This document shows positions 1-64,000 of a DNA stretch of 64,000 nt, in pieces. How positions within the stretch are numbered: the first letter of the stretch is position 1; every line of letters begins with the position of its first letter. The stretch covers positions 1 through 64,000 of the forward strand of contig MKVT01000001.1 in the NCBI GenBank assembly GCA_001898935.1, read 5' to 3'. The stretch is from Paludibacter sp. 47-17. GTDB lineage: Bacteria; Bacteroidota; Bacteroidia; Bacteroidales; Paludibacteraceae. The position numbers and the translations under genes are program-made. Below the pieces are notes generated by a model. It was not told where the DNA came from. It saw only the letters and a list, made by a program, of their open reading frames with translations, and did not search any database.

Positions 1-1601
1 GTGATTTCGGCGCCTTCAGCCACTTGGGCGGGGGTGAGTGTAGTGGCGCTTAACGTGATTCCGGCAGGAGCGGTAAGCGTAATGTTGGCGGTGAGGTTTG
101 CACCTGAAACCGTAAACACCTTGCTGCTGTTGAGCGGGTCGAAGAACAAACTGCCAGCCGACGCCGAAAGTACCGGTTCCAGAATTTCACCCGGGTAATA
201 TAACCGGAAATTATCGGCATACGACCAGGATACGGAGCGGCTTACCGACTTGAAACCAATGGTTAACGAACCGTCGACAACGATAGCGTCGACACTGTAG
301 TCGCTTCCGGTCGAAGTTACTTCAGTTTGCCGGTCGCCTGCAAATACGAAGGTACCGGTTGTTCCTTCATTTCCGCCGGCAGCAGCTGTCAAACGATATT
401 TCCCGTTCGGAATTCCGGTAACCACCTGCGAAATCGAATAGTCGGGACGGCTGCTGCTCCAGTATTGGAAATACACATTCCCTGTTTTGAACGATGCAGG
501 ACCGGCATCGTTGCGCGTACAGAATTCACTGTTGGCAGGGCCGGTTTTTGTCCAGCCCGGAATAGTTTGCGATTTATCGGTCTGGATATCTTCGAAACCG
601 GGATTGATTAAATAAGGAGTCATGTCGAACATATCGCCGGCTTCAAAGTCGACAGCTACATTGGCAGGGGCATGCGCACTGCCGTTTAAAAAACTCGCCG
701 ATGCAGTTCCGGTGATTCCTGCGGCTGCTTCGGTACCTTCTACCAGTGCTAAATAGTCGATCTGTGTCAACGGATCGCTACCTGAACTCGAAGAGTTTGC
801 AGCTGTATTCTTAAACGTAAAATACACAGGAGTAGCGATTGTAAAAGGAGTGCGTAGGGTTACCGACCAGGTTCCGTTTTTTCCGTTGCCAAGTACCACC
901 GGTGCATAACCATATTCCAGGCCACCTTCGGTCGATCCCAGTCCCACATTAAAGGTAGCGAAGGCATTTGCTCCGGTCAACTGGTTGATAATTACTTTAT
1001 AAGCAGTGTTTGGTTTTACTGTTGCCGTCAATTGCTGAGAGAAATAGTTACCATTGCCGCTCCCTCTCCAGATCAGTTCCCAGGTTCCGTTCACATTTCC
1101 GGCAGTAGCCTCGGTAGCGCGAATCCCTCCGGAGGCAGCAACTACCACGTTGGTTAACCAGGGCGTACCCAATTTGTAATTGGTTCCGCCCACCAGGTCG
1201 CCTGCAGTTTCGAAGCCTGCATTCAGCAATAAATTGTTGGGATCGGTGTGGGCGGTAGCGTCGGCGATAGCCGGATACGAAGTATTCCACACAGCGGTTA
1301 AGGTAGTTTTGTATACATTACCTTCGTATACGATCACTTTCCCGTTTTTCTGGGCAAAGCGAACCGTACCGGTAGTTTCAGGGGTGTACGACAACACACC
1401 GCCGGCCACAACGATCGGAGTTCCGGCCGTTCCCTGCATTTCAAGGGTGTAGTCGCCACTTACGGGTAAAAAAGTAGCTAAATCCACACTCGATCCTCCC
1501 AGATTTTGAAGGGGAGGTAAATACGGTACAACTGCAGCATTGGCAGTCGAGCTAATCGCCAGTAAAACAAAGGCGATGAGTGAAAAGTAGATTTTTCTCA
1601 T
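1..1601 (-). CDS. Large secreted modular protein (3' end outside window)
   Basis: The minus-strand frame opens at an ATG at 1601 and stays open to the window edge, giving about 533 residues without a stop. It begins with a signal peptide (MRKIYFSLIAFVLLAISSTA, cleaved near ANA). Two stretches, roughly residues 105-260 and 280-430, begin with an N-P/AGFE-type motif (LLLNAGFET; YLINPGFED) and look like galactose-binding beta-sandwich (CBM-like) modules. An Ig-like repeat follows from about residue 470. This pattern suggests an exported glycan-binding or adhesive protein, possibly with a catalytic or sorting domain in the missing part. No catalytic motif is visible, so no function is assigned. 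A -7 promoter match lies about 50 bases upstream. The only neighbour in the window is the unrelated lipoprotein gene upstream, on the same strand. Confidence 0.75.
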   Translation of the reverse strand, partial: MRKIYFSLIAFVLLAISSTANAAVVPYLPPLQNLGGSSVDLATFLPVSGDYTLEMQGTAGTPIVVAGGVLSYTPETTGTVRFAQKNGKVIVYEGNVYKTTLTAVWNTSYPAIADATAHTDPNNLLLNAGFETAGDLVGGTNYKLGTPWLTNVVVAASGGIRATEATAGNVNGTWELIWRGSGNGNYFSQQLTATVKPNTAYKVIINQLTGANAFATFNVGLGSTEGGLEYGYAPVVLGNGKNGTWSVTLRTPFTIATPVYFTFKNTAANSSSSGSDPLTQIDYLALVEGTEAAAGITGTASASFLNGSAHAPANVAVDFEAGDMFDMTPYLINPGFEDIQTDKSQTIPGWTKTGPANSEFCTRNDAGPASFKTGNVYFQYWSSSRPDYSISQVVTGIPNGKYRLTAAAGGNEGTTGTFVFAGDRQTEVTSTGSDYSVDAIVVDGSLTIGFKSVSRSVSWSYADNFRLYYPGEILEPVLSASAGSLFFDPLNSSKVFTVSGANLTANITLTAPAGITLSATTLTPAQVAEGAEI

Positions 1602-1651
1602 GATAAAAAAATGATGGATGATTTTATATTTAATAACCTTTTTTGTAAAGA

Positions 1652-1659
1652 CAAATATA
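1652..1659 (-). promoter_or_regulatory. -7 promoter element for the 1601 gene
   Basis: On the minus strand the bases read TATATTTG, an exact match to the Bacteroidetes -7 consensus TAnnTTTG. No TTTG is found 19-21 bases upstream. A start near 1646 would give a leader of about 45 bases. Confidence 0.4.
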
Positions 1660-1967
1660 TCACTGTTATCATTTCCCGGAGGATTAAAAAAGGTCAATTT
1701 GGTGGAGAAATTTGCAGGTTGGTTAAAAAGGAATACGATTGTAACCAATCGTAATTATACCGTATTGTTGTGGTCGTATGCCAAAGTACTAGGCAGTAGT
1801 TGGTGTGTGCTATTCGGAAGGTTATATGCTCCGGATTTATCTTTTTGTTTGTCAGTGCTTTACTGTTATGATTTTCGGTAATTCCGGGTCCGATTTCACT
1901 TTTTGCGGAGGTTTTTAGGTAACGAATCCGGGAGATCATTTTGAGCCTGAACTCCGATGCTTGGTGC

Positions 1968-2008
1968 CAGTTCAAAATCCTGCGAGCAAACGGCAGGATT
2001 TTGAACTG
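1968..2008. repeat. Perfect 16-bp inverted repeat with 9-base loop
   Basis: CAGTTCAAAATCCTGC at 1968-1983 is followed by nine bases and its exact reverse complement at 1993-2008. Neither side has a T-run, so it is not a normal intrinsic terminator. It could be a protein-binding palindrome, a REP-like element or the hairpin of a small RNA. No second copy was noticed in the window. Confidence 0.7.
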
Positions 2009-2075
2009 AAGCAAACAAATGGGTGATCACTGTAAGGTGTTTTAAAGATATGCACTCATTTTGTTCGAATGACAA

Positions 2076-2720
2076 TCAGTGAGCGAAATATCTCCATTGC
2101 AGGTCGGATGTAACCGTGTTTGAAACAGACTGGTTATAATCCGGATTGGCTGTTTTTTTCTTTACTAATTCATTCCAGCCTTTCTGTAATGTGAAATCAT
2201 AAGTTACCCCGTATTTCGTATCTGTTCCTTTAACGGAAGTTTTTCGGTCGCTATAGATAAAACCGGATTTTGCAGCATTTAAATTGTTCCTGTTGTCGCT
2301 ATGTAAAAAGTTGCATTTCACGATTGACCCAACTTCAACACCATTTTTAAACGCTGCGATCTCGCTGCCTACATCCTGGAATACAAACGCCAGTTCATCA
2401 CTGATTGTTCCGCTAAACCCACTGGAGAAAATTTTTCCGATTTTCTCAAGACCCGAAGGTATAGGCAATGACAGCGTGAATTTTCCTGAAGATGACACCG
2501 CGCTCCTGGAAAGCACATAAGAACCTACTGCCCAATCATTTAAATAACATATAATAGCAACGGAATCTATTGTACCACGGTCGATGTTAACTATTGTTCC
2601 GCTAAGCGTACGTCCATTTTCAATACTGGATAAATTATTATCAGTAGATAATTGCTGCTCTTCACAAGCACACAAAATCAATGCAAGCGATAATAGCTTG
2701 ATTTTTACTAAGTTTTTCAT
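2076..2720 (-). CDS. Small lipoprotein of unknown function
   Basis: The protein has about 214 residues. I chose the ATG at 2720 because it places the signal at the very N-terminus: MKNLVKIKLLSLALILCAC, with a lipobox ending in cysteine and acidic/polar residues after it. A start 39 bases further upstream is open but adds a hydrophilic extension. The mature part begins with a low-complexity linker, followed by what may be a beta-sandwich (residues about 35-110, starting LSGTIVNID), then a segment ending in DLQWRYFAH. I do not recognise the family. It lies 154 bases downstream of the CsgG-like gene on the same strand, with a hairpin between them, so co-transcription is uncertain. It is probably anchored in the outer or inner membrane facing the periplasm. 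Confidence 0.7.
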   Translation of the reverse strand: MKNLVKIKLLSLALILCACEEQQLSTDNNLSSIENGRTLSGTIVNIDRGTIDSVAIICYLNDWAVGSYVLSRSAVSSSGKFTLSLPIPSGLEKIGKIFSSGFSGTISDELAFVFQDVGSEIAAFKNGVEVGSIVKCNFLHSDNRNNLNAAKSGFIYSDRKTSVKGTDTKYGVTYDFTLQKGWNELVKKKTANPDYNQSVSNTVTSDLQWRYFAH

Positions 2721-2782
2721 AAATGTATACATTATTTCAGTTATTCTGTTGTTTCTCAATTGATTTAGTTATTGGCATCGGT

Positions 2783-2857
2783 AAAAAAGGTTGACAAACA
2801 GGCCGGCTCTTCGGACAGCTTTGCTTTTCCGATGAGGATGAACCACAGCCGGCCTGT
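2783..2857 (-). terminator. Long hairpin after the CsgG-like gene
   Basis: ACAGGCCGGCT (2798-2808) and its exact complement AGCCGGCCTGT (2847-2857) form an 11-bp stem. The 38-base loop contains a second small stem. On the minus strand, six T residues follow nine bases after the stem. The GC-rich stem just past the stop codon suggests a terminator, but the gap before the T-run is longer than usual. Confidence 0.45.
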
Positions 2858-2874
2858 ATAGTAAGCTCCTCCTG

Positions 2875-4248
2875 CTACTTTATATTTGTTTTGGAAATAT
2901 ACCCTTCTTTACCTCCCAGCAGTTTGATAAGTATAAAATCTCCTTTGACATCAATAACGACAAATTCAGATGAACCTGGTACTTTTGAGACGATTGCAGC
3001 AGTTACTGAAGGTTCTGCATATACGTCGAATCTATCAGCATTCTTTCCTTTTGTCGTAACTCTTTTCGCGAGCAAATCAGAAGCATTTTTAACGCTAAAA
3101 TCATATTTCTCGATGGCGATGCCCATGTCGCGTAACTCTGTTGCTGCTATAGCCCATTTCTTCGCAGTCTCGTAGTTTTTGCCGTATTTTTTCGGATTGA
3201 TTTGAGCTGCAATTTCATTCCAATTTGCAAACTCAACATAATCGCCGGTTATAAAATACAAGCCACCAATATTACAAGCAGCGTCAGCATTGTAATTATC
3301 AGCATCATATATTGCTTTATATAATGCGTACGCGCTGGCTAAGTCTTCGTTTTTCAAAAAGTTTGTTACCTGGTCTGCACTCTCTTTGAATTCTTTTACT
3401 TTAATCCTTTGAAATTCTAATTTTACGTATCGATAAAAAGGTGCAATGTAATTAGCAGCCATAAAGGAAAGATTCTGTAAGTTTTTTGGAGCCAACTGAT
3501 CAAAAACCAATACTTTACCTTCATCCTGGCCACCTTTTTTATCAGAAGATTGAAAAGTAAAGGTTTTGGTTCCTAGTATTTGTGCCGTTGCTACCGAAAC
3601 AATTTTAATATTAATTTCAGTTTCACAAATATTTTCGGTGAAATACGCGTGGGTTCCGTTTTGATAATCCGTTCTTGTCCTATTTGATTTGTAGTTATGC
3701 TTTATTGTTCCTGAAATAAAAGCATCTATACCCATGACTTTACCGATTTCAGATGCCTGATTATCGCTCAAAGGCACATCAGTCCCTAAATTTTTCTCGT
3801 TTAACACTTTATACAGCTGCTCTCTTTCAATTAGTTGAAATATCACGATACCGGTACTGTTGATAAACGTTTTTCCGGGTTTATTCGCCGAAAACAAACC
3901 ACCCGACAAGGTATAAATACCTCTTTTATCATCCAGCAGCTCGGAAGTCAAATAATCAACAAAAGCTTTACCTCCGAATGCATCATAATATGCATTCTTA
4001 TTAAAGTTTTCAAAGTTTAGAATTGCAATTTTCCGCACTCCATTTAAAATCTTCTCTGGCGGACTGATAACAAAACATTCAAAATCCTGACTTTTTGCTG
4101 TCTCTAAGGGAAGCATTGAAAAGAGTATCAACGAAAGGATACAAAATCGGGTAGTTGAACATTGAAAAACGGATTCTCTTTTTTTCTTGAGAACGATGAG
4201 CTGTCTGATTGTTTTTGGAGCATTCAAAAACACATTAAATTTTTCCAT
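2875..4248 (-). CDS. CsgG-like protein with C-terminal SH3 domain
   Basis: The protein has 457 residues from the ATG at 4248. A hydrophobic stretch at residues 36-53 (ILSLILFSMLPLETAKSQ) looks like a signal peptide with an unusually long N-terminal region, so the true start may lie downstream. Residues about 65-260 resemble the CsgG family: AILNFENF, then a ligand region with LIEREQLYKVLNEKNLG, then IDAFISGTIKHNYK and a beta-rich segment. Residues 270-390 are helical and TPR-like. The last 60 residues (FDVYAEPS through GYISKTNIK) fit a bacterial SH3 domain, usually a peptidoglycan- or cell-wall-associated fold. CsgG proteins form outer-membrane curli pores, but many Bacteroidetes relatives are not linked to curli, and no curli genes are present here. 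A role in envelope assembly is inferred. Confidence 0.65.
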   Translation of the reverse strand: MEKFNVFLNAPKTIRQLIVLKKKRESVFQCSTTRFCILSLILFSMLPLETAKSQDFECFVISPPEKILNGVRKIAILNFENFNKNAYYDAFGGKAFVDYLTSELLDDKRGIYTLSGGLFSANKPGKTFINSTGIVIFQLIEREQLYKVLNEKNLGTDVPLSDNQASEIGKVMGIDAFISGTIKHNYKSNRTRTDYQNGTHAYFTENICETEINIKIVSVATAQILGTKTFTFQSSDKKGGQDEGKVLVFDQLAPKNLQNLSFMAANYIAPFYRYVKLEFQRIKVKEFKESADQVTNFLKNEDLASAYALYKAIYDADNYNADAACNIGGLYFITGDYVEFANWNEIAAQINPKKYGKNYETAKKWAIAATELRDMGIAIEKYDFSVKNASDLLAKRVTTKGKNADRFDVYAEPSVTAAIVSKVPGSSEFVVIDVKGDFILIKLLGGKEGYISKTNIK

Positions 4249-4361
4249 GTTTTATCGTATTAAGTTTTCCCCTACTCGTAGGCTTTTCGGGAACCGCCCC
4301 TTACTTTTTTTCGGATTTTCAGGTACCTCTCCACATATTTTAAACCCTGATTTCAGGGCAT

Positions 4362-4581
4362 AAAAAAAGCGTGGAACTATACTTCCCCGCCTCAAAGGTA
4401 CCGCCAAGCACCCACGCACAAGAACAAGTATAGCCCACGCCATTTGGCGCGAGCGTATTACTTATTATTCTTATGCACGTAAAAATTTTGGCGGTTTTTT
4501 GAAGCAAGAATAAAAGCAAAACGTTAATCAATATGTAAAAAGAGACAGCCGGCTCCTGTCGCTACATGCAACCGAATATCT
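4362..4581 (-). ncRNA. Candidate structured small RNA
   Basis: The core is a 72-base stem-loop on the minus strand. GCGTGGGCTATACTT (4440-4426) pairs with AAGTATAGTTCCACGC (4384-4369), and seven T residues follow immediately (4368-4362), as in an intrinsic terminator. The 41-base interior is GC-rich and could fold further. A small CCCTGA/TCAGGG hairpin lies just downstream (4345-4358). A promoter match at 4588-4619 would start transcription near 4581, giving a 220-base RNA. A hairpin with a short T-run at 4537-4560 lies inside and could stop part of it. The length and architecture resemble 6S RNA or the 'Bacteroidales-1' motif, but I could not align it, so that is a guess. Alternatively it is the leader of the CsgG-like gene. 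Confidence 0.4.
4537..4560 (-). terminator. Short hairpin with T-run
   Basis: On the minus strand GACAG, seven loop bases and CTGTC are followed by TCTTTTT. It fits a weak intrinsic terminator or an attenuator shortly after the predicted start near 4581. Confidence 0.4.
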
Positions 4582-4587
4582 GAAAGG

Positions 4588-4619
4588 CAAATGTAGAAAT
4601 AATAATTTGATATATCAAG
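4588..4619 (-). promoter_or_regulatory. Promoter for the candidate RNA
   Basis: The minus strand reads TACATTTG (4595-4588), an exact -7 match. CTTG, one mismatch from the -33 TTTG, lies 20 bases upstream (4619-4616). The predicted start is about 4581. Confidence 0.5.
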
Positions 4620-4705
4620 AAAAATTTTCCCGAACATGTGTTAATTCTATTTTCCATATCTTCCGGAAGATTTTCGTTTTACTATCATTGTTCAGCGTAG
4701 CAACA

Positions 4706-4737
4706 TTTGCACATCCACCCAATCTGATTTATCTTTG
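4706..4737 (+). promoter_or_regulatory. Promoter of fkp
   Basis: TTTG at 4706-4709, a 20-base spacer and TATCTTTG at 4730-4737 match the Bacteroidetes housekeeping promoter exactly. Transcription would begin near 4744, leaving a leader of about 19 bases before the fkp ATG at 4763. Confidence 0.75.
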
Positions 4738-4762
4738 TGTATCTTATTAAACGCATTACCCA

Positions 4763-7648
4763 ATGAAAAAGCTCCTGTCGCTTCCTCCTAATCTGGTTGA
4801 AAATATTTATTCGCTGGAAAAGTTCGATATAAATGAATGGTTTTGTACGTCGGATCCGGTTGGTCACCGGGTGGGATCGGGCGGAGGAACGGCCTGGTTG
4901 CTTTCGGAATGTTACAAAAACGAGCGGGGAGACGAATTTTCGTCCTGGCTTGCCAGCGAGAAGCGGATTTTATTGCATGCAGGCGGGCAAAGCCGGCGTT
5001 TACCGGCCTATGCACCTTCGGGTAAAATTCTGACCCCTGTTCCTGTTTTCCGGTGGGAACGCGGGCAGCGGCTCAATCAGCATCTGCTGGATATTCAGCT
5101 TCCCCTGTACGAAAAAATAATGGCAAAAGCACCGGCCGGGCTCCATACCCTGGTTGCGAGCGGCGATGTGTATATTCGTTCGGAAGCGCCGCTTCAGGAA
5201 ATTCCTCAGGCCGATGTGGTGTGTTACGGTTTATGGACCGATCTTTCGCTGGCTACCCGGCATGGTGTGTTTGCAGCCCGGCGCGACACCCCCGACCGGC
5301 TCGATTTTATGTTGCAGAAGCCTTCGCTTGCGCGTCTCGAGGAGTTGTCGTCGTCGCATTTTTGCCTGATGGATATCGGGATATGGATTCTGAGCGATCG
5401 TGCCGTAGCGCTGCTGATGGAGCGGTCGTACCGCGATGCGACCCAAAACCGGGGTGGTAACGAGGAAGTACTGTCGTCCGGCGTTTTTCCTCGTTTTTAC
5501 GATTTGTATTCCGATTTTGGTCCTGCGCTGGGCGATTCGCCTTCGATTGCGGATACAGCCATCAACGAACTCAAGGTAGTGGTATTGCCCCTTCCGGCAG
5601 GCGAGTTTTATCATTTCGGAACGAGCCGGGAGCTGATCAGCTCGACATTGGCCATTCAGAACAAGGTGTTCGACCAGCGCAAGGTACTTCAGCGTAAAGT
5701 GAAGCCACATCCGGCCATTTTTGTTCAGAACGCCCGGGTGGATGTGCCGTTACGGAACGAAAACGATACCGTGTGGATTGAAAACAGCTGGATAGGAAAG
5801 AAGTGGACAATACACCGCGAGCATATCATTACCGGAGTGCCCGAAAACGATTGGGAATTGGTGTTGCCGGAGGGGATCTGTGTGGACGTGGTGCCGATGG
5901 CTGGGTTTGTTGCCCGGCCTTATCACATCGATGATACCTTCCGTGGCGATAGCGCGGGTGCGGTATGGATGGGAATTCCGCTTGCCTCCTGGTTGGCCGG
6001 GCGAGGCATTACAACCGATACTGCCGAAGGAGATCCGTACAGTGTCGGGTCGGTTGAAGATGTGCAGTTGGCGCGTTTGTTTCCGTTGGTGACTACAGTT
6101 GAGGAATTAGGCTGGGTGCTTCGGTGGATGATTTCGGAACCCGACCTTACCGAAGGACGCGAAATCTGGGCAAAGGCGGTTAAGTATTCGGCAGAAGAGC
6201 TTTCGTCGGGAGCCGATTTAGAGGCTTTGTATGCACAGCGTAAGCGTTTTTTCAGCAGCAATCTGCCGGTGTTGGCCGCCAATTTTGAACGAAGTGTATT
6301 TTATCAGGCCGATTTGGCCGATGCAGCCCGTGAGTGGGTGGAGGAAGCGTTGCCGCTGCCCGATATAATTCCCGAATCGGCTACCTTGCTGCATCGCATG
6401 CACAACCGGATGTTCAGGGCGCGCTGCCTTTCGTTGCAGGCAGGGTCGGCTGCGTCGGACGATAAATCGGCGGCTTTCAGGTTGATGCGCGAAGCTTTAT
6501 TGGCCGAAGTAAAAGGTGGAACAAGCTTGCCGCATCTGAATGTGCTTTCCGATCAGATTGTATGGTCGCGTTCGCCGGTGCGCATCGACCTGGCGGGAGG
6601 TTGGACCGACACGCCGCCTTATTCGCTGTATGCCGGAGGCAGTGTGGTGAATATGGCTATCGATCTCAACGGACAGCAGCCTTTACAGGTTTACCTGAAA
6701 CCGTCGACCGAATTTGAAATCGTGTTACGATCGATCGATATGGGGGCCTCGGAACGCATTTCTTCCTACGACGAATTGCTGCAATACAATAAGGTAGGTT
6801 CGCCGTTTTCCATTCCCAAGGCAGCGCTTTCGCTGGCCGGTTTTGGCCGCGAAAGCGGATTCGCTACGCTGCGGCAACAGCTCGAAGCCTTTGGAGCAGG
6901 GATTGAATTAACGCTGTTGGCGGCAATTCCTGCAGGTTCGGGGTTGGGTACCAGTTCGTTGCTTGCATCCACCATATTGGGCGGACTCAACGATTTCTGC
7001 GGATTGGGATGGGACAAAAACGGTATTTGCCTGCGTACCCTGGCGTTGGAGCAGTTGCTTACAACAGGAGGAGGCTGGCAGGATCAGTACGGAGGCGTGC
7101 TGCAAGGCGTTAAGCTGCTTCAGACCGAAGCAGGGCTACGTCAGTCGCCCTCGGTGAGTTGGCTGCCCGATTTTCTGTACACACAGCCCGAATATCAATC
7201 CTGCCATTTATTGTATTATACCGGCATTACCCGCACGGCCAAGCATATTCTGGCCGAAATCGTGGAGGGGATGTTCCTTAATTCGTCGGTGCACCTGCGC
7301 CTCCTGGCCGAGATGAAAGATCATGCTTCGGAAATGGCTTCAGTGATTCAGAAAGGGAATTTCGCCGGTTATGCCCGGCTCGTATCCACTACCTGGACGC
7401 AAAACAAAGCGCTCGATAGCGGGACTAATCCGCCAGCAGTAGAGGCGATTATCCGCCAGATTCACGATTATTCCGCCGGTTATAAGTTACCTGGTGCCGG
7501 TGGTGGCGGGTATTTGTACCTGGTGGCCAAGGATCCCGAAGCTGCCGCCCGCATCCGCAAACAACTCACCGGCAACGCTCCCAACGCCCGCGCCCGGTTT
7601 GTAGAAATGCGGTTATCGCCGACGGGGTTGCAGGTGTCGAGGTCGTAA
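4763..7648 (+). CDS. fkp: Bifunctional fucokinase / GDP-fucose pyrophosphorylase
   Basis: The protein has 961 residues, close to the 949 of Bacteroides fragilis Fkp. It converts free L-fucose to fucose-1-phosphate with ATP, then to GDP-L-fucose with GTP, for fucosylation of capsule and surface proteins. The N-terminal half is the pyrophosphorylase: a nucleotide-binding loop GGQSRRLP at residues 74-81 and the KILTPVP region after it. The C-terminal third is a GHMP kinase: RIDLAGGWTDTPP near residue 605, the phosphate-binding loop PAGSGLGTSS near 725 and the GAGGGG motif near 910. It is transcribed alone from its own promoter, and its stop lies two bases from the convergent cysH stop. The de novo genes for the same product (gmd, fcl) lie 13 kb away. 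Confidence 0.95.
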   Translation: MKKLLSLPPNLVENIYSLEKFDINEWFCTSDPVGHRVGSGGGTAWLLSECYKNERGDEFSSWLASEKRILLHAGGQSRRLPAYAPSGKILTPVPVFRWERGQRLNQHLLDIQLPLYEKIMAKAPAGLHTLVASGDVYIRSEAPLQEIPQADVVCYGLWTDLSLATRHGVFAARRDTPDRLDFMLQKPSLARLEELSSSHFCLMDIGIWILSDRAVALLMERSYRDATQNRGGNEEVLSSGVFPRFYDLYSDFGPALGDSPSIADTAINELKVVVLPLPAGEFYHFGTSRELISSTLAIQNKVFDQRKVLQRKVKPHPAIFVQNARVDVPLRNENDTVWIENSWIGKKWTIHREHIITGVPENDWELVLPEGICVDVVPMAGFVARPYHIDDTFRGDSAGAVWMGIPLASWLAGRGITTDTAEGDPYSVGSVEDVQLARLFPLVTTVEELGWVLRWMISEPDLTEGREIWAKAVKYSAEELSSGADLEALYAQRKRFFSSNLPVLAANFERSVFYQADLADAAREWVEEALPLPDIIPESATLLHRMHNRMFRARCLSLQAGSAASDDKSAAFRLMREALLAEVKGGTSLPHLNVLSDQIVWSRSPVRIDLAGGWTDTPPYSLYAGGSVVNMAIDLNGQQPLQVYLKPSTEFEIVLRSIDMGASERISSYDELLQYNKVGSPFSIPKAALSLAGFGRESGFATLRQQLEAFGAGIELTLLAAIPAGSGLGTSSLLASTILGGLNDFCGLGWDKNGICLRTLALEQLLTTGGGWQDQYGGVLQGVKLLQTEAGLRQSPSVSWLPDFLYTQPEYQSCHLLYYTGITRTAKHILAEIVEGMFLNSSVHLRLLAEMKDHASEMASVIQKGNFAGYARLVSTTWTQNKALDSGTNPPAVEAIIRQIHDYSAGYKLPGAGGGGYLYLVAKDPEAAARIRKQLTGNAPNARARFVEMRLSPTGLQVSRS

Positions 7649-7650
7649 AT

Positions 7651-8352
7651 TCAGCGTCTCGCGTGCAGCCCGCACTCTTTGTGTTCCGGGTTTTCCCACC
7701 ACCAGCGGCCGGCACGGATATCCTCGCCGGGTTGGACGGCGCGGGTGCAAGGCTGACAGCCGATACTGGGGAAGCCTTTGTCGTGCAGCTTGTTGTAAGG
7801 GACGTGGTGTTCGCGGATGTACGTCCACACTGCTTGTTCGCTGTACTCGATGAGCGGATTGAGTTTGACGAGCCCATTGGTTTCGTCCCATTCGATGGCC
7901 TGCATGCCCGCACGGGTTACCGATTGCTCGCGGCGGAGCCCGCATATCCACAGGTCGAGTCCTTGAAAGGCTCTGCGCAGGGGTTGCATCTTCCGTACCT
8001 CACAACAGCGTTTGCGTTGTTCGATGCTTTCGTAGAAGGGGTTGATTCCTTTTTCGGCCACCATTTTTTCCACTTCGGCTGCTTCCGGAAAGAAGACCTC
8101 GAAGTGGAGATCGGGGTATTTCTGCCGGGTACGGTCGATGAGACTGTAGGTTTCGGGAAACAGCCGTCCGGTGTCGAGGGTAAATACCCGGGCTGTCGGA
8201 TCTGTTTTTGCCAGAATGTCGGTAATCATCTGGTCTTCAATGCTCAGGCTCGATGCTAAGGCGATGCGGCCTTTGTATTCTTTCAGGAAATACTCCAGGA
8301 GTTGTTGCGGACTTGCCCCAGCGAACTGTAAATTTAATTGTTCTATATTCAT
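7651..8352 (-). CDS. cysH: Adenylyl-sulfate (APS) reductase
   Basis: The protein has 233 residues. It reduces adenylyl-sulfate to sulfite with electrons from thioredoxin in the cytoplasm. The four cysteines that bind the [4Fe-4S] cluster of APS-type enzymes are present: KRCCEVRK (residues 114-121) and GCQPC (about 197-201). The redox-active cysteine sits in the C-terminal ECGLH motif. The P-loop-like SLSIEDQM at 35-42 replaces the SGGKDS form. These cysteine pairs separate it from cluster-free PAPS reductases, and no APS kinase (cysC) is present in the operon, which agrees. It is the last gene of the sulfate/siroheme operon, 58 bases after cysN. Its C-terminus nearly abuts the convergent fkp stop. 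Confidence 0.93.
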   Translation of the reverse strand: MNIEQLNLQFAGASPQQLLEYFLKEYKGRIALASSLSIEDQMITDILAKTDPTARVFTLDTGRLFPETYSLIDRTRQKYPDLHFEVFFPEAAEVEKMVAEKGINPFYESIEQRKRCCEVRKMQPLRRAFQGLDLWICGLRREQSVTRAGMQAIEWDETNGLVKLNPLIEYSEQAVWTYIREHHVPYNKLHDKGFPSIGCQPCTRAVQPGEDIRAGRWWWENPEHKECGLHARR

Positions 8353-8410
8353 TTTTTTCTAACCGGAAGGTGGGTTGAAAAGCGCTCACTACATTCCCCA
8401 CCGAATAATA

Positions 8411-9715
8411 TTATATCGAAAAGTTCTCATCTTCCAGATCAGTCACAATCATTCCGGCACCCACGGTTTCGAAGGTGTTTTCGTCGATAAGCACCAGGCT
8501 TCCGCTGATCCGGTTGGTCGAATAGCTGTCGAACTTGAGCGGCCGCAGGGTTTTGATGCGGATGCAGGCGATGTCGTTCATATCCACCCGTACTTCTCCT
8601 GACAGTTGTCCCAGGGTTTGAATATCAATTTTATAATGTACTTTCTGGATGATGGCCACGGTTTCGTCGGATGTATGCCGCACGATGTACCGCCCGCCGG
8701 TACGCAGGGGCTGATGGTTGAGCCAGCACACCATGAGGGTGACCTGGGCGCTGAGTGTAGGCGGCGTGTCGTCGGTACGCACGATCATATCGCCTCTACT
8801 GATGTCGACATTATGGGCCAGGCGCAGGGTTACCGATTGCGGAGTTGCTGCCTCCTGTAACGACACGGTACCGGCATCGATGGCCGTAATTACCGAGCGG
8901 GTACGCGACGGCAGGATGGTGACGGCATCGCCTACCTTGAAACAGCCACCAGCCACCCGGCCGGCATAGCCCCGGTAATCGTGAAATTCGGAGCGGTGCG
9001 GACGAATAATATATTGCACCGGAAAGCGTGCGGGCAGGTCGTCGAGGGAGTTATGCACCGGGATGGTTTCGAGCAGTTGCAAGAGGGTAGGTCCTGTATA
9101 CCAGGGCGTACGGGTCGAGGCATCCACCACATTGTCGCCGTCGCGGGCCGAAATAGGCAAGAAGTAGGTGGTGCCCAGCCGGAGTTGCGCAGCGATGCTT
9201 TCAAATTCGGTACGAATGGTGGTATATACTTCTTCCGAAAAGTCGACCAGGTCCATTTTGTTGATAGCCAGAATGACATGCGGCAGTTGTAGCAGCGAGG
9301 CGATATAGGCATGCCGGCGGGTTTGTTCCACGATACCATTGCGAGCATCGATCAGAATAATAGCCACATCGGCCGTCGAAGCCCCGGTCACCATATTGCG
9401 GGTATACTCGATATGCCCCGGGGTATCGGCAATGATGAATTTCCGGTTGGGCGTAGCAAAATAGCGATAGGCCACATCGATGGTGATGCCCTGTTCGCGT
9501 TCGGCCCGCAGCCCGTCGGTAAGCAGCGCCAGGTTCACCTCATCGCCGCCCAGCCGTTCGCTGGCTTCCTTCACCGCCTGCAGCTGATCTTCAAAGATCG
9601 ATTTACTGTCGTACAATAACCGGCCGATTAAAGTACTTTTACCATCATCCACACTACCCGCGGTAGTAAACCGCAGCAGTTCCATGTTTAAATATCCGTT
9701 GAGTTGAGTTGACAT
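8411..9715 (-). CDS. cysN: Sulfate adenylyltransferase GTPase subunit
   Basis: The protein has 434 residues. With CysD it makes adenylyl-sulfate from sulfate and ATP, using GTP hydrolysis to drive the unfavourable reaction. It has EF-Tu-like GTPase motifs: GSVDDGKST near residues 20-28, DTPGH near 97-101 and NKMD near 151-154, followed by two beta-barrel domains. It is shorter than the E. coli protein (about 475) but complete at both ends and lacks the fused APS kinase of NodQ-type proteins. The start at 9715 is preceded by a 42-base gap after cysD; an in-frame ATG 10 codons later is possible. Confidence 0.93.
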   Translation of the reverse strand: MSTQLNGYLNMELLRFTTAGSVDDGKSTLIGRLLYDSKSIFEDQLQAVKEASERLGGDEVNLALLTDGLRAEREQGITIDVAYRYFATPNRKFIIADTPGHIEYTRNMVTGASTADVAIILIDARNGIVEQTRRHAYIASLLQLPHVILAINKMDLVDFSEEVYTTIRTEFESIAAQLRLGTTYFLPISARDGDNVVDASTRTPWYTGPTLLQLLETIPVHNSLDDLPARFPVQYIIRPHRSEFHDYRGYAGRVAGGCFKVGDAVTILPSRTRSVITAIDAGTVSLQEAATPQSVTLRLAHNVDISRGDMIVRTDDTPPTLSAQVTLMVCWLNHQPLRTGGRYIVRHTSDETVAIIQKVHYKIDIQTLGQLSGEVRVDMNDIACIRIKTLRPLKFDSYSTNRISGSLVLIDENTFETVGAGMIVTDLEDENFSI

Positions 9716-9757
9716 AATGTTTTGTTTTTTTAATCAAGAATCAAGAGCGTGCCGTTT

Positions 9758-10648
9758 TCAAAAATATCCCGCCTTCTTCCGGTCTTCCATGGCCGCTTCC
9801 GACCGTTTATCGTCGGCCCGGCCACCACGTTCCGTAACGCGCGATCCGGCAATCTCGGTAATAATCTCTTCCAGCGAATCGGCAGTGGAAAGCGTCAGGC
9901 CGGTACAGGTGATATCGCCGATGGTACGGCAGCGGACTTTTTCCACGAAAGGCACTTCTTCGGGACGGCGGGGGATAGCAGGCAGCGCGGCGTACAGCAT
10001 TCCATCGCGTTCGAATACTTCCCGTTCGTGGGTGTAGTACAACGAAGGCAGGGGGATGTTTTCCTGAAGAATGTACTGCCAGATATCCATCTCGGTCCAG
10101 TTGCTGATGGGGAAAACCCGGAAATGCTCGCCCGGCTGTTTTTTCCCGTTAAAGATATTCCAGAGTTCGGGCCGCTGGTTTTTCGGATCCCACTGTCCGA
10201 ATTCGTCGCGGTGCGAAAAAACACGTTCCTTGGCCCGGGCTTTTTCTTCATCGCGCCGCGCTCCTCCGAGGGCAGCATCAAATTTATGACGGGCCAGGGT
10301 ATCGAGCAGGGTCACTGTTTGCAACTTATTGCGACTGGCCGAATAGCCTTTTTCTTCCACGACCCTGCCCTCGCGTATCGATTCTTCCACCGACCCTACG
10401 ATCAGGCGCGCTCCCAGTTTCTGCACCAGCTCGTCGCGGTAAGTGAGGGTTTCTTCAAAATTATGGCCTGTGTCGATGTGGACAAACGGGAAGGGGATAG
10501 CGGCGGGGTAGAAGGCTTTCCAGGCCAGGTAGGCCATAACGATGGAGTCTTTTCCGCCCGAAAAAAGCAGGGCAGGGCGTTCGAACTGGGCTGCGACTTC
10601 GCGCAGGATATAGATGGATTCGGCTTCGAGTTCTTTTAAATGAGTCAT
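9758..10648 (-). CDS. cysD: Sulfate adenylyltransferase small subunit
   Basis: The protein has 296 residues, the usual length. It is the catalytic ATP sulfurylase subunit, in which the PP-loop motif SGGKDS (residues 30-35) binds ATP. Conserved family segments include HIDTGHNF near 77-84 and the C-terminal RGGRADD. It pairs with CysN directly downstream and follows hemL by 18 bases, which places sulfate activation in the same transcript as tetrapyrrole synthesis. Confidence 0.95.
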   Translation of the reverse strand: MTHLKELEAESIYILREVAAQFERPALLFSGGKDSIVMAYLAWKAFYPAAIPFPFVHIDTGHNFEETLTYRDELVQKLGARLIVGSVEESIREGRVVEEKGYSASRNKLQTVTLLDTLARHKFDAALGGARRDEEKARAKERVFSHRDEFGQWDPKNQRPELWNIFNGKKQPGEHFRVFPISNWTEMDIWQYILQENIPLPSLYYTHEREVFERDGMLYAALPAIPRRPEEVPFVEKVRCRTIGDITCTGLTLSTADSLEEIITEIAGSRVTERGGRADDKRSEAAMEDRKKAGYF

Positions 10649-10666
10649 TTCTTTACGGGTTAATTA

Positions 10667-11995
10667 TTATTTGTCAATTACTAATCGGAGGGCGTCGAGG
10701 GTTTGGGCGAGCTGCCGTTCGGTATGGGCGGCCGATATAAAACTGGCTTCAAAGGCCGACGGCGACAGATAGATTCCCCGCCCGAGCATCGCCCTGAAAA
10801 ACCGGGCAAAGCGTTGGGTGTCGGAGGCGGTTGCGTCGGCAAAACCGGTGACGGGAGTAGCCGAAAAGAAAAGGGTGAAAAGCGAACCCACCTGATTCAG
10901 CTGAATGTCTTTTCCCCGGATGAATTCCCGTATCGTATCGCCAAATTGTTGGCTTTTTTGTTCCAGGCGGTTATAAAACCCTTCTTCCTGAAGCAGTTGA
11001 AGCGTTCGGATGCCTGCGGCCATCGCTACGGGATTTCCCGATAGTGTTCCGGCCTGGTATACCTTGCCCAAGGGTGCCAGCCGGTCCATGATTTCGGCTT
11101 TTCCTCCGAAGGCAGCAGCCGGAAACCCTCCGCCGATAATTTTACCCAGGGTGGTAAGGTCGGGACGAATGCCGAAATGTTCCTGTGCACCTCCGCGTCC
11201 GAGCCGGAAACCGGTGATTACTTCGTCGAATATAAGTACACTTCCGTACTGGTTGCAGATATCGCGTAATCCTTGCAGGAAACCGGGTGCGGGGGGTATC
11301 ACGCCCATGTTGGCCGGCAGAGGTTCGGTGATAATGGCTGCAATTTGATTGCCCAGCTCCCGGAAAACAAGCTTTACGGCTTCCAGGTCGTTGAAGGGTA
11401 TGCTGAGCGTATGGCGCACAAAGGCTTCGGGAACGCCGGCAGAGGAGGCGCCGGAACGTCCGACGGTTGTTGCGGATGATGCAGCATCGTCCGGCGTTCC
11501 TCCGGCACGTATCCCCACGGCTCCCGACCCGGCAGCTACCAGCAGATGATCGGCATGGCCGTGGTAGCAGCCGTCAAATTTGAGGATCAGGTCGCGGCCG
11601 GTGTGGGCACGGGCCAGACGGATGGCGCTCATCACAGCTTCGGTACCCGAGCTTACGAACCGTACTTTCCGGATCGAGGGTACCGATTCGACCACCAACC
11701 GCGCCAGCAGGGTTTCGGCGGTGGTAGGTATCCCGTAACTCGAACCTCGTTTTACGGCATCCACCGACGCTCTTACAATGGCCGGATGTGCATGCCCGTG
11801 CAGGTGCACTCCCCACGAAAGGCAAAAATCGATGTACCGGCGGTTGTCGATATCCGTGAGCACCGCACCTTTCGCTTGTTGGATAAACAGCGGACTGGCC
11901 CCTACGCTACGCAGGGCCCGCACCGGGCTGTTCACACCTCCCGGAATGAACTCCGACGCTTCGTTATAGGCTTTTTCGGATAAAGTCTTTTGCAT
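10667..11995 (-). CDS. hemL: Glutamate-1-semialdehyde 2,1-aminomutase
   Basis: The protein has 442 residues. It converts glutamate-1-semialdehyde to 5-aminolevulinate with pyridoxal phosphate. The PLP lysine lies in TTLGKIIGGGFP (near residue 265), and YHGHADHLL and IFDEVITGFR are conserved. Between GSG and SSAGVPEAF (residues about 161-185) it carries an insertion of roughly 18 residues, rich in Ala, Gly, Ser and Thr, relative to typical HemL. That position corresponds to the mobile gating loop over the active site. The start overlaps the end of hemB by 32 bases, suggesting translational coupling. Confidence 0.93.
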   Translation of the reverse strand: MQKTLSEKAYNEASEFIPGGVNSPVRALRSVGASPLFIQQAKGAVLTDIDNRRYIDFCLSWGVHLHGHAHPAIVRASVDAVKRGSSYGIPTTAETLLARLVVESVPSIRKVRFVSSGTEAVMSAIRLARAHTGRDLILKFDGCYHGHADHLLVAAGSGAVGIRAGGTPDDAASSATTVGRSGASSAGVPEAFVRHTLSIPFNDLEAVKLVFRELGNQIAAIITEPLPANMGVIPPAPGFLQGLRDICNQYGSVLIFDEVITGFRLGRGGAQEHFGIRPDLTTLGKIIGGGFPAAAFGGKAEIMDRLAPLGKVYQAGTLSGNPVAMAAGIRTLQLLQEEGFYNRLEQKSQQFGDTIREFIRGKDIQLNQVGSLFTLFFSATPVTGFADATASDTQRFARFFRAMLGRGIYLSPSAFEASFISAAHTERQLAQTLDALRLVIDK

Positions 11996-12929
11996 AATAC
12001 GTTATAATGTAATGGGCTCCTGCCCGTTTGATAGCAGTGAACGATTCGGTGAAGGCCCGTCGCTCGTCCACGATGCCGCAGGCGGCGGCCTGCTTGAGCA
12101 TGGCATATTCGCCCGAAACCTGGTAGGCTGCCAGCGGTGTGGCCGGAAACGCCACCGAAGCCCGCTGGATGATATCGAGATAGGCCTGGGCAGGTTTCAC
12201 CATTACCCAATCGGCTCCTTCGTCGATATCGGCTGCAATTTCTTCCACACCCTGATGGAGCGTGCGGTAGTCCATCTGATAACTCTGCCGGTCGCCGAAC
12301 GAGGGAGCCGAGCCGGCGGCATCGCGGAACGGACCGTAAAACGAAGAAGCGTATTTGGCCGAATAGGCCAGGATGCGTGTCGAAAGGCCCTCCGCATCGA
12401 GTACCGCCCGTATGGCTTCTACCTGACCGTCCATCATGGCCGAAGGGGCTACAAAATCGGCTCCGGCGCGGGCGTGTGCCAGCGCGATACGGGCGAGTAC
12501 GGGCAGGGTACTGTCGTTGTCGACGGTCTCGCCCAGCAACAATCCGCAATGGCCGTGCGAAGTGTATTCGCACAAACATACATCGGTGAATACGGTGAGC
12601 GGCGGAAATTCGCGCTTGAGGTAGCGCACTGCGCGGCACACCAGCGAGTTCGGGTCGTAACCGGCGGTGGCTTCGGGATTTTTAAGCTCTTCGCCGATCA
12701 CGCCAAACAACAATACTTTTCCGATACCGAGTTGCATCAACCCGGCTACTTCATCGCGCAGCCTGTCGATCGAAAATCGAAACACGCCGGGCAGGGTTGC
12801 GATAAGCTGTTTCTGATCGCTTCCTTCGACGATAAACAGCGGGTAGATGAAGTCGTCGGCCTGCAATCGTACATCGGCGTAGCGTTCGCGGGTGGCAACA
12901 TCGGTTCGGTAGGATCGGAATCGTTTCAT
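11964..12929 (-). CDS. hemB: Porphobilinogen synthase (ALA dehydratase)
   Basis: The protein has 321 residues. It condenses two 5-aminolevulinate molecules to porphobilinogen. The zinc cysteines are present in TDVCLCEYTSHGHCG (residues 115-129). The two active-site lysines are in YSAKYASSFYGPF (near 197) and VMVKPAQAYLD (near 250). It overlaps the preceding fusion gene by four bases (ATGA) and the following hemL by 32 bases, so the three are probably translated in a coupled fashion. Confidence 0.95.
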   Translation of the reverse strand: MKRFRSYRTDVATRERYADVRLQADDFIYPLFIVEGSDQKQLIATLPGVFRFSIDRLRDEVAGLMQLGIGKVLLFGVIGEELKNPEATAGYDPNSLVCRAVRYLKREFPPLTVFTDVCLCEYTSHGHCGLLLGETVDNDSTLPVLARIALAHARAGADFVAPSAMMDGQVEAIRAVLDAEGLSTRILAYSAKYASSFYGPFRDAAGSAPSFGDRQSYQMDYRTLHQGVEEIAADIDEGADWVMVKPAQAYLDIIQRASVAFPATPLAAYQVSGEYAMLKQAAACGIVDERRAFTESFTAIKRAGAHYIITYYAKDFIRKSL

Positions 12930-15034
12930 ATACTATCGTGTTGATGGTGAAGTGGGTGGCGGGTTGATTCCGCCATGGCGGCAGCGTCTGTGTTCGTATG
13001 ACCGGACAGCTGTAACTTCACCTGGTAATTCTTCGTGTTATCTTTCTCGTTTTCAAATCGTTTTTCGGTCTCCCGGCCTCGTAACAGGTAGTTTTTTTCG
13101 GCCGGAAATTGTCCGTACACTTTCTTGAAATTAGTTACGCAGGAGGGCGATGTGAGTACAATCGTGTCGATACCGGTCAGGTCGATAGCTTCCGTTGGTT
13201 CGGGTAAGTTGTTGGTGTACAGTGATATTTCGGTGATCTTCCAGCCTGCTTTGCGCAATCCTTCGGGTAATGCCGGCAGCCCGATGGCCGAACGGGGAAT
13301 AACTGCCCGGGCGGCGGGTCGATGCCGAAGGAGCGTTAAGATTCCTTCCGACGATTCGTCGGTGGCCTGCAGATCGGGTTTCAGTCCGTAACGCAGCAGG
13401 GTACGGCTGGTAATCCGGCCCACCGAAACAATGCGTAAACCCGCCAGGGAGCGCAGGTCTGTTTTTTCTTCTTTCAACAGGGCCCGGACGAAAAAATCGA
13501 CACTGTTGCGACTGGTGAAAATAAGCCAGTCGTGATGGCGGAGCAACTCGCCCAGGGGGGGCGTGTCCAGTGCTTTCAACTCGATAAGGGGTTGATGAAT
13601 CACTTTTCCCAACCGGTCGTAATCGCCGGGATGGGTGCCGGTTACCAACAGGGTGGGGCGGCTTTTGGCCGGAAGGACGGCGCCGAGGCCGGCTACTTTT
13701 CCAACGACCGCGATAAGCGGGGTGGGGTAGTTGTTGTCTTCCGATGCCAACTGCCCGAGCGTGGTGAAAAAGCGTTGTTCGTTGTTGCGCGACACGTGGG
13801 CAGCCAGCAATACCGGTGTTTCGGGCGTGCGGCCCTGTGCGAGGGCATTGGTGGCGATGGGGCGCAGGTTGGCGGCTCCCATGTAAATCACTACGGTGTC
13901 GGTGCCGGGAAGTTGCAGCTGGGGCGAGTGGCCGGTGACAAAGGCAACCGATGCAGCTAAACCGCGGTGAGTGAGGGGAATGCCGGTGAGCGAGGCTACG
14001 GCCAGCGCGGTAGAGATACCGGGGATTATTTCGTAGGGGATGTAGCATTGCGCCAGGGCCAGCGCCTCTTCGCCCCCGTGTGCGAACACCATCGGATCAC
14101 CCCCTTTCAGCCGTACCACTCGGCGTCCTGCCCGTGCCGCATCGATCATCAGCTGGTGAATATCTTCCTGCGAATGACTATGCCGGTCCTTACGCTTGCC
14201 GACATATACTTTTTCGGCTGTGTAGCGATGGAGTTCCCGGGCGTCGAGCAGGTCGTCGTAAAAAATAATATCGGCCAGCCCGAGGGCGCGGGTCGCACGC
14301 CGGGTGAGCAGGTCGGGGTTGCCGGGGCCGAAGCCGGTGATGCTTACGTGGCCGTAGCGGGAGCGGGCATCGGCCGTAGCGAAATTAACTTCCGCCCTGT
14401 CGCGCATTTCTTTCCGGGAAAAAAGCGGGTTTCCCTTTCGTCCCACCACGGCCAGACTTCCCTGCAGCGGATGCGTGCGAAACGGCAATACCTCGGCCAC
14501 GCGATGCATCAATCCCAGTCGTTTCAGGGCGCAGGTAGCCACGATGAGGGCGTCGTAATCGCCGGCATCGATTTGTGCGATGCGTTCTTCGATGGTGCCG
14601 CGTATGCCGGCGACAACCAATTCGGGACGGATGGCCAGCAATCCGGCTTTCCGGGTGGGGGAGCTGGTGGCGATGCGTGCCCCGGCGGGTAATTCAGCGA
14701 GGGTTTTGTTGTCGCGACTTACCAGCGAGTCGCTCGTGTCGAAGGCTTCGGTGAGGGCGATCAGCTCCAGTCCGTCGGGCAGGGGGAAGGGCATGTCCTT
14801 GGCCGAATGAATAGCGATGTCGGCTTCGCCCAGCAGTACGAGTTCATCCTGCTCGCGGGTAAACAGGTCGGCCGGAGGATTGTCGAGCAGGGAAATGTCC
14901 TTGCGGAGGTCGCCCCAGGCGGGTCGGCCGATGATTTCGTATGCAACGCCGGGAAAAGCGTTGAAGAATTCGCGCACCTGGAGCAAGGCGAGCGTACTGG
15001 TACGACTGGCTACGCGTATTAATTCACTGGCCAT
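12926..15034 (-). CDS. Fused HemC (truncated)-CobA-HemD
   Basis: The protein has 702 residues and three domains. Residues 1-205 match hydroxymethylbilane synthase domains 1 and 2: RVASRTSTLAL, HSAKDMP with the catalytic Asp near 80, SSPTRKA, RGTIEER and LKRLGL. Domain 3, which carries the GGC cysteine that anchors the dipyrromethane cofactor, is absent; the chain passes at once into the next domain. Residues 227-455 are uroporphyrinogen-III C-methyltransferase (GFGPGNPDLLT; VVRLKGGDPMVF; IIPGIST). Residues 458-650 are uroporphyrinogen-III synthase (FTSRNSVDFF; TSPSCVTNF), ending in a polar tail of about 45 residues unlike a normal HemD C-terminus. The product set, uroporphyrinogen III then precorrin-2, serves siroheme. 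It overlaps hemA by 16 bases and hemB by 4. Whether the shortened HemC works alone is open. Confidence 0.88.
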   Translation of the reverse strand: MASELIRVASRTSTLALLQVREFFNAFPGVAYEIIGRPAWGDLRKDISLLDNPPADLFTREQDELVLLGEADIAIHSAKDMPFPLPDGLELIALTEAFDTSDSLVSRDNKTLAELPAGARIATSSPTRKAGLLAIRPELVVAGIRGTIEERIAQIDAGDYDALIVATCALKRLGLMHRVAEVLPFRTHPLQGSLAVVGRKGNPLFSRKEMRDRAEVNFATADARSRYGHVSITGFGPGNPDLLTRRATRALGLADIIFYDDLLDARELHRYTAEKVYVGKRKDRHSHSQEDIHQLMIDAARAGRRVVRLKGGDPMVFAHGGEEALALAQCYIPYEIIPGISTALAVASLTGIPLTHRGLAASVAFVTGHSPQLQLPGTDTVVIYMGAANLRPIATNALAQGRTPETPVLLAAHVSRNNEQRFFTTLGQLASEDNNYPTPLIAVVGKVAGLGAVLPAKSRPTLLVTGTHPGDYDRLGKVIHQPLIELKALDTPPLGELLRHHDWLIFTSRNSVDFFVRALLKEEKTDLRSLAGLRIVSVGRITSRTLLRYGLKPDLQATDESSEGILTLLRHRPAARAVIPRSAIGLPALPEGLRKAGWKITEISLYTNNLPEPTEAIDLTGIDTIVLTSPSCVTNFKKVYGQFPAEKNYLLRGRETEKRFENEKDNTKNYQVKLQLSGHTNTDAAAMAESTRHPLHHQHDSI

Positions 15035-15993
15035 ACTTTCGATCGGTTAAAAAATGTACGGACCTCTTCTTCGATAATCTTTTCGGCTTTTTGCAAAGCA
15101 TCGCCCCGCTGATGGAGGTTTTGCTGAATGCGGGCTTCAATATCTTCCAGATTATACAGCCGGATGTGCCGGTATTCGCCGATGCGTGCGTCGATATCCC
15201 GGGGGAAAGCGAGGTCGAAAATCTGCATGGGTTGGTTGACCGGGAATTTCTCGGGCCGTACCACTGTGTAAGGCGCCGATGTGGCTGAAATCAATACATC
15301 GGTATGCGATAATACCTCGTGCAATTGATCGAAACCCACAATCCGGCACCGGTATTTCTCGGCATAGGGCAAGGCCTTGTGGTAACTTCGGTTGGCCACG
15401 AAAAGGGCTTCGGCTCCTTTTTGCTGAAGGAATCGGATGGTATCCTCGGTGAGTTTGTTCACGCCGATCAGGGTGATGCGGGCATCGGTAAGCGGGATGC
15501 CGCTGGCTACGATCATTTCCACGGTGGCCTGGCCGTGCGACACGGCGCCACGGCTGATTCCCGATCGGTTGCGCACGAGTTTGCCCACCCGTAGCGCCTG
15601 CTGAAAGAGGCGGTGAAGGGCGGGCGACAACGAAAACTGTTCGCGGGCTGCTTCGTAAGCGGCCTTTACCTGTCCCTGGATGGCCGATTCGCCGGGAAGA
15701 CCCGATTCGAGTCCCGATACCACCCGGAATAGATGACGCACGGTGGTTTCGGCAATTTCACCTTCGCCGGCATACACTTCGATGCGGTTGCAGGTCTGCA
15801 GCAGCACGTGAGGGCGGCTGGCCGGAAGTTCGTTTCCCTCGGCATCCGGTGTGTTGTTCCGATCGCGCCGATCGACCGTGAGCAGTTCTCCTGTTCCCCG
15901 GATACTGCCGGGAGTGCCTTTCATCGTCCTGAAAAAATCCTCCCGCTCGGCGATCCGGCTGTTGTTACGGCTGATTGAGTTGAAGTATACCAT
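15019..15993 (-). CDS. hemA: Glutamyl-tRNA reductase, short form
   Basis: The protein has 324 residues, against about 420 in typical HemA. It reduces glutamyl-tRNA to glutamate-1-semialdehyde with NADPH, the first committed step. The catalytic cysteine is in TCNRIEVY (near residue 68). The family signature reads RVVSGLESGLPGESAIQGQVK, and the NADPH-domain region is ITLIGVNKLTEDTIRFL. The catalytic domain is about 30 residues shorter than in E. coli after the TCNR motif. The protein also stops at the linker helix, so the C-terminal dimerisation domain is missing. The ATG at 15993 overlaps the upstream gene by 29 bases. Confidence 0.88.
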   Translation of the reverse strand: MVYFNSISRNNSRIAEREDFFRTMKGTPGSIRGTGELLTVDRRDRNNTPDAEGNELPASRPHVLLQTCNRIEVYAGEGEIAETTVRHLFRVVSGLESGLPGESAIQGQVKAAYEAAREQFSLSPALHRLFQQALRVGKLVRNRSGISRGAVSHGQATVEMIVASGIPLTDARITLIGVNKLTEDTIRFLQQKGAEALFVANRSYHKALPYAEKYRCRIVGFDQLHEVLSHTDVLISATSAPYTVVRPEKFPVNQPMQIFDLAFPRDIDARIGEYRHIRLYNLEDIEARIQQNLHQRGDALQKAEKIIEEEVRTFFNRSKVWPVN

Positions 15994-16444
15994 CGTGTGA
16001 TAATTGAGCGATCCGGTCGCGAACGGCTATCGACTGATACACATTTTGTGCGTTCGACGATACGGCAATCGTGAGATGATCGTGTTTGAAAATAGCGGGT
16101 GATACAAAATCGCAAAGTATGGGCGCATCGCAAACGCTGGTCAGGATGCCCCGTTCTCCGGCATCGGCTTTGATTTGCTCGTTGAGAGCGTGATCGCCGG
16201 TACATACATACACCAGGAAAAAGCCTTCCAGATCGGTGGGTTCGTACGTTTTTTGTATGCGGTGGAAAGGTAGTTCGCACATTTCGGGGGTGAAATCGGG
16301 CGAAAGTACCGTCACGTTTTCGGTTACGAACCGGGCCAGGATACCGGCTTTGTGAGTGGCCACTTTGCCGCCGCCAATCAGTAATATCTTTTTCCCGGTT
16401 ACGTTGATCGATACGGGCAGGAACCGGAGGTCTTCTCGTTGCAT
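15965..16444 (-). CDS. Precorrin-2 dehydrogenase (siroheme synthase N-domain)
   Basis: The protein has 159 residues, about the size of Bacillus YlnF and shorter than Met8p or the CysG N-terminal region. It oxidises precorrin-2 to sirohydrochlorin with NAD, and related proteins also insert iron. The Rossmann start VTGKKILLIGGGKVATHKAG (residues 15-34) is clear, and LCDFVSPAI with LTIAVSSN is the usual second signature. The motif normally reading VVDD is VCDA here, keeping one acidic residue. No separate ferrochelatase is visible in the window, so this protein may also act as the chelatase. It lies 6 bases after cysI. Confidence 0.88.
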   Translation of the reverse strand: MQREDLRFLPVSINVTGKKILLIGGGKVATHKAGILARFVTENVTVLSPDFTPEMCELPFHRIQKTYEPTDLEGFFLVYVCTGDHALNEQIKADAGERGILTSVCDAPILCDFVSPAIFKHDHLTIAVSSNAQNVYQSIAVRDRIAQLSHDGILQLNQP

Positions 16445-16450
16445 AGGATA

Positions 16451-18145
16451 TTAATTTTCGTGAAACAGTTTCCCGGCTTCCACCGCTTTTACATAGCCTT
16501 TGCGGACCACGAAATCGCCGAAATGTTCGCCCGGCTGCCTGTCGGCCGAAAAATCGGCGAGCAAAGGATCGATCGCTGCGAGGATTTCCTCTTCTCCCAG
16601 CATTTCTTTGTAGAGTTTGTTCAACCGGTTGCCGCTGAAGCTGGCGCCCAGGTACAGGTTATACTTGCCCGGCGCACGCCCCACCAAGGCTATTTCTCCC
16701 AGGAAAGGCCGGCCGCAACCGTTCGGACATCCGGTCATACGGATGGAAATGGGCTCGTTGCTCAGTCCGTACTTTTTCAGCAGCTCTTCTATTTTATCTA
16801 CCAAGACAGGCAGGTATCGTTCGGCCTCGGCAAAGGAGAGTCCGCAATAAGGCAAGGCCGCACAGGCAATGGAATGCAGACGCAGCTGCGAGTGAATGTT
16901 ACCGTCCGGGATATTATATTTCGTAAAAACAGATTCAATTTTAGGTTTGTCGGAAGGTGTAATTTGTGCAATGGTGAGATTTTGATTTCCGGTAAGGATA
17001 AAGCTTCCGGTATGGAATCCGGCAATTTCGCGAACGGCGGTTTTGGCTGCGATTCCGTGCTTGTCGGTTAGTTTACCACCTTCCACAAACAGGGTGAAAT
17101 GCCAGTTTCCGTTCGTATCCTGATGCCATCCATAGTCGTCGCCCTGGGTGGTGAAATCGAAGGGGCGGGCCGGTTCGAGCACCAGGCCGTGCGTACGCTT
17201 CAACTCACTGCGGAAATAGTCGAGTCCGTAGTTGTCAATCGTATATTTCAAGCGAGCTTGTTTCCGATCCTGCCGGTTGCCGTGATCGCGCTGGAACACG
17301 ACCACCGCTTCGGCCGCCTCTACTACTTTTTCTGCCGGAATATAACCGGCGATATCGGCCACCCGCGGATAGGTAGCATTGTTGCCGAAGCTATAGCCCA
17401 TTCCTCCGCCGACAGCGAGGTTGTAGCCCTTCAGAACACCGTGCTCCACTATGGCGACGAAGCCCAGGTCGTTGGATAACACATCGGTGTCGTTGCGCGG
17501 AGGAATGGCCATAGCAATTTTGAATTTCCGGGGCAAATAGGTTTTTCCGTACAGCGGTTCTACTTCAGGCTCGCCGCCGGCGACGAGTTCTTTATCGAGC
17601 CATATTTCGTGATAAGCGCCGGTTTGGGGCGACAGGTGTGCCGAGATCTGCCGGGCATGTTCGGCTACTTCGGCATGCACGGCCGATTCCCAGGGATTGG
17701 CCGACGACATCACGTTGCGGTTCACATCGCCACAGGCAGCCAGGGTGTCGAGCAGGGTGTCGTTGATTTCCCTGATGGTTGTTTTAAGATTCCGCTTAAG
17801 TACTGCGTGAAACTGAAAGGCCTGGCGGGTAGTCAGTTTCAGTTCGCCGTCGGCATAGGTGTCGGCGAGTTTGTCGATGGCTTTCCACTGAGCAGCGGTG
17901 GTTATGCCGCCCGGCACCCGGATGCGGATCAGGTAGCTGTACAGCGGTTCGAGTTTCTGCCGGCGTCGTTCCTCGTCGAGATCGCGGTTTTGCTGCTGGT
18001 ACACCCCGTGAAACTTGATAAGCAGCTGATCGTCGGGGGCGATGGCGCCGGTAATAGGATTGTCGAGGCTTTCGGCAATGGTGTTACGCAGGTAGTTGCT
18101 TTTTATTTTGAGGGCTTCAAAAGCCGGAATATCTTGTTGGCTCAT
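16451..18145 (-). CDS. cysI: Sulfite reductase hemoprotein subunit
   Basis: The protein has 564 residues, close to the 570 of E. coli CysI. It reduces sulfite to sulfide by six electrons on a siroheme-[4Fe-4S] centre in the cytoplasm. The cluster cysteines are present: CAALPYC (near residues 428-434) and TGCPNGCGRP (near 473-482). The siroheme-contacting arginines lie in TTRQAFQFH (near 103) and in NRNVMSSANP. Its cofactor is made by the genes that follow it, and its electron donor is the CysJ-like protein encoded 19 bases upstream. Confidence 0.95.
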   Translation of the reverse strand: MSQQDIPAFEALKIKSNYLRNTIAESLDNPITGAIAPDDQLLIKFHGVYQQQNRDLDEERRRQKLEPLYSYLIRIRVPGGITTAAQWKAIDKLADTYADGELKLTTRQAFQFHAVLKRNLKTTIREINDTLLDTLAACGDVNRNVMSSANPWESAVHAEVAEHARQISAHLSPQTGAYHEIWLDKELVAGGEPEVEPLYGKTYLPRKFKIAMAIPPRNDTDVLSNDLGFVAIVEHGVLKGYNLAVGGGMGYSFGNNATYPRVADIAGYIPAEKVVEAAEAVVVFQRDHGNRQDRKQARLKYTIDNYGLDYFRSELKRTHGLVLEPARPFDFTTQGDDYGWHQDTNGNWHFTLFVEGGKLTDKHGIAAKTAVREIAGFHTGSFILTGNQNLTIAQITPSDKPKIESVFTKYNIPDGNIHSQLRLHSIACAALPYCGLSFAEAERYLPVLVDKIEELLKKYGLSNEPISIRMTGCPNGCGRPFLGEIALVGRAPGKYNLYLGASFSGNRLNKLYKEMLGEEEILAAIDPLLADFSADRQPGEHFGDFVVRKGYVKAVEAGKLFHEN

Positions 18146-18164
18146 ACGAAATTGGTTTTATAAA

Positions 18165-20084
18165 TTAATATACATCGAGTTGAAGTCGGCGTTCGCGCTG
18201 CATCAGGTCCAGTTCTTCCTGTGCCTGTCCGGCCGAAAGTCCGCCTTCTTGCTGAAGAATGGTGCTGAGCGCCTGTTGTACATCGGCAGCCATCTTGCGC
18301 ATGTCGCCGCATATATATACCTGTGCGCCCATGGCTATCCAGTCGTACAGCTCTTTGGCGTTTTCGAGCATTCTGTGTTGCACGTAAACCGGTTGTGCCC
18401 CATCGCGCGAAAAAGCCACATCCATCCGGGTAAGAGCGCCCGATTTCAGGTAGTTTTGCCATTCGGTCTGGTACAGGAATTCGGTTTCGAAATGCCGGTT
18501 GCCGAAGATGAGCCAGCTTTTCCCGGCCCCGGGGGTGAGTTCGCGTTCTTGTACAAAGGCGCGGTAGGGAGCTATCCCGGTTCCGGCTCCAATCATGATG
18601 ATGGGCGTGGATGGGTCGTCGGGCAGCCGGAAATGAGGATTCGATTCGATGAATACCGGCACCGTTTCGTCGTCGGTCGTTACATCGGATAAAAATCCGG
18701 TGCAGGTGCCGCGTTTGTTGCGGCCGTTTTTCTCGTAACCCACCAGAGCCACGGTAAGGTGCACTTCGCCCGGGAATGCATTCGGACTCGATGCGATGGA
18801 ATAATAACGTGGCTGAAGCGGTTTGAGCAAGCCGGTGAGTTGTGCGGCAGTGAGCTTTACCGGGAAGTCGGTCAGTAAATCCACTATATCTCTTCCGTAC
18901 AGGTATTCCTGTAAAGCCGAGGGGTTTTCGGTAAGCTTTGCCAATCCGGTTTTCGTGTCCGAACGTGTCGCGACTGCTCCATCGGGTGAAGACAACGAAA
19001 CCGGTTCTTCATCCGGAATCAACGCGATTAGTTTTCCGATCTGGTCGGGTGTCAATTTCCCGATTTCAAGATGGCGTTGCAACGCTTCACGCAGCTCCGA
19101 CTGAACCCCATTCACCTCCACTTTTTCGCCGGCCTGCAAGCCGGTAACCGCCAGTACTTCGTCGGTCAGTTGCTCCGAGTTCACCGGGATAATCCCCGCC
19201 GAATCGCCGGGCAGATAAGTCAATCCTTCGGTTTGAAGTTCGATGTGCAGGGTCGTGCGGTCGGAGCCCCGTCCGTGGAGGTTGATTTTTTCGAATACCT
19301 GTGCCTGCAAGGGATTTTTCCGGTTGTAAGAAGCCGGGTTGGCAGGGCCTCTACCCAGGGCGTTGCTCTTCAGCACCGATCCTGCAGCAGTACCCTTCAG
19401 TGCTTTAGCCAGCTTAAAGCCAGCTTGCCGGACCGGAGCAGCTGCCGGCTCACCTTTCAACTGTCCGAAAAACTCCTTCAGCCAGCTTTCATCCTCCGGT
19501 TTAATATCGACATCGCTCAACTGTACCGGCCGTAATCGCCGGGCTCCCAGTTCGGCCAACCGGCTGTCGAACTCTTTCCCGGTCTTGCAGAAATGAAAGT
19601 ACGACGAATCGCCCAGGGCAAATACGGCATATTCCAACCGGCTCAATCCGGGAGCCCGTTTGCCGTGGAGGAAATCGTACACCGTTTTCGCCTGAAAAGG
19701 AGGTTCGCCGTCGCCATGGGTCGACACAATTACCAGCAAGCACTCTTCCTGTTCCAGCGATTTTACCGGATAATCTTCCATGTTTTTAAGCGTTGCTTCC
19801 ACCCCCTGTTCTACAGCCATCCGCAGTGCAATCTTTGCCAGGTTGGCTCCATTGCCCGTACGCGATCCGTACAGAATTGTCAGTTTTTTTGCCGGGGTCG
19901 ACTGCAAAGTCCCATTAGAGTCCGGGTGCTCCTCCGGTAAGGAGGTGCGATCGCCCGGCGCGCGAACACTCAGTGCCGCCAGGTATCCCGCCACCCAGGC
20001 CAGCTGACGTTCGTCGAGCGGCGCCAGCAGTTGTTGAAATACATTGAACTCCTCTTCGCTGAAAGGATTGTTTGTTACGTTCAT
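18165..20084 (-). CDS. cysJ: Sulfite reductase flavoprotein subunit
   Basis: The protein has 639 residues. It passes electrons from NADPH through FAD and FMN to CysI. The N-terminal extension (residues 1-60) resembles that of CysJ. A flavodoxin domain follows (LYGSRTGNGANLA near 70-82; STHGDGEPP near 118-126), then an FAD domain (PRYYSIASSP near 428-437; GTCTGFLSD) and an NADPH domain (MIGAGTGIAPYRAF near 500-513, C-terminal LQLDVY). It is somewhat longer than E. coli CysJ (599), mainly from linkers. It is the second gene of the operon, 59 bases after the DUF2061 gene. Confidence 0.93.
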   Translation of the reverse strand: MNVTNNPFSEEEFNVFQQLLAPLDERQLAWVAGYLAALSVRAPGDRTSLPEEHPDSNGTLQSTPAKKLTILYGSRTGNGANLAKIALRMAVEQGVEATLKNMEDYPVKSLEQEECLLVIVSTHGDGEPPFQAKTVYDFLHGKRAPGLSRLEYAVFALGDSSYFHFCKTGKEFDSRLAELGARRLRPVQLSDVDIKPEDESWLKEFFGQLKGEPAAAPVRQAGFKLAKALKGTAAGSVLKSNALGRGPANPASYNRKNPLQAQVFEKINLHGRGSDRTTLHIELQTEGLTYLPGDSAGIIPVNSEQLTDEVLAVTGLQAGEKVEVNGVQSELREALQRHLEIGKLTPDQIGKLIALIPDEEPVSLSSPDGAVATRSDTKTGLAKLTENPSALQEYLYGRDIVDLLTDFPVKLTAAQLTGLLKPLQPRYYSIASSPNAFPGEVHLTVALVGYEKNGRNKRGTCTGFLSDVTTDDETVPVFIESNPHFRLPDDPSTPIIMIGAGTGIAPYRAFVQERELTPGAGKSWLIFGNRHFETEFLYQTEWQNYLKSGALTRMDVAFSRDGAQPVYVQHRMLENAKELYDWIAMGAQVYICGDMRKMAADVQQALSTILQQEGGLSAGQAQEELDLMQRERRLQLDVY

Positions 20085-20143
20085 TAATCCTGTTTTATGT
20101 TAAACTATTGTAGGTGGGTTATTGCTTCATGAAGCAGCTGCAT

Positions 20144-20371
20144 TTAAATCTCATATTCGGGTCCGCCTTGTACTTTACCGAATTTTATCCGGTTCCAAAG
20201 TCGTTCGTGCAGGTAAAAAATGGCAATTTTCGAAATGAAATCGACTCCCATGATAGAAAAGGCAAACTTAAGCTCGCCCGTTACCACGAAAGAAATGATA
20301 AAAGTGGCTACCGTACCGGTAATACGGTACGAGAGCGATTTAACTAAACTGCGGTAATTTTTTTCGCGCAT
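20144..20371 (-). CDS. DUF2061 family small membrane protein
   Basis: The protein has 75 residues. I chose the ATG at 20371 (MREKNYRSLVKS), which gives the usual family length; a start 72 bases upstream is open but adds an unrelated extension. The SLSYRITGTVATFIISFVVTG stretch and the second hydrophobic segment ending in ERLWNRIKFG match DUF2061, which has two predicted membrane helices. The function is unknown, though in many bacteria members sit beside sulfate-assimilation genes. Being first in this operon suggests a membrane role linked to sulfate or sulfite handling, but nothing in the sequence shows transport directly. Confidence 0.8.
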   Translation of the reverse strand: MREKNYRSLVKSLSYRITGTVATFIISFVVTGELKFAFSIMGVDFISKIAIFYLHERLWNRIKFGKVQGGPEYEI

Positions 20372-20734
20372 ACACTCTGGTTGATTAATATAGTGAGGGA
20401 AGCTTCTCCCGCTGACAGGCGGAACGAAAACTTCCTGCTGCAAAATTCAGAGAATATCGGAGTTTATGCCATACCAACCCAAGGGCATTTTTATACCTTT
20501 TTTATGGTAGGTAGCAAATTGCATTTCTATGCAAAAACGGCCGGCCGGGTGTTTTTTTGATGAAAAAATGCGCCGTAGGTTTTGCTTTTTGAGAATTTAT
20601 ACTACTTTTGCGTACTCTTGCTGTGCTGGCTGCTGTGCTGACGAGTGCTGTTTCTCCGGGGCCGCAAGTTGATGTAGTTAATTAATTAGCTGAATGCCAC
20701 AGCTCAATAGACCTTTATTATTCAACGAACAAAG
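20372..20734. other. Divergent regulatory region between cys operon and gmd
   Basis: This 363-base stretch has no gene. It must hold the start of the leftward sulfate/siroheme operon and of rightward gmd. I find a promoter match for gmd (20581-20610) but no good TAnnTTTG element for the cys operon; the nearest is GAATTTTG at 20448-20441, one mismatch. A small CCGC/GCGG hairpin lies at 20409-20423. No riboswitch signature was recognised. Confidence 0.5.
20581..20610 (+). promoter_or_regulatory. Promoter of gmd
   Basis: TTTG at 20581-20584 and TACTTTTG at 20603-20610 match the -33 and -7 elements, with an 18-base spacer, one short of the usual 19-21. The predicted start near 20616 leaves a leader of about 120 bases. 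Confidence 0.55.
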
Positions 20735-21883
20735 ATGAAGAAAACTGCTTTGATTTCAGGAATTACAGGCCAGGACGGGGCCTACCTTGCCGAATTACTA
20801 TTGAAAAAAGGATACATCGTTCACGGTATTAAACGCCGCTCGTCGATGTTCAATACCGATCGCATCGACCACCTCTATCAGGATCCTCATGTAACCGGGC
20901 GCAACCTGATTCTGCACTACGGCGATCTGACCGACTCCATGAATCTTACCCGTATTATTCAGGAAACGCAACCCGACGAAATTTATAACCTGGCAGCCAT
21001 GAGTCATGTGAAGGTAAGTTTCGATACACCCGAATATACTGCCAATGCCGACGGTATCGGTACGCTGCGTATCCTGGAAGCGGTGCGCTTGCTGGGTTTG
21101 TCGGAAAAAACACGTATTTATCAGGCTTCCACTTCCGAATTATACGGGCTGGTACAGGAAATTCCTCAAAAGGAAACCACTCCTTTTTACCCACGTTCGC
21201 CGTATGCAGTGGCCAAACTGTACGCCTACTGGATCACGGTTAATTACCGTGAAGCTTATAAAATGCACGCCAGCAACGGTATTTTGTTCAACCACGAGTC
21301 GCCTTTACGTGGCGAAACCTTTGTGACCCGGAAAATCACCCGGGCTACTGCCCGCATTGCCATGGGTATGCAGGAGTGTACCTATCTGGGGAACTTATCG
21401 GCCCGCCGCGACTGGGGTCATGCCAAGGATTATGTGCAGGCCATGTGGCTCATCCTTCAGCAGGATACGCCCGACGACTACGTGATCGCCACGGGTGTGA
21501 CCACCGAAGTGCGTGAGTTTGTGCGCATGGCTTTTGCCGAATTGGGGATCACGATTGAATTCAGGGGCGAAGGGGTGAACGAGAAAGGCTATATTGTTTC
21601 CATCGACGAAGCTGTATTTGCCGATCGGGTAGGAGCCGAATTTCTGCCACATCTCAAGTTGGTTCGCCATCCGGTTGTGGAGGTCGATCCGGCTTATTTC
21701 CGCCCCACCGAGGTGGAATTGCTTATCGGCGATGCCACCAAGTCGAAAACCAAATTGGGCTGGAAGCCTCAATACGATCTTGCAGGATTGGTGGAAGATA
21801 TGATGAAATCGGATGTAAAGCTCATGAAAAAAGAAACTTACCTCAAAGAAGGTGGCTTCAGAATTCTGAATTATTTTGAATAA
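20735..21883 (+). CDS. gmd: GDP-mannose 4,6-dehydratase
   Basis: The protein has 382 residues. It converts GDP-D-mannose to GDP-4-keto-6-deoxymannose, the first step of GDP-L-fucose synthesis. It is a short-chain dehydrogenase with the NADP loop [14 protein letters not shown] (residues 9-22), the family motif [16 protein letters not shown] and the catalytic pair in SPYAVAK (near residues 156-162). [16 protein letters not shown] is typical of Gmd. The next gene begins two bases after its stop and completes the pathway. Confidence 0.97.
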
Positions 21884-21885
21884 AA

Positions 21886-22932
21886 ATGGATAAAAACTCA
21901 AAAATATACATAGCCGGTCACCTGGGGATGGTGGGTTCAGCCATTAAGCGTAATCTTGAAGCCAGGGGTTATACTAATTTTGTCACCCGGAGTTTCGATG
22001 AGCTCAATTTGCTGGTGGAAGCCGATGTGGCCCGCTTTTTTGAACTCGAAAAGCCCGAATACGTGGTGTTGGCAGCAGCCAAGGTAGGAGGAATCGTAGC
22101 CAATAACACTTACCGTGCGCAGTTTATTTACGAAAACCTGATGATTCAGAATCATGTTATTCATCAGTCGTACCTCCACGGGGTTAAAAAACTGCTGTTC
22201 CTGGGTTCTTCCTGTATTTACCCGCGCATGGCTCCGCAACCCATCAGGGAGGAATACCTGCTTACCGGATTGCTCGAGCCCACCAACGAGCCCTATGCCA
22301 TCGCCAAGATTGCGGGCATTAAGATGTGTGAGGCCTATCACGATCAGTACGGCTGTAATTTCATTTCCATCATGCCTACGAATTTATACGGGCAAAACGA
22401 CAACTACGACCTCGAAAAGTCGCACGTGCTGCCGGCGCTTATCCGGAAAATGGTGCTGGGTAATTACCTGATTGCCGGCGATATGCAGGCTGTTCGTCGC
22501 GACTTCGACCGTCGGCCGGTGGAAGGCGTCGACGGCAGTGCTTCCGACGAGGCGATTGTCGGCGTACTTGCAAAATACGGTATTGCCAATGGTTCTGTTC
22601 GCCTTTGGGGCACCGGCTCACCCATGCGCGAATTCCTGCACGTAGACGATATGGCCGATGCTTCGGTATTTTTGTTACTCAATTACGATGCGCCCGATAC
22701 AACGCCTTCGCATGTGAACGCCGGTTGCGGTGAGGATATCAGCATCCGCGATCTGGCATCGTTGGTGCGGAAGATTACCGGTTACAAGGGTACGATCAAC
22801 TGGGACTCGGACAAACCCGACGGAACTCCGCGCAAATTGCTTGATGTAAGTAGGTTGCATTCCTTGGGATGGCAGCCCTCGGTTTCGCTGGAAGAAGGCA
22901 TCCGCCGGGTGGTGGCTACTTACCTCGGTTAA
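21886..22932 (+). CDS. fcl: GDP-L-fucose synthase
   Basis: The protein has 348 residues. It epimerises and reduces GDP-4-keto-6-deoxymannose to GDP-L-fucose with NADPH. The nucleotide loop is [12 protein letters not shown] (residues 9-20). The catalytic SSCIYP and YAIAK motifs (near 109-114 and 145-149) are present, and [10 protein letters not shown] is a family signature. Residues about 200-225 ([17 protein letters not shown]) are an extra segment compared with E. coli Fcl; I believe Bacteroidetes homologues share it. The gene ends before a clear terminator. Confidence 0.95.
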
Positions 22933-22976
22933 ACTGCACGCATACTATTTTTACATCCGGATGTTAAAAAAACAGG

Positions 22977-23006
22977 GTCGACAGGCGTACTTGTCGACTC
23001 TTTTTT
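22977..23006 (+). terminator. Terminator after gmd-fcl
   Basis: GGTCGACAG (22976-22984) pairs with CTTGTCGAC (22990-22998) around a small loop, and six T residues follow at 23001-23006. It closes the GDP-fucose operon. Confidence 0.75.
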
Positions 23007-23007
23007 G

Positions 23008-23015
23008 TAGATTTG
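23008..23015 (+). promoter_or_regulatory. -7 element before the lycopene cyclase gene
   Basis: TAGATTTG is an exact -7 match starting two bases after the terminator T-run. No good -33 element lies 19-21 bases upstream. A start near 23022 would give a leader of about 29 bases. Confidence 0.35.
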
Positions 23016-23050
23016 TCCGGCTTTTTGCGGTTAATAATTAAGTTACGGGA

Positions 23051-24196
23051 ATGAGGACCTACGACATAGTGATAGCTGGTGCCGGCTGTGCCGGTTTAAG
23101 TTTACTGTATCGGTTGTTGCAGGATCCTGTGCTGAGCCGGCAAAATATCCTGGTGCTCGACAAACGGCAAAAGAATACCAACGATCGCACCTGGTGTTAT
23201 TGGGAGCGGGGCGAAGGTGCTTTTGAATCCATTGTTCATCGCAGCTGGGACCGGCTCGCCGTGTGTTCCGGCCGGATGTCGAATACCTTGACGATAGCCC
23301 CCTACCGGTATAAGATGATTGCCGGAATCGATTTCTACCGGCATGTGCTCGAGTTGGCAGCCGGCTTTCCCAATGTTGTGTTTCGCTACGAAACGATCAC
23401 GAACATGTCGGTTCACAAGAAGCAGGTACAGATTCGGACTGCCGGAAGTGCATACCAGTGTTCGTACGTTTTTAATTCGACGCCGCTTTTTCAACCCCGC
23501 CGCCCGCGCAGCCAGCAAATGCATTTCCGCGGATGGAGGGTAACTACTCCTGTCGATTGTTTTGATACTCAGCAGCCGGTGCTGATGGATTTCAGGGTGC
23601 CTCAGCAGGAAGGAGCTGCTTTTATGTATGTGTTGCCCGTAGGCCGGCGCGAGGCCCTGGTGGAATATACCCTCATCGGGTCACGCATCATGAAGCAGGG
23701 TAACTACCTGTCGGTCATCGAAAACTATTTAAGCAATGTGCTGGGCATAGCTACCTATGATGTTACGGGAGAAGAAAGCGGAGTATTACCGCTCAGCTGT
23801 CGCTATCATGCCCGTCATTACCACCGGCGTATCGTACACATCGGTATTGCTGCCGGTTGCCTGAAACCCGGCAGCGGTTATGCTTTTCAGTTTATTCAGC
23901 GGCAATGCGACGAGGTGCTCGCATTGCTCCGGAACAATATGTTTCCGGTAACCAAAAAACGCTTGCTGTATGGCCGGTTCCGCTGGTACGATGCCACGTT
24001 GCTGCGGGTGGTTCGCAATCGCAACATAAGCTTTGCCGATATGATGGAAACCTTGTTTACGCGGGTGCCGGCTCCCCGCATTTTAAAATTTCTCGAAAAC
24101 TCCACTTCCTTTCGCGAAGAATGCACGATTATGCGTGTTTTTCCTCCGTCGGTATTCGTGCCTGCCGCACTTAAAGAACTGATAAACTGTAAGTAA
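23051..24196 (+). CDS. Lycopene cyclase family flavoprotein
   Basis: The protein has 381 residues. The N-terminal dinucleotide-binding loop IAGAGCAGLSLLYRLL (residues 8-23) and the NDRTWCYWE motif (about 43-51) are typical of the CrtY-type lycopene beta-cyclases of Bacteroidetes. VLPVGRREALVEYTLIG near 195-211 and KPGSGYAFQFIQRQ near 276-289 also fit the family. Such enzymes cyclise the ends of lycopene to make beta-carotene, acting at the membrane. No phytoene synthase, desaturase or other carotenoid gene is in the window, so the substrate is uncertain. It sits alone between the GDP-fucose genes and the capsule genes, with a promoter element on each side. Confidence 0.8.
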   Translation: MRTYDIVIAGAGCAGLSLLYRLLQDPVLSRQNILVLDKRQKNTNDRTWCYWERGEGAFESIVHRSWDRLAVCSGRMSNTLTIAPYRYKMIAGIDFYRHVLELAAGFPNVVFRYETITNMSVHKKQVQIRTAGSAYQCSYVFNSTPLFQPRRPRSQQMHFRGWRVTTPVDCFDTQQPVLMDFRVPQQEGAAFMYVLPVGRREALVEYTLIGSRIMKQGNYLSVIENYLSNVLGIATYDVTGEESGVLPLSCRYHARHYHRRIVHIGIAAGCLKPGSGYAFQFIQRQCDEVLALLRNNMFPVTKKRLLYGRFRWYDATLLRVVRNRNISFADMMETLFTRVPAPRILKFLENSTSFREECTIMRVFPPSVFVPAALKELINCK

Positions 24197-24252
24197 TGCA
24201 TATAACCCGCATTTTGTACGACTTTAATGTCCGATTACTCGTAAAAAGTGCT

Positions 24253-24260
24253 TATTTTTG
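24253..24260 (+). promoter_or_regulatory. -7 element before the epimerase gene
   Basis: TATTTTTG is an exact -7 match with no clear -33 element. Transcription near 24267 would begin just 14 bases before the ATG at 24281. It would exclude the open-frame start at 24248, which supports the chosen start. Confidence 0.4.
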
Positions 24261-24280
24261 CATGTTTTATTACTGAACAC

Positions 24281-25261
24281 ATGAATTCAACCCACTCTGT
24301 ATTAGTTACCGGAGGTGCGGGATTTATCGGGTCGAACCTGTGCGAAATGCTTCTCGGAAAAGGATATCGCGTGGTTTGTCTGGATAATTTTGCAACCGGT
24401 CGCCGCTCGAATATCTCGGCATTGATGGCACATTCTTCATTTAGGTTGATCGAAGGCGATATTCGTTCGATCGATACCTGCCGCGAGGCGGTTGAAGGGG
24501 TACGCTACGTGCTGCATCAGGCGGCATTGGGATCGGTGCCTCGCTCCATCAACGATCCGATCACCACCAACGAAGTCAATATCGGAGGTTTTCTGAATAT
24601 GCTGGTAGCCTCCCGCGACGCAGGCGTACAACGATTTGTATATGCAGCCAGCTCGTCGACCTATGGCGATTCGGAAACATTGCCCAAGGTGGAAGAGGTG
24701 ATCGGACGGCCACTTTCGCCCTATGCCGTCACCAAATATGTAAATGAACTATATGCCGATGTGTTTTGCAAAACCTATGGAATGGAGTGCATCGGCTTGC
24801 GTTACTTCAATGTGTTTGGCCGCCGGCAGGATCCCGATGGAGCCTATGCCGCCGTTATTCCTCTTTTTGTGAAGCAGCTGATTAATCACGCGTCGCCCCG
24901 GATCAACGGAACCGGCGAATATTCGCGCGATTTCACCTATATCGACAATGTGTTGCAGATGAACTGGCTGGCGATGACTACCACCAATCCCGATGCCGTC
25001 AATACGGTGTACAATACGGCGGTGGGCGAACGGAATACCTTGCTGCAATTAGTCGGGTACCTGAAGGAGATTCTTCAGGAATACGATCCCGCCATCGCCG
25101 GTGTGACGGTAGTGCACGGGCCCGAACGGGTCGGCGATATACCTCATTCGCTGGCTTCGGTCGATAAAGCCCGGCGGTTGTTGGGTTACCGCCCGACCCA
25201 TACCCTCGCAGAAGGATTGCGGGAGGCTATCAAATGGTATGTTGGTTCGTTTAATCATTAA
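24281..25261 (+). CDS. UDP-N-acetylglucosamine(-uronate) 4-epimerase, TviC/WbpP-like
   Basis: The protein has 326 residues from the ATG at 24281; an upstream start at 24248 adds eleven hydrophobic residues before the Rossmann motif and overlaps the promoter. The NAD loop is [14 protein letters not shown] (residues 8-21). The catalytic SSSTYG and SPYAVTKY motifs are present near 126-131 and 150-157. The [14 protein letters not shown] segment and the DFTYIDNV motif place it with WbpP/TviC epimerases that act on N-acetylated UDP-sugars. The adjacent dehydrogenase is strongly TviB-like, so the pair probably makes UDP-N-acetylgalactosaminuronate for the surface polysaccharide. The gap between the two genes is 11 bases. 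Confidence 0.85.
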
Positions 25262-25272
25262 CAATTTAAAAT

Positions 25273-26535
25273 ATGGATACTATAAAAATTGCGGTTATCG
25301 GCCTGGGCTATGTCGGCCTGCCGCTGGCCCGTTTGTTTTCGACAAAATATCCTACGGTAGGATTCGATATCAATAAACGCCGGATCGCGGAGTTGATGCA
25401 GGGACACGACTCGACGCTTGAAGTGGAGGATGCGTTGCTGCAAGAAGCCATCGATACCCATGGTTTCCTATGTACCGACGATCCGGAGCAGATACGCGAT
25501 TGTAATTTTTATGTCGTTACGGTGCCGACACCGGTCGACGTCAACAATAATCCCGATCTTACTCCGCTTTACAAAGCCAGCGCGACAGTGGGGAAAGTGA
25601 TTGCAAAAAACGATATCGTGGTGTATGAATCGACGGTATATCCGGGTGTTACCGAAGACGAATGTATTCCCATCGTTGAGAAGATTTCGGGACTTACCCT
25701 GAATACCGACTTTTTTGCCGGCTATAGTCCCGAACGCATCAATCCGGGTGATAAAGAGCATACGGTAGAGAAAATTAAAAAGGTAACTTCGGGATCGACT
25801 CCGGAAACAGGCCGGATCGTGGATAATGTATATGCTTCGGTGATAATTGCCGGCACCCATCTGGCTCCTTCCATCAAAGTGGCCGAAGCCGCGAAGGTGA
25901 TCGAGAATTCGCAACGCGATATTAATATCGCGTTTGTAAACGAGCTTTCAAAGATTTTTAACAAAATGAAGATCGATACGCATGCGGTGCTCGAAGCAGC
26001 AGGTACCAAGTGGAATTTCCTTCCTTTCAAGCCCGGGCTGGTGGGAGGACATTGCATCGGAGTGGATCCTTATTACCTGGCGCAGGCGGCCCAGCGGCTG
26101 GGGTATAATCCTGAGATTATTCTGGCCGGAAGGCGCATGAACGACGGCATGGGCGAATATGTTGCCAATGAAGTAATTAAGTTGATGCTGAAAAAACGGA
26201 TTTTGGTCGTCGATTCGAAATTGCTGATACTTGGGTTCACGTTCAAGGAAAATTGTCCCGATGTGCGTAATACCAAAGTAATCGATATTGTTAAGGCTTT
26301 GCAGGAATACAATGTGGCGGTAACGATCTACGATCCCTGGGCCGATCCGGCCGAAGTGATGCACGAGTACGGGGTTACCACTAGCCGTGAGCTGCCTGCC
26401 GGACAGTTTGATGCAGTGGTGCTGGCCGTGGCACATGCCGGTTTCCGCCAACTGGATATCGCAGCTTTACAGCGTGAAAATTCGGTTGTTTATGATGTGA
26501 AGGGATTTCTTCCCGAAAGCGACGGACGTTTATAA
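25273..26535 (+). CDS. UDP-N-acetylglucosamine 6-dehydrogenase, TviB-like
   Basis: The protein has 420 residues. It oxidises UDP-GlcNAc to the uronic acid with two NAD. The N-terminal Rossmann loop is [15 protein letters not shown] (residues 8-22). [13 protein letters not shown] (near 115-127), [12 protein letters not shown] (near 154-165) and the catalytic-cysteine loop [15 protein letters not shown] (near 255-269) are nearly identical to Salmonella Vi-antigen TviB as I remember it. [14 protein letters not shown] is a further signature. It is co-transcribed with the upstream epimerase. Uronic acids would make the polymer acidic. Confidence 0.92.
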
Positions 26536-27549
<1,014 letters not shown>

Positions 27550-27593
27550 TGATATTTTATCATTAATACGCCCGTATTGTTGATGAAATATAG

Positions 27594-27601
27594 TATCTTT
27601 G
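27594..27601 (+). promoter_or_regulatory. -7 element before the sugar transferase gene
   Basis: TATCTTTG matches the -7 consensus exactly. The best upstream element, ATTG at 27576-27579, is too close (14 bases). The predicted start near 27607 gives a leader of about 22 bases. Confidence 0.45.
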
Positions 27602-27629
27602 CCTGAATTTTAAACAATATTACATAAAT

Positions 27630-28361
27630 ATGACTACAAATACTACGCTTTCAGAACCTGTTGAAGCCTTTCCTTATACGCCTCCTACCGATGAAATCCG
27701 GAGGAAATACAAAGAAATATTTGAGTTGACCGAACCTCTGAAGGTTCCGCTGCCGAAATTGATTTTCGATAAACTGGTGGCTTTTGTGATTTTGACCTTT
27801 TGTTTGCCCGTCATCGTTTTATTACTGCTCATCAATTTTATTGAAGGGCTTATTGTGCCGGAGAATAAAGGTCCGTTGTTTTTTTACTACAACGCGGTGA
27901 GCGGAGGTAAAGTGATCAAGAAATGGAAAATCCGCCTGATCAAGGAAAAATATATCGATAAAGAACTGCAGGCAAAAGGCGATTGGCATGCCTACCAGAA
28001 AGAATGGATGCCCGAAGCACGTACCCACCTCGGGGCTTTTGTGAAGAAATTTTACCTCGACGAGATTCCTCAGTTCTATATGGTTCTTACCGGCGATATG
28101 TCGCTCGTGGGGCCCCGTCCGCTGGCTATACACCACTACGAGCGCGACCTTGCACAGGGTAATGTAACCCGCAAGCTTATCAGGGGAGGATTGCTGGGAT
28201 ACGGTCATGTCCGGAAAGGCACACCCGACTTCGGAAAGCCTGAGTTTGAATACGAATATGTACGACGTTATCTTCATTATTCACCCTTCCGGTTACTAAT
28301 GACCGACTTGTACGTCATCTGGAGAGGAGTCGTAGTGATGTCGAAAGGTGGAGGTCACTGA
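27630..28361 (+). CDS. Priming sugar-phosphate transferase (bacterial sugar transferase family)
   Basis: The protein has 243 residues. Members move a sugar-1-phosphate from a nucleotide sugar onto undecaprenyl phosphate, starting repeat-unit assembly at the inner membrane. One hydrophobic segment (residues 49-71, VAFVILTFCLPVIVLLLLINFIE) is followed by a catalytic region with FYLDEIPQFYMVLTGDMSLV and the family signature VGPRPL (near 162-167). It lacks the N-terminal multi-helix domain of WbaP/WcaJ, so it resembles the compact PglC form. It differs from the classic DE motif context, so the sugar is not predicted. It probably starts the export/assembly operon that follows. Confidence 0.85.
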   Translation: MTTNTTLSEPVEAFPYTPPTDEIRRKYKEIFELTEPLKVPLPKLIFDKLVAFVILTFCLPVIVLLLLINFIEGLIVPENKGPLFFYYNAVSGGKVIKKWKIRLIKEKYIDKELQAKGDWHAYQKEWMPEARTHLGAFVKKFYLDEIPQFYMVLTGDMSLVGPRPLAIHHYERDLAQGNVTRKLIRGGLLGYGHVRKGTPDFGKPEFEYEYVRRYLHYSPFRLLMTDLYVIWRGVVVMSKGGGH

Positions 28362-28427
28362 TAAGGACAATAAAACACCGGTCTTTTCGTTACAGACTGG
28401 GATATAAAGTTCATATAATTTAATAGC

Positions 28428-29231
28428 GTGAAGAAACTAATTTATTTTGTGGTACTGGTTGCGATACTGGTGGGATGCAAGTCGAACGAAAAGGTTGCCT
28501 ATTTCCGCCCGGTGCCCGGTACAGTAGCCGATGCAAAGGAGTATCCTGTACCGGAGCCGGTTGTGCGGTCGGGCGATATTCTGATCATCACGGTTAACTC
28601 GCGAACACCCGAAGCGGCCGTTCCTTTCAATTTACCCTTGTTGCCCTCCAATAATACGAATAGTTATACCTTTTCGGGAGGTAGCAATGTTTCGTACGGG
28701 GTAAGTATTCAGAACTACCTGGTCGATAATCAGGGTTATATCCAGTTCCCGATCCTGGGAAAACTGAAGGTGATCGGTAAAACCAAAAACGAAGTTACCA
28801 CGATGCTGTTCGATGCCATCCATCCCGAATATATCAAGGATGAACCCATCGTACTGGTACGAATGGGGAATTTTAAAATTTCGGTGTTGGGAGAAGTGAA
28901 TAGGCCCGGCTCCTATGTGATTGATAACGAACGTATTTCGATAGTGGAAGCCCTGTCGCTGGCCGGCGATCTCACCGTGTATGGCCGTCGCGATAATGTA
29001 TTACTGATTCGTGAATCGGGAGGCCGTCGCGAAATGATCCGGTTGGACTTACGCAACGAAAACCTCATCAATTCTCCCTGGTATTATCTGCAGCAGAACG
29101 ACGCGCTGTACGTGGAGCCCAACGAACCCAAAGCCCGTTCGTCGAGTATCGGTTCGGCCGAAACCCTTTCGATTTCGGTCGTTGGAACATTGATATCGTT
29201 AACATCGCTTTTAGTAAATATATTAAAATAA
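28428..29231 (+). CDS. Polysaccharide export outer-membrane lipoprotein (Wza-like)
   Basis: The protein has 267 residues, starting at a GTG. The signal ends in the lipobox VGCKS (cysteine 17). A Poly_export domain follows (RSGDILIITVNSRTPEA, residues 46-62) and a soluble ligand-binding beta-grasp domain (FKISVLGEVNRPGSY near 148-162; VEALSLAGDLTVYGRRDN). A C-terminal hydrophobic segment (ISVVGTLISLTSLLVNIL) could be the amphipathic outer-membrane helix. It would form the outer-membrane pore for the polymer. It is followed by the Wzc-like gene, with a terminator-like hairpin between. Confidence 0.9.
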   Translation: MKKLIYFVVLVAILVGCKSNEKVAYFRPVPGTVADAKEYPVPEPVVRSGDILIITVNSRTPEAAVPFNLPLLPSNNTNSYTFSGGSNVSYGVSIQNYLVDNQGYIQFPILGKLKVIGKTKNEVTTMLFDAIHPEYIKDEPIVLVRMGNFKISVLGEVNRPGSYVIDNERISIVEALSLAGDLTVYGRRDNVLLIRESGGRREMIRLDLRNENLINSPWYYLQQNDALYVEPNEPKARSSSIGSAETLSISVVGTLISLTSLLVNILK

Positions 29232-29245
29232 TGATCATACAAACA

Positions 29246-29283
29246 GGAAGATGTCTGCGTATCAGCTGTATCTTCCGTTTTTT
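29246..29283 (+). terminator. Hairpin between wza- and wzc-like genes
   Basis: GGAAGAT (29246-29252) pairs with ATCTTCC (29270-29276) across a 17-base loop, and six T residues follow (29278-29283). Its place inside the export operon suggests partial termination that sets the Wza:Wzc ratio, or an operon boundary. Confidence 0.6.
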
Positions 29284-29361
29284 GTATGTATATGCTTGAA
29301 ATGCAGTGTCTTGGTTGGGTGCTGGTGTGACTGACCAAGCTTTGCTTTTCGAATAAACACA

Positions 29362-31749
29362 ATGGTTATGAATCAAGAAAATGCTACGAACGGCTTTTCG
29401 CAACAGCAGCCTCAACAGCCAAGAGTAAAAGAAATCTCCGATCTCCGGGAGATCATCGAATCGTATCTTATTTACTGGAAATGGATCGTTGCGGCCATGG
29501 TAGTGGCCCTGGTTGCCGCGGGAGTTTATATCATGACCCAGCCCAGTATTTATGAATTTAAGGCTTCGGTGCTCATTATTGATCCTAAAAACCAGATGAA
29601 CGAACTTTCGATCCTGAACGAATTGAAGCAAGTGGGATTGAATACAAATACCAAATTGGCTACCAACGAGGAAAAAGTGCTGAAATCGACGCACCTCATG
29701 AAACGGGTGGTAAGCGAACTCGATTTACATACTACCTATTCGCGTAAAGTAAGTTTGCACAAAGAGGATATGTACAAGGATTCGCCCTTCCGGGTAACGC
29801 TCGACAGTGCGATGTATGTTCAACTGAAATCGCAGCTGTACCTCACTATTCACCGTAAGAACGGAGGTTTTCAGCTTACCGGAAAATACGATCAGGAACA
29901 TTTCAGTGAACTGATTCACGATTTTCCGGCCACTATTGCTTCGCCTGCAGGGCCGATCACCGTTGTTAAAGTGCCCGATTCGCCATTTGCCGATCACACA
30001 ACCTATGTTACCATCGAGAATCCTACCACCACCGCCATCTGGCTGGCCAATGTAGGTATTAAATCGGAAATCGATAAAAATGCCGACGAAATCCGCCTGA
30101 GCTTCCGGGCAAACAATATTCAGCGCGGTCAGGATGTACTTACCACCTTAATACGCCTGTACAATCGCGATGCCGTGGAGCAGATCACCCAATCGGCTGC
30201 GTTTACTTCGGTATTTATTAAAAACCGCCTCGATTTGCTTACCAACGAATTGTCGGTTGTCGAACAAAAGATAGAGGATTACAAGCAAACCAACGAAATG
30301 ACCAATATTGAGTCGGATGCTGAGTTATTGCTCTCGAACAACCTTCGTTTTACCGAAAATTACCTGGAAGCCGAAATTCAGCTTCAGCTGATCGAATACA
30401 TGGAGCAGTTTGTGAAAAATCCGTCGAATAAAAACCAGCTCATCCCCGATCTGGGCCTTAGCGACCGCGGGTTAATGAATGTGATCAACGAATATAATTT
30501 ATTACTACTCAGTCGTAAAAAAATTGAAGAAGGCACTTCCGATAAAAACCCGGTGCTGGTAACCCTTAATCGCCAGATCGAGGAGGCTCACAGCGCCATC
30601 CTGGTCGGCATCACCAATTCGAAACGCGGCTTCCAGATGAGCGCCCGTAAACTCGAGGATCAAAACCAGCAGTTCAGAGGCCGCTTGCGTTCCATCCCCC
30701 GCCAGGAACGCGAATTCGTCGAAATCAAGCGCCAGCAGCAGGTGAAAGAGGCCTTGTATGTGTTCCTGCTTCAAAAGGGCGAAGAAGCCCATATGAGTAT
30801 GGCTATTGCTACCAATAAAGCCCGGCTGCTCAACGAGCCCGACGAGGCAAAGAAAGTAGCGCCGCGTACGGTGGTGGTTTTTACGGTGTTTATGATGCTG
30901 GGACTCATTTTCCCGGTGAGTATCATTTTCTTCCGCAATTTAATGAATACCACCATACGCAACCGCGTGGATGTTGAGCGACTGACCAATCTGCCCCTGT
31001 TGCTCGAACTGTCGCACAACAAAAATGCCGAACCCGTGTTCGATCATCGTTCCAACGAAATTGCAAATGCCGAACTATTCCGCCTGTTGCGCGCCAAGCT
31101 TCAGTTTGTACTAAGCGGCGAGAACGAAAAGGTCATCCTCGTCACGTCGACTCAACCCGGAGAGGGAAAAACCTTCGTGAGTATCAATCTGGCTATCACC
31201 CTTTCGCTGCTCGATAAGAAGGTGGTGCTGGTAGGGCTCGATCTGCGCAAGCCCATGGTGGCTAAGGTATTGAATCTCAGCTCGAAAGAAGGAGTAACTT
31301 CCTACCTTGCAGGTCAGGTGAGCGATTATCACGAGTTGTTGGATACAACCGATCAGTATCCCAATTTACATGTGCTGCCGGCAGGTATTATCCCGCCCAA
31401 TCCCAATGAGCTCATTATCAACGAACGGTTCGATAAGTTGTTTGAACAGTTGCGCGAGGAATATGATTACATAGTGCTCGATACTTCGCCGGTAGGTGCG
31501 GTATCCGACACCTATCTGGTGGATCGGGTGGCCGATATGTGCCTCTTCGTGTGCCGTTCGGAATACTCCGATACCCGAAATATCGAATTTGTAAACCGGT
31601 TGAATGCCGAAGGTTCGCTTCGCCGCATTTACCTGGTAGTGAACGATGTCGATTTCGAATCGCATAAATATGCCTACTATCGTCGCTACGGTTATGGCTA
31701 TGGCTATGCTTACGGCAACGACCAGGTAGCAGGTACCAAAAAGAAATAA
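29362..31749 (+). CDS. Polysaccharide co-polymerase / tyrosine kinase (Wzc-like)
   Basis: The protein has 795 residues. It regulates chain length and export through a Wzz domain and a cytoplasmic BY-kinase. Transmembrane helices lie near residues 43-63 (WIVAAMVVALVAAGVYIM) and 508-530. A coiled-coil-rich periplasmic region lies between. The kinase has Walker A STQPGEGKT (near 594-602), Walker A' VGLDLRKP (near 625-632) and Walker B YIVLDTSP (near 700-707). The C-terminal tail is tyrosine-rich (YYRRYGYGYGYAYG), the usual autophosphorylation cluster. The next gene starts 9 bases later. An ATG two codons downstream is an alternative start. Confidence 0.93.
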   Translation: MVMNQENATNGFSQQQPQQPRVKEISDLREIIESYLIYWKWIVAAMVVALVAAGVYIMTQPSIYEFKASVLIIDPKNQMNELSILNELKQVGLNTNTKLATNEEKVLKSTHLMKRVVSELDLHTTYSRKVSLHKEDMYKDSPFRVTLDSAMYVQLKSQLYLTIHRKNGGFQLTGKYDQEHFSELIHDFPATIASPAGPITVVKVPDSPFADHTTYVTIENPTTTAIWLANVGIKSEIDKNADEIRLSFRANNIQRGQDVLTTLIRLYNRDAVEQITQSAAFTSVFIKNRLDLLTNELSVVEQKIEDYKQTNEMTNIESDAELLLSNNLRFTENYLEAEIQLQLIEYMEQFVKNPSNKNQLIPDLGLSDRGLMNVINEYNLLLLSRKKIEEGTSDKNPVLVTLNRQIEEAHSAILVGITNSKRGFQMSARKLEDQNQQFRGRLRSIPRQEREFVEIKRQQQVKEALYVFLLQKGEEAHMSMAIATNKARLLNEPDEAKKVAPRTVVVFTVFMMLGLIFPVSIIFFRNLMNTTIRNRVDVERLTNLPLLLELSHNKNAEPVFDHRSNEIANAELFRLLRAKLQFVLSGENEKVILVTSTQPGEGKTFVSINLAITLSLLDKKVVLVGLDLRKPMVAKVLNLSSKEGVTSYLAGQVSDYHELLDTTDQYPNLHVLPAGIIPPNPNELIINERFDKLFEQLREEYDYIVLDTSPVGAVSDTYLVDRVADMCLFVCRSEYSDTRNIEFVNRLNAEGSLRRIYLVVNDVDFESHKYAYYRRYGYGYGYAYGNDQVAGTKKK

Positions 31750-31758
31750 TACGACAGA

Positions 31759-33852
31759 GTGACTGATCTGAGAAAAACAACGCTGTCGGGTTTGAAGTGG
31801 ACTACCGTGGGCACAGTCGGGCAGTCGGTGTTTCAGGTGCTTCAAATTGTGATCCTGACGCGTCTGTTACCGCGCGAGGCCTTTGGACTCATGGCATTAA
31901 CCCTGATGGTGGTGAACTTTGCCACCATTTTCGTCGATATGGGGTTGGGTTCGGCGCTCTTACACCGTCAGAAGGCTACTGCCGGGGAGTACAGCAGTCT
32001 GTATTGGTTTACCCTGCTCGTTTCCGTCGTGGTGTACCTGTTGCTGATAGCGGCCAGTCCGTTTGTTGCACAATTTTACCACGAGGAGGAACTGGTTCGT
32101 CTTATTCCCCTGCTGGGGGTTATCGTGCTTTTGAATGCCGCAGGGCGCCAGCATCGCATGGTGTTGCAAAAAGACTTTAAGTTCAGCACCATTGCCAAAG
32201 CCGACCTGGTTTCCATTTTTTGCGGTTTACTCGTTGCAGTGGCAACGGCTCTTGCAGGTGCCGGGGTGTATAGCCTCGTATTTTCGCTTATCAGTGTTAA
32301 TCTGGTGGCAAATGGCTGGCTGTTGGTGAGCAATGTTCGATCCTATCCTTTGGCACCACGCTTCCGGATCAGCGAAACCTATGCATTCTTAAAAATAGGA
32401 TCGTATAACATGGGGAGTAACCTCATGGATTTTTTTTCGCGCGAATCGGATACCCTGGTCATCGGGAAGCTGCTGGGAACCGAGGTGCTGGGCTTGTATT
32501 CGTTGGCAAAGCAGTTGGTAGTCAAGATGTTTAATATCCTGAATCCGGTCATGCTGAACGTGCTGAATCCGGTATTATCGTCGGTTCAGGCCGAAGCAGA
32601 GCGGGTAAAGGCGCTTACACTCAAATCGGTATCGATCATCGTGACGGTTGTTTTTCCGGTTTATCTTATTATCGCGTTGTGTTCGAAACCGATCTTGTAT
32701 GTGCTGTACGGGCAGGACTATAGTGCAGGCTGGGTTATCCTGGCTTTTTTGTCGGTTTCGTTTGCTTTTCAGTCCTTGTATTCGCCTTCGGGAAGCCTTC
32801 AGATTGCCACGGGCCGCACCAACATCGGTTTGCGTTGGACACTGGTACAGGCGGCTCTGACCCCACTGGTGGTTTTTCTTATGGCTCCCTTGGGGATCAA
32901 CGCTGTAGCGGTAGCGCTGGCCGGGCTCAGTTGCGTGCTCATCGTACCGCATTGGGCTATGCAGTATCGTATTATGGCCGGGATCACCTTGCGTGAATAT
33001 TTCGGGGCGATTTTCAAACCGATAGCGTATGTCGCCCGGCGCGATTTTCCCGAACAGCTGTACCGGCGGATCAGTGCAGGAATGTACGAGTGGTTGCGCC
33101 GGCGGAGCGTGGCAAAAAGCCTGAAGGTGAAAGTAGATGATTTTCGTTCCATCCCTATCGTGATCAACAACCGAAACCGCCACACGACCTTAAGGCAATT
33201 AATCGATTCGTTGGAGACGAACGGATACCGAAATATCTACATTCTCGATAATCAATCGTCGTGGCCCCCGTTGCTCGAATACTACCGGACCTTACCCTAC
33301 CCGGTGATTAGGCTCGGCGGTAACTATGGCTACAATGCGCTCGAAAAAATTCCGTTATACAAGAAAATCCGGAAAGGTTATTTTGTGTATACCGATTCGG
33401 ATGTGGTTCCGGCCGACAACTGTCCGGCCGATTTTATGAAGCACTTTCTGAGCCTGCTTCAACATCACCACGATGTACAGAAAGTAGGTTTTTCGCTGAA
33501 AATTGACGATTTGCCGGAGCATTTTGCCGACCGGGAAAAAATTCTGGCCCTTGAGGGCGGCTATTTTTCCAAACCCCTGGGCGATGGTTTGTACGAAGCG
33601 CCCATCGACACTACCTTTGCCCTGCATCGGCCTTATGCTCTTATAAGTACGGTAGGAGGCTATAAAATGATTCGTACCGGCGCTCCGTACGAGGCCCGTC
33701 ACCTGCCCTGGTACAACAACAGTATGCAGCTCACCGCCGAAGAACAATATTATATCGATCATGTTGAAATTGGAACACAGTGGTCGAAAGGGCTCGGACT
33801 AAAACGTGAGTCGCTGCTTAGCCGCGTGATACGAATGTTGAACTATATCTGA
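31759..33852 (+). CDS. Flippase-glycosyltransferase fusion (Wzx-GT2)
   Basis: The protein has 697 residues from a GTG at 31759. Residues 1-423 are a WzxC-type oligosaccharide flippase: an N-terminal LSGLKWTTVGTVG, LTRLLPREAFGLMAL, and about 12 membrane segments. Such proteins usually have 14, and the sequence departs at LREYFGAIFKP, just where the last pair would begin. Residues 424-697 are a soluble family-2-like glycosyltransferase: IPIVINNRNR near 474, IYILDNQSS near 494 and the metal-binding TDSDVVP near 540. The open frame is continuous across the junction (about base 33028). This looks like an in-frame deletion that joined two neighbouring genes, unless the fusion is an old family trait. 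Flipping may be impaired. The stop overlaps the next start by one base. Confidence 0.85.
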   Translation: MTDLRKTTLSGLKWTTVGTVGQSVFQVLQIVILTRLLPREAFGLMALTLMVVNFATIFVDMGLGSALLHRQKATAGEYSSLYWFTLLVSVVVYLLLIAASPFVAQFYHEEELVRLIPLLGVIVLLNAAGRQHRMVLQKDFKFSTIAKADLVSIFCGLLVAVATALAGAGVYSLVFSLISVNLVANGWLLVSNVRSYPLAPRFRISETYAFLKIGSYNMGSNLMDFFSRESDTLVIGKLLGTEVLGLYSLAKQLVVKMFNILNPVMLNVLNPVLSSVQAEAERVKALTLKSVSIIVTVVFPVYLIIALCSKPILYVLYGQDYSAGWVILAFLSVSFAFQSLYSPSGSLQIATGRTNIGLRWTLVQAALTPLVVFLMAPLGINAVAVALAGLSCVLIVPHWAMQYRIMAGITLREYFGAIFKPIAYVARRDFPEQLYRRISAGMYEWLRRRSVAKSLKVKVDDFRSIPIVINNRNRHTTLRQLIDSLETNGYRNIYILDNQSSWPPLLEYYRTLPYPVIRLGGNYGYNALEKIPLYKKIRKGYFVYTDSDVVPADNCPADFMKHFLSLLQHHHDVQKVGFSLKIDDLPEHFADREKILALEGGYFSKPLGDGLYEAPIDTTFALHRPYALISTVGGYKMIRTGAPYEARHLPWYNNSMQLTAEEQYYIDHVEIGTQWSKGLGLKRESLLSRVIRMLNYI

Positions 33853-34949
33853 TGGAAACGCTTCTGATCATATTGTTAATAATTGCCGGGTTGTTTTTCT
33901 CCAATCTGGCAAGGGTGGCCTTCAAACACAACTGGATTGGTTATGTGCTTTCGTTTTCGCTGGTTTTTATAGCATCGGGGCTACTGACCTATACCCCCGA
34001 CTGGGTAGGGTACGAAGCCTGGATCGAAAAGGATATCGGTCGCGACGTGTTTTTTAATTTCTTTGTTCACAATGTATTGCCGGCCGACAGAGGTTACCAG
34101 TTCGTCCACATCTTTTTTGTGGCCACCTATACCGTTCTCATGATTATGCTCATCAGCAAATTTACCGATCAGATCCTGTTGGTAGTAGTGCTTTATCTGG
34201 CCGTTGTATATTTGTTTTACTCCACGCAGATACGATTTTTTATGGGGTACTATGCAATGAGCCTGGCGTTTTACTATTGGTTTGTTGAGAATAAGCGACG
34301 AATGGCTCTTTTTTTTATGGTTTTTGCTGTATTGAATCATGCCTCCCTGCTGTTTCTCCTGCCTTTTATCTATTTCTTTACGGTCGATGTGGAGGTACTC
34401 ATCCGGAGGGTGGCCCTTTTTCTGTCATTGATCGTGATCATCTATTTTATTTCCTCGTTTTTCCTGACCGACGAAACGCAAGACATTGTTTTTCTCACGT
34501 ATCTGGCATCGGCAGAACATGAATCGAGTTTGCTGGGCGGATTATTTTCATTTTTACCCTGGTTTATTTCGTTCTTTCTCATTCATTTATATGCCAAGAG
34601 AAAGATTTCGGAGTATCCATCGTTGTTACAAGACAAAAAATTCCAGTATCTTTACCGCTTTATGATTATTTCGATTACCTTTATCGGAATTTCTCTTGAG
34701 CGGCAGGTTGTCGGTCAACGGTTTATTATCCCGTCGGCCATCTTCCAGATTATGTTGTTGTTGTACATAGCCCGATACAACGAGCGCCGGCAGAATTTTA
34801 CACTTGCTGGTATAGGAACAGCCTATTTTCTGGCCTATATGTTCTATTACTACATATTGTCGATGGAAATAACGAGTAGTAACGTCACTGAAATGGTAAG
34901 CGAGATGCTTCAATCGAATATAGTGATACGGCTTTTGTTAAATCCCTGA
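33852..34949 (+). CDS. EpsG-family polysaccharide polymerase (Wzy-like)
   Basis: The protein has 365 residues and is very hydrophobic, with about ten membrane segments. The pattern YTPDWVGYEAWIEKD (near 37-51), followed by RGYQFVHIFF and the TQIRFFMGYYAMSLAFY segment (near 116-132), fits the EpsG family of inner-membrane repeat-unit polymerases. SLERQVVGQRFIIPSAI is typical of the C-terminal part. It would join undecaprenyl-linked repeat units in the periplasm. Its start codon overlaps the stop of the flippase fusion (TGATG). Confidence 0.85.
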   Translation: METLLIILLIIAGLFFSNLARVAFKHNWIGYVLSFSLVFIASGLLTYTPDWVGYEAWIEKDIGRDVFFNFFVHNVLPADRGYQFVHIFFVATYTVLMIMLISKFTDQILLVVVLYLAVVYLFYSTQIRFFMGYYAMSLAFYYWFVENKRRMALFFMVFAVLNHASLLFLLPFIYFFTVDVEVLIRRVALFLSLIVIIYFISSFFLTDETQDIVFLTYLASAEHESSLLGGLFSFLPWFISFFLIHLYAKRKISEYPSLLQDKKFQYLYRFMIISITFIGISLERQVVGQRFIIPSAIFQIMLLLYIARYNERRQNFTLAGIGTAYFLAYMFYYYILSMEITSSNVTEMVSEMLQSNIVIRLLLNP

Positions 34950-34968
34950 CATAGCTATTAATATTAAA

Positions 34969-35865
34969 ATGGAATTATCGGTTATTATAGTATCCTATTA
35001 TTCGCGAGAGATGATGCGCGAATGTGTGCAGTCGATTTTCGATTTTAACGATTTGCCCGACGATGAATTAGAGGTAATCGTAGTCGAAAATAGTCCGCTT
35101 GACGAAGCCTTAGCTATGCGGGAATTGCTGGTTCAATTCGCCGGAAAACCGGTTAAGTTTATCCGGAATGACTGCAACAGAGGCTATGGAGGCGGTAATA
35201 ATGCAGGAATTAAACAGGCCAGCGGGAAAGTAGTGGCTGTCATGAATCCGGACATCCGGTTGCATAAACCATTATTTAAGCGAGCTGTCGAAGAATTTAA
35301 ATCAAAAAATACGTTGGCAATGCTGGGATTCAAACAAATAGGGAATCAAAGTATTAGTTATTACCTGAATCCGGAGTTTTATTTTCCGTTGCTTCGTTCC
35401 TTTGTCGAGCGTGTCGCCAACCGCATGAATCGGTTTAACCCCCGCTATTTCTTTTTATCAGGAGCATTTGTGTTTTTCGATCGACAGAAGTTTTGGGATG
35501 CCGGTGGATTTGACGAGGCTATTTTTTTATACATGGAAGAAGCCGATATCTCTCACCGCATCCGCGAACGTGCTTACTCGATACAGTTTATAGCCGGTTA
35601 CAGCTACCTGCACCTGATCGACGAGCGGGTCGGATTTACAGCCAAAGCCTATCGCCATTTGTTGGACTCGCTGAGTTATTACTGTGAAAAATATAATTTT
35701 AACGAAAGAAAAATACGGAATCGCATGCTTTTCGAACATCGCTTTAAGAAAAAAGTTGCCAGGCTGCTTGGTCGTGTCGAATTGGAAGCGGTTATGAACA
35801 GTAACATCGAGGTGCTCCTTGCCAGGAGCGCCGGTACTGCGACAATACATGTTGATAATAATTAA
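34969..35865 (+). CDS. Family 2 glycosyltransferase
   Basis: The protein has 298 residues and a GT-A fold. SVIIVSYYSREMMRECVQSI (residues 4-23) is the N-terminal nucleotide-binding strand. NRGYGGGNNAGI (near 69-80) and VVAVMNPDIRL (near 88-98) hold the metal-binding NPD motif, and LYMEEADISHRI (near 187-198) contains the ED-like catalytic region. These features match the rhamnosyltransferase-like WbbL group, though the donor cannot be told from sequence. It probably adds one sugar of the repeat unit at the cytoplasmic face. Confidence 0.88.
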   Translation: MELSVIIVSYYSREMMRECVQSIFDFNDLPDDELEVIVVENSPLDEALAMRELLVQFAGKPVKFIRNDCNRGYGGGNNAGIKQASGKVVAVMNPDIRLHKPLFKRAVEEFKSKNTLAMLGFKQIGNQSISYYLNPEFYFPLLRSFVERVANRMNRFNPRYFFLSGAFVFFDRQKFWDAGGFDEAIFLYMEEADISHRIRERAYSIQFIAGYSYLHLIDERVGFTAKAYRHLLDSLSYYCEKYNFNERKIRNRMLFEHRFKKKVARLLGRVELEAVMNSNIEVLLARSAGTATIHVDNN

Positions 35866-35880
35866 TACCTTGTATTAAAG

Positions 35881-36882
35881 ATGATTATTGAAGCTTCACA
35901 TACTTACTTTGGTGGCGGGTATGTTTTATTGGAACAAATTCTGGATTATTGCGAAACCAATCGTATCGCAACGGAAGTGTATGTGGGTTATCGCGATGTA
36001 TTTGAAAAGATCCGGGCCAGGAACTATCGACAGGTCAGATTAGTGAAGACAAACTCCATCAGTACGCTTTTTCGCTACTTCAGGAAACGTTCAAATGTGT
36101 TGTTTTTCTGTAATCTGCCTCCATTTGTTCGTAACGAACAATCGGTATTGTATGCCCAGAACTATCTGTTGTTCGAAACGCCGCGATTCACAAGCCAGAT
36201 CACCCTGGTATACAATATCAAAAAATTTGTGTATTTTCATCTGATCAAGAATTTCTCACACAATGTAAGCGATGTAGTATGTCAGACAGTGCCTGTGCAA
36301 CAGATACTACAAAAAAACCTGGGTATCAATGCACGAGTATACCCCTTTTTTAGAGACATGCACCAGCTGGAGTTGACGAAGCGCTATGACTTTTGTAGTA
36401 TAGGGAGTGGCGAACCTCACAAAAACCTCGGACGATTATTGGATGCAGTAGAATCGCTGTCGGCCCGTTATACTTTCACCCTGGTGGTGACATTGGACGG
36501 GCGGTTGGCTCATCGCGAATTGCAAAATCGTATCGAACGTATCAATAATAAGTTCCAACGAACGGTGATAACCAATCTGGGACATATACATTATGAACAT
36601 ATCATTCATGTATATCACTCCTCCAGGGCCATGGTATTTCCTTCTCTTGCCGAAACGATTGCTCTTCCATTGATCGAAGCTCAGCAATGCGGAATAACAG
36701 TGATTTCGTCCGATTTACCTTATACGCATAATGTGTTAACCAATCCCATCACGTTCGATCCTGAGGATGTCGGGTCGATTGAGGAGAAGATGGAAGGTTT
36801 TCTTCTTGACAAATACTCCCATGTAAGTCAGGAGTTAAAAGTGCAGAGTAAACTCGACGACTTTATTCACATATTGCTATAA
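35881..36882 (+). CDS. GT4-like glycosyltransferase
   Basis: The protein has 333 residues. The glycine-rich N-terminal part (ASHTYFGGGYVLLEQIL, residues 4-20) and the C-terminal GT-B region (SIGSGEPHKNLGRLLDAV near 177-194; VFPSLAETIALPLIEAQQCG near 255-274) match the glycosyl transferase group 1 family. The EX7E-like motif reads ETIALPLIE. It is the last gene of the polysaccharide operon, 100 bases before a strong terminator. Confidence 0.85.
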   Translation: MIIEASHTYFGGGYVLLEQILDYCETNRIATEVYVGYRDVFEKIRARNYRQVRLVKTNSISTLFRYFRKRSNVLFFCNLPPFVRNEQSVLYAQNYLLFETPRFTSQITLVYNIKKFVYFHLIKNFSHNVSDVVCQTVPVQQILQKNLGINARVYPFFRDMHQLELTKRYDFCSIGSGEPHKNLGRLLDAVESLSARYTFTLVVTLDGRLAHRELQNRIERINNKFQRTVITNLGHIHYEHIIHVYHSSRAMVFPSLAETIALPLIEAQQCGITVISSDLPYTHNVLTNPITFDPEDVGSIEEKMEGFLLDKYSHVSQELKVQSKLDDFIHILL

Positions 36883-36983
36883 ATGAGTTGTAGAAAGGAT
36901 AATTTATAGCGAGAATGGATGCCGATGATCTGTTGCTGTTAGAACCACCGGTAACGCACTTACAATATTAATAATGTTACAGG

Positions 36984-37020
36984 TCAGCATTGACACGGAT
37001 GGAATGCTGATTTCTTTTTT
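36984..37020 (+). terminator. Terminator of the polysaccharide operon
   Basis: TCAGCATT (36984-36991) and AATGCTGA (37003-37010) form a perfect 8-bp stem with an 11-base loop, followed by TTTCTTTTTT. It is a strong intrinsic terminator on the plus strand. Confidence 0.85.
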
Positions 37021-37612
37021 AGAAGTATTGATAACTGGCAAAAGAGTTATTCTGCAAGCATTAGGTTTGGAAATTAACATTATAATAACGAGGAATACAA
37101 AAGCCTACAGAAACAGTAAATTGTCGATAATGTTACCAGACGATTTTATAAAAACAATGAATGCCAGCCAAACTTCCAATTCGGCCTGTCGACTGCAATC
37201 GAGCTTTTCAACACAAACGGCCTGAACCTTGCAAAGAGCGTAAAGAAACAAACCTATGAACTTTATTCGGGCTAAATTTAAACTTTTTCCGAAGTGTTCA
37301 ATTAAAACTGAGGTTAATTCACTACTTTTGTGCGAGACCTTGAGATTTGTGAATTCTCTGTAACTGATTGATAGTCAGAGGTAAGCAGGTGATGTTTCGA
37401 GGCGCTTATCATATAAAAAAACAGTTATTTTGCTGATTGTCAAAAAAATATATCGCTATATAATTTTTTGTTATGTGCTAAAACCGCATACATCAATCGC
37501 TAATTTCGTTCATGGCTGGCATAGTGAGGAAATTTATGTATATTTCAGTAATTATCGAAGAGTTGTGCTGGTCATTTCTATATCGGACTCACGTTAATTC
37601 ATACAACTATTG
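37021..37612. other. AT-rich gene-poor stretch
   Basis: No intact gene was recognised between the operon terminator and the gene at 37613. An 83-codon open frame at 36974-37225 begins inside the terminator hairpin and looks random. A possible gene remnant is at 37120-37275. A -7 match (TACTTTTG, 37323-37330) has no -33 partner and no gene close after it. An imperfect CTCTG...CAGAG hairpin lies just downstream (about 37355-37381). Confidence 0.5.
37120..37275 (+). pseudogene. Possible C-terminal gene remnant
   Basis: A frame without a start codon reads 51 protein-like residues (including FQFGLSTAIELFNTNG and a basic KSVKKQ stretch) before a TAA. Stops close the frame upstream. The composition looks more coding-like than the surrounding AT-rich DNA, so it may be the end of a decayed gene. 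I do not recognise the family. Confidence 0.2.
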
Positions 37613-39052
37613 ATGAGTAAGAAGTTAAGTACAAAGGAAAAGTCGGTTAGGATCAATATCGAATCGCAATATTACGGCACCATAGCCGAAATCGGCGGCG
37701 GACAGGAGACTGCTCGTCATTTGTTCCAGGCCGGTGGAGCTTCCAATACGGTTGCCAAATCGATTTCGGCTTACGATAAGTTATTCAGCGATCATTTTTA
37801 CAACGAGGGAAAACCGTCGCGCTATGTGGCCGAGGAAAGGCTTCGGAAGATGGTGCTGTCGGAATACAACGAGCTGATCACCATTCTGGACGGGAAGAAT
37901 CCGCAGCGCTTTTTTGCTTTTGCCAATACGGTCGAAACATTGAATTATACGAAAACCAATCAGGGTAACGGATGGTTGGGGATCGCAGTGGAGGGGTCGG
38001 ACCGTTACCGGCCCAATCTGATTTTTGTTCATATAAAGTTACACGAAAACGATACTTTACTCCAGCAGTATACGCTGGGTGCGCTGGGAATCAATCTGAT
38101 TTACGGAGGACTTTTTGAACTCGACGATCCGCGCAACATCCTGCTGGGATTGCTCGACAACCTCGATACCGACCGGGTGGAAGTGGATTATGTATATACC
38201 GAAGGACCCGATATGACCTGGGTCGACAATCGCCTGCTCAATCTGATGCTGGTAAGCAATGCCATGACTCCGGCCATCATGTTCGACCCGTCGGGAATGA
38301 TTCAGCAGCCGGGCGATTTGCTTTACAAGAAAAATGTATTGCTCATCAGGGGGTATTTCCGTCCCATCAATAAGTTGGGGATGGAGTTTATTGACGATAG
38401 CCTGGAGATTTTTAAGCGCGACGAAGATTATCGTCCCGACAACACCCTGGCTTTTTGCGAGATATCGTTGAATTATCTGATGCAGGGCGAACAGGTAAAT
38501 GAAAAGGACTTCCTGCACCGGGTCGAATTGCTCAACCTGATGGGACAAAGTGTAATGGTGTCGCGGTTTCAGCGTTACTCCGGGCTGGTGCGTTATTTCA
38601 GGCAGTTTAAGCTTATAAAGCTTCGCATGGTGGTGGGGCTGCCGACTTTCATGCGTATCCTGGAACCCGGACAGTATTCCGATTTAAAAGGAGGTTTGCT
38701 GGAGGCTATGGGAGCGCTTTTTCAGGAGAATGTCAAGATATACCTTTACCCCTCGCTCGATGACAATGGCAACCTGGAGTATCCTGCCGACGAACGCTTT
38801 CCTATGCCGGTTCGTCTGCTTTGGCAATACCTGATCGCTACGGGTAAGATATTAATTTTACGCAGTGTTTCGACTTCGAATTTAAAGATTCATACCGCCG
38901 AAATCACCCGGCTTATTGAAGAGGCTGACGATACGGCCCTTCGGCAGATGTTGCCCGAACCAGTGTTCCGTGCTATCAAGACAGAACGCTGGTTCGATTA
39001 TGGCATTACTTCATCCACTGCGGCTGCTCCTGCTTCTTCAGGTAATAATTGA
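37613..39052 (+). CDS. Conserved Bacteroidetes protein of unknown function
   Basis: The protein has 479 residues, starting at the ATG at 37613; a TTG one codon upstream is also in frame. The N-terminal region (NIESQYYGTIAEIGGGQETARHLFQAGGASNTVAKS, in pieces at residues 15-50) is a hallmark I associate with a widespread Bacteroidetes family often labelled 'nicotinate-nucleotide adenylyltransferase' or 'TonB-dependent receptor'. I see no nucleotidyltransferase HxGH motif, no signal peptide and no beta-barrel, so neither name is supported. It appears cytoplasmic, mixed alpha/beta. The last 15 residues are low-complexity (TSSTAAAPASSGNN) and are encoded on DNA that is also the end of the convergent peptidase gene, with a 47-base overlap. 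No partner gene is evident. Confidence 0.75.
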   Translation: MSKKLSTKEKSVRINIESQYYGTIAEIGGGQETARHLFQAGGASNTVAKSISAYDKLFSDHFYNEGKPSRYVAEERLRKMVLSEYNELITILDGKNPQRFFAFANTVETLNYTKTNQGNGWLGIAVEGSDRYRPNLIFVHIKLHENDTLLQQYTLGALGINLIYGGLFELDDPRNILLGLLDNLDTDRVEVDYVYTEGPDMTWVDNRLLNLMLVSNAMTPAIMFDPSGMIQQPGDLLYKKNVLLIRGYFRPINKLGMEFIDDSLEIFKRDEDYRPDNTLAFCEISLNYLMQGEQVNEKDFLHRVELLNLMGQSVMVSRFQRYSGLVRYFRQFKLIKLRMVVGLPTFMRILEPGQYSDLKGGLLEAMGALFQENVKIYLYPSLDDNGNLEYPADERFPMPVRLLWQYLIATGKILILRSVSTSNLKIHTAEITRLIEEADDTALRQMLPEPVFRAIKTERWFDYGITSSTAAAPASSGNN

Positions 39053-42000
39053 AGAAACCGAACATTTTGGTGCTCAGATCGATTCGGTTGGCCCAGTATT
39101 TTGCTTCGATGTTGTGATCCATCCCATTGTAATTCAGCATCCATACCGGTTTGCCCAGGCGGTACAGGGCCATGAAATATTCAATTCCCTGGTACCAGGG
39201 TACTGCCCCGTCGTTGTCGTTGTGCATCATGAGCAGGGGAGTATTGACCCGGGGAGCATGAAACAGCGGCGAATTTTCGATATACAAGAGCGGACGCTCC
39301 CAAAGTGTCCCGCCAATTCGGCTTTGCGTATTTTCGTATTGAAACATACGGCTCATACCGGTTCCCCAACGTATGCCGCCATAAGCACTGGTCATATTGC
39401 TCACCGGCGCCCCCGCCATGGCAGCAGCAAACATATCGGTTTGCGTAATCAGGTAAGCAATCTGATAACCTCCCCAGCTCTGCCCCTGTAATCCCAACGC
39501 TTTTTCGTCGATATAGTCCCTCGTGTGGAGTAAGCTCTGCACTCCACTCACGATGGCATCGTAGGCATTTTTTCCCGGATAACCCGTGGTATATACAATG
39601 TCGGGCACGAAAACGAGGTATTCGTTACTCACATAGAACGGTATGCTGATGATCGACCGGCTGGGTTGCGGGTAATTGTAGCGGTGGTAGGTGTCGGAAC
39701 TCCGCTCGTAGAAATACACTACCATGGGATATTTTTTGGCCGGATCGAAATTTTCGGGTTTATAGAGCAACCCCCGTAGACTGTCGCCGGCAAACGAATT
39801 CCATTTTACCAGTTCCACCGTGGGCCATACAAATCCGGCCTGTTGCCGGTTGGTAGCCGATACCACCGTTGTTTCGCCGAAACTCAGGCTACTGAGTTCC
39901 ACCTCCGGAAAACGGTCGACTGTTTGCCGCGACCACAGCAGCGCATCGCTGTTGTCGGCTTTTATGACGCTCCCTGCCGACCATTGCCCGGCGATGAGAG
40001 GGCTGAGGTTGCCGGCCCATGTTCCCGGCTGGTTGGAAGCTTTTCCTGCTTTTGGTGAAGTTGACACGATACTGAGCGCGGCAAAGCCTTCATCGTAATT
40101 GTGTTCGTTCACCATCGAAAGCAACAGCGGCTCCTGCAGGTCGATGGTTGCTTTTTTCGCATCGGTCGGAATATACCGGTAACGCTGTTGCCGGTCTCTG
40201 CCATTGGTAAGGTTCACCGGTGCAGCTTTACCGCGCGGATCGAGCAACCACAGGTCGTAGCGGTCGTACACCACCAGGTGCTGGTCGTTACGGGTCCAGC
40301 CGGCTATCCCATAAGGCGACGGGTCGTCGGGAGTATCGTGTAATTCGTCGGTCAGCGCCACATTGAGCGAGGTGCCGATAGCCTGTGTGGCGCCAGTGGC
40401 GAGTTCGCGGGTATAGTAGTGCCGCCGGTCGGGATCAAACCAGGCTGCAAAGAGTCCCGAAGGCGAGAGTTGCAGCTGTTGTCCGCCCTTCAACAGGGTC
40501 GATTTGCGTCCGGTTTTCAAATCAACCAGGTAATAATCGGTGAGCATACGCGAGCTCCAGGTGATGCTCCGCTCGTGCGGCTTCCGGTCGGTTCCGATGG
40601 CCAGCTCGCCATTGTTCCGGTGCATCAACCGTATCGATTCTACCACCGAATCGGCCAGTTGCACCACTTTATTATCGGTTACGCGGTACACAGCCAGGAA
40701 CGTTTGACGTTTTTTCTGCGCTTCCTGTTTGAGCTGCCGGGGCTTCAGGACATTGTCGGTATGACTCCATAGTTCCAGTTTCGCTTTTTCTTCGGCAAGC
40801 AAGCTGTCGGTTTCGGCCGCTTTCGCTTTGGGCGCAGTTCCGAAGAAGAGTTTGCTGCCATCGTCAGAGAAATACAACGATCCGTTTTCCGAAGGCGTCC
40901 AGCCTTTGGGAAGCGCCGGGGTGAGCGAGTCGGCAATCAGCCGTATTGAGTTGGCAATTTGCTTGCGTTTGCCTTGTGGGGCAAGCGGAGAATAATAGAG
41001 GCCGAAATTTTTCGAGCTTGCGGTATCGCGCGACGCCAGCCAGGCCAGCTGGCTGCCGGTGCCGTCGAACATAAGCCGGCGGATGTGCAGCGAATCGGTG
41101 AGGAGCGTATCGGCGGCGAAAAGGGTTGTGTGGAGTAGATCTGTTGTTGGGCCGGTCGGAGTAGAACCCGGACGATGTTCATCCGCCCGGATAATCACCA
41201 GCGATTTCAGTTTCAAGCTGTCGGGAGTTGTAAGCAATGCCACAGCATTTCCTTTTGAGGCAATGGCAAAAGTATCGGCCTGTTCGACGGTATGTTTCCG
41301 GTCGCTTACAGGATCCCAGATTACCAGCCGGTAAGTAGGTTTTTTATTCTTTTTCGGCCCTTCGCGCAGGTAAGTCAGCCAGGTGCCGTTTTCGGTGGGC
41401 AGCAGGTGCGATTTCACGCTGTCGATACGCTGTAACTGACGGTTGGCAAAGGTGAAAACGCCGATTGCCTCCCTGGGCATATCCTCTTTCTTGGTTTTTG
41501 CCAGTTTCAGTTTACGTAAACTATCTTCGGGCAAGCGTAGTTTAAAAACAGCGAATTCCGAATTGGCCGCAATCTGGGCCGCAAAGCCATTAGGGATGGT
41601 ATCGTATTGCCTGTTCCGGGCATTGTACACCACCAGTATCCCGTCGCCTTTCTGCGCTTTGGTTTCGTACATTACAATGTTGCCGTCGCTACTGATAAGC
41701 CGTTGTTCGATACGCTGCCATCCTGCAAAATCGGAAATACCGACGGCCTTTTTGTTTCGGCCGGTTAGCTTTTGCTCGACGGTAGCCGGATTGAATGCCG
41801 GTTTTTGTCGGAGCTCCGGGCGTTCGTGCATCGAATTGAGCCTGGAAGTATAGTTGATAAACCCTCCGTTCCGCAGGTAAAAGCGATTTCCGTCCAGGCC
41901 CCCGTCCCGGTCGAGCCGGTATTCAATACGGGCAATGTCGTCGCCGGTAAACCGCGCCCGGGTGAGTTCCACCCAGTTGCCGGCAGTGTCGCATGCCCAT

Positions 42001-43037
42001 TGATTCTGAAAAAACACACGTCGCGCTTTATAGCCGTTGTCGGGACTGAAGTTTTCGAGAAACGAATGCGGGTGACTGTACCAGGTAGTGGTTTTCGGCC
42101 GTTGGAAACGGGCGATGAGTTGCCAGTCGCCTTGCCGGGGATCGAAAAAATAAGCCGTATATACCGTATTGCCTTTACCATCAGGCTCGATAGAATTTAA
42201 GAACCGGTAGCTTGTGCCGGCTTTCCAGGGGTAGCGCAGAAAACTTTGTCCTCCCGAACCTTCGTTGCCGAATTCGCCGGTGTACACATCCCTGCCTTTG
42301 GCCAGTAACACGATCTTCTGATCGTCGGGAATGTCTTTTGGATTATCGGTATTGAACGGGCTCCACACCGAAAACAAGATGCGTCGCTCGGTGGGGGAAT
42401 TCACCTGGATACCGAAATAGCCTTCGCCAAATCCATTAGCCATGAAATAGGAGCCGATGGGGTCTTCGCCTTCGGGTATCGTCATTTCGTTGTAAAACCA
42501 CTTGAAATTCCGGTTGTCGGGCAACTGATAGGCCAGGTGAACCGAGGGTCCGCGGCGTCCGAAATGAAAACGGGCGTTATCGTCGTCACGAATATAATTG
42601 AGCTGATCGGCTCGCGGTCCTTCAACCATCAACTCGTTGAAACGACCGTAATGCGTTCCGCTTTTTTTTATTCCTTTCAATACGATCCGGTTGTAGCCTT
42701 TGGCGAATGCAAAACTGCCGGCCGGAATGCTTTCCTGGTTTTGCGTTATTGCTACTTTGCGAACCGTTTTCCCGGTGCTAATGGTGATTTCGGCGTCGGA
42801 TTGCAGTTGCAATGGCTTTAGAATCAGGTTGAAAGTTCCCGGCTCCGGGCTGTTGATGTATACCGAAAACTCGGTGTCGGGATGCTGCCACGATACAATT
42901 CCGCCGGAGGTGATTCGTTCGTAGTGTGCTCCTGCGGTTTGAAATGCGTTTCCTGCCAGAGGTACTGTTGCCTGTTGTGCCGTAAGTATATAACTCATAG
43001 CCACCGCCATGGCGGTTAAAAGAATTCGTTGCATCAT
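39006..43037 (-). CDS. DUF5077-DUF3472-S9 peptidase fusion, secreted
   Basis: The protein has 1343 residues from the ATG at 43037. Open starts upstream (43055, 43064) lie at or inside the promoter, and this one leaves a clean signal peptide (MMQRILLTAMAVAMSYILTA). Residues about 25-135 fit DUF5077, a carbohydrate-binding-like sandwich. Residues 140-420 fit DUF3472 (GPSVHLAYQLP; FNEL; TGEFGNEGSGGQSF). From residue about 440 (WQRIEQRLISSDGNIVMYE) the rest is a full Bacteroidetes prolyl-oligopeptidase family S9 protein: a beta-propeller, then the hydrolase. The catalytic serine is in GQSWGGYQ (near 1185), aspartate in NDNDGAVPWYQG and histidine in NGMDHN. S9 proteins of this group normally start with their own signal peptide. 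The fusion may tie a peptidase to a glycan-binding module, perhaps for glycoprotein attack. It lies just beyond the mannan PUL with its own promoter. Confidence 0.85.
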   Translation of the reverse strand: MMQRILLTAMAVAMSYILTAQQATVPLAGNAFQTAGAHYERITSGGIVSWQHPDTEFSVYINSPEPGTFNLILKPLQLQSDAEITISTGKTVRKVAITQNQESIPAGSFAFAKGYNRIVLKGIKKSGTHYGRFNELMVEGPRADQLNYIRDDDNARFHFGRRGPSVHLAYQLPDNRNFKWFYNEMTIPEGEDPIGSYFMANGFGEGYFGIQVNSPTERRILFSVWSPFNTDNPKDIPDDQKIVLLAKGRDVYTGEFGNEGSGGQSFLRYPWKAGTSYRFLNSIEPDGKGNTVYTAYFFDPRQGDWQLIARFQRPKTTTWYSHPHSFLENFSPDNGYKARRVFFQNQWACDTAGNWVELTRARFTGDDIARIEYRLDRDGGLDGNRFYLRNGGFINYTSRLNSMHERPELRQKPAFNPATVEQKLTGRNKKAVGISDFAGWQRIEQRLISSDGNIVMYETKAQKGDGILVVYNARNRQYDTIPNGFAAQIAANSEFAVFKLRLPEDSLRKLKLAKTKKEDMPREAIGVFTFANRQLQRIDSVKSHLLPTENGTWLTYLREGPKKNKKPTYRLVIWDPVSDRKHTVEQADTFAIASKGNAVALLTTPDSLKLKSLVIIRADEHRPGSTPTGPTTDLLHTTLFAADTLLTDSLHIRRLMFDGTGSQLAWLASRDTASSKNFGLYYSPLAPQGKRKQIANSIRLIADSLTPALPKGWTPSENGSLYFSDDGSKLFFGTAPKAKAAETDSLLAEEKAKLELWSHTDNVLKPRQLKQEAQKKRQTFLAVYRVTDNKVVQLADSVVESIRLMHRNNGELAIGTDRKPHERSITWSSRMLTDYYLVDLKTGRKSTLLKGGQQLQLSPSGLFAAWFDPDRRHYYTRELATGATQAIGTSLNVALTDELHDTPDDPSPYGIAGWTRNDQHLVVYDRYDLWLLDPRGKAAPVNLTNGRDRQQRYRYIPTDAKKATIDLQEPLLLSMVNEHNYDEGFAALSIVSTSPKAGKASNQPGTWAGNLSPLIAGQWSAGSVIKADNSDALLWSRQTVDRFPEVELSSLSFGETTVVSATNRQQAGFVWPTVELVKWNSFAGDSLRGLLYKPENFDPAKKYPMVVYFYERSSDTYHRYNYPQPSRSIISIPFYVSNEYLVFVPDIVYTTGYPGKNAYDAIVSGVQSLLHTRDYIDEKALGLQGQSWGGYQIAYLITQTDMFAAAMAGAPVSNMTSAYGGIRWGTGMSRMFQYENTQSRIGGTLWERPLLYIENSPLFHAPRVNTPLLMMHNDNDGAVPWYQGIEYFMALYRLGKPVWMLNYNGMDHNIEAKYWANRIDLSTKMFGFFNYYLKKQEQPQWMK

Positions 43038-43061
43038 TGACTTAATTTTTAACATACGACG

Positions 43062-43093
43062 CAAAGATACTTTTTTTGCATAAAAGCAACAAA
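43062..43093 (-). promoter_or_regulatory. Promoter of the DUF3472-S9 gene
   Basis: The minus strand has TTTG (43093-43090), a 20-base spacer and TATCTTTG (43069-43062), both exact consensus matches. Transcription would begin near 43056, about 19 bases before the chosen ATG at 43037. Confidence 0.75.
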
Positions 43094-43131
43094 CTACGCC
43101 CCGGATTGATTCCCTCTCGGTAGCCGTTCTC

Positions 43132-44016
43132 TTAAATTAAGATGCGCATGCGCGAATAGTTTTCCCGAAACTCCGTGGGGGTCACCCCTTTGCGTTTTTT
43201 AAACAGGCGGTTGAAATTCGATAAATTGGTAAATCCGCACTCGTAGCTGATTTCGGCTACGGTTCGTGTGGTGTCGATTAATTGTCGCGATGCGATACCC
43301 AGCCTTAAATCGTTGAGGTACTCGATGTAGTTTTTACCGGTTCGTTTTTTCATAAACCGGCTGAAGGAAACCTCCGACATGTTGACATAGGCAGCTACAT
43401 CGGCAAGGTGTATGTCTTTTTGATAATTGGAATGCAGGTAATTGATCACCTTCTGAATGCGCCGGCTTTCCGACGATTCGTCCTGATTCATGAACGTGCT
43501 GCTCGACAGGGTGCGCGAATGCTGGTCGTTCGACAGTTCGAAAAGGATATTGATCAGCTCCATCACCGAAAAGAATCCGTTTTCTTTGCTGCTCAGGTTG
43601 TAGAGTCGCGGGCGTACGCTCTCGATAACCGGTCGCGAAAATACGAGCCCCTTACGAGCGTTTTCAAACATCACCCCGATACTATGGAACTGCCGCTTGC
43701 TCAGCAAGCTGTCGAGAAAGTTGTTGTTGTGAAACTGCAGAGTGATTTCGTTGATCTCCCGCGATTTGCAGTTGTGATTCATCCAGGCGTGCTCAAGGTG
43801 CTCATTGCCGATCAGGCATAGTTCCAGATCGTCGATTTCTTCCAGCGAATCGCCCACTACCCGCTGTGCACCCTTGGCATTTTCAATAAAATTGAGTTCA
43901 AATTCGGGATGCACATGTACGGGATAGGTGAATTCGCTTTTCGTTCGCTTAATAATCACAAAGCAATCTTCGGACGATAGCGGTGTGACTTCGCGGAAAA
44001 TATTGCTTACCTGCAT
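43132..44016 (-). CDS. AraC-family transcriptional regulator
   Basis: The protein has 294 residues from the ATG at 44016 (MQVSNIFREV). The frame is open further upstream, but that part reads antisense through the GH5 gene and is not protein-like. Residues 20-100 form a cupin-like sensing domain (YPVHVHPEFELNFIEN). Residues 195-290 hold two helix-turn-helix units (DIHLADVAAYVNMSEVSFSRF; VAEISYECGFTNLSNFNRLF; KKRKGVTPTEFRE). It probably senses a sugar and controls the adjacent mannan PUL, which shows no hybrid two-component or SusR-type regulator inside the window. Confidence 0.9.
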   Translation of the reverse strand: MQVSNIFREVTPLSSEDCFVIIKRTKSEFTYPVHVHPEFELNFIENAKGAQRVVGDSLEEIDDLELCLIGNEHLEHAWMNHNCKSREINEITLQFHNNNFLDSLLSKRQFHSIGVMFENARKGLVFSRPVIESVRPRLYNLSSKENGFFSVMELINILFELSNDQHSRTLSSSTFMNQDESSESRRIQKVINYLHSNYQKDIHLADVAAYVNMSEVSFSRFMKKRTGKNYIEYLNDLRLGIASRQLIDTTRTVAEISYECGFTNLSNFNRLFKKRKGVTPTEFRENYSRMRILI

Positions 44017-44065
44017 AAAAAATGGATTTACAACAGCGGCCTGGCCTGCGGTTGAATGATTTTTC

Positions 44066-45163
44066 CTAGTTGTTGCGTGCCCGGATGTACGACCGGCTGA
44101 TCTGTCCCCACTCCTTGATCTGTTGTTTTTTCCAGTTGCCCCCTGCAGCCGCATCGGGCGTAAGCATCGAACAGGTTTCATCCTTGTCGGAAACCGACCA
44201 TACCACCCAACTGATGTTCCGGTTTTCCATCCATCCGACGAAGGCTTTCCATTCCTGGTGGTCGATCGGTCCATCGCCGGTAGCTTCCATCCCGGCACAT
44301 TCCGACACAAAGATAGGGATTCCTTTTCGTATTGCATCGTCGGTGCGGTCGCGCAGCCATTGTTTGTGCGTTCCGGCGTAGAAGTGCATGGTGTACATAA
44401 TGTTGGAGACCTCCCGGATAGGATCGTCCGCTACCAGGTGGATATCCTGATCCCAATGGGGCGAACCCACCAGAATGATATTGTCGGGATCGATGGCGCG
44501 GATGGTTCGGATCAGTTCTTCGGAATAGTTTTTCACTTCGGGCCATTCGTAATAATCGGGCTCGTTGAAGATCTCATAAATCACATTGGGGACGTCCTTG
44601 TACCGGTTAGCCATACGGGTAAAAAATTCAGCTGCAACTTCGGTGTGGATTTTATGGCTGTGGAAATCAATAATCACATAAATACCTTGCCGGATAGCGG
44701 CATCTGCAACATCGGTCACACATTTTTCGCCGAATTCGGGGTTTTGAAGGTAACTGTTTTCCGGACCCACTCCCATGGCGGCCCGGACCACGTTGATCTT
44801 CCAGTCTTTTCTCATCCAGCTTACTGCGCCTTCGTTGTAAAACCGCGGCCAGAAATTATGCCAGCCGAAACTGGTGCCCCGTAGCATCACAGGGGTTCCT
44901 TTTTCATTCACGAGTTGTGTGCCTTCGACCCGCAATTGACCGTTGACAGCCACCGGCGATTTGTGGGGAGCGGAGTGCAGCTGCAACGAGCAGCCAATTA
45001 CCAGGAGCAAGCCGACGATTGCAGGCAACGAAACCCGCCGGAATCTGTTTCCGGAGGTGAGTTCCGATGTACCGGCGGATCGGCGCCGGTTCGGGAGCGG
45101 CGCTGCTGTAGGGGTTGCGATGCTGTGGTGTGAGCAGCGCCTGGTTGATGCGAAGTGTTTCAT
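44066..45163 (-). CDS. GH5 endo-beta-1,4-glucanase, secreted
   Basis: The protein has 365 residues. A long basic N-terminal segment (about 42 residues) precedes the hydrophobic core LPAIVGLLLVIGCS, so it could be a lipoprotein with an unusual extension; no internal ATG offers a shorter form. The catalytic domain follows LRVEGTQLVNEKGTPVMLRG. The acid/base glutamate is in YEIFNEPDY (near 200) and the nucleophile is in FVSECAG (near 292), with WVVWSVSDKDE near the C-terminus. The pattern fits the GH5_2-type cellulases, which cleave beta-1,4-glucan, and in this setting probably glucose-rich parts of glucomannan. It is the last enzyme gene of the PUL, 15 bases after the epimerase gene. Confidence 0.85.
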   Translation of the reverse strand: MKHFASTRRCSHHSIATPTAAPLPNRRRSAGTSELTSGNRFRRVSLPAIVGLLLVIGCSLQLHSAPHKSPVAVNGQLRVEGTQLVNEKGTPVMLRGTSFGWHNFWPRFYNEGAVSWMRKDWKINVVRAAMGVGPENSYLQNPEFGEKCVTDVADAAIRQGIYVIIDFHSHKIHTEVAAEFFTRMANRYKDVPNVIYEIFNEPDYYEWPEVKNYSEELIRTIRAIDPDNIILVGSPHWDQDIHLVADDPIREVSNIMYTMHFYAGTHKQWLRDRTDDAIRKGIPIFVSECAGMEATGDGPIDHQEWKAFVGWMENRNISWVVWSVSDKDETCSMLTPDAAAGGNWKKQQIKEWGQISRSYIRARNN

Positions 45164-45178
45164 GGTTTTGTATGATTT

Positions 45179-46375
45179 TCAGGATTTAATTCGTTGCATT
45201 ACTTCGAAGCACATGCGGCTGTTGTGGTACGGGCATTTCCAGAATCCGGCTTTATCGTTCACCGTATCGGGTTGTCCTTCTGGGCTGGCTGCCCAAAACC
45301 ATTCGCCCTGTTGCCGGTCGATGAGGTACAGTTTGACGTATTCCCAGGTGTCGAGTACCTGCTGAGCATATTTTTCGTCGCCACTAATGGAATAGGCATT
45401 GTAGAAACCCACCATTGCTTCGGCCTGTACCCACCAGTCGCGGTTGGAGTCGGTGTGGCCGGTGGCAGGATCGGTTTCGTTGATAAGCGACCCATCGGGT
45501 TGCCATCCCTCGGCAGCCGCAGCGGTCACCCATACCGATCGCTGTTCTACCTTGCGGAGTAAGGCTTTGTCGCCCAGCACCTCCGCTGCTTCCACCAGTA
45601 GCCATGCCGCTTCAATATCGTGCCCGTAGGAGATCCGCTGCGATTTGCGGTTCCATTCTTCGTCAAAAAATAAGCTGAGATGATGTGTCTGCTGATTCAG
45701 AATGTTGCTGAGAAACAGCTCGATAAGATTATGGAGCTGTTTCCGCAGCACATCATCTTTCCATACACGAAACAGATTGGTATAGGCTTCCAGAATGTGC
45801 AAATGGGTATTCATGGTTTTCTTCTCGTTGGCGTCTTTAGCGCTCAACCTCCGGTCGTCGAGCAGCTGCCAATCGCGGCTATAGGCTTCGAAATAACCGT
45901 TTTTCTCCTTGTCGAAGCTTTTTTCTTCTATAAGATGAAAAAGTTGCCGGGCATTGGCCAACGCCCGGTTGTCGCCCGTAGCCCGGAAATATTCAGTAAA
46001 TGCATAGGCGAAAAAGGCCTGTGCGTAGATTTGTTTTTTTGGATCCTTCACGCTGCCGTCGGGATTCAGTTCCCAGTACGTTCCACCCTGTTCGGGGTCG
46101 ATAAAGTGTTGCTGGATATAATCGAAGGCGCGGGTAGCAAAAGGCAGATACAGTTCGTTTTTCAGCTGTCGGACTGCCGATGAAAAGGTCCAGAGAATAC
46201 GCGCGTTCAAAACACCTCCCCTGGATGCATCGCCTTTGAGTTCGCCTTTTCCGTCGATACGCCCGTGAAAGCCTCCCGTCCGGTCGTCGGGCATATGCTC
46301 CATCCACCAGGGTAATATATTGTGAAGCAATTCTTCGCGGACTTCCTGGCGCAGGTTTAAAAGATTGTATTTCAT
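45179..46375 (-). CDS. Cellobiose/mannobiose 2-epimerase
   Basis: The protein has 398 residues from the ATG at 46375; the open frame extends 12 codons upstream without support. It is an (alpha/alpha)6-barrel of the N-acylglucosamine 2-epimerase superfamily that epimerises the reducing sugar of beta-1,4 disaccharides. The three catalytic histidines of cellobiose 2-epimerases are identifiable: NTHLHILEAY (near 183), YGHDIEAAWLL (near 250) and CPYHNSRMCFEV (near 385). With GH130 in the same operon the likely job is mannobiose to mannosyl-glucose, as described for Bacteroides fragilis. It lacks a signal peptide, so it is cytoplasmic. Confidence 0.9.
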   Translation of the reverse strand: MKYNLLNLRQEVREELLHNILPWWMEHMPDDRTGGFHGRIDGKGELKGDASRGGVLNARILWTFSSAVRQLKNELYLPFATRAFDYIQQHFIDPEQGGTYWELNPDGSVKDPKKQIYAQAFFAYAFTEYFRATGDNRALANARQLFHLIEEKSFDKEKNGYFEAYSRDWQLLDDRRLSAKDANEKKTMNTHLHILEAYTNLFRVWKDDVLRKQLHNLIELFLSNILNQQTHHLSLFFDEEWNRKSQRISYGHDIEAAWLLVEAAEVLGDKALLRKVEQRSVWVTAAAAEGWQPDGSLINETDPATGHTDSNRDWWVQAEAMVGFYNAYSISGDEKYAQQVLDTWEYVKLYLIDRQQGEWFWAASPEGQPDTVNDKAGFWKCPYHNSRMCFEVMQRIKS

Positions 46376-46426
46376 TGAGTCGTTAATTATTAAAGGGTAC
46401 CGGGCTGTCATGAAAGAACAAGCGGT

Positions 46427-49039
46427 CTAAAGGGTTATTGTATAGTGAATGGTGCTGCCTTTGGGGAGTACCGGCAAAAGGAATCCCGCCCCCGCGTTTT
46501 GCAGGGATTTCTCCTTCCGCCCGCCGGATATGCTTGCCGTAAGGACTTCATGCTGCATTGCCGGAGCATCGCCATGCACTTCTACCTTCATGTCCGCTGC
46601 ACTACTCTTTTGTTTTCCTTCCGGATTCAGAATCGTGATGTTGTAAGTCGCACCACGGAATTTTCGTTGTATGGAAAACTCTTTCCACTCGCCGGGTATG
46701 CACGGATCCACTACAAGCCCGTCGTAGGCAGGCCTTATGCCCAGGATATACTGCGAAACGGCATAAAAATTCCAGGCCGCGGTGCCGGTGAGCCACGAAT
46801 TTTTAGCTTCTCCGGGCTTAAAGGCATCTTTTCCGGCTATCATCTGGGCGTATACATAGGGCTCTACTTTGTGCAGTTCCGAACGATGCTCGGTGTACGA
46901 CGGACAAATCTTGCGGAAGTATTCCCAGGCCTGGCGGCCGCGTCCCAGCATTGTTTCGCCGATGATGATCCACGGATTGTTGTGGCAGAAAATCCCCGCA
47001 TTCTCCTTGTACCCGGGAGGGTAACTCGAAATCTCGCCGTATTCGATGTAATATTTGGTGAATGCCGGATTGTTCAACACGATTCCGTGTTCACAATCGA
47101 GGCGTTCCTTCACCGAGTCAAGCGCTTTTTCGGTCAGCCCTTCTTCGCTCCCGATGCCCGCCATGCTGCACCAGCCGTTCGATTCGATAAAAATCTGTCC
47201 CTCTTCGTTTTCTTTCGATCCCACTTTGCGGCCGTAATAATCGTACGCTCTCAGAAACCATTCGCCGTCCCAGCCATGTTCGCGGATGGCCTGCTCCATG
47301 GCCTGTACATGCCGGCGGGCCCGCAGAGCTTCGGCGCGCAATTCCTCCGCGCGCAATACGGCAACAAGTCGTAAGCTTTCGCCGGCAGCATGTGCAGTGG
47401 GTTCGTTTTCGGGAAAACTACCGTTTTCTTCCCGCTTTGCCAGTGTTTCGCACAACTCGGCATAATCGCGCCCGTACACCACGAACAATCCGGCTATCAT
47501 CACGCTTTCGGCCTGTGTGCCTTCGGTCTTGTTTTCGGTGGTTTGAAAACTCTCGTTCGGATCGTTCGAAAAACAATTCAGGTTCAGGCAGTCGTTCCAG
47601 TCGGCACGGCCGATCAGCGGGAGTCCATGTGGTCCCAGGTTATTGATTACATGATCGAACGATACACGCAGGTGATGGAACAACGGGACTTCACTTCCCG
47701 GCCGGTTGTCGAAGGGCACGGGCTCATCGAGGATGCCGAAATCGCCGGTTTCTTTCAGGTAGGCGGTAGTGCCGAGGATCAGCCACATCGGGTCGTCGTT
47801 GAATCCCTGACCAATCTCGTTGTTTCCCTTTTTGGTGAGGGGTTGATACTGATGGTAGCATCCTCCGTCGGGGAACTGTGTGGAGGCGATATCGATGATA
47901 CGTTCGCGGGCGCGTTCGGGGATCTGGTGTACGAACCCGATAAGGTCCTGGTTCGAGTCGCGGAATCCCATGCCGCGACCGATGCCGCTTTCGAAAAAGG
48001 AAGCCGAACGTGAGAAACAGAAGGTAATCATACACTGGTACTGATTCCAGGTATTGACCATACGGTCGAGCTTTTCTTCGCCGGTTGTTACCCGGAATAC
48101 GCTGAGCAACTCGTCCCAATAGTTCCGTAATCGGGCCAGCGCAGCTGCTACTTTCCGGGGCGAGTCGAAGCGAGCCAGGGTTTCACGGGCTTTTTTCTTG
48201 TTGATAATATTCTTGCTTTCCCATTTCTCGTCATCGGCATTTTCGGCATAGCCCAGCACAAAAACCAGCTGCCGGCTTTCGCCGGGAGCCAGTTCCACCT
48301 CGATATAATGCGAAGCGACGGGCGACCAGCCATGCGCTTCGGAGTTCCGCGGAGCCCCCTCCAGCACGGTTTGCGGTTCATCGAACCCGTTGTAAAGTCC
48401 GAAAAATGTCTCGCGGTCGGTGTCGTACCCCTGGATGGCTACGTTTACGCCATAATAGGAATAATGATTGCGGCGCTCTTTGTATTCGGTTTTATGATAC
48501 AGCACCGAACCGTCGATTTCCACTTCGCCGGTCGAAAAGTTGCGTTGGAAATTCTCCATGTCGGTGGCGGCATTCCAGAGCGCCCACTCGACAAACGAAA
48601 ATAGCTGAAGCGATTTATGCTCCTTGCTGTGGTTCGTGAGGGTGAGCTGTTGAATTTCGGCATGGGTTTTTAAGGGCACGAAATACAACACCTCGGCGGT
48701 CACTCCGTTTTTCGAGCCTTTCAATACCGTATAGTTCATCCCGTGGCGGCATTCGTAGGCGTCGAGTTCCGTTTTGCAGGGTTTCCAGCCCGGGTTCCAG
48801 ACGGTATTCCCCTCTTTTATGTAAAAATACTTTCCCCCGCTGTCCATCGGCACATTGTTGTACCGGTAGCGCGTGATGCGGCGGAATTTGGCATCTTTGT
48901 AAAACGAATAGCCTCCCGCTGTGTTGGATATCAGGCTGAAAAAGTCTTCGTTGCCTAAATAATTGATCCAGGGCCACGGGGTGCGTGGGTTGGTAATGAC
49001 GTATTCACGCCGGGCGTCGTCGAAATATCCGAATTGCAT
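46427..49039 (-). CDS. GH94 cellobiose-type phosphorylase
   Basis: The protein has 870 residues, about 50 longer than well-known cellobiose phosphorylases. It would split cellobiose with phosphate into glucose-1-phosphate and glucose. The N-terminal beta-sandwich begins [16 protein letters not shown]. The catalytic region has [13 protein letters not shown] (near 350-362) and the general acid aspartate in [12 protein letters not shown] (near 488), and the C-terminal [17 protein letters not shown] is typical. There is no signal peptide, so it is cytoplasmic. In this PUL it would use cellobiose or related disaccharides released from glucomannan. It lies two bases after the symporter gene. Confidence 0.9.
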
Positions 49040-49041
49040 GG

Positions 49042-50883
49042 TTAATCTTCTAATTTATCGTACCAGTTTTTCTTTAACACCACCGAAGCCACTCCCACCA
49101 GCATCAGCGCGATAGCTGCCGGCACCAGTTGTTTTACAACCAGGTAGATGGGGGCTGCCACCAGCGCGGTTTGCCACAGGATTCCCACCGCCACGTTCAG
49201 CATGTCGCGGCCAAAGGCCGTATTCTTCCTGAACGCAGGATTTTCGGCAGCTACCTGTGCGTGAACCGGTCCCCAGAAACCCCAGGGCCGGGTTTTGGCA
49301 TAGAAATTTTTCAGCACTTCGGTGTCGGTAGCCGGTGCCGTGTAGGTTCCGTAAACACATCCGATAAGGGAGAATACTAAAATGATGGGGAAGTAGTAGA
49401 GCGGGAGCAGGGTATTGACCACCGGCACGTAAGGCAGGATAAGCGCGGGAATCAATCCGCCTATCATCCCCCAGGCAAAGCCCTTGCTGTTGAACCGCCA
49501 CCAGTGCCATTTCAGGATATTGGCAGCAATATAACTTCCGTAAAGAGCGCCTGTGACCCATTGCAGAACGCTGTTCACATTTTCGGCCAGTACGCCGAAA
49601 AGCATGCTGACGATTACCACCACGATGCCTACGATGATATTCGCGCGGTTCGACTGCTTCGCGGTAGCCCGGGGTTTCAGGTATTTGATGTAGATATCGT
49701 TCACTATATAAGCCTGAGCGGCATTCAGGGTGCCGGCAAAAGTCGACATAAAGGCGGCGAGCAATCCGGCGAGGATGAGTCCGACCAGTCCGGCCGGGAT
49801 CCAGGGATGGGCGATGACGGCGGGTAATACCAGTTCAAAATCGACGGTCCCGTTCACAGTGGTGATTTGTGCTTTTATTTCGTCAAAAATGATCAGTCCG
49901 ATTACGGCGATACCGGCAATCATCAGGTAGCGCACCGGCATGAGGATTACCGACACGAAGCCGCTCATGAGCGAAGCTTCGCGCGGCGATTTGGCAGAGA
50001 GAATTTTTTGCATATCGTACGTGGGTGCCGGTCCGGCGATGCTGGCCAGGATACCTTTCATCAATACCATTCCGAAGAAAAGGGAGAAAAGCTCGTAGCC
50101 ATCGTTTTGAATCGTGGTGTTGAACTCTGCAAACTTGCCGGTCCAGTCGAGATCGAGCCGGGTGCCGAAGCCGGGCGAAAACCATCCGTCGGGAAGCAGG
50201 GCGTAAAAATCAATCACGTTAAGGTGCACCATGGCAATCGCCGCGATTGCAACCGAGGCGAGGGTCATGATCGCATACTGCGCCACATCGGCCCATACGA
50301 TACTCATCATGCCCCCCATCAAGGCATAAAATACGGCAAACAAGGTGAAAACGATGCCCCATACATGCGGCACATAAGCATCGGGTACAAAGCTCAAAGA
50401 GGGGAACAGGGTTTTCAGCGGCAGGAAGATCTCGATAAATTTTCCCATGCCGATAAAACCGTAGGCCAACATGCTCAGACACACCAGAATGGCGAAGATT
50501 ACGATGATCCAGTGGGAAGTAACGGCTCCGCGGTCGTTCCCGAAACGGAAGCCGATCCACTGCGCTCCGGTGGTTACTTCCGACCGCCGCAGCCAGGCCG
50601 AAAGGTAAATCATCAGAAAAATCTGGTTGAATACCGGCCACAGCCAGGGGATGTAAATGCTTTTGATTCCATAGATCACGGTAATGGCCACCAGCCACAC
50701 GGTACCCGAAATGTCGAACATCCCCGAAGCGTTGGAAAGCCCGAGCATGTACCAGGGAATCGTTTTCCCTCCCAACAGGTACGATTCGAGGTTGCGCGAG
50801 GCGCGTTGCTTGAGATAAAAGCCGATAAAAATGAGCAAACCGAGATAAAGGCCGATGATGGCAAAGTCGAGTGTGGTGAGCAT
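49042..50883 (-). CDS. Sodium/sugar symporter (SSS family)
   Basis: The protein has 613 residues with about 14 predicted membrane helices in the inner membrane. Family features are [20 protein letters not shown] (residues 32-51), [10 protein letters not shown] (near 106-115) and the [21 protein letters not shown] region (near 372-392). It probably imports mannobiose, cellobiose or mannosyl-glucose with sodium. A related symporter accompanies the GH130/epimerase genes in the Bacteroides fragilis mannan cluster. It lies between the two phosphorylase genes, which fits import of their substrates. Confidence 0.88.
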
Positions 50884-50953
50884 GGTAGTGTATTTTCAGA
50901 TGTTGGGGGTAAAAATACGGAATTAGCTGTTCGGTGAACGGGCTGGTTTGTTA

Positions 50954-52144
50954 TTAAAATGGGTTGAAATTGTTGCCCCGTTCACTGCGGTTTTTCTCCA
51001 CCATCTTTTTGATGTTTTCCACCGACATTGCCGACCGGTAACCATCCGCAGGCGTATTCAGCACGTAATCCAGCAATTTCCCGATCGTCGATGTAGCGAC
51101 ATGCATACGGGTATCCGATGATGCATAGTAGATGTACACGGTGCCATCTTCATCGGCAATCCATCCGTTGGTAAACAGTACGTTCGATACATCGCCTGTG
51201 CGTTCATCGCCTTCAGGCGCCATAAAATGCCCTGCCGGTTCGGCGATCAGTTTCGAGGGATCGTCGAGGTCGGTGAGGTAAAGATACAAAACGTAGCGGA
51301 GTCCGGCTGCACAGCCCCTCACACCATGGGCCAGGTGCAACCATCCTTTTTCGGTTTTGATAGGATGCGGACCTTCGCCGTTTTTCATTTCTTTGATGGT
51401 GTGATAATACCGGTGGTTGATAATTTTCTCGTCCGTTACTTCCGCCTTCGTAATATCGTCGATCAGTGCCCACCCTATACCGCCTCCGCTTCCGGTGTCG
51501 ATAAAACCGTCCTGTGGCCGGGTATACAGAGCATATTTACCCTCCACAAATTCGGGATGCAGCACCACGTTGCGTTGCTGACTGCGGGTTTTCAGATCGG
51601 GCAGGCGCTCCCAGTGCACCAGATCTGTCGTGCGGGCAATACCGGCTGCAGCTACGGCCGACGACAAATCGCCTGCCGGCGCTTTCGGATCTCTACGTTC
51701 GCTACAGAATATACCGTAAATCCAGCCGTCTTCGTGGGCCGTCAGCCGCATGTCGTACACATTGGTTTCGGGATCATCGGTTTCGGGCATCGTTACCGGT
51801 TCGTCCCAAAACCGGAAATTGTCGATTCCATTATCGCTTTCGGCCACCGCGAAGAACGACTTGCGGTCGTTGCCTTCCACGCGTACCACCAGCAGGTACT
51901 TGCCGTTCCATTTGATAGCTCCCGAGTTCAGTGTCGCATTAATTCCGATTCGCTCCATCAGGTACGGATTGGATTCGGGATTAAAGTCGTACCGCCAATG
52001 TAAAGGAGCATGGGCGCTGGTAAGAATAGGATTCACATAGCGATCGTAAATGCCGTTACCGCCTTCCTGTTTTGCATTTTTCTTCGATAATAATGCCTCG
52101 TGTGCGGCCTTCAACTCTTGCAATGCAGTATAGAATTCGTTCAT
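50954..52144 (-). CDS. 4-O-beta-mannosylglucose phosphorylase (GH130)
   Basis: The protein has 396 residues, close to the 390 of Bacteroides fragilis MGP. It is a five-bladed propeller enzyme that phosphorolyses Man-beta-1,4-Glc to mannose-1-phosphate and glucose. Features are [20 protein letters not shown] (residues 62-81), the catalytic aspartate in [10 protein letters not shown] (near 133), phosphate-binding basic residues in [12 protein letters not shown], and GRYYH-like [15 protein letters not shown]. The N-terminal helix (residues 1-25) is typical of subfamily 1. It is cytoplasmic and works directly downstream of the 2-epimerase. Confidence 0.93.
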
Positions 52145-52148
52145 GGTT

Positions 52149-54479
52149 TTATTGTGCTTTTATATCGTTGATCATCAGAATTTCCTTTTTCTCGGTAAAT
52201 TTTTTGAAATCGCCGGCAGCAGGATGTCCCGGATAGGGCACGTAATGGTGATGTGCCATGGTGTATGCATTGCGCCAGAGCAATACATAGCTGAATTTGA
52301 AATCCTTTATGGCCGGGTACAATATTCCGGTGAAATACGTATCGATCACCACGCCTTCCAACCCGGTTTCGGCCAGTACGGGGATTTTATCGGTGTGTGC
52401 AGCGTAGTCGGTCACTACTTTTAATCCTGCTTGTATATCCCGGATGTATTTTTCGCGCGAACCTCGGGCTGCCGGATCGTAGAAGTAGGTGTCGAATCCG
52501 ACGACGTCGACCCATTCGTCGCCGGGATAGCGACTCAGCAACTCGTCGGTGGTACGGATGCCGGCCGGCGAGAAGCCGTAGAGGAGGTTATGAACGTTGC
52601 GTTTGTCGCGCAGGTGGCGCACGGTCATCCGGTAAAGCTCGTTGTACGCTTCGGGAGTGCATTGTTGGTTGCCCCACCAGAACCAGCCGCCGGTATGTTC
52701 GTGATACATCCTGAATATCAACGGGATGAGTTTGCCTTTGCTGTCTTTCAAATCTAAAAAGAAATCGGCTACACGATCGAGATATGCTACGAACCCTTCG
52801 TGGTGAATTCCGCCGGGAAGGATACTTGTTACTACGGTATCCTGTTGGCAGTCCCAGGCAGTTTTGCCGGTGGCGATATTATCGCTGTGCCAGCTGATGG
52901 TGTTGATGCCGCCCCGTTCGTGTACTTCACGAATCATGCGTTTCATATCGGTGAAATAAATGGAATCGAGGTTATAGCCGGCGCCGGTTTCGATATGCCC
53001 GATTTCCCAGCCGGTTACAGCCGGGTATTCGCCGGTACTATCTTTCACATCCGAGCGGTTTTTTTCGCCGTACCAGCCGTGTCCGTAGGCCGGATCGTCC
53101 TGATGTCCGAACATAATTCCCTTTTCCATGAGCAGTTTCATCCGGTTGAATAACGCTACGGTTTGCGGGAGGGCATTTATATCGGCCATCACAGGCCGGT
53201 GGCGCAGCAGCGCATTGTATTTTTTGATAAGCGGTACCGTGGTATCGGTGTCGTAAACACCATTCAAGCCTTGTTCTTCCTGTGCCGGATCGCCCAGGTA
53301 ATCGTCGCCTTTTTGCCAGAATTCGTTTGAGGGCCGGCCGAATCCGGCCCACGACCAGAAATTACAGCCGGCGAGCAGGTCGTTGCGTCGCCTTGCTTCC
53401 AGAATTTGCTCAAACACCGATTCATAATAGGCATCGCGCAACCGGGTGGGTTGGTCGGGGGTATACCGGTGGGTATCGCGTGGAAACCCGAACTCTTCCA
53501 GCACAGCTGGTTTTTTAAGCCGCCGGGCCACTTCCAGGTGCAGGTCGATATAGGCTTTTGTATTGTCAATAGCTTGTTGGAGTGTCCCCTTCATATTGCC
53601 GGTATCGATCCAACTCCAGTTTTTCGGCCAGATGTGGAAGGTGAGGTAATCGATGTTGGGATCGGCATGCAGCTGTTCCCACAGCGCGATATCCTGTTCG
53701 CAACCGTGTTTTCCTTCCGAACCCAGGCTCACCAGGTGATGGGGATCCAGCGCTTTGATATGGGCAGCTATCGCACCGATCCAGCGGGCAAATGCCGCTT
53801 TGTTTTCGTTGGAAAAGGCCCGCGGCTCATTGCCGATTTGCCAGGAAAAGAGGGTGGGGTCGTCGGTGTATTTTTGGCCGGTATAGCGGTTGGTACGGGT
53901 GACGACCCGGGTAATGTGGTTTTTCAGCATCTCGTGGCAGGCATCGCAATGCGCATAGTGCTTCACGTATTCCATGTAGGCCGGCCAGCCGTCGACCGCC
54001 GGAATCGGATTGTTGCCTTTTCCCGCCCAGTTGAGGTATTGGCTGTAACCGCCCGACCATTCCCAGGAATTGGTGAAGTAAAGCACGGCTTTCATGCCGC
54101 GTTTGCCCATCTCGGCCATCAGAAAGTCGAGCCCGTCGAACAGGGTGTCGTTGTACACTCCCGGAGCAGTTTGCAAGGAGGGTTCTACCTTGGCAGGCAC
54201 TCCGTTTTCGCCATCGGCGCCAATCAGGATACGCAGATTGTCGATTCCGTTCGAATGCAGGAAATCGAGCTCACGGATCAGGCGCTCGCGATTGCCTCCT
54301 GGGCCGGTGGAGCCAAGGATGGCGCCGTACCAGAAGTTGGTGCCCACGTAATAATAGGGTTGTCCGCCGATCATAAATTGATGGTTGCCGATGGTTACGA
54401 ATTCAGTTGGCCGTAGTGTAGCACTGCACGAGCACAGAACGATCGAGACCAACCATACAAACGGTAGGTAATAACGCAT
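52149..54479 (-). CDS. Double mannanase: GH5 and GH26 domains, lipoprotein
   Basis: The protein has 776 residues. A lipoprotein signal ends at VLCSCS (residues 14-19). Residues about 28-425 are a GH5_7-type beta-mannanase: acid/base glutamate in QIGNEPRAF (near 216) and nucleophile in VLEEFGFPR (near 328), with [11 protein letters not shown]. Residues about 430-760 are a GH26 beta-mannanase: acid/base in [12 protein letters not shown] (near 614) and nucleophile in LAETGLEG (near 717). Both catalytic pairs are intact, so the chain should carry two independent endo-mannanase sites at the cell surface or in the periplasm. It is followed four bases later by the GH130 gene. Confidence 0.9.
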
Positions 54480-54497
54480 AACGCTCGGTCTTAACCA

Positions 54498-56228
54498 TTA
54501 ATACTTAATAATTGACCTGAAGAATTTCATCCGCTCTTCGTACCACGTCGCCGGGGTACTATGTGCCTGATCGCGATAGATCACCCATTTTTTCGGGGCA
54601 GCAATATTGTTGAATCCCGCGAAATTGGTATGTGGCGGGCACACTTCATCCTGAAGCCCGACGGCCATATATACCGGGCATTTGATGCGCGGCGCGAGGT
54701 TTTTAATATCGAAATAGCTCAGCACCTCGTACACTTTTTCCCAATCGGCATGAGGGGTGTTGTTCACGTATTCGGCTACGTCGCTGGCGGGCCAGTGTAC
54801 GATCTCAAAATAGTCGCGGTAGTCGCTCAGGAAGGGAATAGTGGGTGCTGCGGCTTTAATACGCGGATCGAGGGCGCAGGCGGCAAGGGTAAAGGCTCCA
54901 CCCTGACTGCCCCCTTCTGCAACAATTTTATCAGCATCCACTTCGGGACGTGAAACCAAAAAATCGATGGCCCGTACCAGGTCGAGGAAGGCGCCACGGT
55001 AATAATAGGTCTCTTTGGCAGCAAGACCCCAGTTGATCCATTTTCCGTACGCGCTTACCGGTTTCTGTATACCTTGTCCGCGTACCGAGAGAATGAATTC
55101 GCAAAATCCGGGATTTCCGTCGCTGTGCGGAAAATAAGCATCGGAACCATACCCCATGTACACCGCGATGGCCGGGTACCGGCCTGCTGCTTTAGGTGCA
55201 GCATAGTAACCTTCGATTTTGGTATGCAGGTACGACATCATCTCCACGTGATAGATATTTTTGGCTCCGGTCGATCGTTCGGGAATCAGGGTCATGCGAA
55301 AATCGGGTTTCACGAGCGCCAGATCGGCGAGCGATTTTTCCCAGAAGGCATCAAAATCGGGGCGTGCATCGACCGGTGAAAGAACCTTTTCGGGCTCGTA
55401 GCCGATGTTGAATTGATGGGCATCGCTGGCTGCTCCGTCTTTTTCGAGGTACAGTTTAAAGCGGTAAAAACCGGGTTCGGGCAGCTTGAAGTTGACGCGC
55501 TGGATTTTCTCCTGGCGCGAACCCAGTTTCACGGGAATCACCAGGCTGTCCACCGCGAGTCGTTTATCGGTCGTCAGCAGCACCACGATATTTAAACTGG
55601 CTTTCGCTTTTTGGGTATTTTTCAGCTTCAGTTCCATATACTGCGGCTCTCCGTCCTTAAACACCCATTCGTTGGCCGGAAAAGAATAACTGACCGAAAT
55701 GGCATCGGCAGCCGACATGGCCCGAAGGGTGGTTTGGGGCGTAAGGAGTCCGCCTCCGCCCCCGCCGTCGTATACCCTTACCGCCATCAGGTTGGGCTGT
55801 CCGAAGCGTATGAGCCGGGCAGGTACTATATAGCTTCGTTTTTCGCCGTACTTGCTTTGGTACGAGGGAGGCATCGTTCCTGTGGCGCCGATCAGCTGTC
55901 CGTTGAAATAAAATTCATCGGCATCGTCGGCATTGTCGTATTTCACCATTATACCTCCGTATTTCGTTACCGGTGCAGCCATAGTTGCAGGAATCACCAC
56001 CTGCTTGCGGTACCAGCCGAATCCGTCCAGGTCGGGATAACCCTGATTTTCCCAGCCGGACAAGGTCGAAATAGTTTTCCAGCTACTATCGTCGAAGCCG
56101 GGGAGGGCCCATTTCAACTCGTCGCCTGCGGCGAATTTCCACACATGGTCCGGTTTTATTTCCTGACCGGTAAGGCCGGTCGGACCCACCATCAGCAAGA
56201 CTGCAAAAAATACTACATTGATTCTCAT
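54498..56228 (-). CDS. CE7-type acetyl esterase with N-terminal sugar-binding domain
   Basis: The protein has 576 residues with an N-terminal signal peptide (MRINVVFFAVLLMVGPTGLTG). Residues 30-160 resemble the jelly-roll of glycoside hydrolase family 2-like sugar-binding domains (DDSSWKTI; DGFGWYRKQVVIP; FYFNGQLIG). From about residue 285 it is an acetyl-xylan-esterase/cephalosporin-C deacetylase (CE7) alpha/beta-hydrolase: the serine is in GGSQGGA (near 442), the aspartate in GLQDEVCPP (near 530) and the histidine in RDQAHS (near 560). It probably removes acetyl groups from glucomannan so that mannanases can act. The extra N-terminal domain is not part of simple CE7 proteins. Confidence 0.88.
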   Translation of the reverse strand: MRINVVFFAVLLMVGPTGLTGQEIKPDHVWKFAAGDELKWALPGFDDSSWKTISTLSGWENQGYPDLDGFGWYRKQVVIPATMAAPVTKYGGIMVKYDNADDADEFYFNGQLIGATGTMPPSYQSKYGEKRSYIVPARLIRFGQPNLMAVRVYDGGGGGGLLTPQTTLRAMSAADAISVSYSFPANEWVFKDGEPQYMELKLKNTQKAKASLNIVVLLTTDKRLAVDSLVIPVKLGSRQEKIQRVNFKLPEPGFYRFKLYLEKDGAASDAHQFNIGYEPEKVLSPVDARPDFDAFWEKSLADLALVKPDFRMTLIPERSTGAKNIYHVEMMSYLHTKIEGYYAAPKAAGRYPAIAVYMGYGSDAYFPHSDGNPGFCEFILSVRGQGIQKPVSAYGKWINWGLAAKETYYYRGAFLDLVRAIDFLVSRPEVDADKIVAEGGSQGGAFTLAACALDPRIKAAAPTIPFLSDYRDYFEIVHWPASDVAEYVNNTPHADWEKVYEVLSYFDIKNLAPRIKCPVYMAVGLQDEVCPPHTNFAGFNNIAAPKKWVIYRDQAHSTPATWYEERMKFFRSIIKY

Positions 56229-56248
56229 ATCGTTTAAAAATTTAATTG

Positions 56249-57562
56249 TTAATCACGACTCACCACCAGCTCGTTTCCCATCAGTTTCTTCCACCATTCC
56301 GCACCGTTGTGTCGGTCCGACCGGGTAAAATCACCGTTCCAGGTCATAAACCACGCCCACATATCGCCCTGCTGCTTCATGAGTGCCGGGTCGGGTACCG
56401 ATCCGCATTCGGTGAGCGCCAGCATCTTACGCCTTCCCAGCATCGTTGTTACCGCATTGAACTTTGCATATTGCGAACCGTGCTGATTTTCACCGGGGTA
56501 AATATCCATGCCGATGATGTCGACATAATCGTGGCCGGGATACCAATCGGGTGCATCGGCTTTCTCATCACTGGTCCAAACCCAGATCAGGTTGTCGAGC
56601 TGATGATGGTTGACCAGACGGTCGAACATCAGTTTCCACAGTGTTTTGCAGGCTTCGGGGCCCCGTGCGCCCCACCAGAACCATTTGCCCGAAGCTTCGT
56701 GAAGCGGTCGCCAGAGGATGGGTATTCCCGCATTGCGGAACTCCCTGAGGTAGCCGGCTATGATATCGATATCGACCATCATGGCCTTGTATTCATCCGA
56801 AGCAGGATCGCTCACACGGGCGACATTAAATCCGGTGTTTGCAGTGTAAAAAGCGCCCGATTTGGTCAGCGGATCGCGCCAATGCCACATCAGCGTAACG
56901 ATACCCCCATTGTCGTGGTAGGCCTTCCCTAAGGTAAAAGGAGCCGAATATTTCACCCAGTTCTGGTCCGGCCAGGGGTGATCGATAAAATCGAAGCCCA
57001 CTATTTTAGGCCATTTGCCGGTTTGCTGATTGACCCAGATGGCTTCGTCGATATTGGTGCTGTGATTGGCCATGGTTCCCGAAAGTACCCGGGTTCCGTA
57101 ATTCATGCGCAGGTAGCGGAAAAGCGCTACGGCCTGCGCCGATGCTTGCGGGGTTGCGAGCACGGTATCGAGCCCTGCAACTCCCTGCAGCGCTTTGGTT
57201 GTAAAACGTAAAGTAACCGCTCCGGCATAATTTCCCGCCACATCGCTGATGGTTTTTTCGTGAATGATAAGCGTATATTCGGTGTCCGGTTTCAGTGAAG
57301 GGCGTATCACAACCGAGCGGGCGTCTGTAGTTGCTTCAACCGGCAGGTCGTTGAGTGTTATACGGCCGCCGCTGAGCAGTACGATTTTTTCGGTAAACTG
57401 TACGGTAATCACCTGGTCGGTGGGAATGTTGACAGCCCCGTCGGCCGGATCCGACTGCATGACTTCCGGTGCATAGTTATCGTCATTCCCGGGTTTGGTG
57501 CACGACTTGAGACTGAAGGTCAGAAGGAAAAAGCAAATCAGTAGTTGAATATTTCCGGCCAT
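56249..57562 (-). CDS. GH26 beta-mannanase lipoprotein with Ig-like domain
   Basis: The protein has 437 residues. The lipobox is LKSCTK (cysteine 21). Residues 30-128 are a Big_5/SbsA-type Ig-like domain (SDPADGAVNIPTDQVITVQF), often a spacer at the surface. The GH26 catalytic domain follows: WHWRDP (near 218), acid/base glutamate in WRPLHEASGKWFWWG (near 276) and nucleophile in LALTECGS (near 380). It should cut internal beta-1,4-mannose links in mannan. It is the first enzyme gene after the glycan-binding genes and lies downstream of a hairpin terminator. Confidence 0.92.
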   Translation of the reverse strand: MAGNIQLLICFFLLTFSLKSCTKPGNDDNYAPEVMQSDPADGAVNIPTDQVITVQFTEKIVLLSGGRITLNDLPVEATTDARSVVIRPSLKPDTEYTLIIHEKTISDVAGNYAGAVTLRFTTKALQGVAGLDTVLATPQASAQAVALFRYLRMNYGTRVLSGTMANHSTNIDEAIWVNQQTGKWPKIVGFDFIDHPWPDQNWVKYSAPFTLGKAYHDNGGIVTLMWHWRDPLTKSGAFYTANTGFNVARVSDPASDEYKAMMVDIDIIAGYLREFRNAGIPILWRPLHEASGKWFWWGARGPEACKTLWKLMFDRLVNHHQLDNLIWVWTSDEKADAPDWYPGHDYVDIIGMDIYPGENQHGSQYAKFNAVTTMLGRRKMLALTECGSVPDPALMKQQGDMWAWFMTWNGDFTRSDRHNGAEWWKKLMGNELVVSRD

Positions 57563-57581
57563 TATTTCGAGGGTTAGCAGT

Positions 57582-57623
57582 AAAAAAAGGGGAAGTTAAT
57601 TGCGGAAACGAACCTCCCCTTTT
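57582..57623 (-). terminator. Intra-operon terminator in the PUL
   Basis: On the minus strand AAAAGGGGA (57623-57615) and TCCCCTTTT (57593-57585) form a 9-bp stem across a 21-base loop, with the T-run continuing to 57582. It separates the glycan-binding genes from the enzyme genes. A -7-like TACATTTG (57638-57631) just before it lacks a -33 element. Confidence 0.65.
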
Positions 57624-57655
57624 CCAACAACAAATGTAGGAGAAAAAAACAAGTT

Positions 57656-59758
57656 TTACTTAGGATCGAAGCGAATATTATCGAAGCAGAGTCCGGCAAA
57701 GTCGGTTCCGGCATCTGAGTAATTCAATACAATGCCAAAGTCGCCTCCGTTCCTGGTCGGATTACTTAACACTCCGTCGATGGCTAAGGTAAGTGTGGCC
57801 CAGTCGTTGCCGGGTGTAACAATGTAATCGCCTTCTACCATCAGTTTCGATTTCACGTCTTCACCTCCGATTTTAAAGATAAATTCGTAATCGCCGGTGA
57901 TTTTGATGGGTTTGTTGGTTTTAATGTCGACTTTCAACACATAATTACCCGGATCGACGACCGGCCATCCGCCGTTGGGATCGGGGTGGTTACATCCTAC
58001 CACCCACCATCCGGGCCGCGAGAGCAAGGTGATATAACCATCGGCCTTTGCTTTTGCCGCATCATACGATCCGCCCCAGTTGTCCCAGTCGGGCGCGTGC
58101 CAGTCGCTGCTGCTGCGGGTTTCAAAGTCCATCACCATTTTGGTTTGTGCGGTTACCGGGTCGGTGCCCGATACGGTAAACTCAGGTGTCATTACTTCGG
58201 CGCCGTCGAACGCCACCATTTTAGCCGCTTGTTTGCCCGATGCAACGGCTGCGGGTACCTGCACCTCTATCGTCGCAGCGCTGCGGGTGCCAAACGAGGT
58301 AGCTTTTATTGTTCCGAAGTACACCGATTCCACCAGGTGAAGTTTGGTCCCCTGGATGGTAAGCATTGCGCCCGGTTTCAGCGTGGCCGGAGCAACAGCG
58401 GTTGCCACCGGTTTATTCGCCGCTTCTACCGTTAAGGTGGCGGCCGAACTTACCGTGCTGCCATTGGTAGTGGTGACGATCAACACGGCCGATCCTACGC
58501 TGGCCGGAGGTACGGTAACGGTCAGGCTGGTTGGCGAAGTGGGGACGACATCTACGCTGAGGTTGCCCGGGAAGCTTACTTTACGTATCAGGTCGAGGTC
58601 GGTGCCGCTGATGGTGATGTCGCCACCGGCCATCAGCGATGCCGGTGCGAATCCGGTGATGACCGGCTTCACGAGGGTGATGGCCGGCGTGCCTGCGGTT
58701 TTTCCCGAGCTGGCCGTTAGGGTTACGACTCCTTCGGTTGCGGTCAAAGGTACGGTTACCACCAGTTGGGTCGCTGTTTTCGATAGTACCGCTCCATCGG
58801 CATTGCCGGCGAATTTTATTCCGGTCACCAGGTCGAGGTTGGTGCCGGTAATGGTCAGCTCTTCACCATTTTTCACCGGCGAAGGTGCAATGGAGCTGAC
58901 GGCCGGTCCTACCAGGCTGAGGAGGGTGCTGCTTTCCACTTCGACACCCGAATGGGCAATGAGTTTGAGCTTGCCTTCTTTCACGTCGTCGGGAACGGTA
59001 ACATCGATTTGCGTTTTAGCGGTGTTGATGGTAAATGCACCCACGTCGATGCCTTCGGCAAATCGGATACTCTTCACCAGGTCGAGGTCGGTACCGCCGA
59101 TTTGCAACGATGCGCCCGGTTTTACCGGATTGGGATTCATCGAGCCGATAACCGGAAGTTTTACCTGCAATTCGGTAGCCGAATATACCAAGGCGGGCAT
59201 TTCGGCGCCGTTGGATACTACGAATTTGCCGGTGCGGGCTTCAATAGGCACTATCACTTCGATTTTCTTGCGACTCTTACTCACGAAGTCGGTGCTGTCC
59301 ACGACCACATCCCCGTCGAAAATAACTTCTGCAATCAGATTGAGGTAATCGCCATTGATGGTTAGTTTATCGCCGGCCTTAACGGTTGCGGGTGCAAAGC
59401 CTTCGATCGAAATGGGTTCGAGGAACGTGAGCGGTGTTTTCGACTGGATATCGCCGTCGGGACTTTTTACTACGATTTTCCCGGGCATTGCATCCTGAGG
59501 AATGGCAATCACAAGCTCGCCCTTTGTTTTGCTTACAAAGGTTTTAACTTCAATATTATCCGGCAGGATGATGGCGGTCACCCTGTCCATATTCTTTCCG
59601 ATGAACCGGAGTTCGCCTCCCCGAAGGGCGGGCGAGGGCCCGAATACTTCGAGCTGTACGGTGGTTAGATCTTCCGTTTCCGTTTCGTCACAGGCCGTAA
59701 AGGCGAATCCTGTGAACAGTATGCCGAGGAAGAGCGCCAGGCTTAACAAGTTCTTCAT
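57656..59758 (-). CDS. Surface glycan-binding lipoprotein with six IPT/TIG repeats
   Basis: The protein has 700 residues. The signal ends in the lipobox FTACDE (cysteine 23). Six tandem IPT/TIG Ig-like domains of about 80-90 residues each fill residues 35-545. Each begins with a variant of APxxxKxGxxLTIxGTxLDLV; the last four share GT-L-L after the glycine. The C-terminal 150 residues (from MVMDFETRSSSDW) look like a beta-sandwich glycan-binding module ending in GLCFDNIRFDPK. In SusCD systems such proteins (SusE/F position) hold polysaccharide at the cell surface; the repeats would act as a long stalk. There is no catalytic motif. Confidence 0.85.
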   Translation of the reverse strand: MKNLLSLALFLGILFTGFAFTACDETETEDLTTVQLEVFGPSPALRGGELRFIGKNMDRVTAIILPDNIEVKTFVSKTKGELVIAIPQDAMPGKIVVKSPDGDIQSKTPLTFLEPISIEGFAPATVKAGDKLTINGDYLNLIAEVIFDGDVVVDSTDFVSKSRKKIEVIVPIEARTGKFVVSNGAEMPALVYSATELQVKLPVIGSMNPNPVKPGASLQIGGTDLDLVKSIRFAEGIDVGAFTINTAKTQIDVTVPDDVKEGKLKLIAHSGVEVESSTLLSLVGPAVSSIAPSPVKNGEELTITGTNLDLVTGIKFAGNADGAVLSKTATQLVVTVPLTATEGVVTLTASSGKTAGTPAITLVKPVITGFAPASLMAGGDITISGTDLDLIRKVSFPGNLSVDVVPTSPTSLTVTVPPASVGSAVLIVTTTNGSTVSSAATLTVEAANKPVATAVAPATLKPGAMLTIQGTKLHLVESVYFGTIKATSFGTRSAATIEVQVPAAVASGKQAAKMVAFDGAEVMTPEFTVSGTDPVTAQTKMVMDFETRSSSDWHAPDWDNWGGSYDAAKAKADGYITLLSRPGWWVVGCNHPDPNGGWPVVDPGNYVLKVDIKTNKPIKITGDYEFIFKIGGEDVKSKLMVEGDYIVTPGNDWATLTLAIDGVLSNPTRNGGDFGIVLNYSDAGTDFAGLCFDNIRFDPK

Positions 59759-59789
59759 ATGTTCTTGTAATTAATTGTTCGTAATGATG

Positions 59790-61040
59790 TTAATTGGCAG
59801 GTACAACGCGGATATTGTCGATACACAGGGTAGGGCTGCAATCTTCACCCTTGGCTTGTTCGCCGCCATGCCACAGAAAGAAGGTGAGTCCGCCCCAGTT
59901 GCCGGCTCCGGCAAGTTCTACACCCACCCCTTCGTGGTTGTATTTGAATTCCTTCAATGGGATGGTAACAGTTTCCCAACCATCGGTAGTATACGATCCG
60001 CTGGCTTTCCAGGGCATCCAGAGTCCGCGAGGGGTTGTGCCGTCGGCCAGGTATCCATTGGTGCCTGCAGTACCCCAGGGGGTGAAGATCATTTGTAAGG
60101 CACCTGATTTCCAGGCGTCCGGAACATTGATTTCAAATTTAAGAACCGATTCGGCCGGTGCTGTGGTGAATAAGTCGCCTTGCGGACGCCCATTGGAACT
60201 ACCCCAGAGGTTAAACGAAAATGCATCTTCGTTCCAGGTAGCGCTCGGATCGGCTGTCATGCTGCCTTTAAAGCGTACATAATTGCCGTCGATGCCGGCC
60301 ACCGGGTCGTTGTTGCTGGTTACACCACTGCGCCATCCGCCACTGGCATTCAGGTTATCCCAATCGAGTATCATACCGCGGCTGTCGCGGAAATGGAACT
60401 TCGAACGATTGGCTCCGTAACGGCTCAGAACGGTTACAGGACCTGCCTGTGCTCCGGCAGGAACCTTTACCTGAATTTCGTTGAGGGTAAACGCAATGAT
60501 TTCGGTCGCTTTGATATTGGGAGTGAACACTACTTCGGGATAGCCGGCGCCGGCTACCGGCAGGAAGAAGTTTCCGCGGATCACGGCTACTTCTCCGTCG
60601 GCTACGTACTCGCATTTCATGGCGCTTACCAGCGGAGCAGGCACATCTACTTTAAAATCAAAGGCTACGGTGTCTTTATCTTTGTTGAGGAGGTACATTT
60701 TGTTGGTAACCTTGCCCGGGATGGTCGACGGTACGCCCACGATGATGACTTTATCGGTCATCAGGCTGGTGTTCAGTACCGCTTTCTGATCGTTGAACCA
60801 CAATTCGGTGACACTGGTCAGGTTTTTTCCAATAATGGCTATATTGCTGCCCATGAATGCACTTACCAGCAACGAGTCGGCACTCAGTACATCGGGGATG
60901 CGTACGTAACGCACTTCGGGAAGTCCGTCGGTAATGACGTAAGCATCCGGATTATCGTCGCACGAAGGAAACAGCACCAGGGTGCTCAGTGCCATAACCG
61001 ACAGCAGCAGTGTTGTGATGAATTGATATGATTTTTTCAT
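59790..61040 (-). CDS. Surface glycan-binding lipoprotein (SusE-position)
   Basis: The protein has 416 residues. The lipobox is FPSCDD (cysteine 27). Two IPT/TIG-like domains (residues about 45-135, GSNIAIIGKNLTSVTELWF; and 138-225, GEVAVIRGNFF) precede a C-terminal sandwich module (from DWDNLNASGGWRSG near 243). That module ends in CIDNIRVVPAN, close to the C-terminus of the next glycan-binding protein. Exposed aromatic residues are frequent (WGSSNG; FTPWGTAG; GLWMPWK), as expected for mannan binding. It lies directly after susD, 20 bases away, the usual place for a surface glycan-binding protein. Confidence 0.87.
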   Translation of the reverse strand: MKKSYQFITTLLLSVMALSTLVLFPSCDDNPDAYVITDGLPEVRYVRIPDVLSADSLLVSAFMGSNIAIIGKNLTSVTELWFNDQKAVLNTSLMTDKVIIVGVPSTIPGKVTNKMYLLNKDKDTVAFDFKVDVPAPLVSAMKCEYVADGEVAVIRGNFFLPVAGAGYPEVVFTPNIKATEIIAFTLNEIQVKVPAGAQAGPVTVLSRYGANRSKFHFRDSRGMILDWDNLNASGGWRSGVTSNNDPVAGIDGNYVRFKGSMTADPSATWNEDAFSFNLWGSSNGRPQGDLFTTAPAESVLKFEINVPDAWKSGALQMIFTPWGTAGTNGYLADGTTPRGLWMPWKASGSYTTDGWETVTIPLKEFKYNHEGVGVELAGAGNWGGLTFFLWHGGEQAKGEDCSPTLCIDNIRVVPAN

Positions 61041-61060
61041 GTTTTGAAGTAATTAACTTG

Positions 61061-62740
61061 TTAATAACCAATGGAGCTGAAGTCGAATGCTACCGGATCT
61101 TTGCTCAGGTTCGGGTTGGCAGCCAGATCGGTATCGGGGAAGGGGAGCGTAAACTGGATGTTGGCAGCAGGCACTTTCCAGCTTCCCAGGGTCACCGCAC
61201 CGGCTTCGGCTTCGCCTTTGTAATATGCGTCGATATTGTTCCAGTATCCCCTTTCCTGGGCGGCCAGGCGGTTTTTAGCTCCCTGGAGGTCGTAGTAGCT
61301 CAACCGCACATAATCGAACCAGTTATCGCCCTCACAGGCCAGTTCCTTCCGGCGTTCGTTGAAGATATCGTCGAAGGTGATGGAGGTTTTCGGACTCACG
61401 TTTTTCATGCTGCGCCCGCGCACGGCATTGAAAGCTGCCAGGGCGCCGGCATCGGAGCTGGAAGCAGCATTCCCTAATTTTGCTTCGGCATAGATTAAAT
61501 ACACATCGGCCAGGCGAAGGATGTGAGTGGCCAGTGCTGTCGCCATACGGTCCATACCCGAGCCTCCTGTGCCCAGTTTATGATCGTTGTTGTTCCCCAC
61601 CAGATGTTTCACTACATTCGAGCCCGTGCCTACCCCGAATGTAATGTCGCCATTCACCCAATTGTAGGTAAATCCGCCTTTGTCGGCCCAGAAGTATTCG
61701 TACTTATCGCCCATCATCATCATGGTTGCCTTCCTGCGGGCATCGTTGTTCACGCGGGTTGTTTTGTTGGTGGCATCTTCGCCGAATAAATTCTGAAGGT
61801 CGATGGTAATGCCCACCCAGGTACCCCAGGTATCGGCAAATTCCGAAAAACCATTAAGTCCCAGGTCCGATTGGAGCGTATTCTGGCTGGTCCATTGCGA
61901 ACCTACCGTCCAACGCCAGGCAATCAGACTTTCGTCGGCCATGTTGTTTTGCAGGCGGAAAATATCGGAATAGTTTTCCATCAGCTTCCGTCCGCTTTTG
62001 GCGATCACTTCGTTGGCATAAAACGCCGCCTTGTCGAGATCGGCCTGGTTGCGGGTACCGCTTTGTCCGTATCCCGCTTTGGTCAGGTATACTTTAGCCA
62101 TCAATCCCATGGCCGAGTATTTATCGATACGTCCGGCTGCATTGGTTTCCGGGAGTAAATCGATGGCTCTTTCCAGTGTTTTCACAATATACGCATACAC
62201 ATCTTCGATCCGGTTTTTCGGTAGTTCGTTGTACCGGTTACCGGCAATAATGTCGCTGTTGTTGTGAATAATAGGCACAGCTCCCCAGATACGCACCAGG
62301 TAAAAATAAGTGAATGCTTTCCAGGTGAGCGCTTCGCCTTTGACCGTATTCAGCGCTTTGGTCGAAACGCCGGGGCCAGCTTTCAGTTCCAGGTTTTCGA
62401 CCAGGGTATTGCAGTAGGCGTTCACCGACCACAACGAGGCCGATGCATTACGCAGATCGTCGTCGCTCGATTTGAGCACAAAGGCCTGGTAGCCATTGTC
62501 GGTTCCGTAATAAATATTTCCTGCGAGCACATCGCCGATTTTTACAAACCCCCGCTGAAAATCGTACCAGGGTGAATTATAGATGGGATTCACCGCCTGA
62601 TAGCACTGGGCGTCGTTCTGATAAAAACCGTCGATGGTATAGTTGTCGATGGTCGGACGATTCAGAAAATCCTCGCAGGAGGTGGTTCCTGCCAGCAAAA
62701 CTGCAACCATCATCAGCGATTTTATATTCTTGAGTTTCAT
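61061..62740 (-). CDS. susD: SusD/RagB family outer-membrane lipoprotein
   Basis: The protein has 559 residues. The lipobox lies in LLAGTTSCEDF (cysteine 23). The FLNRP segment, the helical TPR region (LTWKAFTYFYLVRIWGAVP, near 130-148) and the C-terminal NERRKELACEGDNWFDYVRL (near 455-474) are classic SusD features. It caps the SusC channel and helps bind glycan at the surface; mannan is inferred from the neighbours. The gene name is by family and not by demonstrated substrate. Confidence 0.95.
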   Translation of the reverse strand: MKLKNIKSLMMVAVLLAGTTSCEDFLNRPTIDNYTIDGFYQNDAQCYQAVNPIYNSPWYDFQRGFVKIGDVLAGNIYYGTDNGYQAFVLKSSDDDLRNASASLWSVNAYCNTLVENLELKAGPGVSTKALNTVKGEALTWKAFTYFYLVRIWGAVPIIHNNSDIIAGNRYNELPKNRIEDVYAYIVKTLERAIDLLPETNAAGRIDKYSAMGLMAKVYLTKAGYGQSGTRNQADLDKAAFYANEVIAKSGRKLMENYSDIFRLQNNMADESLIAWRWTVGSQWTSQNTLQSDLGLNGFSEFADTWGTWVGITIDLQNLFGEDATNKTTRVNNDARRKATMMMMGDKYEYFWADKGGFTYNWVNGDITFGVGTGSNVVKHLVGNNNDHKLGTGGSGMDRMATALATHILRLADVYLIYAEAKLGNAASSSDAGALAAFNAVRGRSMKNVSPKTSITFDDIFNERRKELACEGDNWFDYVRLSYYDLQGAKNRLAAQERGYWNNIDAYYKGEAEAGAVTLGSWKVPAANIQFTLPFPDTDLAANPNLSKDPVAFDFSSIGY

Positions 62741-62764
62741 ATTGGTTTCTTTCTGTTACGTTGA

Positions 62765-64000
62765 TTAGAATGATAAATTCAGACCTACCGTATAAATCTG
62801 CGGCGACGGATAGCGGCCGTTGTCGAGTCCGTATACATTCGGACTGGCAGTGCTGACCCCGATTTCAGGATCGAATCCTGAATAGCTGGTCAGGGTGAAC
62901 AGGTTCTGCACATTGGCGTATACACGCAAATTGGTGAGATGCAGTCGTTTCAATACCGATGGCTGGAAGGTGTATCCTACGATCAGGTTTTTCAGCCGCA
63001 GGTACGATCCGTCTTCTATGTATCGATCCGACAGCCGGTTGTTGTCGTTCGGGTCGTTTTGAATGGCCCGGGGAACCGATGCGCCGGTATTGGCTACACG
63101 TACGTTGTCGATGTCGTCGAACCAGTTATTTACCTCGGCTCCCGTAGAATTGGTACGCGGATAAGTCTTGGCCGGGTCGATGGGTTCCAGACGGGCGCGG
63201 TCGGTAACCACGGCCAGTTGATTGTCCCACAACGACTCCATATTGGTCAGATTGCGCGACACATAATTCAATACCTTGTTTCCGTATGTTCCGTTGACGA
63301 ACACCGTCAGATCGATGTTCCTGTAACGCAAGGTGTTGTTGAATCCGTACGTGAACAAGGGAAGCGGTGAACCGATGAAGGTACGGTCGTGTTCCGTGAT
63401 TTTGCCGTCGGGTTTACCGTCGGGGCCGCTTATATCCTTGAATTTCAGGTCGCCGGGGTATACCGTATTGGTGCGTGAGAACGATTTGCCATCTTCGGGA
63501 TACTTTTCGGCCGTTGCCCAGCTTTTGATGTCGTTCAGGTCTTTGTAAATTCCTTCCACCCGATAGCCGTAGAAATTATAAAGCGATTCGCCGATACCCG
63601 AACGCGATACCACGTCGGTCCACTGACCGTAGCCTTCGAGAAATGCGTTGGATGTACCGTCGAGACCGACCAGCGTGTTTTTGTTGAACGAGAGCTGAAG
63701 ATCGCTGTCCCAGCTGAAATCCTTGTTGTTTACAAGATGCGCTCCAAGGGTGATTTCAAGCCCTTTGTTGTTGATTGTTCCGTAGTTGCCGCGCGGGGGC
63801 GCCAATGCACTGGATACATTGCCGCGGGTTCCCATGTACGAAGGCAATTGAAGCGGCATCAGCATATTGCGGGAGGTTTTGTCGTAGGCATCGATCACTA
63901 TAGTTATCCTGTCGTTGAACAGGCCCAGATCGAGGCCAACGTTCACCTGTTCTTGTTTTTCCCACTGAATGCGCGGATTGGCGATATTGCTCTGCCGGTA
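62765..64000 (-). CDS. susC: SusC-type TonB-dependent receptor, C-terminal part
   Basis: Only the last 411 residues are in the window; the frame is open to the right edge, beginning YRQSNIANPRIQWEK. These are beta-barrel strands of the SusC/RagA family: EQVNVGLDLGLFNDRITI, SAFLEG-type loops, FKDISGPDGKPDGKITEHDRTFIGS (in pieces), NYVSRNLTNMES and the terminal YTVGLNLSF with a C-terminal aromatic residue. The protein imports oligosaccharides across the outer membrane using TonB energy and forms a complex with SusD, encoded 24 bases downstream. The TonB box and plug lie outside the window. Confidence 0.95.
   Translation of the reverse strand, partial: YRQSNIANPRIQWEKQEQVNVGLDLGLFNDRITIVIDAYDKTSRNMLMPLQLPSYMGTRGNVSSALAPPRGNYGTINNKGLEITLGAHLVNNKDFSWDSDLQLSFNKNTLVGLDGTSNAFLEGYGQWTDVVSRSGIGESLYNFYGYRVEGIYKDLNDIKSWATAEKYPEDGKSFSRTNTVYPGDLKFKDISGPDGKPDGKITEHDRTFIGSPLPLFTYGFNNTLRYRNIDLTVFVNGTYGNKVLNYVSRNLTNMESLWDNQLAVVTDRARLEPIDPAKTYPRTNSTGAEVNNWFDDIDNVRVANTGASVPRAIQNDPNDNNRLSDRYIEDGSYLRLKNLIVGYTFQPSVLKRLHLTNLRVYANVQNLFTLTSYSGFDPEIGVSTASPNVYGLDNGRYPSPQIYTVGLNLSF

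Follow-up and report, generated by a model that had tools for sequence, protein, structure and literature searches.

A probable hydroxymethylbilane synthase family without domain 3, mainly in Bacteroidales, and a candidate cysteine for anchoring its primer

Analysis of a 64,000-nucleotide window of the Paludibacter sp. 47-17 genome and of related sequences suggests that domain 3 of hydroxymethylbilane synthase (HemC) is dispensable in a separate, mainly Bacteroidales family, which would hold its primer, perhaps one shorter than dipyrromethane, on a cysteine of the cleft (Cys168 in Paludibacter) and would serve the synthesis of both siroheme and heme. We assign this reading a probability of roughly 0.6.

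A HemC-SUMT-HemD fusion and the loss of domain 3

The gene in question encodes a short HemC followed by uroporphyrinogen-III C-methyltransferase (SUMT) and uroporphyrinogen-III synthase (HemD) (Table 1). The HemC part matches PF01379 with 159.7 bits (cut-off 22.1, E = 9.1e-47), the second part passes TIGR01469 (219.7 bits, cut-off 185) and the third passes the HEM4 profile PF02602 (116.7 bits, cut-off 27.5). The latter two parts correspond to known SUMT (CobA or the C-terminal part of CysG) and HemD, except that here they are fused behind a short HemC and that two lineages with heme operons retain an apparent remnant of SUMT or nothing of it. The preliminary description of this DNA had proposed a HemC-CobA-HemD fusion in which HemC lacks domain 3 and the chain runs directly into the methyltransferase; the Pfam order Porphobil_deam, TP_methylase, HEM4, with no match to Porphobil_deamC (PF03900) in a Pfam scan of the fusion protein, bears this out, and the same library recovered both HemC domains from E. 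coli HemC, which was used as the positive control.

That description had also pointed to a complete hemC elsewhere in the genome and to an assembly error as circumstances that would overturn it. We found neither a second hemC nor a free domain 3: a scan for PF03900 across the whole genome (4.18 Mb, 99.98% complete) stayed empty even with E-values up to 10 admitted, and the sole match to PF01379 is the HemC part of the fusion. There is likewise no sign of an assembly error, because the same absence recurs across many other assemblies, with 85 further distinct sequences, mostly from Bacteroidales, that also lack domain 3. An assembly or annotation artefact that deleted about 100 codons can be rejected, its probability being close to nil, given that the direct junction of HemC domain 2 with SUMT recurs in relatives from many other assemblies, among them those of Dysgonomonas capnocytophagoides DSM 22835 and Bacteroides neonati MS4. 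The loss of domain 3 is real, and neither chance nor assembly accounts for it.

Table 1. Features of the fusion gene and its neighbors in the window
Feature	Coordinates	Strand	Basis
Fusion gene, 702 aa: short HemC (domains 1-2), uroporphyrinogen-III C-methyltransferase, uroporphyrinogen-III synthase	12926..15034	-	ORF and profile matches
HemC domains 1-2, PF01379 (Porphobil_deam), residues 6-202, no domain 3 after it	14429..15019	-	Pfam
SUMT domain, TP_methylase, residues 230-430	13745..14347	-	Pfam and TIGR01469
HemD domain, HEM4, residues 476-661	13052..13609	-	Pfam
Lys79-Asp80 codons, equivalent to E. coli catalytic pair K83-D84	14795..14800	-	Alignment: 94/94 short and 43/43 long rows
Cys168 codon, equivalent to E. 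coli A172; proposed primer anchor (putative role)	14531..14533	-	Alignment
Thr127 codon, at the E. coli Arg131 position	14654..14656	-	Non-Arg in 86/86 unique short rows
His188 codon, HPLQG loop, E. coli A195 by alignment	14471..14473	-	His in 84/86 unique short rows; the loop lay inside one relative-scan pattern, so the named loci were partly selected for it
HemB, porphobilinogen synthase (substrate supply)	11964..12929	-	Pfam
HemL, class-III aminotransferase (glutamate-1-semialdehyde aminomutase; name from context)	10667..11995	-	Pfam
HemA, glutamyl-tRNA reductase	15019..15993	-	Pfam
SirC-like precorrin-2 dehydrogenase, NAD_binding_7	15965..16444	-	Pfam
Sulfite reductase hemoprotein, NIR_SIR, predicted siroheme user	16451..18145	-	Pfam
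Sulfite reductase flavoprotein, CysJ-like	18165..20084	-	Pfam

A conserved family in siroheme and heme operons

The short HemC rows form one clade, separate from the long HemCs with which they were compared. PF03900 is below the cut-off or absent in 30 of the 31 short-HemC entries scanned and present in all 5 long-HemC controls. The median dN/dS of 0.15, taken over 31 non-independent pairs of short forms, indicates purifying selection. Of 208 relatives the analysis covered the best 80, and divergent short forms that lack the cysteine discussed below may therefore have escaped it. Many carriers come from guts and sediments. Some of the short rows carry the labels Treponema, Babeliaceae, Elusimicrobia and Chitinispirillum; they may be mis-binned or transferred genes, and we do not judge those phyla from them. 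Among five genomes grouped with the Elusimicrobia MAG, a match was found in that MAG alone. In a phylum sample of 395 genomes, the source genome included, the best other match scored 142.1 bits compared to 409 for the Paludibacter protein itself, and all 29 best other matches taken as loci, the only ones checked for domain 3, possess it as judged by Cys242 (E. coli numbering).

The operons that hold short HemCs are conserved and contain hemB, hemA, hemL and sirC together with sulfate-assimilation genes. For HemA in the window, the profile scan left the C-terminal dimerisation domain unmatched. In two genomes of 1.0 and 1.2 Mb, the fusion has stayed together with hemB, sirC and three sulfate genes. 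Two short-HemC lineages have lost SUMT and are placed in heme operons. The first has a 504-aa form in which the SUMT part is read as a remnant (the representative at locus L076 has no TP_methylase match); in the second (G751) SUMT is wholly gone, and a free 217-aa HemC adjoins a free HemD. HemE is encoded in the neighborhood in the scanned loci L076, L119 and L150.

Because the short HemCs form one clade, are under purifying selection, nearly always lack domain 3 and include SUMT-less lineages in heme operons, HemC without domain 3 is, judging from these comparisons, very probably an active enzyme. The contrary view, that the HemC domain is dead or repurposed and the pathway blocked, can appeal to the loss of the textbook cofactor site, and a blocked pathway was among the options raised in the preliminary description; we consider this view highly improbable, given the conserved catalytic residues, the purifying selection, the operon placement for both heme and siroheme, the retention in genomes of 1.0-1.2 Mb and the absence of any other HemC from the Paludibacter genome. 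Degeneration of HemC is made unlikely by the same residue conservation and dN/dS.

Another of those options was that a different protein supplies the missing domain. In this form, or widened to a stand-in for domain 3 and to the fused SUMT or HemD domains as its source, it also appears improbable, even though an unrelated stand-in would escape sequence searches. The near absence of above-threshold PF03900 matches among the short-HemC entries goes against it. Since two lineages have lost SUMT, this domain cannot be what replaces domain 3 there, and since the free HemC of G751 has no adjoining SUMT, fusion is not required, which makes a fusion partner an unlikely replacement.

The cysteine swap in the cleft

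The short HemCs share with known HemCs (EC 2.5.1.61; the E. coli enzyme 1pda and those of human, B. megaterium and Arabidopsis) domains 1-2, the Lys-Asp pair, most but not all of the arginine cleft, the fold and the place in the pathway, but they lack domain 3, Cys242 and Arg131 and instead have Cys172, Ala82 and, mostly, His195 (E. coli numbering). Every short row long enough to include them has R11, Q19, S81, K83, D84, R132, R155, R176 and Q198, and 93 of 94 have R149. In the arginine cleft (R11, R131, R132, R149, R155 and R176) five of the six positions are kept; the exception is R131, where none of the 86 unique short rows has Arg. The earlier claim that domains 1-2 are intact, including the catalytic Asp, accordingly holds for the Lys79-Asp80 pair but not throughout: Arg131 is replaced, and at several further positions the short rows depart in a consistent way from long HemC.

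The position of the usual dipyrromethane thioether, Cys242, has no cysteine equivalent in any of the 94 short rows. By contrast, cysteine occupies position 172 in 93/93 short rows reaching it and in 0/43 long rows; among unique rows the figures are 86/86 and 0/44, with the next commonest cysteine column at 15/86, and the alignment of fusions has it in 77/77. In Paludibacter this residue, Cys168, is the sole cysteine of the HemC domain. An order-wide survey in which HemCs were picked by PF01379, with no motif selection, gave the same division: HemCs with the GGC motif of domain 3 have Arg131 in 56/56 cases and Cys172 in 0/56, whereas complete HemCs without GGC have Cys172 in 10/10 and Arg131 in 0/10. 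As the short rows form one clade, one cysteine may have taken the place of the other just once, and the invariant residue could have some other function.

Published work (PMC3945110, PMC7907807, PMC3949521, PMC7242693, PMC9714363 and PMC10577081) describes dipyrromethane as attached to a single conserved cysteine, assigned to domain 3 in three of these papers. Provided that the short HemC is active, it is likely, from the alignment, that the primer sits on Cys168. Published simulations of E. coli HemC support this, since position 172 touches the growing chain there once four to six rings are present (PMC3945110, Table 1); A172 is, however, absent from the contacts listed for the dipyrromethane stage, so the geometry at this position may not fit the usual primer. 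The loss of one first-ring residue and the retention of second-ring residues, detailed below, also speak for the anchor, and the survival of the other first-ring residues speaks against it. In the mechanism we propose, domains 1-2 alone would form a working HMB synthase, fused in Paludibacter to the next two enzymes of siroheme synthesis; the primer, either dipyrromethane or something shorter, would be tethered within the cleft by a thioether bond to Cys168 rather than to the cysteine of domain 3; and the HemD part would close HMB for the SUMT part to methylate, yielding precorrin-2 for siroheme. Activity and the move of the anchor from domain 3 to Cys168, taken together, are somewhat better than an even bet. 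The suggestion that an alternative mechanism is worth testing thus gains support, and of the options initially listed a differently held cofactor is favored, with Cys168, unnamed at that stage, as the candidate.

Two variants of an active enzyme have to be weighed against this proposal. Dipyrromethane might be bound non-covalently in the arginine-lined cleft, with Cys168 serving packing, redox control or product release. The cofactor-binding residues are mostly kept, and Cys168 begins a helix immediately following a strand, where a structural role is possible; yet no other cysteine of the domain is conserved, its presence coincides exactly with the absence of the domain 3 cysteine, a primer without a covalent bond would by our reasoning leave with the product, and human HMBS is reported to be intolerant of changes at Cys261 (PMC10577081). 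We therefore regard non-covalent binding as rather unlikely.

Alternatively, the tetrapyrrole might grow directly on Cys168 and be released whole, with no dipyrromethane kept. In the human enzyme, R149 is a binding residue for the first cofactor ring, and A189 and R195 are binding residues for the second (PMC7907807); by numbering offset these correspond to E. coli R131 and to A170 and R176, respectively, so that the short HemCs have lost a first-ring residue and kept the second-ring ones, to which Cys168 is close in sequence. Furthermore, the simulations list position 172 as a contact only when the chain has four to six rings (PMC3945110). On the other side, of the seven first-ring residues given in PMC7907807 (K98, D99, S146, S147, R149, R150 and R173 in human numbering) the short HemC loses R149 only; with six kept, the first-ring site is not dismantled, and we consider primer-free growth unlikely.

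Fold, family models and implications

The AlphaFold model of domains 1-2 from a free relative (pLDDT 96) superimposes on Arabidopsis PBGD with a TM-score of 0.91 (by query length) and an rmsd of 1.7, so that these two domains are predicted to fold on their own. All HMBS chains found by structure searches are of ordinary length. The hemC equivalog model TIGR00212 (cut-off 164 bits) is passed by six of the seven short HemCs scanned (170-185 bits), with the Paludibacter domain below at 154.3. The same seven score 169-206 bits with the 241-position model NF002202 ('hydroxymethylbilane synthase'), compared to 127-141 for two long HemCs, although two of the seven score higher with TIGR00212. NF002202 (PRK01066), which we take to be chlamydial, is likewise too short for domain 3, but the short HemCs fall below its cut-off of 251 bits (0/7; best 206.2, Paludibacter domain 169). 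Short HemCs occur in chlamydiae. If members of NF002202 lack Cys172, a domain-3-less HemC can work without that cysteine. Among the matches listed in a search of open-licence titles and abstract openings for porphobilinogen deaminase of Chlamydia or Chlamydiae, none treats a short HemC, and none of the open-licence titles and abstract openings listed for the wider subject concerns an HMBS without domain 3.

If correct, the proposed mechanism would explain how siroheme or heme can be made in genomes whose sole HemC is the short form. A natural two-domain enzyme would raise the questions of what domain 3 does, how the enzyme counts pyrrole units in its absence and whether an anchor is able to change place. 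The proposal could be approached with a protein of 217 residues.

A HemC-SUMT-HemD fusion lacking HemC domain 3

The preliminary description held that domain 3 is missing from the HemC part of a fusion protein, and the Pfam scan bears this out. HemC domains 1-2 (PF01379; residues 6-202), uroporphyrinogen-III C-methyltransferase (SUMT; 230-430) and uroporphyrinogen-III synthase (HemD; 476-661) are all matched above the Pfam cut-offs, and Porphobil_deamC (PF03900, HemC domain 3) has no match in the protein; with the same library, both HemC domains were matched in E. coli HemC. The proposed check for a second hemC in the genome (4,182,621 bases, 39 contigs, 99.98% complete) retrieved none: the HemC part of the fusion is the single PF01379 match, and PF03900 is absent even at E <= 10, with a match in 11 of 14 control genomes.

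Coordinates of the fusion gene and of features in its vicinity and in related loci
Feature	Coordinates	Strand	Remarks
HemC-SUMT-HemD fusion ORF	12926-15034	-	702 residues
C-terminal tail of the fusion, extra vs three same-genus relatives	12926-13048	-	~40 aa, residues about 663-702; predicted confidence largely low
Insertion where the HemC part ends, vs the same relatives			9 aa, about residues 202-210
HemA	15019-15993	-	C-terminal dimerisation domain seemingly absent
SirC-like protein	15965-16444	-	159 aa only; sole match NAD_binding_7
HemA, locus L150 (genome G751)	L150:2304-3200		C-terminal dimerisation domain seemingly absent
Interval between hemA and free hemC, G751	L150:3330-6805		PD-(D/E)XK transposase-family gene, repeat protein, opposite-strand ORF
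504-507-aa forms			L076, L079, L081, L087, L103, L107, L108, L112, L113, L116, L119

Distribution and phylogeny of the short HemC

Among 60 genomes including this one, HemC is present in 17, of which 13 encode the ordinary protein (open frames of 302-325 aa) and four, of a single genus that includes our genome, the fusion. The profile of the short HemC (domains 1-2 only) is matched at E <= 1e-45 in 12 of 393 genomes of the order, again counting our own; one of these is an ordinary long HemC (L058) and another runs off the contig end (L057). A scan of named genomes yielded 208 relatives, and the best 80 of the 208, which were examined, include relatives from Dysgonomonas capnocytophagoides DSM 22835, Bacteroides neonati MS4 and Parabacteroides sp. 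Marseille-P3160; the samples overlap in that some named genomes, with identical sequences in the tree, are probably the same as genomes sampled under G handles.

In the tree of domains 1-2, a single branch with support 100/100 parts 93 short sequences from 44 long ones (Bacteroidota and E. coli only), with the caveat that a long-branched long sequence, L026, meets the short group and drew a program warning. The contigs that carry four short-HemC fusions (L068, L097, L098 and L123) bear the labels Treponema, Chitinispirillum, Babeliaceae and Elusimicrobia, which reflects either inter-phylum transfer or mis-binning.

Among 31 short-form genome handles (G669 known solely from a gene truncated at a contig end, G030 and G825 probably the same genome), PF03900 exceeds the cut-off only in G830, a MAG with both kinds of HemC (L138, L143), the second being an ordinary 316-aa protein. 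Four others match below the cut-off (E 0.36-0.81), and all five long-HemC controls are matched. These profile searches indicate that domain 3 is not located elsewhere in the short-form genomes.

A cysteine at position 172

The PF01379 survey of the order found HemC in 69 of 393 genomes; all 69 proteins were examined, and 66 are complete, the remaining three ending at contig ends. Domain 3, scored via its GGC motif and not PF03900, is present in 56 of the 66, each of which has Arg131 (E. coli numbering) and lacks Cys172, whereas the ten without the motif all have Cys172 and His195, and none Arg131. In a larger set, Cys172 occurs in 86/86 unique short sequences vs 0/44 unique long ones, and the second-commonest cysteine column of the former reaches 15/86. 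The corresponding Cys168 is the sole cysteine of our HemC domain. Positions at least 90% constant within each group and differing between them are 43, 60, 67, 82, 154, 172, 173 and 195; the patterns of the named-genome scan cover 82 and 195, not 172. Because the short sequences form one clade, the swap may be one event.

The model of the full fusion has a mean pLDDT of 89.7, with ten-residue means of 92-98 at residues 11 to 200, falling to 64-65 across the HemC-SUMT junction and below 50 in the last 26 residues. Its top Foldseek matches are SUMT and CysG structures, E. coli hydroxymethylbilane synthase (HMBS) ranking 48-50 (rmsd 2.4-3.0). For a free 217-aa HemC from G751 (pLDDT 96), 32 of the 32 best matches are HMBS, with a TM of 0.91 (query length) to the Arabidopsis enzyme.

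In simulations from one study, A172 of the E. coli enzyme contacts the growing chain when it has four, five or six rings, and A170 does so at two, three or four rings (PMC3945110). For the human enzyme, another study assigns R149 to the first ring of the cofactor, and A189 plus R195 to the second (PMC7907807); by numbering offsets, these would be E. coli R131, A170 and R176. On these assignments and this mapping, the short form has lost first-ring R131, kept A170 and R176, and gained a cysteine near them. The other first-ring residues given by the same study (human K98, D99, S146, S147, R150, R173; PMC7907807) map to K83, D84, S128, S129, R132 and R155, retained in the short form, which cautions against overweighting this pattern. 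It is consistent with a primer anchor shifted inward, to Cys168, possibly with a shorter primer, as we infer.

Gene context and relation to hydroxymethylbilane synthases

The dN/dS of the HemC part (median 0.15, maximum 0.26; 31 non-independent pairs with dS below 2) accompanies other indications that the short HemC looks functional. The most telling, in our assessment of these sequences, is that two lineages seem to be rewired. The 504-507-residue form occurs in 11 of the best 80 of 208 loci (Paludibacteraceae or Bacteroidales MAGs), and the methyltransferase between its HemC and HemD looks like a remnant, judged by eye and, in L076, by Pfam, which matched HemC and HemD and not TP_methylase. 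The two such loci with neighbours scanned, L076 and L119, lie in heme operons, flanked upstream by HemE and downstream by a radical SAM protein. In G751, the free HemC and a free HemD share a four-base overlap, on a stretch that also holds HemE, an amine-oxidase-type protein, HemA, HemB and HemL; the split looks secondary because this HemC (L053) nests inside the fused group. In the rewired operons uroporphyrinogen III should flow to heme, and SUMT cannot substitute there for domain 3.

The same-strand neighbours of our fusion are HemL, HemB, HemA, a SirC-like protein, and sulfite reductase with its flavoprotein, followed farther along by putative cysD, cysN and cysH, named by reading sequence alone; the pathway is predicted to end in siroheme, for use by sulfite reductase. 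Among the best 80 of the 208 named loci, many ending at contig ends, tblastn (E <= 1e-10) found HemB in 68, HemA in 45, SirC in 43, HemL in 39, CysD in 33, CysN in 27, CysH in 20, Sir in 15 and CysJ in 8. In two genomes (1.0 and 1.2 Mb, each 99% complete), the fusion is retained, with matches to HemB, CysD, CysN, CysH and SirC after it. The HemA dimerisation domain (PF00745) is absent or under the cut-off in 16/16 short-HemC genomes, counted whether or not each encodes a HemA, and above it in 5/5 long-HemC genomes; trimming may extend to the whole pathway.

NF002202, an NCBIfam HMB synthase model of 241 positions, too short for domain 3 and probably a chlamydial one, gives seven short HemCs 169-206 bits and two long ones 127-141, its cut-off of 251 being reached by none of the seven. 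The standard model TIGR00212 gives 154-185 and 325-374 bits, respectively; six of the seven short HemCs pass its cut-off of 164, our protein falling below, and two score higher with it than with NF002202. By these scores, a HemC without domain 3 would be labelled hydroxymethylbilane synthase, as NF002202 members already are. Searches of open-licence papers turned up neither such an enzyme nor a moved anchor among the titles and abstract openings listed. The short form most likely works like HMB synthase, and differs from that family in lacking two defining features, domain 3 and its cysteine.
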